A stretch of 64,000 nt of DNA, taken from the NCBI GenBank assembly GCA_020736575.1, contig JAGPYM010000026.1:186001-250000 (forward strand), read 5' to 3'. Source of the DNA: Thelonectria olida. Lineage: Eukaryota; Ascomycota; Sordariomycetes; Hypocreales; Nectriaceae. The notes beneath the pieces were generated by a model. That model worked only from the letters and a program-made list of their open reading frames with translations, was not told the origin of the DNA and did not search any database. The position numbers and the translations under genes are program-made. Positions 1-64,000 of the stretch are shown here, in pieces (position 1 is the first letter of the stretch; each line of letters begins with the position of its first letter).

Positions 1-77
1 ATTCATTCACACACAGTTTTTACCTGTTCAAACCGTTTCTTCTCACTCACTCACTCACAACAACTTCATTCATAAAG

Positions 78-1218
78 ATGCCTTCCACCAAGACCTTCCT
101 CTCCGTCCTGGCCGGTGCCGCCTCCGTCGCCGCCCACGGCCACGTTGAGAACATTGTCATCAATGGGTAAGCCATACCGCCTTAACCTACTCACTCATTG
201 ATGGAATTAACGTTAACCAACGCCCAGAAAATACTTCGCCGGATACGACATCAACACCGCTCCCTACCAGAGCGACCCTCCTGTCGTCGTCGGCTGGGCC
301 ACCGATGCCACCGACAACGGCTTCGTCGCCCCTGACGCCTACGGCACATCCGACATCATCTGCCACAAGAACGCGGAGAACGCCAAGGGTCACGCCGAGG
401 TTGCCGCTGGCGACAAGATCTTCCTCCAATGGTCCGCCTGGCCCGAATCCCACAAGGGCCCCGTCATCGACTACCTCGCTTCCTGCGGTGACTCTGGCTG
501 CGAGTCCGTCGATAAGACGTCGCTCGAGTTCTTCAAGATTGGCGAGAAGGGTCTCATTGACGGCTCCTCCGCCCCTGGCCAGTACGCCGCCGACGAGCTC
601 ATCGAGAACAGCAACGGTTGGATGGTCCAGATTCCCGAGGACCTTGCCAGTGGGACGTATGTGCTGCGACACGAAATCATTGCTTTGCACAGTGGTGGCA
701 ACGCCGACGGTGCTCAGAACTATCCCCAGTGCTTCAACCTTAAGGTCACTGGTTCCGGCAGCAAGGTTCCCGACGGAACTCTTGGAACTTCGCTGTACAA
801 GGAGGATGACGCAGGTATCCTGTTCAACATCTACACTACCCTGTCCACCTACCCTATCCCTGGCCCTACCCTGATTGCCGGTGCCTCGACCATCTCGCAG
901 GCCACCTCTGCCATCACAGCCACCGGAACTGCCACCGAGGGCACCGGCGTTGCGACTGGCGGCTCCGCAGCTACCACGGCTGCTGGATCTGCTGTTGAGA
1001 CCTCTGCTGCCGCCGTTACCTCCGCTGCCGCTGCCTCCAGCAACGCCGCCGTCTCTTCCCAGGCTGCCGCTGTGACCGAGTCGGCTGCTCCCATCGTCGT
1101 GGCCTCGTCCACCACTGCCGCCGCTGCTGCCACTAGCACTTCGACCACTGGCCGCTGCAGCTCTCGCCGCAAGACCAAGCGCAGCCACAAGCGCAGCTTC
1201 ACCCCCAACCAGTTCTAA
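78..1218 (+). CDS. AA9 (GH61) lytic polysaccharide monooxygenase, secreted
   Basis: Copper-dependent LPMO that oxidatively cleaves cellulose or related glucans outside the cell. The model has two exons, 78-166 and 228-1218, with a 61-nt GTAAGC...CCCAG intron, giving 359 aa. Residues 1-19 are a signal peptide ending in VAA, so mature His1 (HGHVENIV) forms the histidine brace. The second brace His lies in [11 protein letters not shown] and the axial Tyr in the AQNYPQC motif. The catalytic domain ends near residue 240. It is followed by about 100 residues very rich in Ala, Ser and Thr and a strongly basic C-terminal tail ([15 protein letters not shown]), with no CBM1. Upstream sequence is only about 77 bp, so the promoter is cut off. 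Family assignment is firm from the motifs; substrate preference cannot be read. Confidence 0.93.
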
Positions 1219-1929
1219 GTGTCTTGGTTGAGAAGGACGTTGGAGAAAAGGAAGGAAAATTAGAAGGGACTGCCTCAGATGAGTGCTGAAGAAACACGTA
1301 GAGCGTGTGGCTTTTATTGTAAGAATAGCCTTCCTTGTGGCAAGGGAGTGGTTCTTGGAACCTTTTAGCTGTATATATGTCCTCGCCTTCTTTTGAAAAT
1401 ATATGAAGATATCCTTTCACTCCTTTTCTGTACACGTGGCTTCACTTCGGGGCCGCTGGTGTGAATACTTGGTTGTGTTTAATTGCGTGCTTAATATGGA
1501 GAGTGAGGGTATGCGAGACAAATTGCCTTTCATATCTTCAATGCCAGGGAATCACTAGGTTGTTATAGAAAGCGGGAAGAAAAGGGTGTGTTTCCCTCCG
1601 CTTATGTGTGACTCCTGTAAACCCCACGAGTAATGTCGACCTATTTACGCTGTGAACACTTGGCGGTCAGGATCAATTGCTGGACAATAGTCATTAGTGT
1701 TATTATCCCAGGGCGAATATTGGCAAGAAGCTTTTCTAGATGAATTCATTTTGATTGAACCTGGCATAAACATTAAAGATTAATTTTGTACAAAGAAGAA
1801 ATTAAAACAGTATGCGGCTTTATTGCTCATTCCCCAACATGCAAATTGAAACGCTTCTTCCAGTGCGTTTAGCTTGAGATCTGTTCCATGGTTAGCTACC
1901 TGTGTACTCCTCACACATCTCACCCGGCT
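1219..1929. other. spacer between convergent genes
   Basis: Non-coding 3' spacer between the AA9 gene and the ferritin-like gene. It is AT-rich with no convincing ORF, repeat or RNA gene. Confidence 0.6.
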
Positions 1930-2987
1930 TCAACATACCTCAATGATGGCAGGGCCAGCAGCCGTCGTGTCGTCACTGACGGCGTCGGCACAGCTGGTAA
2001 GGACGACGTAGGTCTGGCCGGCGAAGCCCTTGGGGATCTCAACAGAGAAGCCACCGTCAACCTGTGTAGCGGGCACAAAGGTAGGGCCTGTCACGGCAAT
2101 GAAGGCAGCGTAGACCTGGACGCCCTCGTCGAGCTCAAAGGTGTAGTCCTGGAGATTCGTTAGCTATTGTCGGGACAAGGACACAAGAGGAACGTACAGG
2201 AGTCAGAATTCGGACGGTATCGCCAGTCTTGACAGGGGGAGTAGCGGGGTCCAAGGCCAAGGCAGGGAAAGCCTTGACGGGGAGAGCAGGGTTGGTGCTC
2301 GGGCAAGACACGATAAAGGGCGACGCCAGAGAGAAGACCTCATCGAGCGTCAAGGGCGCGTCAAAAGCCTGGGGATAGGGGCTCTTGCCGAGCTTTGATC
2401 GGAGGTATGCGGAGTGGCGAGCCTCGACTGTGAGAATTGAGCCGGCGGCGGTGAGGTAGTCTTTTTCCATAATCTTGGCCGCTGCTCCGAGGTAGGCGGA
2501 AACACCGACCCCCTCGAGGATAGAAGCGGTGGCCAGGAAGGTGTTGACATCAGTGTAACCAAAGTCGTACGTGCATTCTGCGACTGGGGTTGCTCCGGCA
2601 GCTGCAGGAGGCGTCAGCTAGGTATCAAGGGCGGCAGATAGAGTAGAAGCAAACATACCCTTCAGAGCGCCAGTGATGAAGTTAACATGGTCGGTCTCGT
2701 CCTGAGACACCTTCTTTAGGTTCTTATAAAATGTAGCATCAAAGCCAGCATCGGCAAAGTCCTTCTCCGAGTACTTGGATAGACCTTCGCGGTAGAAAGT
2801 ATCCTCGAGGTGTTCCAAGGTCAAAGCATAGTTGAGGATATCGGCTTGAGGTCGAGAGTTAAATGGGTATAGCAATAGGGAGGCTGGAAATAAGCTTACC
2901 ATCGGTCACCTCGGCGCGCTTCACATGAAGGGGAGCGGCGGCAGCAAGGCCGGCGAATGCAACAACAGCAGCCTGAGAGAAGTACAT
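1930..2987 (-). CDS. rds1: ferritin-like domain protein, Rds1-type stress response protein
   Basis: Four exons (2900-2987, 2659-2844, 2198-2601, 1930-2148 on the minus strand) give 298 aa in frame. Exon 1 encodes a signal peptide (MYFSQAAVVAFAGLAAAAP) followed by a KR site that could be cut by a Kex2-type protease. A four-helix ferritin-like domain follows: ILNYALTLEHLEDTFYREG, then VSQDETDHVNFITGAL, with Glu/His in the usual metal-ligand spacing, and later VEARHSAYLRS. The C-terminal third is a beta-rich tail ending just after GPAIIEV. Members such as S. pombe Rds1 respond to nutrient or redox stress; the reaction is unknown. A TATA-like run lies near 3100-3106. The first acceptor is AAG rather than CAG/TAG. 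The ATG at 2987 was chosen because it opens the signal peptide. Confidence 0.88.
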
Positions 2988-5546
2988 CTTGAAAGAATTA
3001 TTTGACTTTGAAAATGTGAAGTTGGCGATTGCGAGATGGAGATGTAGATGCAAGTGTTCTGATGATAGAATAGCTTAATACTGATGGACTACTCAACCAT
3101 ATATACCACAAACTATCTTTATAAAAGCCCTGCGAGACGATTAATCTGATCACGATCTGAGATGTTTCTTGCCTGTCACCATTGATGACGATGCTCTAAT
3201 TGCGGTTCAAAGACAATAGCACTAAACTAATGTCCCGGCATTCCGTTGGTGGCGCAGAACGGCTCCCTGACGATCTCCCACCCCCAATCATGGCCGGAAG
3301 CCAGCTCATCCGGGCTGACAAGATGACCAATGCCCCCCAACTCCACAAAGTCACGGATCCCCAGGTTTCCGGACGGGGGGCTAGGCCGCATCCGCCTGTG
3401 GGCTTTGGCTCCATTGAGAAGCATCGAGGAGATCTTGTACTAATGAGGATGATTAGTTTGGTGATGGACTGCGGCCTGCACGCTACCGGTAGTCAGAGCC
3501 GGAAGGCTTTCATTCCGAGGCCATCAACGTGTAAATCTGCAATGAAGCTGAGAGCAGCAATGGGTACACTTCATATCGTCGCAAGCCTGACCTGCCATGG
3601 CATGATGATTCAAGCGGGGGAATCTGGCATGGTGGCTATTACAATTGGAATACCGATGGAGATTATTTCAAATCACCTCAAAGTCTCTCTGTCGCCACTT
3701 TGCTGTGTTTTTATGTTCTCGAATACCCCCATTTCAGCCCTGACACTGACAGGCCATGTTTCCATAGTTTCAAGCTTAATTGAGATTGACAATCTGAAAA
3801 TGTTTCAAACATTCCCCAAAAATATTATCAGATCTGACACTGTTTCTGCCATTACATCGCGACTGGCCTTAAAAGCCACACTAGGCGACGAAACAGGCTG
3901 GAAGGAGACCAATTCAACAAGCTTGCCGCATTTGTGCTGTAGCTCAGCAGCTCTCGGCCGGAGAGCTTCATCCGCTAGGCTCTATCGATGTAATTAGCTC
4001 GCCATGTTTGGAAGTATCGGGCCATAGCCAACTTACAGGCGGAAACCAAGCAGCCTCTTCACAGCCGGAGCATGCAAGCTGGCCCAACTGGCCCGGCATA
4101 AGCGTGCTTCGGGTATTTCATTCGGACACGACGGGGAACGTAATGACGACTGCTGCTTCAATTGATGGTAATATCCGCAGTCAGGCCTAGTTCACGCGAG
4201 GGGCTGTTGTTGGATGCTTCGGAGGATTTGCCACGATGGGCGGCTCCCTCTTTTCCCGCTCGTGATCCATGTCATCTCTGGGTATGCTTTGCCCCTAGTC
4301 ACAGCACCAGGGAGGGTGAGTGAGATGCATTACTAGTTGGTTACACCTCAGTCCCTCTCTTGCATTGCACTCCTTTTGTTGTGAAGGTAAGACCCAAACT
4401 CGCGAGGTATTCAATTAGATCGGCGGCCAAGGTGATCTACCTTGAGCATTCGTCAAATATGGAACCATCCTCTTGCTCTGGGGTAGACTTGGTACCTAAG
4501 TTAGAATCAAGGCCGGAACTGAACATACCCGGATGCTGGCGCTCAAGGGGCTGTGTTTATGCCCTGGTGACTTCACAACGGTCTGGTATAACTCGGATAC
4601 TGTATCATGTATGTAATTTCGGTGTCATCGGGTGGTGATCTAACCGTGAGCCCTGCTGGTAATTAACGCAAAGTCAAACGGGATGATTGGTCGACCGTAC
4701 TACGGAACAATGGTGTCAACACGTTGGTGTAATTGCGACGGAGGTACTGCTTTTGGCAGGTTGCTAGCTAGACAGCAGAGCTGACAAGATGGGCTTTCAG
4801 CTAAGGTAGTTACGTTACAACTGCAGGGCGAAGGCAGCAGCATATGCCGACCCATCGAATGTTCAAGGCCTTTCAACGCTACCCTACATAATGTTTGGGA
4901 GGAATGAGATTGGAGGTGCCTGTGCGGGTGAAGCGAAGGGAGAAACAAGACTGCATGCTTGTGTTTGGATCAATCTAGAACTTACTTGGCAACGCAAGAT
5001 GAGAGGTGTAAACAATGCGCAATAAAGAATTCGAGATTACTGACAGCTAGAGACGTCTGTCATACGCCCGATTGAGTAGAGCTTGGGTAATGTCATGTTC
5101 CCTTGAGACCTGAGGTGTGTTGACTCCCATCCCCTTTCGACTTCTAGAATGCAAACCACTTCTCCAAAGCAGCCTTTGCCTTCTCTGAATCGGCCTCCTC
5201 CTCGTCGTCGAGTTTGTACCTCTGCGACAAGCCCCAGGCTCGGTCGATGCATAAATGTTGCTTCACTACTTCCCGTCGCATGCAGCACTGCGAAGGAGTC
5301 TGGCTATCACGGTCCCAAACACCCGTGGATTGATTGATCAATTCGGACCCCAGAATTCTCGGCTTTCGACGAGAAGTCCGTTGAATGCCTGTCTTATGAC
5401 CCTAACTTATCTTTAATTCTCACAATAAATCCAACGACGCAAGTACGTCATGGACTCTGACGGGTGCAGGGTGCGAATGCCCTCATTAACAGGACAATGT
5501 CAAGATAAGGCTCTGGACTCCCTGTTTATCTGCCATATCGAGCCGC
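2988..5546. other. long intergenic region
   Basis: About 2.5 kb between the Rds1-type gene and the Zn2Cys6 gene. The longest open frame (3200-3997, plus) begins at TTG and reads like non-coding sequence, without domains or plausible splicing. I see no transposon ends or RNA gene. Confidence 0.5.
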
Positions 5547-7913
5547 TTACTCGTGGGAGGGAAAGTCGCCCACCAAGCTCGTCAATAGCCCATTGAACCC
5601 TTCCGACATGCCTCCATCCGCCATCTGTGTCATCCACTGCATCAAATCTCCTTCATCGCGGCTGTCAACCTCCGAAGCACTCGCCACCACCGTCGGCTTG
5701 CCCCCAGCGACGGCCTTGTCATCCATCATCATCACCGTCCGGTTCGCGAGCGCCTCAAAAATATCGCGATAAGGTGTCGCGGCATCCCACCGCTCAGCCA
5801 TAATGACCAACACAATTGTGCAGTCGGTGCAAGTGCTACTGACCTGGCCCTGGCGATGCGCCTCGCGTGCGGCGGGCGATGTCCACAGACAATGAAGATA
5901 TGTCAAGCCTGCGAGAAACAGCTCATGAAGCGCCGACCACGTACAGCTCGTTCGCTTGCCGAGGAACTGACGACGATAGCCGTGGCAGATGCTCTCGGCA
6001 GCGCGCAGGCAGTCGAGAAAAACGCTGTCTGGCGCGTCTGCCTGGCCGTCGATGATTTGGACGCGATATAAGTTGAGAATGGTGTAGTAATACTCCAGAT
6101 CAAACCACTCTGAAGTCGCAAACAAGGAGAGTGCTTCGCCTGCGACAGGCATCAAAGGCGGAATCTCTGTGCGCCACTTCTCAATCTCGGCACGAAGGTC
6201 CTGGACGTGGTCGTGGTGGACGTTCTGCTGTGCGCAACAACACGCGGTTTTTGAGTAGAGAAAGCTGTGAATGCGACTGAGGATGCGTCGGATTCGGAAT
6301 GTGTGAATTGCACTGGTGATGTTTGTCGGCGGATCACTGACAGAGTTTCGTGGTGTGCCATATATCCCAACCTCAGTGATGCACGAGTCGTCGACATCTA
6401 TCGGGTACTATTCGCGTCCATCAGACAGGCATGTTCATAGTTTGCGGATCCGAATGAGGTCGAATGGGATCATACCTCGGCGTCAACCTCCTGGTAAGGT
6501 ATTCCTTGAGGCCGGCCCAACATAACGGCAGCTTGAGACTCCATTACGTACGCGCACCAAAACACCCTCTTGCGCAGCTCAAGTCGAAGGGGGTCGGCAG
6601 TTGACCTCACGCGTTTCGAATTGCGATGATAACCGAGATCGATACATGACCGCAAAGCGAGTCCAGCCAGTTTCCTAAAGTTGTTAGTGACAACGTCAAT
6701 TCCCGGTCTTGACGAGACTATACCAGTGTGATGTGCCAATAGACGATCGAAGAGAATAGACTGCGCAACACAGAATCGCTTGGATAGCCTCCAGGTTCTC
6801 TCGCGGTAGTATGTAATCGATATACATCTGCGCCGAGGTGTATAGTCGCTAAATGCATGTCCAGTCAGCCAGCCAGGCTTGTAGACGTTGCCTTCATAAT
6901 CATTTACCTCTGCCGAGCATCCAGAATTGGGTAAAAGTAGTGCGCCAACAGCATAGACCTAGGACGTTAGATGTTTCTCACGAGACCACTGAGTTCATTG
7001 CGGCTCACCATGTTCAAGAAGAATAAAGGGACAGCGCTAGAGACGAGGGTTTCAAACACGGCCGACCCGTTGACTATCGTTGCCTCCCACGCTCTAAACG
7101 TCGGCTCATGTAAAAAAGGGTACTGCGTGTGAATGTTCTGAAAGTAGGCATCGCTCAACTTGACCGCAATATCGTACTCAGGTAGCAAGCATGGTGCTGG
7201 CATGGTAGAATCGTGCTCGTTCTGGCCAAATGTACTAGCATTATTAGTGTTCTTCAAAACGACTTGTCGCAGCGATGAGTTGATGAGTCGTGAAAAGGCA
7301 AAAGTCGACGATGAACCCAAGTAGTGAGGCTCTGCTCCAGCCGCATTGAGGCTCAAGAGGCCAACCTTTGAGGCCAACTGGTCGAGCCCTTCATTTTGGT
7401 CATCCTGGTCGTCATTTCTGGCCACAGCTGGTTGACTAGGAGCCCGGGAACCCTGAGGTTCGGGAGGTTGTGACATGGCAGATGAGCTGGACTGAGGAGA
7501 AATATCTTGAATGAGATGGTCGTTGGCTAGATCTGGGCGGTAGTTTTTCAGCATCCCCTCGAGAAGAGCAACACGCTGCTCCAACGTTTCCAAGTAGTTT
7601 CTCGGCCGATGTCGCTTTGTTATTGGGTCTTCTACCATGCAAGCTGTTTTCCATCGTCAGTCAAACCTCCATTTCCGAGCAGAAAATCTAGTACTGACTT
7701 GAGCCAGAGCGACGGCAGTTATCGCACCCCGAGACCTTGTTATCGCACTGGCTCTTGTTACTAGAAAGCACGAAAGTTGCAAGTGGAGATAAGCCATGCC
7801 TTTAACTTCTTCTCCTTGCAGCTTATGCATGCATTCAGTGTCCGATTTCCCGAACGTATCCTTTGAGCGCCTCCCCTTGGCCTCACCGTGGAGTTTCTGC
7901 TTTGCTGATACAT
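5547..7913 (-). CDS. Zn2Cys6 transcription factor with fungal_trans domain
   Basis: Binuclear zinc-cluster regulator of 677 aa from seven exons (7800-7913, 7699-7747, 7643 to 7009, 6908-6958, 6724-6848, 6476-6674, 5547-6407). The DNA-binding domain is split over three exons and assembles exactly as C-x2-C-x6-C-x6-C-x2-C-x6-C (CISC, KEKKLK, C, DNKVSG, CDNC, RRSGST, C). A linker and leucine-rich coiled coil follow (NYLETLEQRVALLEGML). The middle-homology region contains LAGLALRSCIDLGYH and the WCAYVME segment typical of fungal_trans. Intron 1 seems to use a GC donor (AAG|GCATGG). The gene lies next to an FAD oxidase on the same strand and near an MFS transporter, so it may be a pathway-specific regulator of those genes (inference). 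Confidence 0.88.
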
Positions 7914-8452
7914 GGCAAAACACAGAGATGTTCTCAATGATCTGGGATATGTCGAGTATGCCTCGTTCTTGGAAAGATCATATATGGGCGTTTAAAGCAA
8001 GACGATGTTGTTGTTGCAGACAGGAAGAGGGGCCCCTGCATCAACGTCACGCCGTTTCTGCTTATCACTATCTACTTTCGGAACACTTTATCCGTGGAAG
8101 AGGAGCCAAGCAAGTAGTTCCGTGCTAACAGGAAAATGCCTCAATCTCGGGCCATCTCGTTACTCATTGTGACCGCAAAGATAGTGAAGTACCTCGGACT
8201 GAGTCAGTCGACACTCGATAGGGCGATAGCAGTATGGAAAGAAACATATTAACTCTCAAGCACAGGACTCTCATAGCTTTATTGAGCAATTTTTCCTCAA
8301 TGATTTAAATACAAGTAGGCACATACTTGAAGATCAGCGGACACTCGTTTGCCCTCAGTCGAGTTTTGAGGTTACTGACTTATCTATATACGTAGCTATA
8401 CTACTTGACAGCGAGCTTAATGGAAATACTCGATTTCACGGACTCTCCTCTA
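7914..8452. other. spacer upstream of the Zn2Cys6 gene
   Basis: Promoter of the regulator and 3' end of the FAD oxidoreductase. No ORF or clear site stands out. Confidence 0.5.
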
Positions 8453-10182
8453 TTAAAGGCGAGAAAGAGTCAAGTCTTTCTTACCGAACCGCTTCTTCAC
8501 GTTTTTGATTCGTGACGGGGTGATTTGGTAGACTTCAGGCAGCTGAGTGTCTGCCCAAGAACTCCCGCCCATCAGCTTGACCAAGCCAGGCGCCGCCGTG
8601 AATATGCGTGCCATCCCGCTATCACAAGATTAGCCATGCCAAAGTGGTATAGTAACATGTCATCACTGCAAGAAAGAGACCCTTGAACTTACTGTCCATG
8701 GTGACCAGCACAAATCCATTGGCCCGGCAGTCCGGGCAACTCTCCTACGAAGGGCACACCGTCCGCACTCTGTCATACTTGGTTAATTACATTTCGCCAC
8801 GCAAGTGGACGAAGTATGTACTCACCAATGCAATGATGCCGCTCCAGCTGTGGTCGTAACGCTCCGTCTTTGAAGCGGCTGTCCACCCTATCAACTGCGA
8901 CTCTGCAAAGTCCCTGACAGCCTCCTTCACAGATTCGAAGCCCACTAGGTCATCATCTGTGCTTCTTTCAGGGTGCCCCCGTAGCCATTTCTCAAACGCT
9001 TGTTGGCCAGGGTTACTGCCGCCAAAAAGGACAGGAGCTCCCGAGACGCCCCGATGGTTCATCGTGAACAGCCCTCCATTGGGTAGAAGAACACCGTAAG
9101 AATTTTTGAGAGCCCTGGATCCCGTAAAGGTCACAGGAGGGATGACTTTGTCACACATGTGGGGTGTTGGGATGATGAGTCCACGTAGGGACGGCTCGAG
9201 CGCGGAGCTGTACGCATTGGTGGCGTGGACGACTTGAAAGCATTCAATCTCGCCGCGTTCACTCTTGACGACCCATTTCTCGGGAGTTACCGAAGACCGG
9301 ACAATCTGGTTGACCTTGGTTCGAGTCTGAAGGTTGACTCCTTTCTTCAGGTTACCACGCATTATGTGTGCAGTCAGCTTCCAAGGCTGCAGAGTGGAAG
9401 CAGGCCAAGCATAACACGCTTGTGCACCCTTGATGCGGGACATCTGCCATCTGTCAGCTAGGTATCTGATAGTCAGTCATCATCGTTTAGAACCTCTGCC
9501 GCTTTGACCGGATCGTGGGTGACGCTGATGTGATCGACCTTGCCACCAGCTGCCTTGTACCGTTCGAAGTTATCCTTTGCCATGGCCGCAACCTCTGGCG
9601 TCACAGGGACATCCAGTGTGTCGCCCACCCAAAGATCGCAGTCGACTTCGTTGTCACGTACGTACTCGACGACGCCAGCCCACGTCTGCTGTTCGTTTTG
9701 CAGAATCTGCGGATATTCGAGTCAGCAAGGCCGACACACGGAGCCCGTGACGCACCTTGAGAGCCTGTCCGGTGCCAAAAGCTCTCTCATACTCGGTGAA
9801 CCCGCGCCATTGATCCGGCTTGCAGTGGCCTGCATTTCGACCGGTAGCGCCAGAGCAAAACTCGCGAGCCTCGAGAACGACAACTTTCTTTCCGGGCCAG
9901 GCGTCGATGCAGTGTCTTGAGATCAAGGTGCCGGTCATCTGTGAAGGGGTGTCAGCATTGCTTTCCGGGTAGCCATGGCTGGACGCTTACACCGGAACCG
10001 ATGACGACAATGTCTGCCGAGGACGGCACCTCGGGTGTGGTGCGGTGATTGAGAAGAGCATCACCTTGCACCTGTTGAAGCCAGTATGACAAGGAGTGAC
10101 CGCCTTGCTTCGGAAAGCCGAAACGCGTTGGCGTGATGTCGTCGACGCTCGGGGCCGTCGATGGTTCTGGCGTCTTGTTCAT
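8453..10182 (-). CDS. FAD-dependent oxidoreductase (DAO family)
   Basis: Six exons (9991-10182, 9756-9938, 9494-9706, 8826-9443, 8693-8769, 8453-8618) give 482 aa. After a 50-residue N-terminal extension comes the Rossmann FAD motif SADIVVIGSGMTG, then VVVLEAREFCSGATGRNAGHC, the GATGRNAG signature of DAO/glycine-oxidase-like flavoenzymes. The second FAD segment is near the C-terminus: SADGVPFVGELPG and ICAGHHGHGM. Such enzymes oxidise amines, sarcosine-like or amino-acid substrates with O2; the substrate cannot be read. It is divergent from the MFS gene with 611 bp between, and the Zn2Cys6 gene lies downstream on the same strand. Together they suggest uptake and oxidation of one nitrogenous compound (inference). 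Confidence 0.9.
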
Positions 10183-10793
10183 GATTGTGAATAGCTCAAG
10201 CAGCTTAGAAGGTTCAGGATTCGGGACAGCCTTGTTTCAACGAGATAAACATGTTTAAGTACCGAGACGTGGGCTTCGGATCGATGCAAGTCATGTCGGC
10301 CTCAAATTGCGCTGCATCTGCATCCGCAATTGGTGGAACGAGCCGATGACTGATGAAGATGTCGTGCTTCAACTGCGTTCTTATCTGATGAGGGGCTGAG
10401 GACCTGACCCAATTGGCTGCCCGTATTCTTCCGGATCACTAACGTCTCTGGAAGCTGCCGTCAACGTTCCTGCCCCTTCTAACCGCCAAGTGTGGGGCCT
10501 GAGGGGAGATTTTCATTGGCTGCCCGTATCCTTCCGAAGAGCTATGCAGGAAGCCGCCGCCAACAATGGGATGTCTGTTCCTTCTCCCAGTTCATGCATC
10601 CTTACTTAGGTAGGTATCTTAGGTATTATGAATTTCTTATCATTAAGTACCTAGGTAGGTATTTTAGTTGAGAGAAATGTATTTATAAGTTGCTTCTATT
10701 CCTCGTATCCCCACATTGTCTTTCCATTCATTCCTTCTCCATTGGCCCAAACCCACAAATCTCCTTGCTTTTTCCCACACGTCAACCCCCACG
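10183..10793. promoter_or_regulatory. shared divergent promoter with imperfect duplication
   Basis: Bidirectional promoter between the FAD oxidase and the MFS transporter. A roughly 75-bp segment at 10411-10487 recurs, diverged, at 10514-10588: both begin TTGGCTGCCCGTAT(T/C)CTTCCG and contain GGAAGC(T/C)GCCG(T/C)CAAC. The 11-mer TAGGTAGGTAT occurs at 10607-10617 and again at 10652-10662. Duplicated CCG-bearing motifs would suit zinc-cluster binding, but no site is proven. Confidence 0.55.
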
Positions 10794-12529
10794 ATGGCTT
10801 CATCAGACGGTAACGCTCTGTGGCCCCCAGGTACAGTGCGTCTGGAAGATCCAAATGCACCAACAGGCCAAGACATCATTCTCCAACCACAACCCACCGA
10901 TGATCCCAACGATCCTCTCAACTGGGCTCAGTGGCGCAAATATGTCAACATCGGACTCGTCTGCCTCTACGTGGCTTACACGGCCGAGTTTATCAACGCA
11001 GGAGCTCCAACATGGGGCTTGATGCACGACCAGCTCGGCTTTAGCTACGAAATCTTGAACGATTCGTATGCCGCCGGCTGTGCTGCTCTCGCTGTCGGCT
11101 CTTTGCTCCTAATCCCCTTTGCCCTCAAGTTCGGCCGTCGACCGCTGTACCTCTTCAGCACCGTGCTCCAATTTTGTCTCAGCATCTGGTCAGCCAAGAT
11201 GCAGACTGTGGCCGACTTGATGCTCATAAACGTTTTGCAGTGCCTCTTCGGAAGTCTTGCCGAAGTCATCGTTCAGATGACCATTGCTGATCTCTTCTTC
11301 GTACACCAGCGGGGAAAGATGAACGCCTTGTACGTCTGGGTGTGGCTGCTGTCTAGCTATCTTGGAATGCTCATTGCTGGCTTTGTTGCAAAGGGCCAAG
11401 GCTGGAGATGGGTTTGGTGGTGGAATGCCATCATCTTTGGCGTTTCCATCTTCATTGTCGGCTTCGGCTACGAAGAGACCAAGTATTCTCCGCCTGCCTC
11501 TTCTCACGTGTCCAACATGCCACCAGCGACCGAAGACAACATGGACAACACGAGTTTTGTGGAGGGAAAGAAGTCGACAGACCTCAAAGAGACCCAATCG
11601 AACCCACCTGTCGCTGATCTTGCGTCCATCCCAGCAGCTGAACATGCTTCTCCAACACACATCACTACTGTCAAGATCAACCCCAACATTCCCAAGAAGA
11701 CGTACTGGCAAAGACTAGCCATTACCACCACTACCCAATCGTCCGGGGGATCAAACGACTCGTTCCTTCATCACATGTACCAACCCCTCATCCTGCTGAC
11801 AACTATCCCTGCCATCGCCTATGCAGCACTGGTGTACGGCATCTTAGTCGGATTGGGAGACGTCATGTCCACCACCTTGTCCACCTTTTTGACTCGGCCA
11901 CCGTATAATTTCGATTCGAGCCAGGTCGGTCTCATGGCTTTGCCTAGGATGATTGGTGTCACGATTGGTGCCCTGATTATCGGCCCAATGAGTGACTGGT
12001 GGATTGTCTGGCTCTCTCGTCGACGCGGTGGTATCTACGAGCCGGAGACGCGGCTGTGGTGTATCATTCCGTTCCTGCTATTTGTACCTGTGGGGGCACT
12101 CATGTTTGGCATCGGGCTGAATAATGGTCTGCCGTGGCCTATCATTGCCGTCGGGCTTGCATTGTACAACATTGGTGTCACCCCCATTAACAGCATCATC
12201 ATCACATACCTCACCGATTCATACAGAGAGGTAAGTTGAGCGCAGCCTTTAATAACGATCAACTACTAATTCTCACACAGGTCATTGGCGACGCTTTGGT
12301 TGGGGTGACGGTCGTGCGAAATACTTTCTCCACTGCATTCATCTTTGCGCTCAGCCCGTGGATTGCAGCGATCGGTATCAAGTACGTCTTGGTAACGATA
12401 CTACTGATCGCTTGTTTGATACTCATGGTTTTTGGTGTTTTCATTCGATACGGAAGGACGTTCCGAGAGCGTAGTGCTTCGCGATACGAATACTATGCTC
12501 AACGGCAGTACAAGGACAGGATGTTTTAG
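10794..12529 (+). CDS. MFS transporter (drug:H+ antiporter-like)
   Basis: Two exons (10794-12230, 12281-12529) joined by a 50-nt intron with a CTAAT branch site and ACACAG acceptor give 561 aa. The N-terminal cytosolic part contains DDPNDPLNWAQWRKY, the usual lead-in of fungal DHA-type MFS proteins. About 12 membrane segments follow, with the loop-2/3 motif near LKFGRRPLYLFS and a long hydrophilic central loop (roughly residues 240-330). I chose the ATG at 10794 because the open frame upstream has no ATG. Substrate is unknown; position next to the FAD oxidase suggests import or export of its substrate or product. Confidence 0.92.
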
Positions 12530-13865
12530 TACCGGAATCTCTTGATTTAGCTAGGGGGTTATCTCCTACTGACCCCAATTCAAGCGCAATCCAGAATAAA
12601 GTCAAAGATAGCGAGAGGATCAAAAGGAAAACCTCCCACTCAGAGTACCATGCAGGGAGGGTGCCTGAACTGGGTGACCGGAATTGAACCCTTGCACAGC
12701 CTCTATCATCCATAAAGAGGACCAAAGAGCAAAGGAAAATGCAGCACTGAGGTTCCATCTTAAACCAGTGCGAGCCAAGGTTGATAACTCGGTCCAGACG
12801 GGGCATGTGCGCATGATGTTCCCCGCCCTTTCGCAGCCGACTCCTAACCTGCGAGTGAACAGAACTGGGGCAGTGGTGGTTAACCGCCAATTGAGGAGGA
12901 TGAATCGAATGCAACGAGTTTCCTTCTTCCATTTCATTTTTCCGGTTTGTTCTTCCCACGATCAACATTCAGCTTTGCCGGAATAGGAAATCCCTCCTGC
13001 TGTCCCCGCCGCTGGGTAGCATTTCATTGTGAGAACTCAACATGTCCCATCCTCATGTGTGTGGAGTGTGATGTGTTTGCCTGACGAACTTGGTCACATG
13101 GTCCTGAAGTGATATTCGCGCGCCTTAGCGGCACAAGTGGGCGATCCCCGCCGATTTACACAATCACCAACAACAACTACCTAGCTCTGGTTGCCCCAGC
13201 CAGCCAAGAGTTCAAGGCCACTGCGCCATTCAAACCTATAGTAGCGTGTGGTCAACACGGCCAGTTGAGGCCTGTCTCATTGACTGTAGGAAGGCTCATC
13301 GCTTGGTGCAAGAAGGAGATCCGAGTTACGGTGACTTTCAAGGCAATATTGATAATGGAGGAAAATATATGTCGATCCAAGAATAGTAGGTGGGCACAAA
13401 ACCAAGTAATGAGCCTTATCACAGTCAATGAGATGGACGCAACGGGTCGCAGAAGAGCCTCATTCTCACAGGCCGCATAACAAGGCAACGGTCCCAGTCT
13501 TTCCACCCTATCATACCACGCCATGTGCGCGCCCTCCCTCGAGGGGTTGAAACGACGAGGCTGTTGCTTACGCCAAGAATCGTTCTCTCATCGAGGCCTT
13601 TCCCCGCAGGCTTTTACTGGATATGAAACCCGAGGCGTTCTTATCGAGCTACACACCATCACAAATCGACCCAATTGGAGGGAAAAGAGCCTACTAACTA
13701 GCCTGAATGACAAAATCTCAAGTATAAAGGGACTTGATAATTCCTGCTCAGGTATTCATCTTCTTTCGTCTCTTATCTTATCAACATAAGCCAATATTCA
13801 TTACTCTTCTTCGTCCATCTCCATTCTCAAACAACGCGAAAACCCATCTCATCAAATCTGCCTTC
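12530..13865. other. intergenic region with a tRNA B-box-like remnant
   Basis: No convincing protein gene. On the minus strand around 12675-12695 the sequence GGTTCAATTCC matches a Pol III B box with one mismatch, and a hairpin CCTCT...AGAGG precedes it, but no acceptor stem pairs, so it is not a functional tRNA. The last 120 bp are CT-rich leader-like sequence before the small Cys-rich gene. Confidence 0.4.
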
Positions 13866-14236
13866 ATGTGTAAGCCTTAGCCTTGGTGTCGCGTTCTGCA
13901 ACTTCATGACGGCTAATAATTGTGGCTATAAGCTGGTTGCAGCATTTGCGGAAACGACGTGGGGAGTAATTACGTCTTTTGCAGTACGCGTAAGTTTATA
14001 ATTTATCGGTTTCAACAATCTCAGACCCCGTTTTTAATGAGACTGACGTACATATCATCGCCAGATAAATGCGTCGTAACCAACTGTGACAATGCTCGAG
14101 ATGGAGAACTGTTCTGCCCGAACCGTAAGTATTAAATGACATCCGGGGAAAGGAATCTGCTAACTTTTCAACAGACACATGCAAACAGTGCGGTGGGCAG
14201 ACTGAAAATGGCCAGGACTGTGAAGATTGTGAGTAA
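13866..14236 (+). CDS. 60-aa cysteine-rich (probable zinc-binding) protein
   Basis: A gene of four tiny exons, each too short to stand out alone: 13866-13869 (ATGT), 13933-13989, 14065-14124, 14175-14236. All three introns are phase 1 and start GTAAG; the first ends AAG, the others CCAG and ACAG, and intron 1 has a GGCTAAT branch site. The join gives MSGCSICGNDVGSNYVFC, then STHKCVVTNCDNARDG, then ELFCPNHTCKQCGGQTENG, then QDCEDCE and stop. Cys and His pairs (CSIC, CVVTNC, CPNHTCKQC, CEDC) suggest two or three zinc-binding knuckles. There is no signal peptide, so the product is intracellular. I do not recognise a named family. The last GAGTAA could alternatively be a donor (GA|GTAAGG), which would lengthen the protein. 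Confidence 0.62.
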
Positions 14237-15331
14237 GGTTGCATGCGTGTCCTGACATTCATATCCAGTCAGATTTCAAGCCACTTGCCGGTGCTCATTC
14301 CAGTCTTTCGCTTCATATGTTCAAGTCGGCGGGGCTTTAAACTCTAGCGAGATATCTTAGCTGTAGTCATTCATTCAGAATTTGTCGAGACACGTTGATG
14401 ACATGTTTATCCTTGCGCTCCAATTGAAGCGACTCTGAGCGGGAGTGTTAGCTCGACGGAGACGGGTGTGACGGAAGCCGCAGGTAATCGAGCGCTTGTG
14501 ATCCTGTTTGGCCAAGCGTGAGCTTATGAAAGGGTGATAACAAACTGGCGGGATTGTTATTTGCCGCGAGGGTAGTATTACGAGAGAGTGGGTGTGTGAT
14601 TGAGCACCGGGGCGTGACCAGCTTAAGAGTTCTAGTAGAGCGCACTCGTTGCATCTTTTTCAGCTGGTCTCCTCTTATGGAACTGGTTTCCTACTTCACC
14701 GTACACCACGAAAGTGGGTCTGGTCTGTTCGCTGCTACATTCACTTATAGGACTTGGTGTAGCCACACAGCACATGGTTGCATTAAGCAGGGCGACTATA
14801 CACCCTCGTTTCACCGACATCATCCAGCGTGTAGTCTTGACAGGATCACCCACATCATCTTCATCAACTATCACAATTGGATCCTTCTGGCGGTCTTTTG
14901 TTTGTCGTTGTAGCACTCGCATCGCAGTCTATGCCGAGGCAGCGAGGGCGATGGGCTGGGGCCCTGAGATCGTGACAGCAATATGTTTCACTATATCCAT
15001 ATGCTTCAGTTGCAGGTGTTACCTTTTATCTTGGTTTCATGTGGAGTCTGTGATGCAAGCTGCTCGTCAGGTTATCCAGCTATTGTCGGATCTGGGGTCG
15101 TCGGCCGAGTGTCTATATCTCCGTAGCGGCGCTTCTTCAATCTGGCAGTTCCATCGCAACTTTCACTCACAGCGGGCGTCCAGTTTCGTCGCACACAATA
15201 GGCTACATGTATTATCCCTTGCTATACACAACACCCAAACACAATCGCCTAATGCTGGCTCCAGCCATAGCAAACCCACGCTTCATACAGTAACAGGCCC
15301 AACTCCAAACAAGAAAATGCACCAACACCAG
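14237..15331. other. intergenic region
   Basis: About 1.1 kb between the small Cys-rich gene and the convergent GCN5 gene. Open frames here lack codon bias and domains; nothing else is seen. Confidence 0.5.
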
Positions 15332-16632
15332 TCATTCGTCCAGTAATTCAAACCACTCCGGAATCTCCTTAATCAGACTCCACATATACTTCTCCAGCCT
15401 GACGGCACACTTGGTGTACACCGTCGTCGCGTCATTATACTGCTTACAATTACTGTAAATCAGCTTGAGATCGCTGACAAGATCTTTCGGAGCATTATAG
15501 AAATCATGCTCCAGCCTTTCTCCCACAGTCGATAAATCCATTGGTGATGTAATGACGTTGTAATAGTCAGGGACTTCGTCTCTGTTGACCGGGTTGAGGA
15601 AAGGCCACGCTTGCTTATGGTTTTGAATCTGATAGAGGAAACGTCGCATTTCGTTGAAATGAGGGCCGTGACGTGGTGCCCTTGCCAGTTCGTCCATGTC
15701 TGGAGACCAGCCAGTGGCCCGAATGGCAGGAATGGACAGCGGATCGATGGGGGTGACAACGCCGTCGGCCCATTGCTCAGGCGCTTTATGGACCATGTGG
15801 CTTTTGCTCAAGGGACGGATTTTGGCTTGTACGGTTTCCTTCTGCTTGAGAAGCATTCTGCCGACTTCGAGATAGCGTACCCTGGGGACCATGGAGCATT
15901 GCATGAGTGTGCCTCCTTCATAATCCTTGATATAACCCATCCATATCGACTTTTCGAGAGTGATCTCCTTGGTAAAGCCTTGTTTTTGAAAATATCCAGT
16001 GGCGTAATTATCGGCATAAGTTAGAAAATGCATCACTGGGGAAGTGGCTCTGACATAGTCCTTCAAATGGGCCATGAGATGGGCTCCATAACCCTTCACC
16101 TGCTGATCAGACGAGACGGCGCAGAAAACGATTTCGGCAAATTTGCGACCTCTGAAGGGCCGAATTGTGATGCCGCCAATGACCTCGAGGGGCATTTTGA
16201 CGATGGCGATAGATAAATGAGTGCGGTCGTAAACGAGACGTGCGATATAATCCTTGGGCATTTTCGGCAATTGCTTCTGAAACAGGCATTTGAGACCTGT
16301 CATGATAATGCTGCTCTCTCTGGTGCCATCGTTGTTGACAACTCGGAACTCAATCTCGCCATTTCGCTCTTCTAGCACTGCAGGCTTTGGAACAGTTAGA
16401 ACGTTTCCTGACGTTCTCGCCCTGCGTTCCGGACGACTCATACCTTGTCTGGGAAGGGAACCCTCCGGATCTTAGCTGGAGATTGAACATGACGTTCTGT
16501 CGACCCGTCATGAGAGGTCTTGATTCTCTTCGCATCAGAAGCGGCGTTCAGTTCTTCCGAAGCCGTGCGCTTCGCGACCAGGAGATTATGCTCGCGGTCG
16601 TCTGAGAATGATAGCGACTCTGCTTTGTCCAT
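15332..16632 (-). CDS. gcn5: histone acetyltransferase GCN5 (SAGA/ADA catalytic subunit)
   Basis: Acetylates lysines of histone H3 in SAGA/ADA coactivator complexes in the nucleus. Two exons (16444-16632, 15332-16384) give 413 aa. The 59-nt intron starts GTATGAG, has a CTAAC branch site and ends in AAAG, giving the join [13 protein letters not shown]. The N-terminus is charged with a basic KRIK segment. The GNAT domain (about residues 70-240) has [10 protein letters not shown] as acetyl-CoA loop and [11 protein letters not shown] carrying the catalytic Glu. A C-terminal bromodomain (about 300-410) contains [23 protein letters not shown] and NCKQYND. Length and order match fungal GCN5. Confidence 0.96.
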
Positions 16633-18121
16633 CTGCGCTGAATGCCGGCGAAGCTGGACTTTTAATAGGTCATATTAAACTAGCAGCGGTTAGTCTCGGG
16701 CTCTCTGGAAGTATCGCGGTCCTTACCCTGAATGATGGAAACGTTGAGTTTCGTTGTTGGGTGTTTAGGTGATGAGAAGACGAGTCTCCGCTGGATGGTC
16801 TGTTTGAGAACTACTCTACTAGTCAGTCACGTGACCATACTCGACTCTCGAGGAGTCTAGACCCACAACTTCTCACGCCACACTTTAGCTCCCGTTTCTC
16901 ATTTAGCAAAAGATACATTGGTCTAGGTACCTATAACACATCCATCGATACTTCCGAAACCACTGCCTCTGGCAATCTGCATCGCTGTTTCTGGTTCAGT
17001 AAGCCTGCCACAATTGATTTGATCCTCATGTAAGCTTTCTCTCTGTAAAACCTGAGCACATAGGTAGCATAACACTGCAAGTCTTCTCCTTCAACAAGTG
17101 GTCAGCGAGTTGTCTTGATCCTGCCAGATAGGAGATAACTTCGAAATGCAAGCTGAAGCTCACTAAATAACCCATATATATATTCCTAGCTTTCTTGTTT
17201 TATTATCATTACACTTAGTTTCGTCCTTGAAAATCTATCGAATCTTTCTCATACCGGAGTCGATTCTATCTGGGAGATAAAGTTTGTGTCGCAACTTTCC
17301 AATGAGCATATTGTATAAGCATTAGAGTATGCCTATATGTAAGGTACGTATTGGCCTAGGTGCAGAGTGGGTTACTCCGTATTATACTCTTCAACGTGCG
17401 GGACGGAGAGAAGTGGGAAATCACACCGCACAACGGGCAAGAAGGACCGCGGCGCATGATTGAAGCGTTCTGAGACTCAAGTATACGACTGCATGGGAGA
17501 TGAAGTACAAGGGGCTTGTCGAGCCGTGCGCAAAAGCAACACTGGAGTTGTCGAACCCAGGTGATTCAAGCCAGTGAACGATAGACCTACCTATTGGCAC
17601 TAGTCTTTCTTCTCAAATTCTCCAAGGATGAAGGTCTGATTACTATCCTTGAGAAGCTGAGAAAGAGCGAAATCCCATCGTTTTAGCCTTGCCTTCAACT
17701 GGCTAAACTCTGACTGGGTTGACGTACATGATGCCGACGTGGAGGAATTCTTGAGGCCACTGTAATAGAAAGCAAGCACATCTTTAATGGCCCCGCCACA
17801 TTGAACTTTTTGCTGGAGGCAATTTGTGTCGCACGTTTAAATTGAATAGTTCGATGATGCCTTCTTCAAGTCGAAAACGCGACTTGCTCACCTAACTCAA
17901 AGACTCAAGGTTGACAGAAGGGACGTCCCTTGTGCAGGCAACAGCTCAACTCTAACGAAAAGGTTTGCAGGTATTCTCACAAACCTTTTCTCTGCCAGCA
18001 AATTTTTTGAAGTTTTCATTCGCTATAAGAGGGCGCGTTTATCCTGCGTTGTTGATTTACCATTTTACTCTGCAGTTCTTCCTTCACCAACACGAAATCC
18101 GCTTCTTGTACAGTAGCAACC
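16633..18121. other. intergenic region with a perfect hairpin repeat
   Basis: 1.5 kb of low-GC spacer holding the GCN5 promoter and the promoter of the gene at 18122. The only structure that stands out is the perfect inverted repeat at 17957-17990, listed separately. No ORF is supported. Confidence 0.5.
17957..17990. repeat. perfect 11-bp inverted repeat, 12-nt loop
   Basis: GAAAAGGTTTG at 17957-17967 and its exact complement CAAACCTTTTC at 17980-17990, 12 nt apart, about 130 bp upstream of the ATG at 18122. It could be a dimeric regulator site or a cruciform; function is unknown. Confidence 0.75.
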
Positions 18122-19141
18122 ATGTCCAATTCCGATAAAACTACCCTTGATCAGGACCGTCAACATTCCTTCACGAACCCACCCAATAAAGATGCTCTCA
18201 GGCCTCATCCCGACCTCCGATCCGAAGTCTTCGCGCTGAGGAAGTGGGTTAAGAACAATGCCACTTCCAGAGTCGTCGCAGAAAGCCCCTGGTGGATGCT
18301 CAGCGGTAGCATGAAGGCTCCAAGTCTACCCCCAGCGAACAAAAGGCAAACTCTCTTGAAGTATCTCTACCTCTTGCTTCCATTTGAAGTTTTGAACAGG
18401 GACAAGCTGGCTTCTGCCCTCGAGATTGAGTATCCTGTCGACTTGCGTGCCGAGATGAGAACTACGAAAAGACAGGGACGGAAAGGCTGGACCAGCGAAT
18501 GGCGATGGGCGATAAAGCTCGAAACGCAAACCTATCCTCAGTATACTTGGTGCTCCCACTGGTGCTCAAGAGTCGATATTTTTATGCACGATCTGCCATA
18601 TCAGATGGCGCATTATGGCATTCCCCGGGACACCAGGGACTTGAAAGATGCCATCGTCGAGCCAGACGAGATTCGTCGCCAGCCTGATCCCATCCCTGGG
18701 CGCGAGTGGAAGTGGGTGCGCACAGCCCATTGGTCTTCTCAAGGAGCAGCCCATAAGACATCGACAAAGAAATCGGCTCAGAGCTGGGAGGCCAGATTCC
18801 GTTCGAGGTTTGAAAATGTGGCACGCATCAACGACAATCAACGTTTCGCCTCACCAGAACATATTTACAGGCAAGTATCAACTCTATCTCGCCCTTCAAG
18901 TTGAATCATCACTAACTCTATGCTCAGTGCTGAGATTTATCAGAGAACAGGTCCTGGGAAGTTCAAGGTCGTCATGGTCTACTATGACTCAATAGCCTAT
19001 GGGAATGACCTCTCGGGGCAGCACGTCAAGGCTTGGAATGACAGTATGCGGGAGCAGTTTGCTCAATTTATGCGTCCGTTGTTGCCCTACGATAGGGACT
19101 TCGAATGCAACCTGAGAGCAAAGACAACCATTCTACCATAA
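18122..19141 (+). CDS. hypothetical protein, 320 aa
   Basis: Two exons, 18122-18870 and 18928-19141, give 320 aa. The intron is GC-AG (ACAG|GCAAGT...CTCAG) with a CTAAC branch site; splicing joins HIY|SAEIYQRTGPGKFKVVMVYYD. No family is recognised. The protein is hydrophilic, Trp- and Arg-rich (KGWTSEWRW, REWKWVR), without signal peptide or membrane segment. The ATG follows a short CT-rich leader and a TATA-like CTATAA near 18024. The neighbour downstream on the same strand (19448) is also unknown. Confidence 0.7.
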
Positions 19142-19447
19142 CCGTTGACTGTCCTCCACCTCCTACAGTCTTCTCTTTGACGGATGCCTCATCATCGGAG
19201 AACGCAATGAGAACAAGTCAGAGAGGTATAGCCATTCAGGTCCCCGCAATGATTGGCAGTCGTACGAATACTGTAGTTATTATCCTTGCTTTGTCAGTGA
19301 GTGGAGACGTCGGATGATTTTTAGAGCACACGCGGCAAGATTGACCTTCTCCCCCTTTTATAATTCTCTCGAGTTTCAACCTTTATCGAGCCCACCTATG
19401 AACTTGAGTCTCATTATTTTACTTGCGACTGTACTTTGCAAATCGCA
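19142..19447. other. spacer between two hypothetical genes
   Basis: 306-bp spacer and promoter of the next gene; nothing specific seen. Confidence 0.45.
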
Positions 19448-20638
19448 ATGGGAGTTTTAGGGTGCTTGGGCGGCGCATGGCGCCTCACCTGGAAGGCAAC
19501 CCTACTCACCATGGTGATAACGCTTCCCATCACCTTCTTCCCATTCATCACCGGCCTCTTCCAAGGCTACAAAATGGCAGGCTACGTGATGAAAAACAGA
19601 CACAGCGTCATTAAAAATTTCGAGAAAAACTATGCAACCGCACGACAAATGAACTTGTTCTCGGTCCCTGGCGCTCCCGGGATTTACGATGTCGCCTATA
19701 AGCCGTATCATGTCAAGGAGCTGTTTGAACCTACGATATGGTGGCAGAAACTCGGGCTAGAGCGATTCGATATCTGGGAGTCCCGATATCCTCCTTTTGG
19801 CGTTGCGGACGTATCCCAGCTTGCGTGCTTGGATTGTCTATATCGAGAGCTGGGGAGCGCCGAGGAGGAGAAGTCATGGCATCATTGGGTGTATGCCTCC
19901 AAGCACTTCATGAGCAGGGAGAACTTCTTCTTTGATGGCTGGGATGAAGCCTTTTACCGTCTCGTTCAGCACCACAATGCAAAGCCGTCCGTCGCAAACG
20001 CTAGCTTCCACTGGCTGTTTTGCCCTTCGTCGTTTCTCTGCAATGCGTGGATGGTTGAGGGACCAGCCTTGCTACACTTTACTACCGAGCAGCTGGAGCT
20101 GGATGGGAATGGAGAGCTCAATGACTGTGATCCAAGCTGGGATGATCACAAGTACGAGAAAGTCCATGTCCAGATCATTGAATTTCCCATCACAGATCCT
20201 CTCAAGCTGGCCCTCCCCAGAGACACATTTCCGAGCTATTTCAACCAGATGGTCGGAATTACTGGAAATACGTCTATGTGGAAGAAGCACGATGCTCACT
20301 TTGATCTCCTTCAGCTTGCGCGACGAGCCGAGGCATTTTCGCACGAATGGGTGAAGGAGTATCCTTTGACCTATGGCCGGCTGACCAAGTACGAAGACGC
20401 CTGGTTGAGAATGCTGGGCTTCGAGGACTCCGACTTGGCATCAATCGGCAGTCTCTGCGGTTCCACCATTACTTTCTTGGGCAGATGTGGCGCGTCGCGT
20501 GTCAAGCACATGGTGGGCGGGTTTTTGGAAAGACCGAAAGAAGCGGCGGAGGAAGAGATACCATATGATGAAGATGTGGGAGAAGACAACGCCATGGCTC
20601 ATCTGCTGAGGGATCTCCATTACGCCTTTATTTTATGA
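19448..20638 (+). CDS. hypothetical protein with N-terminal membrane segment, 396 aa
   Basis: Single open frame from the ATG at 19448; four codons upstream are open but begin at TTG. A hydrophobic segment near residues 17-37 (TLLTMVITLPITFFPFITGLFQ region) is followed by a Trp/His/Tyr-rich soluble part with LACLDCLYRELG, WHHWVYASKHFMSREN and FDGWDEAFYRLVQHH. The C-terminus is acidic. It probably is a single-pass membrane protein. No known family or catalytic motif is recognised. Confidence 0.75.
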   Translation: MGVLGCLGGAWRLTWKATLLTMVITLPITFFPFITGLFQGYKMAGYVMKNRHSVIKNFEKNYATARQMNLFSVPGAPGIYDVAYKPYHVKELFEPTIWWQKLGLERFDIWESRYPPFGVADVSQLACLDCLYRELGSAEEEKSWHHWVYASKHFMSRENFFFDGWDEAFYRLVQHHNAKPSVANASFHWLFCPSSFLCNAWMVEGPALLHFTTEQLELDGNGELNDCDPSWDDHKYEKVHVQIIEFPITDPLKLALPRDTFPSYFNQMVGITGNTSMWKKHDAHFDLLQLARRAEAFSHEWVKEYPLTYGRLTKYEDAWLRMLGFEDSDLASIGSLCGSTITFLGRCGASRVKHMVGGFLERPKEAAEEEIPYDEDVGEDNAMAHLLRDLHYAFIL

Positions 20639-21242
20639 GCATCAATACCTTTCGGCCATGCGGACGATGTAACTAGTCGATACACTGACAACTGCCGACG
20701 ATTTTGCCAGATGCGACAGTTGGCTTGCTCTCTTCTCAAGCTTCCGAGTCACGGCCATGTCATTCAGCTCAAATCGAAAGAAGCTGTGCTGTCTTCCCAA
20801 TTAAATACGTTTATGTTCTAGTGCCTAACCTGCTTTCGACAAGTAACTCTACCCAACCGCTGCAGACGGGGCTCATTTTACCGCTGCAAGTATTTGGAAT
20901 TAGTTCATCTCCGCGCCGCTTTTGGCTTTAGCCGAGCATCAAGGGAGAGACGGAATGGAAAGTGAGACGTGGTGGCAGAACTTGACCCTCAATATCATCA
21001 ACAGAAACGAGAGCCATTCCTTACTTCGAAGGTGAGACGACTCCTCGCCATGGACCGAAATCATCCCTAATGTCTTAGCGAATAACCCTTTCTCCAGATC
21101 TATTCTTAGCTCGCCAGTCTAACACCAACAAGGGAAAATCGCGCAAAATCATCGCCATCTGGGCGGCCGACCGTGCATCACCACCAAATTCCCATCTTCC
21201 CCCTCGTTCCCCGGCAAAACCAACCAGAATCGAGATGAAGGA
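20639..21242. other. intergenic region
   Basis: Spacer of 604 bp; nothing identifiable. Confidence 0.45.
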
Positions 21243-21833
21243 ATGCCTTCCCGACACACTCTGACCGTCTCCGTCCCCCTGCCAAGCATCTTGCCACCGC
21301 ACCTGGTCGTCGCCGCCCTCCAGACCTACACGCCCGTGCTGGTCCACAATGTCACCATTGACAAGTTTGAGACGATAACCGCCGACCCTAGCCTCCTCGC
21401 CAACGACCCCTTCTTTGCGCCCTGGGATGACTCGGTGCGCGCCTACCACGTCTGGTGGCACATCGAGCTGGGCCACGGCCTCGTGCGCCGCTGGCAGTGG
21501 CCCGTCGTCATGCAATACGCGCCCTGTGGCTTGCGCTTCCGCGTCTTGACGCCCCAGAACGTCCATGTGTGGGCGCGCTTCACGGTGCGGCCGCGGACGA
21601 CGCAGCCGCTGGCGTCAGACTCGTCGCCCACGTCGAGTGAGTCTACGGCCACTCCCAGTCCGATGACGAGCGTGGCAGACGAGTGGGAATTGCACGACGA
21701 GATAGTTGTAGAGGGCAACAGGCTGTACATGCCGTTTGTGCTGCCGTACGCGCACAGGGCCCATCAGCGCGTGTGCGAGAATATCGTTGATGCTGTGTTC
21801 AAGAGCTACGTCTACGGCGCGATGCCTGATTAG
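21243..21833 (+). CDS. conserved hypothetical fungal protein, DUF7053-like
   Basis: Single-exon, GC-rich frame of 196 aa. It reads like the small START/SRPBCC-like fungal family often labelled DUF7053: an N-terminal VSVPLPSILPPHLVVAALQTY, a central block on WHIELGHGLVRRWQW, a Ser/Thr linker near 125-140, and a C-terminal VCENIVDAVFKSYVYG. That family link is from memory and tentative. No signal peptide or membrane segment. Strong third-position GC bias supports coding. Confidence 0.72.
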   Translation: MPSRHTLTVSVPLPSILPPHLVVAALQTYTPVLVHNVTIDKFETITADPSLLANDPFFAPWDDSVRAYHVWWHIELGHGLVRRWQWPVVMQYAPCGLRFRVLTPQNVHVWARFTVRPRTTQPLASDSSPTSSESTATPSPMTSVADEWELHDEIVVEGNRLYMPFVLPYAHRAHQRVCENIVDAVFKSYVYGAMPD

Positions 21834-22493
21834 ACTGGGATGAGTGAGACGGGAGAATGGGACATGTTGTTCCCGGTTCCGGCCCCAGGGCTTAGACGGC
21901 GGGACGGGGGGGGAGACGGCGAGTGATGGATTACGCGCCGAGAATGAAGCCCGACCCTTAGCACTTGTACTAGCGATTCGGGGTTCATTTGCGCGGGGAC
22001 ATTATTGATTCCTTATACACGAAACTCACAGGCAACGGTGGCAAGCGGGAGCAGGCAAACGGAGGTCGGAACGGAGGATACCCCAGGCGGTCGATGGATG
22101 AACATGGATCTGACAAACGGAAGATGGGGATTGCATGCGATTATCTACAACCGTAATATGACCCCAATTTCAGTCGTAAAGAAGCATCAGTCCTACCTAA
22201 GGCACCCTTTCGCTAGTTGTATGGCCCGTTCCGATTCCCATCTTCAGCGTAGCATCGTCCAGCAGCCACCACACAAATATGCAATTTCCACCATTATAAA
22301 TATGTATGTAATCACTCTGTCATTCACTTTGTCATAACATTGCATCTTGATGTGCCGAGTAAATAGTGTACGGCAATTCTTTCAATTGTTTGCATATGGC
22401 AGGGACTCAAATGGACGTCGTCTGCTTCCTCATTCAGCAAATAAGTACCCTGCCCACCTCCTCTCTGGTCACTCTCGCACAAAATGGAGGACC
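21834..22493. other. intergenic region
   Basis: Spacer between convergent genes, with a G-run near 21905. Nothing else seen. Confidence 0.45.
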
Positions 22494-24626
22494 TCAAATA
22501 AGATCGACAACTCGCCTTTCCATGCTCAAACCCGACCAGTTGTTGATTGACACCACGCAGCCAACACGCCTATAAATAGCAGCCTCAACATGTTCCAAGG
22601 CCAGGCCATATTTCTCTTGTACTCTGAGCCACACGCACGACTGCGCCTTTGAGACAGCAGCCTCGTCGTTCCTATAGCAATCCAGGTACAAAGTCGCAAC
22701 AGGGTTGTTACGCCTAGGTTGAGACCTCCCATATATCCAAGTCTCGGGCTTTGGGACTTCAGTCCCGGATATCAAATAGCCTTCCACCCGTAATACGCCA
22801 CCAGTCACTTGGCCCAGCGGCAGCAGATCAGACCGCGGTGTCACGGTACAGTGAATCATCTGAAGTTCCATGCCACTGTCCTCAGTTCGGCCAATGCGTA
22901 GGTCGGAAAAGGATATAGGACAATCAACTGATGCCCAAGACCAGCTTGGGGCACAGTACGCAGCACGGCGCACATCTCGGCTCTCGTCTAGGATTGTTAA
23001 CCAGAGCATCTGATGGAGAAGATCATGTTCCCACATGCCCGCTAGATACTTGCCGGGCTCCCCTCCATTCTCTATCGAGAGGCGACGCACTTCGCTCGCC
23101 AGGGCTGAGATAGCAGGCAGCTTGTCTTCCGGGAACGTAAGATGGCGACGTGCATACAAGGTGACCAGGCCCATCCAGGTTTCTTTGCACGGGTCCCGTT
23201 TGCCGTGTTCGGGAAGGAGAAACTGGGCCGCTAACCACAGATGTGCACGCAACCATGAGTTCCAAGTCTGTATGCCTTGCCCACATCTCCAACTCAAGGT
23301 TGATGTTCCGTAGATCAGAGCTCGTCGGCAAAGCATGTATTCCTGGTACGCCCAAGCACGGCTGTCGAGGGGTTCCAGTGACGTGTGGTTCTCACGCCTG
23401 TCGTACTCGAGGTGAATAACGCTCGTCCCACCATCTGGAAATGCTATGGGGAGGTCGAGTTGCCACCCCGTAGACTCGGTTTCGAGAGAACGTGGCGACG
23501 TCGTTGGTGCTAAAAGGCCCTTGTCGGAGCCGCTTGCGCTGGCTGCCATGATCACAACGGAAGCGTTCTGGTAGATCTGCGCCATGGCCGCTACTTCGGT
23601 GTCTCTGTCTTCAATAGAGTCCTGGATGATGCAAAGAGCGTCCACCCAAAGATAGGCCAGGCCAATTGATCTCGTAACTGCGACTGCGTCCTGAAAAGTA
23701 AGAGGCAGGGACGACATGGGTATACGTTCGAGGGCGTCTGTAGAAATCGTCAGCATGACCAAAAACGATAACCCCCAACTAAGCTGGGGTGATATAGCTA
23801 ATTACCGTCAAGCGATGATATCGAAGTTACAAAGGTTTGTCCACCGCCCCAGCAGTAGCTAAGGGCAGCGTACTGGCCGCATTCGCCCCGTGTCTCACGT
23901 ATTCTGAGGGCGGCTGGATCGGAGAGATCAAGCAGACGAGTAGGGAGCGGCTTCGGGACCGGACGTGGACAGGACGAATGATGGGCATCGCAACTCGCCA
24001 TCCATGATCGAATCTTGGAATAAGCGGCTGTCGAGCCCATGTCCTGATCGCATTCACGAGAACTAATGTAGGAGGCTTCTCGGCCGCCTAATTGCCATCA
24101 GAAAGCTAGAAATCAGGCTTCGAACGGAGGAAAACGGCTTACCGGGCGATACATAGACCTTGAATTTCATACAGGCACTTTCCGTGCAGTCGTCCGTCAA
24201 GTCTCCATGGATTTCAGTGCCCACTATTGTTCCGTGAAAGTCCAACTCATGGATATCGTACGCCGACTTCCTCTGGCCCTCGGGCTGAAGATGGGCCCGC
24301 AAGGTAAGGACTGCAAAGGCTGTGGCGTGGGCGTCGAGAAAATCGGCAACAGGAGAGTCGATGATGGCTGGGTCGTCCAGAGACCGGAGAGCTATGTAGA
24401 GGAAAATGCTACACATGCGACAAGACGCGATTTCGGCAGAGTCATACAGGGTTCGGAGCGGCACCTGGAAGTTGAAACCTACTATCGACGTTGCACGGCG
24501 CACGCATTCGATATCTGTCAAGACGCTGGAGCACTTGGTGCAAAGGTTCGGGCGCTGGAGCAAAGCTCTCCTTTCGTCGTCGCCAGCGCCGCGAACATCT
24601 CTAACAGTCCGGCTGGGTTTGGACAT
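22494..24626 (-). CDS. HET-domain protein (heterokaryon incompatibility type)
   Basis: Three exons (24143-24626, 23806-24087, 22494-23737) give 669 aa. An N-terminal Cys-rich segment (CTKCSSVL, CRMC) precedes the HET domain: YAALSYCWGG, then PLTFQDAVAVTRSIGLAYLWVDALCIIQDS, VVIMAASASGSDKGLL and DSRAWAYQEYMLCRRALIYG. HET domains are TIR-related modules that trigger cell death after non-self recognition in fungi. The C-terminal half holds FPEDKLPAISALA and APSWSWASVD, typical of HET proteins without a separate sensor domain. It is divergent from another HET gene 285 bp away. Confidence 0.93.
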
Positions 24627-24911
24627 GGAGCAGTTGGTCGGATGAGTTATGACACGGTGACTCTTCTCTCAGAGTTGAGGCAATATTTACTTCCAATCTG
24701 GACAACGTTCATCACGTTACAATGCCCTGACGGGAGACAGGAAGGTCGGCGTTTAAAAATAAAGAGGCATCCAATCAAGGCAGCCTTCCAACTGGGTCCT
24801 TGTTGGTTGAACAACCCCTCCTCGCCGTCTCCATCATCAGCAAGCTACGTCCAGCATCGCACAGCAGACATCACGCCATTCATCCTAATCTATCACTCTT
24901 AAGTAATCCAT

Positions 24912-27026
24912 ATGGGGAACAAATACAGCAACCCCAGCAGGGAGCAAACCGACCTCTGCCGCACCTGCAAAGCCATCCCCGCAACCACCTTCTACAGCAG
25001 CCGCCCACCCAGACTTGGATCTGACCACACCTTTGGACCAACAAGGCCGCATAAGCTCTTCGGCGGAGCTACCGCCTTTGAGCAGCTCAAACAATCCGCT
25101 GCGTCTGGCTGCCCTCTCTGCAGCCTGTTTGCGGATGCCCTCAGACTTAGCAACTATGATCCAGACGACCAACTCAGGAGGCAGCCTCAAAACTGTGAGA
25201 GCGGCATCTCACTGCTCAGGGGTCAGCCAGATAGACTTCAAATTACCTTTGGCACGGCCACTTCCCATAATCTTGATGCGCGACTGCTCGTTCATGTCGA
25301 CGAGTTCACAACCAAATCCTTAGAGCCCCCGTCCTATGTCGTCGAGACGGAGGCGGATTCTCCAGCTAATTTCACCCTCGCCCGTTCCTGGCTGGCCGAG
25401 TGCTGCGGGCATCACCCAGAATGCGGGGATTCTGCAGAATTCGAGCTGCCTCGACGTCTGCTGGACATCACGGTGCCAGGCACTATTCGACTTTGCCCGA
25501 CCTCCGACCTCCACGTCAAAGGCAGAGCAAACTATGCGGCACTGAGCCACTGCTGGGGCGCTCATCAACCTCCAAAAACAACCAAAAGTAACCTCCAGGG
25601 CCAGATGGCTGGATTCCCAGACACTCGGCTTCCTCAGACCTTCTTCGATGCCGTGCAAGCCACCAGAGAGCTAGGACTCGGCTATCTTTGGATCGATTCG
25701 CTGTGTATCGTCCAAGATGACCGGAGTGACTTCGAAACAGAGTGCGCACGAATGAACACAATTTATGCCGGCGCTCTTTTCACATTAAGTGCCAGCGACG
25801 CCAGGGATGCCACCGAGGGGCTCTTCCGATCGAGGACAATGAAGCCGGTTACGCTGACGTACGAGACTGATGGAATAGAGCCAAAGCTGACCGTCATCAT
25901 GCAGCCAACTTTCTCTGGCGCATGGATGCAAGGGGTCCTGGGGCCGTTGCAGAGCCGCGCTTGGGTGCTCCAAGAACGACACCTGTCGCCGCGCATCATC
26001 CACTACACGAGAAAGTCCCTGATGTGGGAGTGCAGAACTGCTACAGCCGCGGAGCATGCACACAAAATGGTCCCCAAAGTTGATACGAACAGACATATTT
26101 GGCCCGAACTCTCGTCCGAGCGGTTCCTGGATGGAGGGCGCTCGAAAATCGAACCTGATCCTCGGCCCAACAGCAGCGATCTTGAATTCTACTACCTACA
26201 CAGTCGCTGGTACGACGTGGTGGAGCAGTACTCGCGGCGTGGCTTGTCGTTTCCCGAGGACAAGCTGCCAGCCATAGCCGGGTTTGCTGCCGAGTGGAAG
26301 CGGCTCAAGCCTCATGACGAGTACCTCGCTGGCTTGTGGAAGAGCGACGTCTTCAAGGGGCTCGCGTGGTTCCCCAGCTCCCAGAAGCACCAGATCAGGC
26401 GTCGTCTTCCCGAATCGGATGCAGCGTGGCCGCCTGCGAGCCGCTTCAAGACGATTCCGTCGTGGTCGTGGGCGGCGTATGATGGCAATGTGGCTCACTT
26501 TGGGGGTGATTGGTTCAAGGACAATTTCTACGACTACAATCCGCTGAAACTGGAGTTTGGGAAGCCGCTTTCGACGAGTCCTTGTCCTCTGCAACTCCAT
26601 GCCGTGGCGACCACGACAGTCGGACAGAATCCGTTCGGGCACGTGAGTGGAGGCAGCATCACTCTGTCGAGCTGGTCCATGGTCGTTGCTCTAAGTGAAG
26701 AAGACTTTTCGCCGGGCTATCTCATGCCAGATGGAGACGGACCAAAGGCGTATCGCCTACATGCGGACCTCAAGTACGTCAATGACGGAATGGTGTATTT
26801 CGACCACGACCCGTTCTGCCTTCCGAGGATCGAAGTGCTGCTTCTGCAACTGGGCATGGGCCGGACTCTCCACGGGAGCAGGGCATGCGCATGCGGGCTG
26901 GCTTTGCTGAAGGTCAAGGCTGAAGAAGGCACTGATGAGGAGGTTTACAAGCGGGTCGGCATGTTTGAGCTGAATGATTACTCGTTTTGGTTGCCGAGGA
27001 GGCGGAGGACTGTTACAATAGTTTGA
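24912..27026 (+). CDS. HET-domain protein (heterokaryon incompatibility type)
   Basis: Intronless gene of 704 aa. The N-terminal zinc-like CRTCKAIP...CPLCSLF segment (15-72) precedes a HET domain: YAALSHCWG near 208, TFFDAVQATRELGLGYLWIDSLCIVQDD, LFTLSASDARDATEGLF and QSRAWVLQERHLSPRIIHY. The C-terminal part has FPEDKLPAIAGFA and IPSWSWAAYDG like its divergent neighbour, but sequence identity is low, so this is an old pair or independent members. The product probably acts in the cytosol in allorecognition or immune-like cell death. Confidence 0.94.
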   Translation: MGNKYSNPSREQTDLCRTCKAIPATTFYSSRPPRLGSDHTFGPTRPHKLFGGATAFEQLKQSAASGCPLCSLFADALRLSNYDPDDQLRRQPQNCESGISLLRGQPDRLQITFGTATSHNLDARLLVHVDEFTTKSLEPPSYVVETEADSPANFTLARSWLAECCGHHPECGDSAEFELPRRLLDITVPGTIRLCPTSDLHVKGRANYAALSHCWGAHQPPKTTKSNLQGQMAGFPDTRLPQTFFDAVQATRELGLGYLWIDSLCIVQDDRSDFETECARMNTIYAGALFTLSASDARDATEGLFRSRTMKPVTLTYETDGIEPKLTVIMQPTFSGAWMQGVLGPLQSRAWVLQERHLSPRIIHYTRKSLMWECRTATAAEHAHKMVPKVDTNRHIWPELSSERFLDGGRSKIEPDPRPNSSDLEFYYLHSRWYDVVEQYSRRGLSFPEDKLPAIAGFAAEWKRLKPHDEYLAGLWKSDVFKGLAWFPSSQKHQIRRRLPESDAAWPPASRFKTIPSWSWAAYDGNVAHFGGDWFKDNFYDYNPLKLEFGKPLSTSPCPLQLHAVATTTVGQNPFGHVSGGSITLSSWSMVVALSEEDFSPGYLMPDGDGPKAYRLHADLKYVNDGMVYFDHDPFCLPRIEVLLLQLGMGRTLHGSRACACGLALLKVKAEEGTDEEVYKRVGMFELNDYSFWLPRRRRTVTIV

Positions 27027-27435
27027 GTCCAAGGAAGCCCAGTCCATCATAATAGGCGTTACCAGGAAGTGAGCAAGCCAGCCGAGAGGGCGGTTTTTAG
27101 GGTAACTACCAGATCGTGGCTTATTTGACAAGCGTTGACATCAGTCTTAGGATAACAGGTTGAGTTGTTGGCTCGTAGAATCCATGTGTCTCAAACGTAG
27201 ATCGGGACCGTTATAGAAAACCAAATCGATGGCCCTTTGATGGCACTTCGTATTCTCACAGGAACATTGAGTAAATTGGTTCATACAATCTCATTGGGTA
27301 TCTTGACTCGCTACTACCTTAAACATATCCAAGACACATATATCTCAGTCGACTCCGTCCAGCCTTACACTTGTAAGATATGCGCCGCAATCACGCTCTC
27401 CCTTGATATAAGCAAAGGTCCCAACGACGTGCTCA
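27027..27435. other. spacer between convergent genes
   Basis: 409-bp spacer; nothing identifiable. Confidence 0.45.
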
Positions 27436-28896
27436 TCACATGCTCTTTGGGTTCAAAAACGCCATCATCTCCCGGAACGCTTTGCGAATCGACCGTCCGA
27501 TGGCCTCCACACACTGCCAAAGCTTGGCGGGGATATACTTGATCAGCCAGATGATGCCAGCTCCGATATACCACAGGCACTTGCCAAAGCATCCGAAAAG
27601 AGCAGCGAGAGCCTTGTATGACATCTCGCCGAACGAGCAAATGAACCTAAAGATGGCCTTGGGCGTCTCGATGAAGATGGCTCTAAGCACATAGGTGAAG
27701 CCATCCCAGATGTCGCTAAGAGTGATGCTGCCAAAGAAGGAGACAATGGCAGAAAGGACGGTGTGTATCAGGGAGAAGATCTTGGTCACAACGTTCCAGA
27801 TGGCTTCTCCGACGCTCTTGAAGCCTCGCCCGATCCAGACGGCAATTGTCTTGATCACGCCCGGGATGGCCTTGAAGAAGTGCCAGATTCCTAGGACAAG
27901 GTCCTTCAGGAACGAGGGAACCTTCTTGATAATCCTCCACACCTCTTTGGCTTCCTCCTTGATCTTGCTGGGCAACCGCATGAGCCCTCGTCCGACCCTC
28001 TCAGGCAGCCGGACAATGTTCCGCTGACACCACGCCCGAACGCGGTGTCGCCGCTTCCATATCGCCTTGCCCGTCTCCTTGGGAAGATCGTAGACAAAAA
28101 ACTTGGGAATGTCCCAGACGAAGAATCTGATGAACCTGTAAATGCGGGCCAGGGCACGACGCACTCGCTTCATCTCTTCGTGGTGCGCTGTTTTCCACCG
28201 CAGCCACGCACCAGCTCGTCGGGAGGGAAGCATTTCGACAATGTCGCGGTGGCCGTTGTCGGCGGCCAGACGAAGTGCGATGGCGCCATCGGGCGCGACC
28301 AAACTGTCGTCGGAGCCGTAGTCTTCCATCAGCACCTTGACCATGGCGAGGTAGCCTCGTTCGGCGGCGATCATCAACGGCGTGCGCTGGGGATACGTCG
28401 GCGGGTACGCGTTCGGATCAATTGGCGTCTTTGAAGTGCCAAAGGCGTTGACAGTCGATCCCAGAGAAACCAACCGACTGATCATTGGCACTCTCCCTGC
28501 ACGAACCGCAGCGAGAAGCGGCGTCTCGCCCTTTGCGCTCGTCACGTCGGGAGACACATAGCCGCGTGAGACAAAATCGATGACCACATCATCGTGGCCG
28601 GCCTCGATGGCGGAGAAGAAGGCTCTGACGATGTCGCGCTGGAGGTAGCATGCCTCTTCTTCGGGGAGGTAGCTGATGGGGTGGGCGTAGAGGAAGCGGG
28701 TGAGCGTGTCGTACTGGGCCGAGGAGGGGGCATGCAGGATGGGGAGCTTCAAGGCGGTGGCCTGTTCGATTCGGGCGTGGAGGTTGTCATGTTCGCCAGC
28801 CTCGGAGTAGGCGGGGACGGGGAGAGACTCGTTTGCGTCGTAGAAGCGAGAGGAAGGGGGGGTTGACGGAGGGGTTGGGAGAGTTTGTGCGCTCAT
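27436..28896 (-). CDS. ankyrin-repeat protein with long amphipathic/hydrophobic C-terminal array
   Basis: Single exon, 486 aa from the ATG at 28896 (the open frame extends 33 codons upstream but from TTG). A Pro-rich N-terminus leads into ankyrin repeats at about residues 95-235 (GETPLLAAVRAGRVPMISRLVSLG, RTPLMIAAERGYLAMVKVLMEDYG, AIALRLAADNGHRDIVEML). The remaining 230 residues are a series of basic, Trp/Phe/Ile-rich helices (FFVWDIPKFFVYDLP, VWRIIKKVPSFLKDLVLGIW, FFKAIPGVIKTIAVWIGRG and further), looking membrane-associated rather than globular. With HET and NACHT genes on either side it could be a membrane-acting immune effector, but that is inference; no named family was recognised. Confidence 0.85.
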   Translation of the reverse strand: MSAQTLPTPPSTPPSSRFYDANESLPVPAYSEAGEHDNLHARIEQATALKLPILHAPSSAQYDTLTRFLYAHPISYLPEEEACYLQRDIVRAFFSAIEAGHDDVVIDFVSRGYVSPDVTSAKGETPLLAAVRAGRVPMISRLVSLGSTVNAFGTSKTPIDPNAYPPTYPQRTPLMIAAERGYLAMVKVLMEDYGSDDSLVAPDGAIALRLAADNGHRDIVEMLPSRRAGAWLRWKTAHHEEMKRVRRALARIYRFIRFFVWDIPKFFVYDLPKETGKAIWKRRHRVRAWCQRNIVRLPERVGRGLMRLPSKIKEEAKEVWRIIKKVPSFLKDLVLGIWHFFKAIPGVIKTIAVWIGRGFKSVGEAIWNVVTKIFSLIHTVLSAIVSFFGSITLSDIWDGFTYVLRAIFIETPKAIFRFICSFGEMSYKALAALFGCFGKCLWYIGAGIIWLIKYIPAKLWQCVEAIGRSIRKAFREMMAFLNPKSM

Positions 28897-30308
28897 CGGG
28901 TGATTGATGCGGGAGCGGTGAGCCCGGATTGGGGGGTCGGCCGAGGTTCTGGGGTATGGATTCGGGGGGTTAGGTATTCGTGGTCGAGAGTGCAAAGTTA
29001 TGATGCGCTGGACCCAGAGTTCATATTTGAATGCGCCCGCGGGAAAAGCAAATGCAGCTGAAAAGTAGCTTCGCTGTTCATCTCGTGATGTTGTCTTGGA
29101 ATGATTGGAAACCTATCCAGGACTCTCTCCCCATGATTCGAGGGACAACTCAGCCTTGCAATGGAACTGGACTTTTCCCCCTGTGCCACCCGACATGACT
29201 GGACGGGGATCCACTGTAAGGCCCACTGATCGGGACGGGACCTGCAGGCATCACGGCATTTTTTGGGCAAGTTTTTAGTGGTGTGCGAGTGAGCCACGGG
29301 GAGGGCACCGCTGGAAAGCCTCCCCGCCGAGTCCTGCGCTATCGCGAGCTGAGGCTTGACTGTGGTGGCTGAGTTTAAATGGTTCCGTTTCGACATTGTA
29401 GATGAAGGGAGGATGACGCTGGCGGTGCAATTAAATCGAGGTGCCTAGAATCGTGCCTCGGTATGCCTTTGGTGTGTGTCCTATTTTATTTTCATGTTGA
29501 TCCAATTTCATGTGAATTAATATGTGTCTGCTTGGGTCGATTGGTTGGTCGATACCCCTTCACGCGACGTCAGCCACAAAACTCTATCACCAACCCAACC
29601 CAAGTTCGAGGGAGTTGTACCTCGACACTTATAAGCGGCTGCCTCCAGCTCTATCTGCATGCCGAGGCACGTAAGTTAAATGAGAGCAGAGAGGCGTTCG
29701 AAATTGTATTTTCACCTGATGAGTCATTAAAAGGACTGTGTCGTCATTGCTTTGCATTTTCGAGTTGTGCTCGTGGTCGGCTCCAGGGTAGGCCACCTCG
29801 GAAGGACGTCCCGGGAGAAGTGATGATCATCTATCCAGCAGGCGGCGTTCTCGGGACAGGTAGAAGAGGACAACTCTTCATCTTGAGTCTGATCCAGAGT
29901 GAAACCTTTCGCCGCTGGCCTCTTCTGGTCTCTGAGTCGTGACATGACCGGAGAATGATGAGCTCCTCTAGTTGGCGTTGGGAAACCACCGTTGAGTCCG
30001 GTTGCCGACCTTTTTACCTATCCACGCAGCTTTAACTATACTCTAAACCAATAACTATCCCACATCCCACTTCTACGGCAATGACAACATCTACAAATTG
30101 ACCAATATTGTCGCCTCTGTTCCCAAGTTTGGCAAGGCGTCACCTTACCCCACCCTGACGACAAGTCGCCGGCAAGTTGGGATACCGATTTGTCATCCTG
30201 ATAAGAGCCTCATATAGCCAGAGTCCGAGTACGAAGGCATCTTCAGTGAACATCCAAGATTGTTCAAATCATCATACTCCTGGAGAGACTCAACGAAAAA
30301 CAGCAACA
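28897..30308. other. intergenic region
   Basis: 1.4 kb between divergent genes, holding both promoters. Open frames at 28998-29396 and 29463-29942 show no domain or codon bias. Confidence 0.5.
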
Positions 30309-31565
30309 ATGACGCTCCTCAGAACTTCCCACAACAAAACCCTAAAAGGCCACAAGGCCATCATCCTCACCACCATCCCCGCGCCGCGCGCCTCCATCCA
30401 GGCTATTCGCGATCGCTTCCCTGATCTGAAAATCGCGGTTCATGTGGTTCCATGGGGCTCCAAGGATGTTCCCTTTGACGAGAAGGAATGGAGCGATACG
30501 ACCGTGTTGCTGACGGCGACTGTGCTGCCGACGATTCAGCAGGCGCCGCACATCAAATATGTCCAGCTGACGAGTGCGGGTGCAAACCACCTTATTGAGA
30601 ATCCCTTCTTCAAAGACACCAAGATTCCCTTTTCTACGGCGAATGGCGTGCACGGGTGAGATTTCCTCTCTTCTCCTAACTCACGTCTCGGAATGCTAAC
30701 GCCGAAACAGGCCTCAAATCTCTGAATGGATCGTCGCGACCTTCTTGTCGTTCCAACATCAGCGTGCGTTCATCTCAAAACTCGGCTTTGATATTGAAGT
30801 CAATTCACTGACAGCTCGTAGTTTACACATACTACGACTACCAGAGGGAAGGAAAATGGAACCGTATCACCGATAACTTTGAAAACATAGACGACGCTGT
30901 GGGAAAGCGAGTGTAAGTGACAAGTCTTGCCATGACCAGAAAACATACAGCTTACGCATCGTAGTGGTATTCTGGGCTATGGCAGCATTGGTCGTCAGAC
31001 TGCCCGCGTCGCCAAGGCCTTGGGCATAGACATCCACGCCTACACGCTTCATCCCCGCAACACGCCCGAATCTCGAAAGGACCACTCCTACTCCCCCGAG
31101 GGTCTTGGAGATCCCGACGGCGTGCTGCCCAGCAAATGGTTCTCTGGTGACTCAAAGGAGGAGATTCACGAGTTTCTAGCCTCGGGGCTTGATCTGCTCG
31201 TCATCGCCACGCCGCTCACCGACAAGACGAAGCACCTGATTTCCAAGCCCGAGTTCGAGGTGCTGTCCAAGAAGCGCACGTTTGTGACCAACATTGCGCG
31301 AGGGCCGATTGTCAACACGGATGATCTTATCGAGGCTCTCGACAAGGGAGTTATTCGCGGTGCGGCGCTTGATGTCACTGACCCTGAGCCGCTGCCTGAG
31401 GGCCATCCGTTGTGGAAGGCCAAGAACGTGACGATTACGCCGCATATCAGCGCGACGTCGAGTGCGTATTACACGCGTTTGCTGGATATTTTCAAGATTA
31501 ACCTGGAGCGGTTGAGTGAAGGCAAGGAGTTGATCAATACGGTGAATAGACGGACGGGGTATTAA
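30309..31565 (+). CDS. D-isomer specific 2-hydroxyacid dehydrogenase, NAD(P)-dependent
   Basis: Four exons (30309-30655, 30711-30763, 30822-30912, 30965-31565) give 363 aa. It reduces 2-oxoacids or oxidises D-2-hydroxyacids. Hallmarks are the first half-domain VQLTSAGANHLIENPFF, the nucleotide-binding motif VGILGYGSIGRQTARVAKALG, then LLVIATPLTDKTKHLIS, NIARGPIVNTDDLIEAL (catalytic Arg), LDVTDPEPLPEGHPLW (catalytic Glu) and ITPHISA with the catalytic His. Resembles fungal relatives of GhrA/glyoxylate reductase. It sits between incompatibility-type genes without obvious functional link. Confidence 0.93.
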
Positions 31566-31648
31566 ACGGAACCGATTGGGATTTCTGCGAGGAGAAATGG
31601 GATGTTGGTCCGAGCTATGAATGAATAAGACATAACAAGAGAGTGATC

Positions 31649-34600
31649 CTAAGCAGTCTTCTGCATTTCTTCCATCAAGATCCTGACCCTTTGCACTTCC
31701 GGCTCCTGCGATGCCTCTTCCACCAACTTCAAAACACCCACTGCCGTGATCTCTGGGTCCCATGAATCCGCAACAACAACCGCATTCACATCCGCCGCTC
31801 CTCTATCAATGAATAGTTGCACAATCTTTGCCCACCGTGCCGCGCCCTCGGTACTGCCCTCGTTTCGCACAATCCAACCTCGACGATGGGCGTCGCGCAA
31901 GTGACGGAGTAGGGCGAGCCACGGCGTTCGTGTGGCGTGGTTGGTGAAATCGGAGTATTCTTCGTTTGGTCCAGGGTTGATTTTGGAAGGATGTGCGAGA
32001 AGATATTCGACGAGGTCGGGGCTGGAAACGGGAAAGATGGTTTTGCTTCGAGAACATAGGAATTCTGTGGCATAAGAGAGTAGGGGTGTTGGCTGCCTCT
32101 CATCTTCGAAGTTGCCTTTCGAAACGTCTTCTTGTTCTTGGTGCTGCTGCAACTGTTCGGATACATACTCTGTCAAGCCAAACTTGGTAGCCAGGCACAA
32201 AAAAGGTCGACGAATAGACGGAGCCTTCATGCGGACTTCGTAAGACCCGAATATGCTTCTGGCCCAGTGATCGAATGGATCCGACGGCTTCGAGAGCCAG
32301 TACCACGACAGAGTCTGGTTCATCTCGTTTAGAAACAGGCTCTGAAGGCGCTTTGTGTCGTCGGTGATGTATCGTGCGTGGGTCATGGCCAGCGCAATGT
32401 CAGGGTACCACTCGTCAAGTCTGCGGTGGTGCTCAACCTCCTCGAGAGGATGCTTGAGACGCAGGACGTAGGATCTCAGCAACCGAAGATGGGGGTCGAA
32501 ACCCGGACTCGAAGAGCGCTGCAGTCCGTTATATGCTCCGTCGGGATTCATCAGCCAATCCCGCACAGTTCGATGAATGTACGTGACCTTGTCGTAAACA
32601 AAGACGAGCTCGGCGACCGTCTTGGTCTTGTCGTCGACGAATCTGGGAACGCGAAGGTTTCCAAGCCTCCGGCGACGATGGAGACTCAAGAGGCCAGAGA
32701 ACCGAGCCATGACGTGTTTCGCCGTCGTCTGGTATCTCGACACGATTTCTTCGAGCGAGGCCTCTTTAACTTGACGCTCAAGCACCAAGTCGTCGTCGTC
32801 GGGGCTGAGAGCGAATGCGAGCTCCCAAGCTGTGAGGGCGTTTGACGATTCGTCCTTGAGAAAGTCGGCGACGAGTTCTCGAGCGCATATGAGGCGGAAC
32901 AGATGAGATGTTTCGGTAATCTGCGCTTCGTTTTGGTCTTTGAAGATGAGTTTGTCAAAAAAGTCGTCAAGATCACTGGGAAAGCTCCTCAACGTCGCCT
33001 TGAGATCATCCTCTGTGTCGGCCTGGACGAGACTCAGGATCCTCTCCACTGCCAGCCTAACCCACAAGAAGACACCGTCGGCTTGTTGGACTGCACTCTC
33101 GACGAATTCGCGCTTCAGCGACGGGCTAGCCTTGAACAAGTGTCGAATGTGGCGGTTTTGCTGGAGTTCGTCTCTGGTGTACCGGCACATGTCATCGTAT
33201 GTAAGGTCCTGAAGTCGCCCATTGGGTACGCTCTGTCCAAAGGCAGCCTCAAAGACGGACCACGGACGGGATGAGAGACACATCTTGAGTGCGTTGCTAT
33301 CTTTTCCCGTGGACAGTGTTTTGAAAAAGTCAACGATGCCAGTATGGTCACCTTCAAACTCATCCAGTCCGTCGATGAATAGACAAATATTCATCTTGGG
33401 CAGGGCAGCATCGAGGAGTAACCGGAATGCTGCCATGAGATCCGGCACAGTCCATTCAAGAGCAAGATTGACTCGTTCCTTGGTGGACATTTGTCTCAGT
33501 TTCTGCCACAGCTCTGGAAATGCAGATGGCATCAGGTCCGGGTTGGCAGAGAGAAGCTGGTGCAGCAGACTGCGTAGTAAACCGTTCTGAGAGCGTTGGT
33601 CCCGAGTGCCGCTCGTCCAGAAGAAGAAGCTGGCCGGGCAGACAGGACGAGCTCCCGCCCATCCCTGAAGCAGCTTTTTGGTTTTCGAGTGCTGAGAGAG
33701 AAAGGCCGTGAGGGTAGATTTGCCCGAGCCCGGCTTCCCTGTGATCCAGTAGATAGGACCGAGGTCATTCGTTTTCAGCCATGTTGTGAACTCTTTGCCG
33801 AAGTTCTGTCGAAGGGGATCGTCGATGATGCTGCTGTTGAAGATCCACTCGAGGGTTTGGCTGTGAGCTTCGGTGACTTCTTCTTCGCGGTCGTACATGC
33901 TTTTGTATGCGAGGCTTTCGAGGAGGAAGTCGTTGATGAGTCCGACAGGAGCAAGTCTGGCCGTTGATGTCTTCTTGTCATAGTTGCTCTTCTCGAATCC
34001 AGGATTGGTTTCCTTTCCCGAGCCTTGGTTGAAGAGAGCTTTGGATGCATTCTTTTGCGAGCCATCTTCGCCTTCTTGTCGGTTTGCCGCGTCGACAATG
34101 GTCAAGCTGGACAGTTGTTTGCTGAATTCAGTCACAGTCCTGTTTGGATGAGGAGAGTTAGTCTATATGATATATGTAAGGGAGGATGCATCATTGTAGA
34201 TAGTATACCTGTTGGACGGCATCAGCTTCTGGCATTTGGGGGCGAGCTCCGACAAACGCTCATGAAGCGCGACGACATCTGCGCGAGGCCAAAGCGAGCA
34301 AAACTCCTTGACGTCGACTTGGTGAGCATCGTCGTCGGAAAACGATGGACGCGCGCGATCGATTTGCATGGCGATGTCCTGGCCAATCTTGACGCAAGAA
34401 TGCATCAAGCGCAAGGTAGTGGCATCGCCAGGGACACCGGAAGGCGAATTGAAGAGCTTCAGCATGCCCAAGACGGAGAGCGACGCAGCGCCGGCCAACT
34501 CTTCCATGTCATGGTCTACAGAGATGAAGCGAGTGGGCGAAGGCGTGGCATTGTGGACGGCGTGGGCGACCTGGTGGACATTGACGGCGGTCTTCAAGAA

Positions 34601-34660
34601 GGCAGAGATGACATCTCGAATGGCCTGACCAGATGAAGGTGTAACTGTGTCCATTTTCAT
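31649..34660 (-). CDS. NACHT-domain STAND (NLR-like) protein
   Basis: Two exons (34209-34660, 31649-34139) give 980 aa. The N-terminal ~150 residues form a helical domain like those heading many fungal STAND proteins. The NACHT ATPase has Walker A GKPGSGKS (about 285-292) and Walker B ICLFIDGLDEF (about 401-411), then LSSRPW as sensor. The region after it (ADGVFLWVRLAVERIL, YIHRTVRDWL) matches the conserved DUF7791-like segment downstream of fungal NACHT domains. The last 250 residues hold only weak ankyrin-like traces (LATKFGLTEYVSEQL, VEYLLAHP) instead of a clear WD40, TPR or ANK sensor array. Such proteins are switch-like ATPases in fungal non-self recognition. Confidence 0.93.
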
Positions 34661-34978
34661 TTAATGGGCGCAGTGCGGGATCAATTTCTACGTGTTTATA
34701 GCGAGTGAGTCTGCAAGTCTGCTCTCGTGTGGAAGAGGAGATATTAGAGGGGAGAAAAACAGACGCAAAATCACGGGGGCTGTGTCTGGTTTAAACACAG
34801 GCCGGGTTTAATCCACGTGTTTGTTTATTTGTCTTCCCTCGGAGTAATGGGGATCCGAATGCGTAATCTATCCAATCTGGCCAGGTATTGATCGCGACAC
34901 TTGTCAATACGAGCGTGAACCCTTGCACATGCAGCCCGTTTCACATGCGCATGCAGATAGATCTGTCGATCATTCGGA
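34661..34978. other. spacer upstream of the NACHT gene
   Basis: 318-bp spacer with the NACHT gene promoter and the 3' end of the PL20-like gene. Nothing specific. Confidence 0.45.
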
Positions 34979-35854
34979 TCACGGCTTCACAGTTGCGTAT
35001 CCGTCAGTTTCACCATCGTCAGCCCTATACCAGCTAACATGGTCAAAATACAGCGTCCGCGTCTCGTCGTTATAGTTTTCGGTATCTACCCACGACTGCG
35101 TCAGTATAATATGAGCCAGGACAACACCACGACGAACTATTTCAAACTCACCATGAGCATATAACCCGTTCTTAAAGTAGAAACCAGTGGAAAGCTCGTC
35201 CGCGTCTGCATCCCACGTCCCGAAGCCGACGTTGACGCCCGTCGCCGAGTAGACCTGCTTCCCATCGTACCACAGCTCGTACGCGCCATCTTTTGCGTGG
35301 GAAACTCGGAAGCGCACGACAATGGTATGCCATGTGTCTCTCTCAATGTCCTCGACCACGACTGCGTGCGTAGGATCGCCGCAATACGTTCGATGATCCA
35401 CGGTGAGCGAATTGCTTTCGATCGTCACGAGGCCGCACCACGACGAGCAGCCGCCGGGACAAAACTGCTGCGCAATGCTGCCGTTCTTGTTGTCTGGGAA
35501 TGTCGACGACGGTACGTACACGGCGAAGCCCTGCCACCCCTCCTTGTACATTGCAATGACGTTCTTGTCGTCCTGGCCGTACACTTCACAGCACAGCTCG
35601 GCGCCTTTGTCGTTTCGCGTACCGTCGAAATCCGTCTCGTCAAAATACATGGTCATTTTTCCTGTCCCAGAAAAGGCGTTTCCAGAGGACGCCTGGACAT
35701 AGGAGGGCTTTTTGGCATTGCACTCGTCAAAGGGCCCGAGGGTGAGGTCGTCAAAGTTGTGAGCTCGAAGGGCCGTGGTGTTTGAGTTGCCCTTCCAAGC
35801 GGCGGCATGGCCTGCCAGGATGAGGATGGCGAGGAATATGGAAATGGAACTCAT
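34979..35854 (-). CDS. secreted polysaccharide lyase, family PL20-like (glucuronan lyase)
   Basis: Two exons (35152-35854, 34979-35085). The 66-nt intron (GTGAGT...GGGTAG) is a multiple of three, so the unspliced frame stays open; splicing joins YAH|DTENYNDETRTLYFDHVSWY and gives 269 aa. Signal peptide at residues 1-19 (ends HAAA). The body is a beta-jelly-roll type secreted lyase: AFSGTGKMTMYFDETDFDG, KEGWQGFAVYVPSS, TWHTIVVRFRVS, DGAYELWYDGKQV. Six or more Cys suggest disulfides. The link to PL20 glucuronan lyase is by resemblance to the Trichoderma enzyme from memory; a related jelly-roll lyase family is the alternative. Confidence 0.78.
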   Translation of the reverse strand: MSSISIFLAILILAGHAAAWKGNSNTTALRAHNFDDLTLGPFDECNAKKPSYVQASSGNAFSGTGKMTMYFDETDFDGTRNDKGAELCCEVYGQDDKNVIAMYKEGWQGFAVYVPSSTFPDNKNGSIAQQFCPGGCSSWCGLVTIESNSLTVDHRTYCGDPTHAVVVEDIERDTWHTIVVRFRVSHAKDGAYELWYDGKQVYSATGVNVGFGTWDADADELSTGFYFKNGLYAHGEFEIVRRGVVLAHIILTQSWVDTENYNDETRTLYFDHVSWYRADDGETDGYATVKP

Positions 35855-36666
35855 TTTCGACAGGTGTATTTGAGAAGGGATGGACAGTCATGAGTGAAGC
35901 TGAGTGAGTAACTCTATAGCTATGCCCCCGACTGACTACTGTCTATTAAATACCCATCCTCTCGTGCCTCTGTGATAGAACACGCCGCCTAGGATCGTGA
36001 GACTGCGGAGAGAGTTGCGGGGGATCGTCCGTCCAATTTCTGGGGTACCCATCTGTCAGAGCATCTGTGACCGTGAATATTCACATATATGTATATAGGC
36101 TGAGCTATTGAGCCTGATGACCACGTTCAAAGTCGAAACACAAATGGAGTGATCCCTATTCAACTCTTGGCGTCGCGGGGTCCCCATGTTCTAGGGTCAC
36201 CAACTTCCCCAGACCCGGCACATTTCCCCGGCAGCGCTCCGGACATGTGTCGGACCGGTCCCGATAGAGCCCACCACATGTTCGGGCTAGTCCGGAGGAG
36301 GATATACATAATAATTACACCATGGATTAACTAGCACCTGTACATTTACTCACATAATGATTACGTACCAATTCCTCATCTACCATCCGTTCTCGGAAGG
36401 TCTGAGCCGGCAGTTTATACCGATACTGGGTACAAACGGAGACGCGGCCTTATCAGAGTTAATTGCTCTGTCTACGCAATTGGCTCGCCCCGTTTTAGAC
36501 CATTCACACGACCGCGATTACGGCTGAGTCAGGCCCATGGTGTAGGTACAAGATATCATGTACCTGGGGAACTTGAATGAACACATCTTTGCTCTGACCG
36601 ACCATCTCGCCTTCATTTCGCTATTAAATCAACCGCGATTCCTTTCGTCTATTGGCCTTGTTTGCA
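35855..36666. other. intergenic region with inverted repeat
   Basis: 812 bp between divergent genes. Contains the CGG-rich inverted repeat at 36237-36297, listed separately. No ORF supported. Confidence 0.5.
36237..36297. repeat. CGG-rich imperfect inverted repeat
   Basis: Arms CTCCGGAC (36237-36244) and GTCCGGAG (36290-36297) are exact complements, and ACATGT/ACATGTT occur just inside them. CGG/CCG-bearing palindromes are typical binding sites of zinc-cluster regulators; function unknown. Confidence 0.55.
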
Positions 36667-38911
36667 ATGGTCGGCATGCTGCTGCGAAAGCGGCTCAACT
36701 TGCCACACGGCCTTGTCAATGGCTCTTATCACCGTGTAGCCAGCGGCCACTTGCACGTCAATGGGTTCAAAACGCTGTCGCGGCGACCAAGTGCGCCTCG
36801 ACGCGCGGGAGGCATCACCGGAGGCCAGTTGACAGCGACAAAGACCCAGAGCCCCCTGGACTTCCGAATACGTCAATTGAGACGCCTCAGCTCCGAGACG
36901 GAGGGCAACGACGACGACCCAACGGGAACATACAGTGAAGCCGACCATGAGCACGCCGTCATCTCAACATTTGATCTCTTCTCCATCGGCATCGGCCCCT
37001 CATCCTCACACACAGTCGGCCCAATGCGCGCCGGCAACATTTTTGTTTCAGACCTCATTGAGGCCCAAATCCTCCCCAAGGTTCACAAGATTCGCGTCTC
37101 CGTCTATGGTAGTCTGGCACTCACCGGCGAAGGCCACATGACGCCCAGCGCGCTGCTCCTAGGCCTTGAAGGCATGGATGTGGAGACTGTCGACACCGCA
37201 TATGTGCCGTCGCGCTTCACGGACATTAAGAAGAAGAAGAAGTTGTTTCTGGGCAATGGGCTTCCGCAAGGAGGAGGCAAGGAGATTGACTTTGACTACG
37301 ACCGCGACTTTGTTTGGGAATGGGGGCGAAAACTCCCACTGCACAGCAACGGCATGCGCTTCTCCGTCTTTGACAAGGACGGCATCATCCTGGCGACCAA
37401 CGACATGTTTAGCGTCGGCGGAGGGTTTGTCGTCAACGGAGCGCTCTCAATTGTGACCATTTCACCCTCCCCGGAAGATCAACTTGCCAGCGACGACTCT
37501 GGCGAAGATGCCGTCACTCATCTCCAAACAGACTCTAGCTCCTCAGGCAAGCATCCTGCTGATCTAGCTGAGAACTTGTTCTACAAGGAGATTAGAAGGT
37601 CGGATGCGGCTGGAGATCGCAGGACAGGATCTGAAGTAAAGTCACACGAGGGCGATGGATCGAGCACGTTGCCGAGTGTCGTGTCAGAAGGCGGCTCGAC
37701 GGCCGCAGTCGGGAGCAACACCGAGGAGGCTGAAGGAACCGCTCCTCACCAGCCTCGATATCCCTTCCGAGACGCCGCTAGCTTGCTGCGCATCTGTCAC
37801 CAACATAACCTCACGATAGCCCAAGTCGTGTATGAGAACGAGAAGAGCCACGGCTACACTGACGACGAGATCTTTACCAAGCTGTTCCGCATCTGGGAGG
37901 TCATGGACAACAGCATCCTCGAAGGTGTCCAGGCGCCCTTGAACTCGATTCTCCCAGGCTCGCTCAAGCTTCACCGGCGCGCGCCCGCGCTGTACAAGCG
38001 ACTCACCCGAGGTCTTTACCCTTCTCACTCTCAGACCAGCGCGGCTGGTGGAGACTCAAACAAGTCGCAATCCCTTCTTGCAGAGGGTGGTGCAGAGAGC
38101 GCACCAATTTCTAGCACACAAGTTACTACATGGCAAAAGACGGCAAGGTCGGCGTCCATGATGCAGCGAGCGCGCCAACCGCCCCGCGTCCACGGCTCGC
38201 TGGTCCATCCCATCGCGCCGTCGCCCACGCGCCGAACCACGCTTCCTGCCATGGACTACCTGACCGTCTACGCCATGGCGGTCAACGAGACGAACGCAGC
38301 GGGCGGACGCATCGTCACTGCTCCGACAAACGGCGCGGCCGGAATCATCCCTGCGGTGCTCAAGTACGTGGTCGAGTTTCTCAGCGACGACCCGGAGCGA
38401 GACATCCCGACGTTCCTCCTGACGGCTGCGGCGTTCGGCATGCTCTTCAAGCGAGGCGCAACCATTTCGGCAGCGGAGGGCGGGTGCATGGCCGAGGTAG
38501 GTGTTGCCTGTGCCATGGCATCTGGTGCGTTTGCGGCGTGCATGGGCGCAGCGCCCGAGACGATTGAGCAATCAGCCGAGATTGGGATAGAACACAACCT
38601 GGTAGGGTCACTCATTCTTGAAGTCGAGTACAACAACTAACTTGGTGCAGGGCCTCACATGCGACCCCATCGGCGGCCTCGTGCAGGCGCCGTGCATCGA
38701 GCGCAACGCGCTGGGAGCCATCAAGGCCGTGTCGAGCGCCAATCTTGCGCTGAGCAGCGAGGTTGGCACGCAAAAGGTCAGGCTGGACGATGCGATTCGG
38801 GCGATGCGGCTGACGGCCAAGGGAATGAGGAACGAATTCAAGGAGACGAGTCTGAGCGGGTTGGCGACGAGTGTGCCGCTGAACATTCCCGTCAGTGTGC
38901 CGGATTGTTAA
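36667..38911 (+). CDS. L-serine dehydratase, bacterial Fe-S type, presequence-like N-terminus
   Basis: Converts L-serine to pyruvate and ammonia with a [4Fe-4S] cluster rather than PLP. Two exons (36667-38601, 38651-38911) give 731 aa; the first ATG of the frame is 36667. The Arg-rich, acid-poor first 70 residues resemble a mitochondrial presequence. The beta domain starts near 95 (FSIGIGPSSSHTVGPMRAG) and the alpha domain holds APTNGAAGIIPAVLKY and AAEGGCMAEVGVACAMA. The cluster cysteines TCDPIGG and APCIERNA fall in exon 2, so splicing is needed for activity. Between domains lies an insertion of about 110 low-complexity residues (roughly 265-375), absent from bacterial enzymes. Confidence 0.92.
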
Positions 38912-39331
38912 GGAAGAGAGAACGATGATATAGAAAAGGTGTGCAAGCCTACCTGAGATAACACGAAGCCTAAGATAAATTATGAAAATAGAAGGATAAA
39001 GCAACCTAAGCAGCCAGGTCTTATGTTTAGGTAGGTTTGTGTTGTCACGGCAGCAGTCGAGGAAATACATGCGCCGTTCCCCATCACGCAACACGGTGCT
39101 GGGTGCATGTATTAAAAGTAGTTGAAGATGAAAGGCAAGATAAATTGTTTGAGATTGAGCCTTTAGACCCGAAATTCTTGTTGATGGCCGGGATTCATCA
39201 GCTTCTTTGATGCCCAGTGCACCGACTTACCCTGGGGCAAGACGTCGTGATCCAAGGGCGGACTATCGATAACCCCGCCAAGCCATGTCCCTCCTTCAGC
39301 ACCCAGACAGCTTCTCCTTGGCCCTCCCACA
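38912..39331. other. spacer
   Basis: 420-bp spacer holding the aspartylglucosaminidase promoter; nothing specific. Confidence 0.45.
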
Positions 39332-40366
39332 ATGGCCATGATACCAGTGCTCCTCCTCTCCCTGCCAATACTGGCCCATTCAAAGCCCTCGCCAGGGCTC
39401 CCGATGGTCATCAACACGTGGGGAGGTCCTTTCACCGCCGCCACAGATGCCGCCTTCGAGGCCCTCCAGCGCGACGCCGCTTCAGCGTTGGATGCTGTCG
39501 AGATTGGTAGCATCGCCTGCGAACGAAACCAATGCGACGGCAGCGTGGGATATGGTGGTTCTCCGGATGAGAACTGCGAGACCACACTGGACGCCATGAT
39601 TATGGACGGCACCACAATGAAGTCTGGCGCTGTGGCTGCGCTTCGCAGCATCAGTAATGCCATCTCCGTCGCTCGTCACGTCCTCGACTACACAACGCAC
39701 ACCATGCTCGCAGGCGACTTCGCTACCGACTTTGCCATCCAGAACGGCTTCAAAGCCGAGAACCTCACGACCGACAAGTCAGCAGCCATGTGCAGAGAAT
39801 GGAAAGAGAGCAACTGCCAGCCCAATTACCGCCTTAACGTCAGCCCCAACGCTTCCTCATCTTGCGGGCCGTACGCGCCCCTCTCAGCGCCAGAGCAGCA
39901 TCAACACGCCCGCCAAGCCTCTCATGACACCCTCTCGCTCATTGCGCTGCACGCTGACGGATCCATGGCCGCGGGCACAACCACCAACGGCGCGTCGCAC
40001 AAGATCCCCGGGCGCGTGGGCGACGGCCCCATCACGGGCAGCGGGTCGTATGTCGACAGCGACGTGGGCGGGTGCGGCGCGACGGGCGACGGGGATGTCA
40101 TGATGCGTTTCCTGCCGTGTTATCAGGCGGTTGAGAGCATGCGACGGGGGATGTCGCCCACCGAGGCGGCTGAGGATGCGGTCTTGAGGATGGTGAGGAA
40201 GTATCCTGGCGTTGCGAGTGGGATTGTTGTGGTGAATAATAAGGGCGAGCATGGTGCGGCGGGGAGTGGATGGACGTTTACTTATGCGTATAGAGGTGGG
40301 GATATGGGCAGTACAGAGGTGGTAACTGTTCCGCCTGCACGAGTAGATGAACATGTAGAACTGTGA
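39332..40366 (+). CDS. secreted N4-(beta-N-acetylglucosaminyl)-L-asparaginase (aspartylglucosaminidase)
   Basis: Ntn hydrolase that cleaves the GlcNAc-Asn bond of degraded N-glycoproteins. Intronless, 344 aa, close to the length of the human enzyme. Signal peptide at residues 1-17 and start of the alpha chain at PMVINTWGGPFTAAT. Autocleavage is expected at HD|TLSLIALH, making Thr200 the nucleophile at the beta-chain N-terminus. The substrate pocket follows (GTTTNGASHKIPGRVGDGPITGSG, then DVGGCGATGDGD). The Cys and N-glycan sites (NLTT, NASS) fit a secreted or vacuolar protein. Confidence 0.94.
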   Translation: MAMIPVLLLSLPILAHSKPSPGLPMVINTWGGPFTAATDAAFEALQRDAASALDAVEIGSIACERNQCDGSVGYGGSPDENCETTLDAMIMDGTTMKSGAVAALRSISNAISVARHVLDYTTHTMLAGDFATDFAIQNGFKAENLTTDKSAAMCREWKESNCQPNYRLNVSPNASSSCGPYAPLSAPEQHQHARQASHDTLSLIALHADGSMAAGTTTNGASHKIPGRVGDGPITGSGSYVDSDVGGCGATGDGDVMMRFLPCYQAVESMRRGMSPTEAAEDAVLRMVRKYPGVASGIVVVNNKGEHGAAGSGWTFTYAYRGGDMGSTEVVTVPPARVDEHVEL

Positions 40367-40476
40367 TTCGACTTAGACAAGGAGGACATGCTTTGTCGTT
40401 TGTAGAAGGCCTTTGTGATTAACTTACTATGACAGTTCAAAAGGCCGGCACCACCTTACAGACAGCACACTCAAGT

Positions 40477-40620
40477 GTGAGGCCAGGAGTAAGGTTAGGA
40501 GTGAGGTTAGGAGTGAGGTTAGGAGTGAGGTTAGGAGTGAGGTTAGGAGTGAGGTTAGGAGTGAGGTTAGGAGTGAGGTTAGGAGTGAGGTTAGGAGTGA
40601 GGTTAGGAGTGAGGTTAGAA
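40477..40620. repeat. 12-bp minisatellite, 12 copies
   Basis: The unit GTGAGGTTAGGA is repeated head to tail; the ten copies from 40501 are near identical (last ends GAA), with two diverged copies in front. It is open in several frames on both strands, which explains the spurious LGVR/NLTP repeat frames. It lies where the 3' UTR of the adjacent con-10 relic would be. The unit contains TTAGG but is not a telomere repeat. Confidence 0.9.
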
Positions 40621-40645
40621 GTAATGGTGTCAGACTTTCGACTTG

Positions 40646-40975
40646 TCACTTTAGTTCCCTTCTATCCTTGCCTTCTTCCGTCTCACGGGTTGCTAACACT
40701 TTGGCTTCCTTCTTTCCACCCTCCCTTGCCCTTTGACGTGATGTTCTAGATAGGTTCCTCACTTCCAAGGCAGCCCCAGCAAGGCACCAGCTTGGTCGTG
40801 GCACAAGAAGGCTATTCTTCGCTCAGATGGCCCTGTCGTCATTGGGTCAAGATGCCACCGCCCGGCCTAGGCTTCTGCTCTCACAGTCCGGAGAGGCAAT
40901 CTCTTCCATTCTTTGAAGGTTAGCATGAGGTTTGCGCGGGGGTTGAAGTCGTACGTACATACCAGCACTGGTCTG
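40646..40975 (-). pseudogene. decayed con-10 3' fragment
   Basis: Aligns by eye with the last intron and last exon of the intact con-10 gene at 44107-44970. Shared blocks are the intron 5 region (GTACGACTTCAA..., CATGCTAACCTTCA), GAAGAGATTGCCTCTC for exon start KEIAS, GGCAAGGGAGGGTGGAAAGAAGG for KAREAGKKG, and GGCAAGGATAGAAGGGAACTAA for the C-terminus and stop. An unrelated stretch of about 120 bp interrupts it and the frame is broken. Homology of the 3' UTR continues to about 40370-40440 beyond the minisatellite. Earlier exons are absent; the collagen-like gene stops 6 bp away. Confidence 0.75.
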
Positions 40976-40980
40976 AGTGC

Positions 40981-41748
40981 CTAGTTGCCATGTGAGCCTG
41001 GCTCTCCTGTTGGACCCTTCGCGCCTGAGTCACCCTGATCACCCTGATCACCTTTCGAGCCCTTTGGGCCGGGATCTCCTTGATCACCTTTCGAGCCCTT
41101 TGGGCCAGGATCTCCTTGATCACCTTTCGAGCCCTTCGGGCCTGTGTCCCCTTGCTCCCCTTTGGGGCCTTGATCGCCCTTAATCCCTTTGGGACCTTGG
41201 TCCCCCACATCGCCCTTGCGACCTGCGTCCCCTTTATCCCCCTTGGGACCTGGGACCGCTGCGCTCTGCTTTAGTGTCGTAATGTCCTTGCCATGGTCCG
41301 TAACGGTGGTTTCGTGCGTTTGGGTTAAGGCTTCCAAAGCGGCCAGACGTTGTTCAACTGAAAGTCGAGTAGGGATTGCGGGACGTTGCCCACCAGTAAA
41401 ATGATTGACGAATCGTCTGTAAGAATCCCTTGCATAGACACGAAAGACATCAGTTCCAATAAATACGACAATAAGAGTCCCTACCATGGCGATAAGAGTC
41501 CCTACCGCGGATAGATACTTAACCCAACCTTTGGTAGCAGCCTTCCTGGTAGATGCCTCGAGAGTGACATTGAGATAGCGGAGACATTCCGCGATGTCTT
41601 CGAGTGGGTTTGGAACACCAGTAGCTTCCACGAGCTTCCCAACACTGGTAGCGAACGTGGATATGGAGCCGGATGTGGGTGTTCCGCCGAACGACGGATC
41701 GATAGCGCATTGAGATTCGGACGGTCCCATGTTGGCAACGTTCTTCAT
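40981..41748 (-). CDS. membrane protein with coiled coil and collagen-like (Gly-X-Y) tail
   Basis: 255 aa from the ATG at 41748 (KNVANM). Order: an N-terminal 70 residues; a segment matching the paralogue; one strong membrane helix ([21 protein letters not shown], about 120-140); a coiled coil ([19 protein letters not shown]); and 29 uninterrupted collagen triplets to the C-terminus, rich in GPK, GDK, GSK and GDQ. Within the triplets a 36-bp unit ([12 protein letters not shown]) is repeated about three times. Tail residues are charged and lack Pro-rich fungal signatures, resembling bacterial or phage collagen-like stalks. Probably a trimeric membrane protein; topology and role unknown. Its leader (to about 42420) is related to that of the inverted paralogue at 43485. 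Confidence 0.8.
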
Positions 41749-43484
41749 TGCTGTGAAGGAGATGTTCGATTGCGACTCTGGAACTCTGGGAATTTCGAGG
41801 ATGAAGGGAACGAAGGGAGAGTGGAAAAGGGATGATCGAGATGGTGGAAACAAAAAGTAGTAGTTGTAGGAGATGATACCTTGTTGACCAGGTACTTGGG
41901 TAAGTTATTCTTCACTGCACTAGAAGCTTAGCAGGTTTGGGCCGGGGATGTTGAAGCTGGGAGAGGTGTTAGAGTGGGAGAAAGGAGGGATCGGTGTGGA
42001 ACTCACGTATAGTTCAGAGTGCCCTTGACGCAGTGACTGCAGAAGGCTTGCGAGGTGTCGTTGGCAGCGAAGTGGTTCCAATTGATCTTGGTAATGTGCG
42101 TATAGAGGCAAGGAAGTCCAGGATGAGACCTAGGAGAAGAGGAACGGCGCTTGTTGAGGCTGCAATCCTTGAAGCTGGAGGACTCCTGACTCCTAGAGAC
42201 GTGACGGGAGATGCCGAGGCGAAGAGCGGACTTGACAGTGGCAATCTCGAAGGACAAAACCGCAGAGTCGCGGCAGAAGTGAGGCGGAGAGTAACGGGCA
42301 AAGGAGAGTAAAGGAGAGAGAAATGGCCGCCTAGGAAAGAGAAAGAAGAAGGAAAAACAGAGAAGAGAAAAGAAGCCAAAGGAACCAAGCGAGGGTTGGA
42401 GTTCCATTGAAGGCTTCACTGGGCGTTTGGTGTCATTGGTTGCAAACTAGCTATCATGTGACTTTCCTCTTCAACATCTTATTTTTCACACCAGAAAAAA
42501 TACCTGAAAAATTTAAGGGCTGGAAGAGGCCCATGGGACTGAGATTGGCAAGTGGAAGGAGAGGTATCATAAAAAAATGATAGGAATAAGCCTCCAACTT
42601 GATAAGAAGGCCAATTTTACAGCTACCAGCTTAGCTCAAAGCCAACTGGATAATTACGTATATTGGAATCCTGGATTGAAAGTCCACCTTGCCTTGTTGT
42701 AGTTTGAGTGTTCATAGTATAAAGGACTATCGCAACGTTATGAAAGTGTTGGTGGCGGCGTTTGTTACGGTATTATAGTTGGTGATAGCTTCATTTTTAA
42801 TCGCGACTTATTGTGCAGGCAGGATAGCGCGTCGCGTGCGGAAGAACTTTAGGCGCGCTGCGGGTTAACACCGGTTGATTCCCGAAAACTGACGTCATGA
42901 TAGCCAACATCAGGGAGCTCATACCTTGAAAGATTGGCAACTGAATTCAAACCGGCGTGAAAAAAACACAACATCAAAGAATTGTTGCAACTTAAACTTG
43001 TGAATAAATAAAGTGGTGAGATGAGGTACATAGATGGGCAAGAATTGCTTGAAATAAGCCTAAGACTCCGAAGAAACCCAACCATTCAAGACTACAATGC
43101 ATGTACTGTAAGAAACCTACTGCGGGGCCTGTTATACTCCTGGAATAACATTCTCTTGAGGAATTCTAAAGTTGTGGGCTGAGATGAATCGTGTAGGTGC
43201 AGTGCATTAAACTTGGATAAAGAAGAAGCCATGCTTAATTAATAGATACGTAGTAGAAGGTTTTTCCAATTAACTTAACTTAAATGATATAACTAGTGAT
43301 ACCAAACCCCCAATGAAGCTCTCCATGGAACTCTAACTCTCGCTTGCTTCCGTCGGCTTCTTTCTTCTTTTCTATATGTTTTCTCTCCCTTCTCTCTCTC
43401 TTACCTGGAAATTTCTCTCTCCTTTACTCTCTTTCTCTTCTTCTTACTCTGCTCCTCACTCTCCAACAGAAGAACGTTGCCAAC
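41749..43484. other. spacer between inverted paralogues, with duplicated leader and con-10-like 3' segment
   Basis: Two CT-rich leaders face outward. The segment 42420 back to about 42290 (minus) aligns with 43312 to 43450 (plus), both starting near CCATGGAACTC and sharing TTTCTCTCTCCTTTACTCTC. Between 43085 and 43300 lies a third copy of the con-10 3' flank (CATTAAACTTGGATAAAGAAG and CCTTCTACTACGTAT, as at 44040-44100). 42480-43080 is AT-rich and empty. Confidence 0.55.
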
Positions 43485-43820
43485 ATGGAACTTCAGTATC
43501 TGAACCTAACCGGGACCCTTATCAACGTGGCTGCGAGCCTTACCAACTTGTTTATCGGACCAGAGCGATTCCGTTTCATTCTTTGGGCAATTCTCAGACT
43601 ATGCATCAATTTGTTGGTCCACACCCTCAATCTGATTTGGGGCACGCAGCATCCGACTCTTCCACCGACCCCTCCTCAAACCACATTCGAACGACGTCTA
43701 GCGGCCATGGAAAACACGATCCGAACCCAAGAAGCCAGAATTCAAGCACTGGAGCAGCAACTTCGAGAACTCCCCAACCCAGAGGGCAACCAGGACGAAC
43801 AAGGGCCACAGGGCAACTAA
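43485..43820 (+). CDS. small membrane/coiled-coil protein, paralogue of the collagen-like protein
   Basis: 111 aa. The start context AAGAACGTTGCCAACATGG is identical to that at the KNVANM start of the collagen-like gene. A hydrophobic stretch (about 20-55, with FRFILWAILRLCINLLVHTLNLIW) is followed by a coiled coil (FERRLAAMENTIRTQEARIQALEQQL). The protein ends EGNQDEQGPQGN, a remnant or seed of a Gly-X-Y tail. So it has the architecture of its neighbour without the collagen stalk. Convergent with con-10, 286 bp apart. No known family. Confidence 0.65.
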   Translation: MELQYLNLTGTLINVAASLTNLFIGPERFRFILWAILRLCINLLVHTLNLIWGTQHPTLPPTPPQTTFERRLAAMENTIRTQEARIQALEQQLRELPNPEGNQDEQGPQGN

Positions 43821-44106
43821 GCACAGAGACCGAAGCTCGTACATACCCGGGCCAAATATGAGCAAGAACATACTTCTTATACCATAGTAGAAAACACTGA
43901 TTAACTGCCTTTGAAGCTATGGTTTGACAAATGCCGACCAAAGCCAGTATGATCCCAAGCTGGAGCCCTACTGGTGCTGCCTGGTAACATTCTATGGAGG
44001 AGTCCCGGAGCTGTGGATCGAGAAGAGTTGCATATTGTACATTAAACTTAGACAAAGAAGACATCAATACTTTCTTAATACATAACAGAAGGGTTTCTAG
44101 GTTGAC

Positions 44107-44970
44107 TTAGTTCCCTTCCTTGCCTTGTTCACGGTAAAACTCTCCCCACATCTGATCGCGTCGTTCCGCCAGCACTTCAGCTCCCTTCTTGCCAGCTTCC
44201 CTTGCCTTTTCGCTGCCTGGCTCAAAGGAACCAGACGAGGCGTGTCCGCCTTGAGAAGCAATCTCTTTCTTCGGTGAATGTCAGCATGGGGTTTTGGGGA
44301 TGGGGGGCTTGAAGTCGTACACACCAGTCTTTCGGGGTCCATGCTGGCAAAGCCGCCACCGTGGCTCGCCTGGCCTCCCTTTGAAGCGATCTCTTTTACT
44401 TCCTCGGCTGGACTGTGTTGGTTGCGTTAGATGAAATCACTAAATGGGATCGAGAGAGTGGTTCGTACCGGTTGGCAAAGTTTCCGGGATTCGTGTTGGT
44501 GACATGATCGTCCTTGTGACTTGCACGTCCACCTTTGGCGGCAATCTCTCGTACTTCTTCTGTTGGTCTATAAATGTTGTGTTAGTCGGAGTGAACATTG
44601 TAGACGAGAGGCTGTTTTCGTACCGGTTGGCAAAATTTCCAGGGTTGGAGCTGACGTGGTCGTTTTTATGACTGGCATGTCCGCCTTTGGCGGCAATCTC
44701 TCGCACTTCTTCTGTTGGACTGGAAATATTTCGTTAGATGGAGTTATTAGACGGAGGGGAGGCTCATTCATACCGGTTGGCAAAATTTCCAGGGTTCGTG
44801 TTTGTGACATGGTCGTTCTTGTGGCTGGCATGTCCGCCTTTGGCGGCAATCTCTCGAACCTCTTCTGTTGGACTAGTTACATCCTTATTAGCAAGTGTGT
44901 CAGATTTCAAAGTCCAGTAGAGAGTATCTTACAGGTTGGCGAAATTTCTGGGGTTTGTTTCGGCAGACAT
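44107..44970 (-). CDS. con-10: conidiation-specific protein 10 homologue (KGG repeats) with multiplied repeat exon
   Basis: Six exons (44933-44970, 44774-44872, 44624-44719, 44469-44567, 44325-44412, 44107-44268) give 193 aa, against about 86 in Neurospora Con-10. Exon 1 encodes MSAETNPRNFANL. Exons 2-4 each encode one 32-33-residue unit: PTEEVREIAAKGG(H/R)AS, HK(N/D)DHV, then NPGNFANR. Exon 5 has the canonical EEVKEIASKGGQASHGGGF and DPERL; exon 6 KEIASQGGHASSGSFEPGSEKAREAGKKG and a longer C-tail. Introns 1-4 are phase 2, so a unit can be added without a frame change. Con-10 proteins are hydrophilic stress proteins made in conidia and in response to light. Con-6 lies divergently 842 bp away, suggesting co-regulation. 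Confidence 0.92.
44469..44872 (-). repeat. three tandem exon-intron units of con-10
   Basis: Units at 44774-44872, 44624-44719 and 44469-44567, with period about 150 bp including their introns. Exon units are about 85-90 percent identical by eye and the donors (CCAACCGGTA(T/C)GAA) also match, so whole exon-intron units were copied. Confidence 0.88.
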
Positions 44971-45812
44971 CGTTGGAGTATTGGGGTGTTTCTGACTCAG
45001 GGCGGATGGCTTGCTTGGTGTAAGATTGTTTCGTTGTGTCTCGGTGTGTGTATTGAGGGAGGATGAATTAGATGAATTATTTCAAACTGTAGTCTAACCA
45101 CGCTGTACTTATATCCTCTTGTCCAGAAGCTGCCATCACAAGAACCAAGTAATTCATCCACCGTCTGCACCAACATGATCCTGCAGCCTAGCAGCCGTTA
45201 CACGTCTTGACCCATCAGCGTGAACCGTGTCTTAGCGCACCGTTAATGAGGTCATAGATCAAGCGACATGTCCAAGGCAACTCGGCAAACAACAAAGCAG
45301 TCAGCACCACGTACGCAACAATGTACAGAAAAAGCAATAACATCGTCTGAATATGAAACACTCCTACGTATTTATTACGACGGATCACTTGCAATCGTCG
45401 CCTTCACGGCATGGCTCTTTTGTGATTGTCGGGTGCCTCTTCGTCATGACTTCTGAGGCCCAGCAATCCAGGAACACTCACCCCTGATCTCCATCTCCAA
45501 CCGAGCAGGGATTCGACAGCAGCTTACCAAAGTGCTTTGTTTAGATTCTGGCAAGTTATCAAGCGAGCCTGGCTGGTTGTGGATCGCCCTGCGTCATTCG
45601 CGGCAACCAGTGCAGATCGCCGTCAGACGAGCTATGTCATGAGTAGATCCCCCAGCCTGAAATGACGTCCGAATGTCTAGCAAGCATGGTGAGAGACCAA
45701 GAAACGTATATCATGTACTTTGTACTCACTCATCACAGCATATTCTATTTCATCTCCCACTATCAACTCTGAACTTTAGAAATTACACCTCACTCTGACA
45801 ACCACACACACC
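44971..45812. promoter_or_regulatory. divergent promoter region of con-10 and con-6
   Basis: 842 bp between two genes of the conidiation/stress type transcribed apart. It should hold shared light, development or stress elements, but I can name no site with confidence. Confidence 0.5.
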
Positions 45813-46303
45813 ATGTCTAACGAGTCCGCTCCTAAGTACTACGTCGATGAGGACGGGGAACGCGTGGAGATCCCTGAGCCGGACCCTGGCGCCCAGAAGC
45901 GCGGTCTTCACGGAGCCCTAGTCAATCCCAGTGAGTTCCTACCAACACCTTCACATTCTCGTCTGTCGCTTACACGTATCGACAGACAACTCGGAAGACG
46001 CAAAGCAGCACGCCCGTGAGGTGCTCAAGGAAAAGTTCGACGAGGACTACAAGCCGCCGACGCAAAAGGAGAGACTCGAAGCCGAGCGATCCAAGGACCC
46101 AAACAACATGTGAGTTTTCTTTGCATTGCCTCGTTTCTCGTGAACAATCAATTTGCTGACTCGTTCCCAGCAATCGAGGTCTACTGGCCGCGCTTCACAA
46201 TGACCGCGTGCACACCGACACCAAGGTGGAAATCAGCGAGAGGTTGATAAAGTCGGGCGCAGTCGACATGGAAGAGCACGAAGAAAAGGGAATTGTTTTG
46301 TAA
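45813..46303 (+). CDS. con-6: conidiation-specific protein 6 homologue
   Basis: Three exons (45813-45930, 45986-46109, 46171-46303) give 124 aa. Two Con-6 motifs are visible: KRGLHGALVNPNNSEDAKQHAREVLKE near 30-55, completed across intron 1, and NRGLLAALHNDRVHTDTKVEISERL near 82-106, completed across intron 2. The protein is small, highly hydrophilic and charged, without signal peptide. Con-6 proteins accumulate in conidia and in stationary or stressed cells; the biochemical role is unknown. Each intron interrupts just at a motif, as in related genes. Confidence 0.9.
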
Positions 46304-46736
46304 GCGGGACGAAACCAATAGCGACTCAGAGTTAGATACCCTATGCAACAAACCGTTAAAATGAACCCCAATTGCTGGCCAAGACCTTGCTGCATGGCAT
46401 TATCGGAGTCGCAGAGGGAGGCTTTGGACTGGCCGCAATTTAACGCAAAGCGGCATCGCGCCCATCGTCATAGTGCTCGCTCACCACCAAGCACATGGCT
46501 CATATGACACAAGGGTGACATTCTTCTGGAATGTGATTGAGCGTCGTCAAGCCATGAAGGAGGAGTGACGCAGGTAGCTGCAGCTCCCCGCAGTCAAAAG
46601 CTGAGCAGGACCCAGGTCTGGGGAGCTGTTGTTCTCGTCTCTGATCTGCTCAAACAACCCTGACTGATCTGAAACGCTGCGACTCTACTCATCTTACCTG
46701 TAACAAGCCCCAATAACGAATTTGAAGAAAAATACA
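46304..46736. other. spacer
   Basis: 433-bp promoter spacer of the next small gene; nothing specific. Confidence 0.4.
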
Positions 46737-47026
46737 ATGGATCCCCAGCTGGCAGCGGAAACTTCGGCATCAATGGCTCCCGAGGGACATCCCAAGGAAC
46801 CGAAGCAGAGCGCCTCGGCGCCTAGAGACCGTCGAGACTCGTACTCGAAGCAAGAACTAGGTATGTCCCCAATACCATGCACATTACTGAACTACCGTTG
46901 CTGCAGATACTAACCACATGGATAGAGTCCGACATATCCGACGAAATGGAGGGCACGACTCGAGGCGGCGGAGCCAAGATGCTCAGCGAAGAACATGCCC
47001 ACGAGAAACTTGGACTGAACAAGTAA
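46737..47026 (+). CDS. small hydrophilic protein, 74 aa
   Basis: Two exons (46737-46860, 46926-47026). The GTATGT...GATAG intron joins SKQEL|ESDISDEMEG in phase 1. The product is very hydrophilic: MDPQLAAETSASMAPEG, RDRRDSYSKQELESD, then TTRGGGAKMLSEEHAHEKLGLNK. No Cys, signal or membrane segment. Size, composition and position after con-10 and con-6 suggest another stress or conidiation protein, but no family is recognised. Confidence 0.65.
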
Positions 47027-47445
47027 GAGATCAATCGGTATGCTTTGACCTTTTTAAAGAAAGAGAAGAAATACAAGCTTGATGTCGTTGCGCTTGATGA
47101 GGAACATGTATTATTTAAAGGGGAGTGTATTGCGTTGGATGCCCAGGTCCGCGCGACGGTTGGGCTGCCCATGACACGCGAAGAGACATCTTGCGATTGT
47201 GCACTAATGGACACCAGATTCCTACCGTTCTTCGACTTGTAAGTAAACGATGTCCACCACGATCGAACAACAGTCGGGTGTGGTGCCCACGCTGGCCAGT
47301 TACCGCGCCGAGCTCTGGTAGGAAACAGGAACAACTTTGTGACGTTAATTTTAATAACCATCTTAAATCCAATCATAACCCGTTGTTGATGAGTGAAGAG
47401 TCGGAACGCTTCATGTCTATTATATTACGCATACATCCATGACCC
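47027..47445. other. spacer between convergent genes
   Basis: 419-bp spacer, no feature recognised. Confidence 0.4.
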
Positions 47446-50246
47446 TCAAAAGATTGCAACCTCATCTATCCATTTCCCAAACAAGTACGCTTCATGTTCA
47501 GCTTCCATATCTCGCTGTTGCGCCTCGGTTTGCGGCACAATCGTCTCTTGCTGTGCCACCAAAGCCGGTCCGGTTTCCTCCACATTCGTGTCCATCGTGT
47601 AGTCGCCGTCGTTGTCCTCGTCTGGAGAGTCCTCCATCTCGACAACTCTTGGAGTCTGTGACCGAGACTCTTCCAAGGTCACTGGCTCGTCTGGGCGGTT
47701 GTATAAGTTGTTGTAATGCACTTGCACTCGCGTCAATATGTCAACGTCGCCCAAACTGAATGATTCTGGCAAAATGCCGTAGTGGAACGTGTTGGACCCA
47801 ATTTGCTTTGGGCACTCCATCGTCTTGAGTCGTGTGGGCAAGTCACTCGCTGCTGGTAGCCGGCCGTTGCTCAGACTAAAGTCCATCAAGGTCGCCAGAG
47901 AAAGATAAAAGTTTGGTTGTTGGCGAAGAATGTCTGTCCAGCTCTTTGAAGAGGGGAGGAGGAGACCCTTCATGTTCCATGAGCTGGCATTGGAAAAAAG
48001 AAGTCGATAGAAAGATTCGACGCTGATGCGGATGCAGGTGAGAACCCAGTCGACGGCTGGGAAGCGTGGGCGGCACATTTGTATGGCTTCGATGACACCG
48101 ATGAAGCGAGTCTGTCTTTGCTTCAAGAGAGCTCCTTGGGGGTCGGGTTCCGAGCGATGGCTGTTTGATGATGACAGTAGCTTGAGATCAACGATTTGAA
48201 GTGCAAGCGGAAGCATTAAAACGCCGACACTATCGCTGTTAGCAAGTCTCTCAATATTAATTCGTTTTGTACTCACACGCTCAATGGCAAAAGATGCGCC
48301 AATCGCAACCGTGTGAGGTTCGTTAGACATTGCACCATCTCAGACGTTGCAATCTGCACTTGCTGCCTGTTGTGAGCATCTTCAGTGGGCGTAGAGTCCA
48401 AGCCGACAGACGGAGAACACGGCCCAAAGATGAGCATCTCCTGATGACACAGGGCGACATTTGCGGAGCTGAAGGTCAGTTCAGAAGAAATCCAGCTCTG
48501 GTTCGAAGACTTACTGATAGTACATTGCCACGACGTTGGCAAACAAGACAACAAGTCCATCTGATGAGCCATTTAGCTCTCCTGGGCTGACAGGCTTCGC
48601 TCGGTCATGCAAGCCTAGGCAGATGAAGGATTGGTACCACGCCTGCATCGCTGCTCGACAATCACGGATGCGACTCGCCTGTTCAGCCTGCTGTATAGCC
48701 GTGTGGACGTCGTCTTTCCCGGGCGTGTAGTCTACCGAAAGCACATCCGTCAGGATGATACAGAGCTCAACCAGCTTTTCCAAGATAGTAACGAGTTCAA
48801 GCTTGGCGTTCTGGTTATAGCTTGGCGAGCGCTCAATCTCCTCGGCAAAGTCTGAAGCGTTTAGAGGCGGGTTGCTTTCAAAGTCGAAGAGGGACCTGGT
48901 GATGCGAATGCACTGGCGAGCAGCAAGAGGCATGATGCGGTCTCGAATGATGCAAGTCCACCAGAGGCGCTTCAATGTCTGGCGATGTCTGTTGTTTTCC
49001 AGCGTGTTGGGCTGAGCTGTGAGCGATATTGAGTTGTACTCGGGAGCTCCGGCTTGTTTCGCATTTTGTATGCTCATTTTGTCAGTATGCACCGGGTACC
49101 TCTGAACAAGCTGGAGGCTTACGCTATGGCGAGCCACATGGGAGCCATGTTGTTGAGGGACTGAGGAGGTTGGGTGAGATAGCAGTGAGAGAGGAGAAGG
49201 GCAGCTTGGGATATTGCTATTGGGGATCGCTCAAAACGAGATTCGTATAACAGCTGCATGGTTTAGTATGGTTCACGTGCCTTGTATCTATGAGAATACC
49301 TTTGCTCGCGTATGGAAGACGCTTTTTGCTTGATGGATGCTGTTAAACCCAAGGCCTTGGATGAGGCTTGTAGGAACATACTGCTCATGAGTGAGAATGT
49401 CATCTTCGGCCATGGGGTGGAGGCAACTCACACTGGCAGACGTATATAAAATCCCATATAAAAGAAGAAGAGATAACTGTCCGCTTAGAATCAGATCCAC
49501 TGTGGACTTTGATCGTTGCAGCTCCCAAAAGTGGATCTCGTCGACCATGGGGAAGAGAGGATGGATGTGTAAGAAGTATTGCTTGAAGAAGGGCTCCAGG
49601 GCTTGCTGGTCCGGAATGGTGAAGCAGCCCTGGTAATTAAGGAATTTGATGTCTTTGGGATGCATGGAAGCGACGTGGGGGAGTAGGTCTCTGTTGTCAG
49701 TCCGATCGGTGACAGTGGAAGAAGAGCTCGATGCCCCGGACGGACTCAACGCTTCGAGGATCAACTGGTTGAAATGGTCATCAGTCAGCCCCCGAGGACT
49801 TTGGACTAGCTCTTCGAGGGCGGTGTTCGAGGCCGGCTCAATGCCCCAGGCCTTGGCTGGTCCCGGGGGGCTTTGGCTGACGGGAGCTGGGCTGATAGGT
49901 GCTTGTGCTTGGCTGGCAGGCGTATGCGGTGCGCGAGCCTGAAAGGGAGGGCGGCTGAACAAGGGGGCGACATTAGCCCGCGGCTATGGCAAGTGTACCG
50001 ATCGAGATATCGTGAAGATGGGCAGAGGTGGACAAATGGAACTTACAACGACCCGCTATTTGACATGAGGGTGCAGGGCTTTTCGCCCATGTTACAGTTA
50101 ACACACCTCGACTGGTCCTTGAGCCGGATACAGCGAATCTTTTGAGTGCGGCACTGGAAGCATGCCGTCTGCAGGCGCCTCCTCGGCCTGTCTCGAGCCA
50201 CGCGGTGGTGGTGAGGCGGCTTTGTGTCGTGCTGCAGCGAGTCCAT
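47446..50246 (-). CDS. Zn2Cys6 transcription factor
   Basis: Multi-exon gene starting at the ATG 50246. Exon 1 (ending near 50052) encodes a basic N-terminus and a full zinc cluster CFQCRTQKIRC, CVNC, C with spacing C-x2-C-x6-C-x8-C-x2-C-x6-C. Exon 2 (start near 49968) joins in frame (FRPPFQARAPHTP) after a Pro/Ser linker. The fungal_trans-type middle region runs through PFFKQYFLHIHPLFPMVDE, LLLYGILYTSAS, RLWWTCIIRDRIMPLAARQCIRI and AELELVT-like helices, to an acidic C-terminus (EMEDSPDEDNDGDYT) suited to activation. HPLFPMVDE and RLWWTCIIRDR resemble regulators related to the cutinase/CTF1 group. Exact later splice sites were not all resolved. Targets unknown; con-6 and con-10 lie nearby. 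Confidence 0.87.
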
Positions 50247-53035
50247 GGCATGCGGTTCTCGAACTGGTGGTTCCCTGTTTTGGCGATGCTCAGGGGCTCA
50301 AGTGGGTTGTCAGTTCAGCCCATTGGGCCAACAGACGGGATTCGAAATGAGGTCAAGTGGATCTGCCGAGTGCGGAATAAGCAAGGGGGGAGAGGGCTGT
50401 CAAATCGTCGTGGTCCAAGGACTCTCCAAGAGGACATGTTGGGTCGTGTTGGATGCAAGCCCCCCGCTCCGATGTTTGCTGATGTTTGGCTGCAGGGCTT
50501 CGTATGCCATTACCGAGGCAAGTGGGTGCAATTAACGAGAGAATCGATGCTAGCCGCGGAGCTGGAGTGATGTCATTCGTTGAATGTCACCCTACGGCAC
50601 AGTGTCGATGACGAGGGGCCAAGCCTCATTCCCGGTCATTCCACACAGCGATGAATAGGGGCAAGCGTCAAGGGCCCCTGCTTTAGCCTCACTCGTCGTC
50701 AATATCTGGGGCCCCGCGATGAAGCTCGGTAGAATCTGTAGCTGTATGGAGTAATTAGATAAATCTACCGATGGATGAAGGCAAGGTGGAGTGATTTATA
50801 TCCATCATGGGCCGAGTCACTCGTGAAGAAATGGCTCGTTTTGATCTCATACGAGGATGAGTTGACTAATACAGATCCTGACAGCACGGGCAAGGTTGTT
50901 CGAGAAAGTCTCAAGATTGCGAGTCCAGACAACTCCAACACATTTCTTCCCATTTTTTGGCCCATTGCTACATGCTACTGCAAGTCTCGTCTTATTATCA
51001 CTCAAAAGTCCCTAGCAGCTGGCGTCTCAAACACTGATCTAGAAACTAGCTTCGAGTCGGTCCCGTACAACAATGAGTCCAGAGAGATTCCGGCGCTACC
51101 ATAGAGTGCCCCGAGTGTTGGTTTGAGAGACTGATGCCGATTTCTCATTCCCTGCCCGAAACTCAAATGAAGTTCATTCTCGACACGTCCTCCAAGCCCA
51201 GTTAACCTGACTCAGGCTTGATCCAAATAACCTGCCCATCGTCTCAAGAGTCCTTATTTCAGCGCAAGTATTCTTCAACACTGGGTCTGGGGGGACCGAC
51301 TTGGCCTGTAAAGTATGCTCCCATCCTCATTTCATGCATGTTTTCCCTAGGATGGGGAAAGCTCTCTGCAGGTTCCCCCGTTCGGGTCATGGTCCTACAG
51401 GTGTTCATCTTCAACTTCCCATCGTCCCATAGGCCATGCGGTTAAAACATCGGGCTTGGAGCCGAAAATGCATCCCCATTGAGATAAGCCATCCGCAAAG
51501 GCCGTAGAGATGGCCTGCGCTATCTTCCGGCGGATCCGGAATTCTTCGCTATCCACCGCCTCGGCCCAGGGATGGAATCGCAAACTGCAAGAACACTTCT
51601 AATGCTGTTTGATTAGGTGTATTTATCAGATTGTCTGAATGTAATATTGGTGAGTAGGCGATAATTGGCGTGAGGCTCGTACGAGTCGGGTGAAAGTTGA
51701 ATCGGTGTGAGTATGGAACTCGACGTTGTCCTGAGCCATCGCGGTTGAGTTTGCATAACATTCAACTCGGGCTCAACAAACTTTCAGCCCTCCCTTCCCG
51801 TGATTCGTGAAATTTCGTACTGGTGTCATCGGCTGATTGTATGATTGATTTCAAATCAGCCCAACGTGGATCAACCGTGCAGCATCTTGCCGACCATATT
51901 TGGCTTTTCTGATTCAGTCGGCGAGCCAACCGCTTGCCATATGGGGATCGTAAAAAGGCGATACGGGTTATTATCGAAAACAGCGCTCTTAAGGGCCGTA
52001 CAATCGTTAAAGATGTCCCTGTTTATGAGAGTCGCCAATGAGACGATTCACATCAACATCGTGATAGCTATCAGCAATACATGTTTTAGGCAAGCCTGGT
52101 GACTGAAGCCGTACAGTAAAATTCGTCTTCTCGGGTGAGCAGCAAACTCTCACGGCTGGGCTCTTGTTCTTGACTTCAAATCGCTTAATCCTTGCCTGTT
52201 GGAGGAAGCTTCCACGAGGACGAGGGGAGAATGATTTTCTGTCGGCATTGTCGTGGAAATAAGATATTGCTGCCCCATGCAAGCTGCGAGCCGTGTCTTG
52301 CACTATTGTCGAGGCAGTGTTAGTGGTGAAGGTCCAGGTGTCGATGGCTTCGTTTCCGGGGGAAATGGTGTCTATGGTTTTGCGCATGTTGAGCGTTAAT
52401 ATACTTTGGAGATTGGTGGGCTGCAGAATCGGTCCTAATAATATCCAACAGACCCCAACCAGGGAATAGTCGTCGACCTACGCATAGCAGGGCGGCTTGA
52501 CGCTCCTACTTGTGTTGCTCTCAGCAAGCTTCATCGTAGCAGTGGCAGGAACCATGGAGCTTATATATCAGAATTGCCATCTCCTTCGATAAATCATTTG
52601 CTTCAATGAGGAGGAAAGGTTAATGTCTGACGCACTTCTGGCGGCTTCGCTAGGCTTCAGATCGGGATACGTGTAACTGTGCTACTACGGCTAGGAAGCC
52701 GATGTCGGGCCTTTTTGAATAGGGACTGAGCCGAGTGAAAATGCTTCATCCCGCATCTTACGCCAATGAATAAGTATTGCAGAGCGTGAGAAATACCAAT
52801 CGTGGGGAAGCAGTCCCAGGCTTCGAGGCTCACCGGTCGGCGCATGCATCGTGCAGCTTGGTCGGTCGCATACTTGGCCGCCTTGGGCTAGCCAACTGAT
52901 TGGACGCGGAGGCCTTCCATATTCTTACAAATGGGTGTGCATGTCACAGCGAATAGTGAGAATAAGGACACGTGTAGGTTAACCAAGCAATCCTGAACCA
53001 GAACCCATCGCTTTCACTTATTGAACCTGTATCTT
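50247..53035. other. long intergenic region
   Basis: 2.8 kb, mostly without support for genes apart from a doubtful 126-aa frame at 52007-52387 (listed). No repeats, RNA genes or transposon relics recognised. Confidence 0.5.
52007..52387 (-). CDS. possible hypothetical protein, 126 aa
   Basis: ATG-started single frame. It begins MRKTIDTISPGNEAIDTWTF and contains ARSLHGAAISYFHDNADRKS, RPRGSFLQQARIKRFEV and VRVCCSPEKTNFTVRL. Residue composition and alternating hydrophobics look protein-like, and there is no overlapping better frame. No signal peptide, family or neighbours to help. It may equally be chance. Confidence 0.35.
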   Translation of the reverse strand: MRKTIDTISPGNEAIDTWTFTTNTASTIVQDTARSLHGAAISYFHDNADRKSFSPRPRGSFLQQARIKRFEVKNKSPAVRVCCSPEKTNFTVRLQSPGLPKTCIADSYHDVDVNRLIGDSHKQGHL

Positions 53036-53959
53036 CTAGTCATAAAATATCAAGCACCGAACCTCGATGCTCTGTCGTGGCTTCGCTCCCTTTGCAGACC
53101 CGGGGTCTATAAATGCAGTGTGCGGTGTCAACGCTGCTACGCCCTTCTTGCCACCTGGCTGCCCTTCGCTTCTCGAGTCATAGCACTTGATAAACATGAC
53201 CTCGTCTGGCTGCATGTCTTTGCAATAGTAGAACTGGTGCTTTTCGTTCGGCGCAACGGAGTACGTTTCGCCCTTGACCTCGTACCCCTCGGTGCTCATG
53301 GCCGCATTCGGGTCAGGCCTGATTTCCTTGCCTCGATCGTCGCCGTCGTAGTTGGCGTCTCGTTTTGGGTACAGCAGATCAACGGCAATGAGGTCCTCGG
53401 GGTCGGTGGTCCGCCAGTCGACGACTGCGAGTGGAAAGTCGCTTGCTGCATGGCCAATGGGACGCCAAACATTGACGAGTTGGTAGCGTCCGGCCAAGAG
53501 CTTTTCGGCCTCGTCTGGGTCGGAAACGTGGCGGCGCACGCGAACTTCAGCTGCCTTTGGAGTCTGATCGACATGGACTTGCTGAACCGGCTGTCGAGCA
53601 GCGTCCGGCTTGTGGACGCGGATAGTATGATCGAAGATGACGACCTTTCGCACGCCGGGGAGTTGAGCGCGGAGAATGGTCTCTACTGAGTCGTAGTAGG
53701 CGCCACGCACTACGGCATCGTCTTGAAGCAAAAGGTTTGTGTCGACGGATGCTGGTGCTCGATACACGGCAAAGCCGGAACTGTCGATACCGAAGTTGGA
53801 CTGGGACTCGCGAATGTTTGCCACGTTCCGCTCGACTCCCTTGCGGCTGAAAGAGGTGACATCTGTGTCGACCTTGGCCCAGGGTTTTACGCGGGAGCCA
53901 TCTTCGCTGTTGATGGAGAGAGTCGCAGGATCGAGATAGCGAAAGACGCCGGTGGTCAT
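53036..53959 (-). CDS. CmcJ/AsaB-like hydroxylase/desaturase family protein
   Basis: Intronless, 307 aa. It matches by eye the fungal family annotated as 7-alpha-cephem-methoxylase P8 chain related, GA4 desaturase or AsaB: an N-terminal VFRYLDPATLS, central VVIFDHTIRVH, PVQQVHVDQTPKAAEVRVRRHV (candidate His-x-Asp metal motif HVDQT), LVNVWRPIG, PLAVVDWRT and C-terminal FYYCKDMQPDEVMFIKCYDS and TPHTAFIDP. These are Fe(II)/2-oxoglutarate-like enzymes found in secondary-metabolite clusters. No PKS, NRPS or other biosynthetic gene is in this window, so its substrate stays open. Confidence 0.85.
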   Translation of the reverse strand: MTTGVFRYLDPATLSINSEDGSRVKPWAKVDTDVTSFSRKGVERNVANIRESQSNFGIDSSGFAVYRAPASVDTNLLLQDDAVVRGAYYDSVETILRAQLPGVRKVVIFDHTIRVHKPDAARQPVQQVHVDQTPKAAEVRVRRHVSDPDEAEKLLAGRYQLVNVWRPIGHAASDFPLAVVDWRTTDPEDLIAVDLLYPKRDANYDGDDRGKEIRPDPNAAMSTEGYEVKGETYSVAPNEKHQFYYCKDMQPDEVMFIKCYDSRSEGQPGGKKGVAALTPHTAFIDPGSAKGAKPRQSIEVRCLIFYD

Positions 53960-54474
53960 GGTGTTGGAATCGAGAATGGTGAATAATGGTGCTGATGAGT
54001 TGGGGGTTTGTCCCCACCCTCCCTGCTTATATAGTCAAGGAAGGGGGGGTCATTACAAATGCTGCACCAAAAGTGATGACAAATGAAATGCGCCTCCATG
54101 TGGGATGGGTACGAATTGCGGCCACCGGAAGATTGTCCAATGAAGGTGAAGACGAAGGCAAGAATGAGGACGCGACTCACAGAAACACGTTAATTACTCC
54201 AGTCGAGAATCTCATCCTTGACATCTGGCACACCTGAGTTATCATTTGATCTCGGGCAACTAAATGATGTATCGAACTACAAACAAGAGCCTTTCACCCA
54301 CAAAACAGTCTGATGTATTTGTTTCATTCATGCGTGAAAATCCTAGACTACATGTCCTCAGAGACTGTCAAACTATGATCGTGAAGTGAAGCCTTGAGAA
54401 ACATATCAGTGTGTCGAAACACGAGGGACTGACGTCCCGACTTGCATACCTTGGGCCATCATCTCGCCTACCGA
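53960..54474. other. spacer
   Basis: 515-bp spacer with the promoter of the CmcJ-like gene and 3' end of the small secreted protein gene. Confidence 0.4.
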
Positions 54475-54759
54475 TCACTTATAACAAAAACCCTTGATGC
54501 AATACTTGGCAGAGTTCTTGCAGCATTGTTTCTTGCAACACTTCTTGGTCTTGCAGCATAACTTGTTCAAGGGGCATCTGCGGGGATACTTGGCCGGGCA
54601 GACGAGAACCGCAGCAGCTTTGAGGCTATTGGAGTCACTTTCGAGGCTGAAGCTGTCTAAGCCCGCCTCGTCGAGACTCTGCAGCCCTTCTGCCATTTCC
54701 GTTGCCGGGACGGCTGCGACAAGGGGAACAATGAGGAAGAGGACGGTGCTGAATCGCAT
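54475..54759 (-). CDS. small secreted cysteine-rich protein, 94 aa
   Basis: Single exon. Signal peptide MRFSTVLFLIVPLVAAVPA, then an acidic propeptide-like stretch (EMAEGLQSLDEAGLDSFSLESDS), then a basic C-terminal domain of about 43 residues with 10 Cys, including three CC pairs (LCCKTKKCCKKQCCKN) and final CIKGFC. Acidic pro-region plus Lys-rich Cys core resembles secreted antimicrobial or effector-like peptides of fungi. No hydrophobin spacing (the CC pairs are too close). Five disulfides are possible. Family not recognised. Confidence 0.78.
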   Translation of the reverse strand: MRFSTVLFLIVPLVAAVPATEMAEGLQSLDEAGLDSFSLESDSNSLKAAAVLVCPAKYPRRCPLNKLCCKTKKCCKKQCCKNSAKYCIKGFCYK

Positions 54760-56835
54760 TTTGGTGACTGGCGACTTCTAGGTGAAAGACGAGTGCGATG
54801 AAGAGAGCTGATATACTAGTGAGTTGTCAATTGATGAACACACCGGATTTTTGTCATTAAATAGTTCGACGATCCTTGACCGATGGCCCGACAATGTTGG
54901 GCTGAATTTGGAACCCCGGTAGTCTCTTCAGCGTCACTTGCAGCATCACGCTCTTGTCAATGAGGCTAAATTCAGCTCCGACCATCTTAATGGCGATATG
55001 CTTCAGCTCTGATGAGTTATTACCACTCAAGCTCGCTCAAGCACAGCACTGCCCCCACTGCGATTCGTGAAATACTACGTCGAGTAGCGATAACCATAAC
55101 GGGGAACCTTTGCGAGCCCAATAGAATTGCCTCGACTTCATAAATCGTCCAAGCCCAAGTGTGGCCGATTGAGCCTGGATCGGCAAGGGCGTTGCCCGGT
55201 CATGGGATACCGCCACAATTAGTATCGCTAGCAGATTTGTAGTTGAGGAGAGACTTTATTTGTGGAAGAATTCATAAAAATGTTTCCACGGATCAGCGCG
55301 AATAATAGGTCGGATCATGTCAGGTGAGGTTCTGGGGTCGGATACCGGGCAATTCTGTTTCAGTTTGTCTAAGCGATAAACCTTTGGTTCGCTCTTGAAA
55401 AAGCTCTGAGGTCAAATGATAGTAGTGAGGAGCTCCCTTAGAGGATTGGGGACATGACCTGGTGTGTAACAGGCTCCCCAGATCAAGAACACATTGCCAG
55501 CAGAGTGGGCTGAGCTGTCAGAGTATGATAAGAAATTAAGCACTGAACACCTCACTATTGCAATGGTGTTGACTTGGAGAGAAGGCTCAGTAAATGACAA
55601 GCTTGAAAGGAAAACTAGAACTTCTTAGGAAAATTGACATGTGGTGATGAAAGTCGTGTTGGTTTGTCCAAGCTACCGACGTTTTTCGCCAGAACATAGG
55701 TACACTAAGCATGTGACTCTTACATGATCTCCAGGAAACAGCTTCCGGTTGATGGCTTCGGCTATTGACTTACGGCTTGCAGCCTCACGTCCGCTCTCCC
55801 ACCCCGAAATGAGCCGAGTTGAATCTCTAGCGATGGGCAGGATGGTCAACATCTTAATGAGTAGCGCATAACAAGGGTAGCCGCAAGCTGTGCAAATTCC
55901 AAGTCACCCATGATATCTTGATATGTAACTTTGCTTCGTATATTCCGGGTTTCTCATTCCGAAGTGATTTCCACAAAATCCTTATGTACATTGCGAAACT
56001 TGGCAATTGGGAACTTCAGATTGACGAAGACGCTTCAACCCATCCCTTTCTTCTGCCACTTTTCTCGGCCTTACCTTCCCACCATAAGCCCATCATATTA
56101 CTCCTTGAGGAACGAGGAACCATCTCAAAATGGTCGACTTGACCGTCATCGAAATATCGCAATGCAAACCGCGTTGGACGTAGGTGTCACTACCTTGACC
56201 CAACCATATCCACTTGAGACGTGAGAGCCTCCATACGTGCAATTGACGTGTCACTTTGGCTCTGAGAGACGGCAAGGACTGTGAATGTGGGTTATGGTGA
56301 TTTTACCGTATTCGCACATATCCATATCCACCTTCTGTGTCTTGTCGTTGTCTTGTGAATCATTGGCGCAGAGCGATGTCGGACGCAACGGAGTAGCGGC
56401 TCCTTTGTGATGTGGGTAACCTCTTGGGCCATGAACATGACTCAAAAAAAGATTAAAAGAAAATAAAATAAAATCGCTGTAAATGCGTCACTGTGGGGTC
56501 GGTCCCCTATTCCTTTCGTCGTACATCTGTGGGGAGCCAACCAGAAGCTTTCAATTTTTTCTACCGCGCAACCCCGCCATCGGAGGCACGTGATGACACT
56601 GCAAGATGGCGGGGGTATTTAATAGGTACCCTACACCCCTGCAAAATCTCGGTCTGCCCCTCGATACCGACGAAAAAACTGCACGCATCACTACCTTTCC
56701 TCCCTCAATTGGACCGAATCGAGCTTCCTGCCGAGCTTCTCGTCGATCGTAACGAAAACAAACCACTCTCTTCATCCAAAAACGTCGCTCCCCCTACGAA
56801 AAACGGTCAATCGCTCTTCGGACGGCCTCGCAAAC
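54760..56835. other. long intergenic region upstream of homocitrate synthase
   Basis: About 2 kb. Contains the CPC1/Gcn4-type site at 56437-56444. Leader of the homocitrate synthase is CT-rich. Frames at 55918-56224 overlap in two phases and look random. Confidence 0.5.
56437..56444 (+). promoter_or_regulatory. Gcn4/CPC1-type site ATGACTCA
   Basis: Perfect ATGACTCA, about 390 bp upstream of the homocitrate synthase ATG. In fungi lysine biosynthesis genes are induced by amino-acid starvation through Gcn4/CPC1/CpcA. A chance match of 8 bp is possible. Confidence 0.5.
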
Positions 56836-59474
56836 ATGTCGTTAGCCGGGAACAAGACGAACCCCTACCAGAGCGTCGGGGATCTTCTGAGCAATGTCAA
56901 TGACTTCAAGATCATTGAATCGACTCTCAGAGAGGGAGAGCAATTCGCGAACTCGTACTTCACTAGAGAAACCAAGATCAAAATGTCTGCAGCATGCCTT
57001 TCCCACCAGCCCTCGTCCGCGGACTGACACCACCACTTCCATAGTGCTACCATGCTCGACGATTTCGGCGTAGACTACATTGAGCTTACCAACCCTGCAG
57101 CCAGTCCCGTGAGTGTTGTCTGTCGCTGCTGTTGGCACGTTCCCCGCTAATCAACCATAGCAATCTCGCGACGATTGCGAAGCCATCTGCAAGCTCGGCC
57201 TCAAGGTACGCATCCCACAACCAACCAGTGGACCATACACTCACTAATTACATGGCAGGCCAAAATCTTGACCCGTTTGTTATCTCCTCTCGTCTCTGTT
57301 TGTGGCGTATTTTCTGACAGACATTTCAGACACGAGATGTACTCTTGAGGCAAGTGTCCTCTCAATTTATCCTTACTTGTTCGCCGCTAACAGATTTCCA
57401 GGACGCCAAGCTTGCGGTATGCCCTCTGAACCCCGAACGAATTTGCAACGGTCTAATCCTTGAAAGTGTGACTGCGGTGTCGACGGTGTCGACGTTGTCA
57501 TTGGAACCTCCCGTGAGCACAATCCCGCATCATTTCCGCCCATGCATGGACTGACTCACAGACTAGAGTTTCTCCGCGAGCATTCTCTTGGCGGCAAGGA
57601 CATGGTGGCCATCACCAAGCAAGCTATCGAGGTTATTGAGTATATCAAGAGGTTTGTGCATTGTCAATCTTGTCGGAGTTGGAAGCTAACATGTTCTCAG
57701 TCGAGGTTGCGAAGTTCGCTTCTCAAGCGAAGACTCGTTCCGGTTCGTACATTCTCTTCCCCCCAACATATCGAGCCGACCCCTTTGCCGACCGACCGAC
57801 CGCCATTTTCCCTGGAGACTTCCGGGCGTTAGGATATCATGACCGTCAAGTCCTGCGAGAAAACGAAACAAGGGCAGCCGCCCAGACTGCGGTACCCCTT
57901 GCTACACGACGACAACCAATCTCAAGACACCTTCTCAAATATGCCAGAACTTTGGCTCCACCGACTCCAACACAAAAGGAAATCTGTGGTCAACGTCCTC
58001 TTACCATCAAGGATTCACCCGTTGTGTCTGTGGTGGTGGAGGTTTCAAGGGGTCGGCTAACTAACCCTTCCAACATCATATGCTAACGTACAGAAAGGTC
58101 TGACTTGGTCGACCTGCTTTCCATCTACCGCGCTGTCAGCAACGCCGGCGTGGGCCGTGTAGGTGTCGCCGACACGGTTGGCTGTGCTTCTCCACGACAA
58201 GTTTACGTGGGTCCTCTGATTATCCTTGCCTGTGTGATACTGACTATCCGCAGGACCTCGTGAGAACTCTTCGAGGCTGTGTCTCGACTGATATCGAGGT
58301 TCACGTATGTTTTCCACGATCCATGTTTAACTTAATATCTTACTTATGTGATTTAGTTCCACGACGATACGGGTTGTGCTGTGGCGGTTCGTCTAGTACT
58401 GAGAATCCTGCGTGAGATAAAGCTGACCATCATAAGAACTCCTTCACTGCCCTCGAGGCTGGCGCGACACGTAAGTCCATCTTTCCATTTATTTCTCCTT
58501 ACACAAGCCTGCGAAATACGCCTGATATGCACATCTCCAGAATAGACTCCGGGTTCATGGACATTATCAATTACCTCTACAGAAGGGGAACCAAGGCTGA
58601 TTTTTGTGATACAGACATTGACACATCCGTGCTTGGAATTGGAGAAAGGAACGGCATCTGCCCACTTGGAGCCCTCGTGCGTTAACTCTCTCCTTTGAGA
58701 ATCTGCCGCGTGCTGACTTGTATTTTTTAAGATGGCCAGAATGATGCCAACCAGCAGGGACTACGTCCTCTCCAAGTACAAGCTTCACAAGCTCAAGGCT
58801 ATCGAAGACTTTGTCGCTGAGGCGGTTGAGGTAGTGTATCCCGTTCTTTTGATCCTGCTCTAAGCTGACGGCATTTTTAGATCAACGTGCCATTCAACAA
58901 CCCCATCACTGGTACGCCTCTTTACTTTTGTTATTGTAGTTCTATTCGTGTTGCTAACAATCATAACAGGCTTTTGCGCCTTTACCCACAAGGTATAATT
59001 AATGAGATCGAGTCTCCTGCTTGTATAGACTAACACGGTACCAGGCCGGTATCCACGCCAAGGCAATTCTCAATTCACCATCTACATATGAGATTCTCAA
59101 GCCTGAGGACTTTGGTCTTTCAAGGCAAGCTATACTGATTATACTATGTGTTTTCAAAACTAACAATTACGCAGATATGTGCACTTTGCATCCAGAATTA
59201 CTGGCTGGAATGCCATCAAGAGCCGAGTCGACCAGCTTGGTTTGCACATGACTGACGATCAGATCAAGGAAGTGTAGGTTTTATTCTGTTCAGCTCAAAA
59301 CTCAGATCACTGACAGCCTTTTCCAGCACGGCCAAGATCAAGCAGATGGCTGATATTCGACCCCTGGCTATTGATGATGCGGACTCGATCATTAGGTCTT
59401 TCCATCTTGATCTGCAAGACGAACAAGGTGGCCAGGATGGGCAGAATGGACAAAATGAGGAAAAGAAGGCATAA
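56836..59474 (+). CDS. hcs: homocitrate synthase, 20 exons
   Basis: First enzyme of the alpha-aminoadipate lysine pathway: acetyl-CoA + 2-oxoglutarate to homocitrate. Twenty exons join in frame to 415 aa, near the usual fungal length: 56836-56984, 57045-57108, 57161-57205, 57259-57274, 57330-57349, 57402-57416, 57467-57512, 57567-57651, 57701-57742, 58098-58206, 58254-58304, 58357-58386, 58437-58470, 58615-58676, 58732-58830, 58881-58911, 58970-58992, 59045-59124, 59175-59273, 59327-59474. Motifs: [58 protein letters not shown] (metal His), [48 protein letters not shown]. Introns are 47-60 nt except 355 and 144 nt; two have GC donors. Exons as short as 15-16 nt. Confidence 0.93.
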
Positions 59475-62400
59475 AAAAGTTAGACTGTGTGCTTACCACA
59501 GGGCCCGCGGTTCGCACCGATCGACCCCGCAATTTTATTTCTGCCGATTTCTGGCCGTAGCAACAAAAGTATCAGCATGCCTCTCTCATCCACGCTCAAC
59601 ATGGCCAGGCTGGATTACAACACTCAGTCCTGTCTAGAAGACCTTGCTACTAAAGTCACGTAAAATTCTCTCTGATTATTCTTTATTATTCTCAGTAATT
59701 TAAAACTGTCGCTATGTGCGCAATATGTGCCATGAGCACAGCTTTTAGATTTTGTTCGGGATCCTCCAAGGGATTGATACCACTGCCACTCCTGAGCGGC
59801 TCATCCCTCTTCCTGTCGACTAAGGTACATCATGACAATCTCCAGCGTGCCAACGTGCTACCATTTCCAAGGGTTTAACGGAGGCCAACCCTCACCTACA
59901 TATGTAGTGGAGAGCTGTCTCGCGAGCGATACTTCCATCAACTGTATTTGGCTACACCGCGATGCATTGTGGCAAGGTATGATGCCAGGCCATCGTTGAG
60001 GATTTGTAGCGACGGCTCGAGACCGAAGATCAGCGTTATTTGCCAATGCGTATCCCCTTAAGTAGAGCTACTCCAGTGCCATATGCTGGTGGTTTGCAGT
60101 TTAACTCGAGCCTGGACATGTGTGAGCCTTATCTGAGGTGAGGGCATGTGTGCCTTAGTAAAGTCATCCTTTGAATAGATGAGCTATGTTTCAATAGGAA
60201 TTCCAATCCTTTCCAGCCTTGTTCTCTTCTCGGAGCTCTGCTTAATCCTGTTAGACAACCAGTCCACATATCGTATCTCGGCTTCGGTAAGCCACCAAAG
60301 TCTCCCCATCTGTCTCTTCCCTTTTTGGACCGCGATCAATTGCACCCTCTTTCCTCCCTTCCCTTGGCAAGTACAATCAAAGTATAAGCGTATTGTGAGA
60401 GGATAAAAACCCATGACGTGGTCGTATCACCCGATTCTCGCAAAATCCCGTGATAATTATGGGACATCTCAGATAACAGATCGCATTGTCCTTCCCTTGA
60501 TCAAACCTGCCCTCCACATTATTAACCGGGGCATCTAGCATGACACTTCCAAATCTTGACTGTCCTGCCCCGCGGTGGGGAGATAATGCGCAGATTTGAA
60601 GATCCAAGATCGTGATACCTTCAACATGGTATACCCTTGTGTCTGACTCGTGCACGAGAGCTTCTTTGGACTTCTCTTCATGGCCCAGTACTACTGGCTT
60701 TTGTTGAATTTCCTTGCGAGTTTCGTTTGCGTTTCCTCGACTGTTCTGACTCATCCGTACACGCTGATGATTCGATGACATAGACCGGAGACTCTTTGAA
60801 CAGCCGCAAAGCCGGCAATCGAGGGATTTAACAGACCGAAAAGGGCAACCCGGAAAAATGTCTCAATCAAAGCGCTTATACGTGGCATCTGCCTCGTACA
60901 TTGCAACACCCTTCTATCAATATCTATTGTGGTCCGTTGAGAGAATTGATGCAAGATGAAACATTTTCATAGTCCGTAACAAGAACCCAGAGGAGACGCT
61001 TTGCCTATGAAGAGTCAGTCCTGCCATTCTTTGAGGGTCTTATTTGACGCGCACCCTAATTTCTTTTCTCGTCGAACTCTTCGATAAGCAAGCAGCCGGA
61101 ACAGCCTGCCCTGCAAAGAACACCTAGGACGGACACCACATGTGCCTAGCAACGAACAATCAGCAATCCGTGGGGTCCGATCCTGGAGCAGGTCAAGGTG
61201 TCCAGTAGCTGATAGAACTGGAAAGTACATGAAGTATCCTCGACTTATTGGTGTCGCACCGTATCGGCTCTCGCCAGGTGAGTGAGGAAGTTGAGGCTGA
61301 GAGTATTGGGTTGTATGAGGCTAGCGCAGATTATCCCTGGATCTTGCCATGTCGTTGGCAAGAATATGTTGATTGGGTCGGATCATTACGCGTACAAGTA
61401 CCGAGCTTTAGCTTCGGGAGTCGCATTGTGAGTAGACGAGGACGTATGAATAGGCAGGTCGCAATGAATTCTCCGAGCGATGGAAAAAGATAATTTAGAT
61501 TCATTATCAATATCTCTCGGTCTGGGAGAGAGATCAACACATCATACATGTGTTTGAGCAGTAGGACGCATCAGGTTATTCGGTAGCTCACGTGAGGAGC
61601 CGCCCAAGTCCCAGCATCCAAACCAAAGAAGGGAAACCGAACATAGGCCTATTGACCAAGTCAGGTCGCATTAAGAAAGGACGGGTTCCAAAGGAAACGA
61701 TTAATTAGAGACGGCTGTGGTCCTCCGCCAAGACATGGTCTGATGCAGCCGCCTTAGGTAATTAATTCAAGTAAGCAGCTGGGGGTCTGGGGCAGGCAAT
61801 TGAGACCGGCGAACTGCCCGAGGTCCTACAGCCAAGGATGCCATGATTGGGGGTCATGATTACTAATGCGAATGCTGCACCGGGCGGCCTGGCACATCAT
61901 GAAGGTTGGAGGGCTCTGCCTCAGTCTGGCTATTTCCGCGGATACTTTGCGAGCAACAAAGTCCCGGAGGAAGCGTTTCGACTCAACACAGCTGGTACTG
62001 GTTCATGCAGACATGAACCTTGGGAAGGCTCTTTTTCCCACGTTTTATCCCATTAATACCACCGTACGCCTCACTATTAGCGGCACATTGCCAAATTCTC
62101 CGAGAGAGTTTCGCGGGAACATCGACTGCGCCTCGAAGTGGACTTCCCGCTCGAGACTTCGGGATCAACCAGACCAGCTCCCTCTCGGCTATTCCAAAGA
62201 CGCGGCTCCTGCAATTCGACGGACAAACGGCTAAGCTGATGCACTGAAGCACACAAAACGCTCGATACACGTGGTATGATGGTTAGATCGATCGTATTAC
62301 CACGTGTGTTGAAGCCACATTCCCAGCCGCAGCCCGACGATGCAACGACTCATGAGAAGTTGATAGCGAGGTAGAAAGAAGACGGTGTAACGAATGAACA

Positions 62401-63415
62401 GGGAGGAACTGCGGAATGACCTGTTGGGGAAGTAATCCCTCTCCCAAGGCCGCGAAGCTGAGCCCTTGGCATCATTACGTGTCTCGATATTCCAAGACAG
62501 TTATTCGCCATCGACAGAGTCGCAATGACAAGACTTTCCACTGCCAAGTGCCAAGGAAGCCAAGGGTGGTTGCCAAGGACATAAGAGAGGAATTTATGAG
62601 ACCTTTTCGAATTCCCCATTAAGGTAATCCTAATGCAGCGGGACAACGTGATGTTTGAGCAGGGAATGCTGCAGTAATGGCGTCGGCCCAGGCTTGGCCT
62701 CACGAGAGATATGCAATCTGATGGAACGATGTCCTCGCCAAGAGTACTCCACCACCAAGGATCTTCAAACCACGAATTTTTCGCCTGGCCCAAGCATCAA
62801 TTGTATAAGCCAAGCGACTATCGAGCCCAACGATTTAGTAGGTTTCCCTTCGGCCGGCTGTCTGCAACTTGCGCACACTGTCATGCCGAAGGCAAGGATG
62901 CTACTTCCTCGGTCGAGAGGTTCACACCACAATAAGTGGTCTCTCGGTCAATCCGACCGTTTCCTGGGCAAAGTCTCCTGATTGATTAGCCTTTGGACTT
63001 GGCATTATGCTTCCTCGCCACGCTGGTAACAGCACTCTGGCATTACGGGCCCTGCGGGGGACAAGATCAAAGCGCGCGGGGAGAAACCTGGGGAGAGATA
63101 CGGGGGAGAGATACCTGGGGAAGAGATGATCTTGCCGATCTCAGCGAAGGAGAGGAGCCGAGATAGGAAGATAGGCGACATAGGCACTGAGTATGGGGAA
63201 ATGGGGACCGGTTGTGTATAATGTCACTTGTGCAACTGGTCGTCATCGAGCGCAAATAAATTGACTCGCCCGCCCTCATTATTCCATCTTCTCAGTCTTT
63301 CTTCACTCTCATCCTCAATCCACACAGGGACCAGCTCCAAGTCGTCTGCCTCTTTGGTGCTCTTTTCCATTCAATTTCCTCCCCTTGGCGCTCGCCTTCT
63401 TCCCACACCGGCAAG
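59475..63415. other. long intergenic region
   Basis: 3.9 kb without a supported gene. Frames of 60-147 codons here start or end arbitrarily and have no domains. A short purine-rich repeat (GGGGAGAGATAC units) lies at about 63088-63125. The last 150 bp are CT-rich leader of the MFS gene. Confidence 0.5.
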
Positions 63416-64000
63416 ATGGCCCTACCCGACAATGTGCACTCTATCCAGCACGATCCTGTGACTGAGTCTGAAAGCTATGAGAAAAAGGGCTCAGACGCGG
63501 AATCCGTCAGGGTTGAGGGCGTCGAGGAAGCCCGCGAGCTTTCCAGCCTCGAGTATGTCGACCGGGCTACCGAGCGCGCCGTCACTCGCAAGATGGATTG
63601 GCGCATCATTCCAACTATTTCATGGGTGTACCTTATGAACATGACTGACAGAGTGAGTTTGGCCCAACCTTCTATCCGAAGGTGGCCCGAGGCTGTCGTG
63701 CCGTGGTATTATGGGAGCGGCCATGCCTTGCCAGAGCCTTCGAGAGAATTGACTGACCATTCCTGTCTACCTAGGTCAACATCGGCAACGCTAGACTCTT
63801 CAACATGGAAGGAGACCTGGGACTTCATGGTGCACAGTACCAGATAGGTGTCTCGGTCCTCTTCATCACCTACTGTGTAAGTTCCCTCCCCATAACTCCA
63901 TCAGTTTTCAACCATTACGGATTCGAATGAAACAAAAACTAACGATATTGTAGCTTTTCGAGGCTCCTAGCAATCTGATCATCAAGAAAATGCGCCCCGG
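63416..64000 (+). CDS. MFS transporter, allantoate permease (Dal5) type, 3' truncated by window end
   Basis: Three exons visible (63416-63652, 63775-63876, 63954 onward). The N-terminal cytosolic part is acidic; the typical opening of this anion:cation symporter family follows: RKMDWRIIPTISWVYLMNMTDR|VNIGNARLFNMEGDLG, then YQIGVSVLFITYC|LFEAPSNLIIKKMRP where the window ends. Splicing joins each phase 0. Members import allantoate, nicotinate, biotin precursors or similar organic anions; substrate not readable. Confidence 0.9.

Follow-up and report, generated by a model that had tools for sequence, protein, structure and literature searches.

An intron-dense homocitrate synthase gene in Thelonectria olida, with intron positions shared with a diverged paralogue

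The window analysed here is a stretch of 64,000 nucleotides from the 52.5-Mb genome of Thelonectria olida (C85:186001-250000). It contains, on the forward strand, a homocitrate synthase (HCS) gene with a coding sequence of 1248 nt split by 19 introns, amounting to about 1.25 kb of exon and 1.39 kb of intron (Table 1). The gene model, with 20 exons, was obtained by spliced dynamic-programming alignment of protein to DNA, in which donor, acceptor and branch site were scored, and the joined protein is identical at 415/415 residues to the public Thelonectria olida protein B0T10DRAFT_495419 (P0001). The strain of the window is presumably among 41 fungal genomes annotated with transcriptome support. 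That set of genomes is described in PMC8664821, whose main text does not mention Thelonectria by name. Alignment and public protein agree, and they bear out the preliminary description of this DNA, which had proposed 20 in-frame exons encoding a complete HCS; its exons of 15, 16, 20 and 23 nt are recovered as exons 6, 4, 5 and 17, as are its seventeen introns of 47-60 nt. The other two introns, 9 and 13, measure 355 and 144 nt. Borders are GT-AG in 17/19 introns and GC-AG in introns 5 and 18, both short, so that the normal borders ascribed to the short introns hold for the GT-AG ones but not for these two. The branch-site motif CTRAY is found in 18/19 introns, starting 14-21 nt upstream of the 3' end, and intron 11 has TTRAY only; in Fusarium, CTRAY occurs in 91% of introns (PMC5677156).

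Table 1. Positions of the homocitrate synthase gene and of selected exons and introns within the window; C75 is the paralogue with 14 introns.
Feature	Position	Strand	Remarks
Homocitrate synthase (HCS) gene	56836..59474	+	415 codons and stop; start 56836, final coding base 59471, stop 59472-59474; spliced alignment, identical public protein, TIGR02146 487.9 bits
Exon 4	57259..57274	+	16 nt; final base is the first base of the His92 codon; His92 aligns with S. pombe His103
Exon 5	57330..57349	+	20 nt; first two bases complete the His92 codon
Exon 6	57402..57416	+	15 nt; spliced alignment
Exon 17	58970..58992	+	23 nt; spliced alignment
Intron 1	56985..57044	+	nucleotide position identical in C75
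Intron 3	57206..57258	+	nucleotide position identical in C75
Intron 4	57275..57329	+	position identical in C75; interrupts the His92 codon
Intron 5	57350..57401	+	GC-AG, 52 nt; position and phase identical in C75
Intron 9	57743..58097	+	355 nt; sole genome match is itself
Intron 13	58471..58614	+	144 nt; sole genome match is itself; position identical in C75; extra residues there in models P0028 and P0078
Intron 16	58912..58969	+	nucleotide position identical in C75
Intron 18	59125..59174	+	GC-AG, 50 nt; without C75 counterpart; aa 331-336, site of many gene-model errors in clade-A relatives
Intron 19	59274..59326	+	nucleotide position identical in C75

Across 226 core genes of four Fusarium species, coding sequences contain 2.53 introns on average (range 0-15), and two Fusarium species have 1.8-1.9 introns per gene (PMC5677156). 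Against these values the window gene is an outlier in intron number; its density is, however, of an already known kind. The CTP synthetase of Fusarium, at the top of the core-gene range with 15 introns, and the glutamine-dependent NAD+ synthetase, with 12-14, are likewise conserved metabolic enzymes of Hypocreales with short introns far above the average; high intron number is preserved among species and CTRAY branch sites are common, as in the window gene (PMC5677156). The latter differs from them in carrying 19 introns in 1248 nt, in having several exons of 15-23 nt, in the splitting of an active-site codon between two short exons and in a gene tree that departs from the species order. A very short exon in a hypocrealean gene is also known from Xlr2 of Trichoderma virens, where it is regulatory (PMC11121469), whereas the window gene has several, which are probably constitutive, since skipping of exons 4 and 5 would cost an active-site residue. 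As to the pathway, the Penicillium saccharopine reductase gene has 10 introns (PMC9854754); intron counts for HCS genes do not appear in the surveyed portions of PMC8779187 and PMC9854754, nor in titles and abstract openings of the related literature. Matches to CTP synthase lie in the Thelonectria genome at C155:485000 and C86:449568; for intron density, the 15-intron Fusarium CTP synthetase would serve as a useful comparator. Genes of the HCS superfamily elsewhere in the genome show open frames of 545, 496, 459 and 296 aa, two of them matching also in a second, shorter piece, and in the same comparison the window gene gives a match in one 58-aa open frame only. Within the window, neighbouring open frames of 828, 704, 662, 519 and 507 aa agree with intron-poor neighbours.

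HCS catalyzes the first step of the alpha-aminoadipate pathway to lysine. The window protein exceeds the curated cut-off (413.55 bits) of TIGR02146, the NCBIfam equivalog for fungal and archaeal HCS. When it is aligned to S. pombe HCS, all of the 14 residues that we take to form the active site are intact (14/14; S. pombe numbering R43, E44, Q47, H103, D123, R163, S165, E167, T197, E222, H224, H226, H321 and Y332). The match to the S. pombe enzyme (PDB 3IVS) spans residues 9-399; the window protein differs from this member of the same family by one extra residue (126) and by the lack of an N-terminal extension. Such an extension, of 7-36 residues, is present in 56/57 rows that lack residue 126, and in the remaining row it measures 312.

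Two paralogues are found in the genome. C75 (C75:558.2-560.2 kb; L010 3694-5721) has 14 introns and encodes 374 aa; R163, T197 and H224 are replaced, and its score of 408.5 bits against TIGR02146 lies below the cut-off. Its reading frame is open, with in-frame deletions near the active site, and these features suggest a copy in decay or a pseudoenzyme. Among the matches listed, its closest public proteins are Fusarium proteins annotated as HCS (F. ambrosium, F. falciforme and others), at 78% identity, in the clade here called B'; no identical public protein is among the 120 matches listed, and C75 may be absent from the public annotation. C76 (C76:196.0-197.3 kb; L009 4001-5313) has 2 introns and encodes 401 aa, but stops ahead of H321 and Y332, so that the C-terminal part is missing, and D123 is replaced; it is a diverged HCS-like protein whose N-terminus is extended by a long stretch rich in Gly, Ser and Asn. 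The second, intron-poor copy that had been suggested as something to look for thus exists in C76, although as a truncated, diverged paralogue. A genome search with an Ilyonectria HCS (P0112) revealed no further HCS, of the standard B or B' type or otherwise, beyond C85, C75 and C76; it also gave two distant HMGL matches, in C111 and C1. The replaced residues of C75, the missing C-terminal part of C76 and the lack of a further copy in this search make the window gene the best candidate for the working HCS. No other fully equipped HCS seems to be present in the genome, and lysine synthesis in Thelonectria olida would then be carried by the window gene.

C75 is also informative on the age of the introns. 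After protein alignment, seven of its 14 introns fall at the exact nucleotide and phase of window introns 1, 3, 4, 5, 13, 16 and 19, and 9/14 lie within 3 nt of a window intron; random placement of introns gives a mean of 0.24 matches and a maximum of 4 in 100,000 draws, and chance agreement was therefore rejected. None of the two C76 introns (0/2) is at a window intron position. Since the two proteins are widely separated, the window gene belonging to clade A and C75 to B', the seven exact positions indicate that at least seven introns predate the split between A and B'; 10/19 window introns have no C75 counterpart within 3 nt, and part of the set may therefore be a later gain in clade A.

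A recent burst of gain in Thelonectria alone, for instance through introner-like elements, would account for the excess of 19 introns over the Fusarium core-gene mean of 2.53, and introners, which would explain many introns in one gene, do occur in some Pezizomycotina (PMC9860276). Such elements should leave a family, and none was obtained: the best pair score among the 17 short window introns is 12, against 8-13 in 50 shuffles, so that they are no more alike than shuffled sequence, and introns 9 and 13, when searched against the genome, each match themselves only, leaving no intron source visible. When the window and C75 introns are compared together, the best exact match measures 13 nt (window intron 11 with C75 intron 9; E 0.001) and is the one resemblance worth noting. 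An introner origin was rejected on these comparisons. Together with the seven positions exact in C75 and the footprints in relatives described below, they render a Thelonectria-only burst very improbable; intron gain in the gene's own lineage, one of three origins offered by the preliminary description, has no support for at least the seven introns exact in C75 and for those with footprints in relatives.

These footprints are internal insertions and deletions in the annotated proteins of relatives. Clade-A proteins were recognised by the extra residue 126 (62 in addition to the window protein), and indels of at least 2 aa inside residues 31-392 were counted, leaving out one-residue indels, indels reaching outside this range and a three-residue SWP insertion at 360-361; before this removal, 35/63 clade-A rows had an indel of at least 2 aa. 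The SWP insertion, found in 12 rows, was taken as real because it occurs also in the transcript-size protein P0036. On this count, internal indels are present in 23/62 clade-A proteins other than that of the window, and 16 of 44 distinct-event ends are no more than 1 aa away from a window intron, compared with 4.6 when the intron sites are rotated (p=0.0026); the other 28 are not within 1 aa of any window intron. Outside clade A, 7/178 proteins carry such indels, with 5/11 ends at window introns against 1.2 expected (p=0.0065); three of the seven are B' models that skip exons 4 and 5, and two are of the B type (P0188 and P0238).

The commonest event is the loss of residues 87-98, which correspond exactly to exons 4 and 5, in 11 models: eight of clade A (Stylonectria, Biscogniauxia, four Beauveria, Nemania and Xylaria) and three of clade B' (Fusarium piperis, Tolypocladium paradoxum and Hapsidospora). 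The histidine at window position 92, S. pombe 103, is present in 227/241 rows, with 11 gaps and 3 other residues; thus 11 public HCS models lack an active-site histidine through the skipping of these exons in annotation, and they are very probably wrong, since the skipped stretch holds His92, whose codon is split between one base in exon 4 and two in exon 5. The models concerned are P0028, P0029, P0043, P0044, P0046, P0047, P0054, P0061, P0135, P0144 and P0174. For eight of nine clade-A proteins without species name the longest contig measures 1.4-1.9 kb, which cannot accommodate 1.25 kb of exon together with 1.39 kb of intron, and they therefore look like spliced transcripts; apart from SWP in P0036, these eight show no indel of at least 2 aa at residues 31-392. 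The ninth, P0005, is a 403-aa clade-A HCS with no internal gaps and a longest contig of 29 kb, either an intronless genomic copy or an assembly artefact.

The relatives thus seem to possess the same tiny exons, and the indels at the same exon borders, together with the positions shared with C75, indicate that much of the intron set is older than Thelonectria olida. The sharing with relatives is read from errors in annotated proteins and would concern some introns only, around aa 49-55, 86-98, 214-236 and 331-336; events at residues 27-31, in Beauveria and Xylariales models, point to introns that are absent from the window gene. With 7/14 C75 introns in exact position and these footprints, the gene falls among the intron-rich conserved core genes of ascomycetes.

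Phylogenetic analyses were performed on two sets of sequences, the first with 87 of 187 proteins plus C75, C76 and S. pombe, the second with 59 of 241 proteins plus S. pombe, as outgroup, and C75 (61 rows); C76 was omitted from the second because the first tree had given a warning of long-branch attraction. The taxonomic placement of Thelonectria olida (Nectriaceae, Hypocreales) and Camillea tinctor was looked up, and the other rows stand in the orders and families to which we take their species to belong. Clade A (100/100) and B' form together a clade with support 100/99 and a stem of 0.28, outside of which branch the B-type HCS of many Pezizomycotina; many inner branches are weakly supported. 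The window gene lies inside Pezizomycotina, and a Pezizomycetes row falls outside, as does S. pombe. Several Claviceps proteins and one of Epichloe are publicly named saccharopine dehydrogenase, which looks like a propagated misnaming of HCS.

Basidiomycete genes are generally intron-rich, and horizontal transfer from such a donor was another of the three earlier proposals. No named basidiomycete is, however, among the 120 matches listed, for which reason the tree has no basidiomycete row, and the nesting of the window protein inside Pezizomycotina leaves this origin with hardly any likelihood. In the protein phylogeny, one of the checks suggested earlier, a basidiomycete affinity does not emerge, but the tree does depart from the species order, Hypocreales and Xylariales being interleaved in clade A. 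Transfer between ascomycete orders is therefore a live possibility.

The departure is documented at several levels. For groups named after the first tree had been seen, AU tests reject as single clades the clade-A Xylariales (10 rows, p=5.6e-53), the clade-A Hypocreales (12 rows, p=4.4e-82), the clade-A Nectriaceae (7 rows, p=0.003) and the Hypocreales of A and B' with C75 (24 rows, p=6.3e-41). Camillea and Biscogniauxia, of Xylariales, group with Thelonectria, Stylonectria, Dactylonectria, Cosmosporella and Mariannaea (80/88). Congeners are separated: Fusarium verticillioides is found in A, F. graminearum and F. falciforme in B'; Hypoxylon argillaceum in A, Hypoxylon sp. CI-4A in B' and Hypoxylon sp. 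NC0597 in B. Among the 120 best matches of a B-type query, the named Hypocreales are Purpureocillium, Hirsutella, Ophiocordyceps, Tolypocladium, one Cordyceps sp. and Metarhizium rileyi only, with no named Fusarium, Trichoderma, Beauveria or Claviceps; these named rows indirectly suggest that B-type HCS is absent from Fusarium and others.

One explanation is that an intron-rich clade-A gene was exchanged, as genomic DNA, between Hypocreales and Xylariales and took the place of the resident HCS in recipients, among them an ancestor of Thelonectria olida, whose older copy, C75, then decayed. The rejected clades, the position of Camillea and Biscogniauxia, the divided congeners, the composition of the B-type matches and the three replaced active-site residues of C75 all speak in its favour. 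Duplication followed by differential loss yields similar trees, however; identities of 85-93% across orders are usual for HCS, the B-type query itself reaching 86-94% in other orders, and the nesting of the two xylarialean genera is only moderately supported. We give this transfer a probability just short of even and make no firm choice between it and duplication with loss as the cause of the interleaving in clade A; the HCS lineage would either have moved between ascomycete orders or have been sorted by duplication and loss.

It is also possible, although the balance tilts to the other side, that a single burst of gain on the B'+A stem, later than the split from standard B-type HCS, supplied the majority of the 19 introns, perhaps upon duplication of an intron-poor copy or its arrival in a new genome. 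The well-supported clade and its stem length are compatible with such an event, and massive intron gain after gene transfer has been recorded for a basidiomycete alpha-amylase gene (PMC3584928). The rarity of core indels outside clade A points the same way, given that three of the seven affected proteins are B' models and most B-type models are clean, which suggests few introns in B-type genes; clean models, on the other hand, may just reflect larger exons or better annotation. Against the burst, the event in the B-type protein P0188 begins at aa 307, where window intron 17 lies, and the low mutual similarity of the introns, with the two long ones lacking a second copy, gives no sign of a source from which they were copied.

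The retention of an older structure, the third of the earlier options, is the best supported, on account of the seven introns exact in C75 and of the footprints in relatives. The reading that we prefer, and consider probable, is that the window gene is the working HCS of Thelonectria olida and belongs to the B'/A lineage, intron-rich by old inheritance. In that case the lineage made up of B' and A, distributed in Hypocreales, Xylariales and a few other Pezizomycotina, would have inherited its intron density from old, and the intron structure was presumably already dense in the B'/A ancestor. The introns are ordinary short spliceosomal ones, and their branch sites are good; each is probably recognised as a unit (intron definition), a mode that would allow exons of 15-23 nt to be spliced constitutively.

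A bolder proposal, which we put forward tentatively and would sooner doubt than accept, is that one intron-dense HCS lineage had a single origin in Pezizomycotina and then travelled between Hypocreales, Xylariales, Pleosporales and Sordariales as intact DNA with its introns in place. It would repeatedly have displaced the resident enzyme of an essential pathway and kept its microexons, including the pair that shares the codon of the active-site histidine. The discordant gene tree raises, in any case, the question whether a gene that is transferred between filamentous ascomycetes takes its introns along. With 19 introns in a group with about two per gene, many of them by old inheritance, the window gene offers a small, self-contained case in which to study how introns evolve. 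It suggests that constitutive exons of very short length can be maintained from one fungal order to another, and that gene models break down at exactly such exons, as in the 11 public proteins deprived of the active-site histidine.

Other parts of the window contain open frames with HET domains (22494-23762 and 24912-27026), one with ankyrin repeats (27436-28995) and a NACHT-like protein (31649-34135); HET, ankyrin-repeat and NACHT-like genes are of kinds known from fungal nonself recognition. On the reverse strand, a 307-aa open frame (40981-41904) has a Pfam collagen-repeat match, which is unexpected in a fungus.
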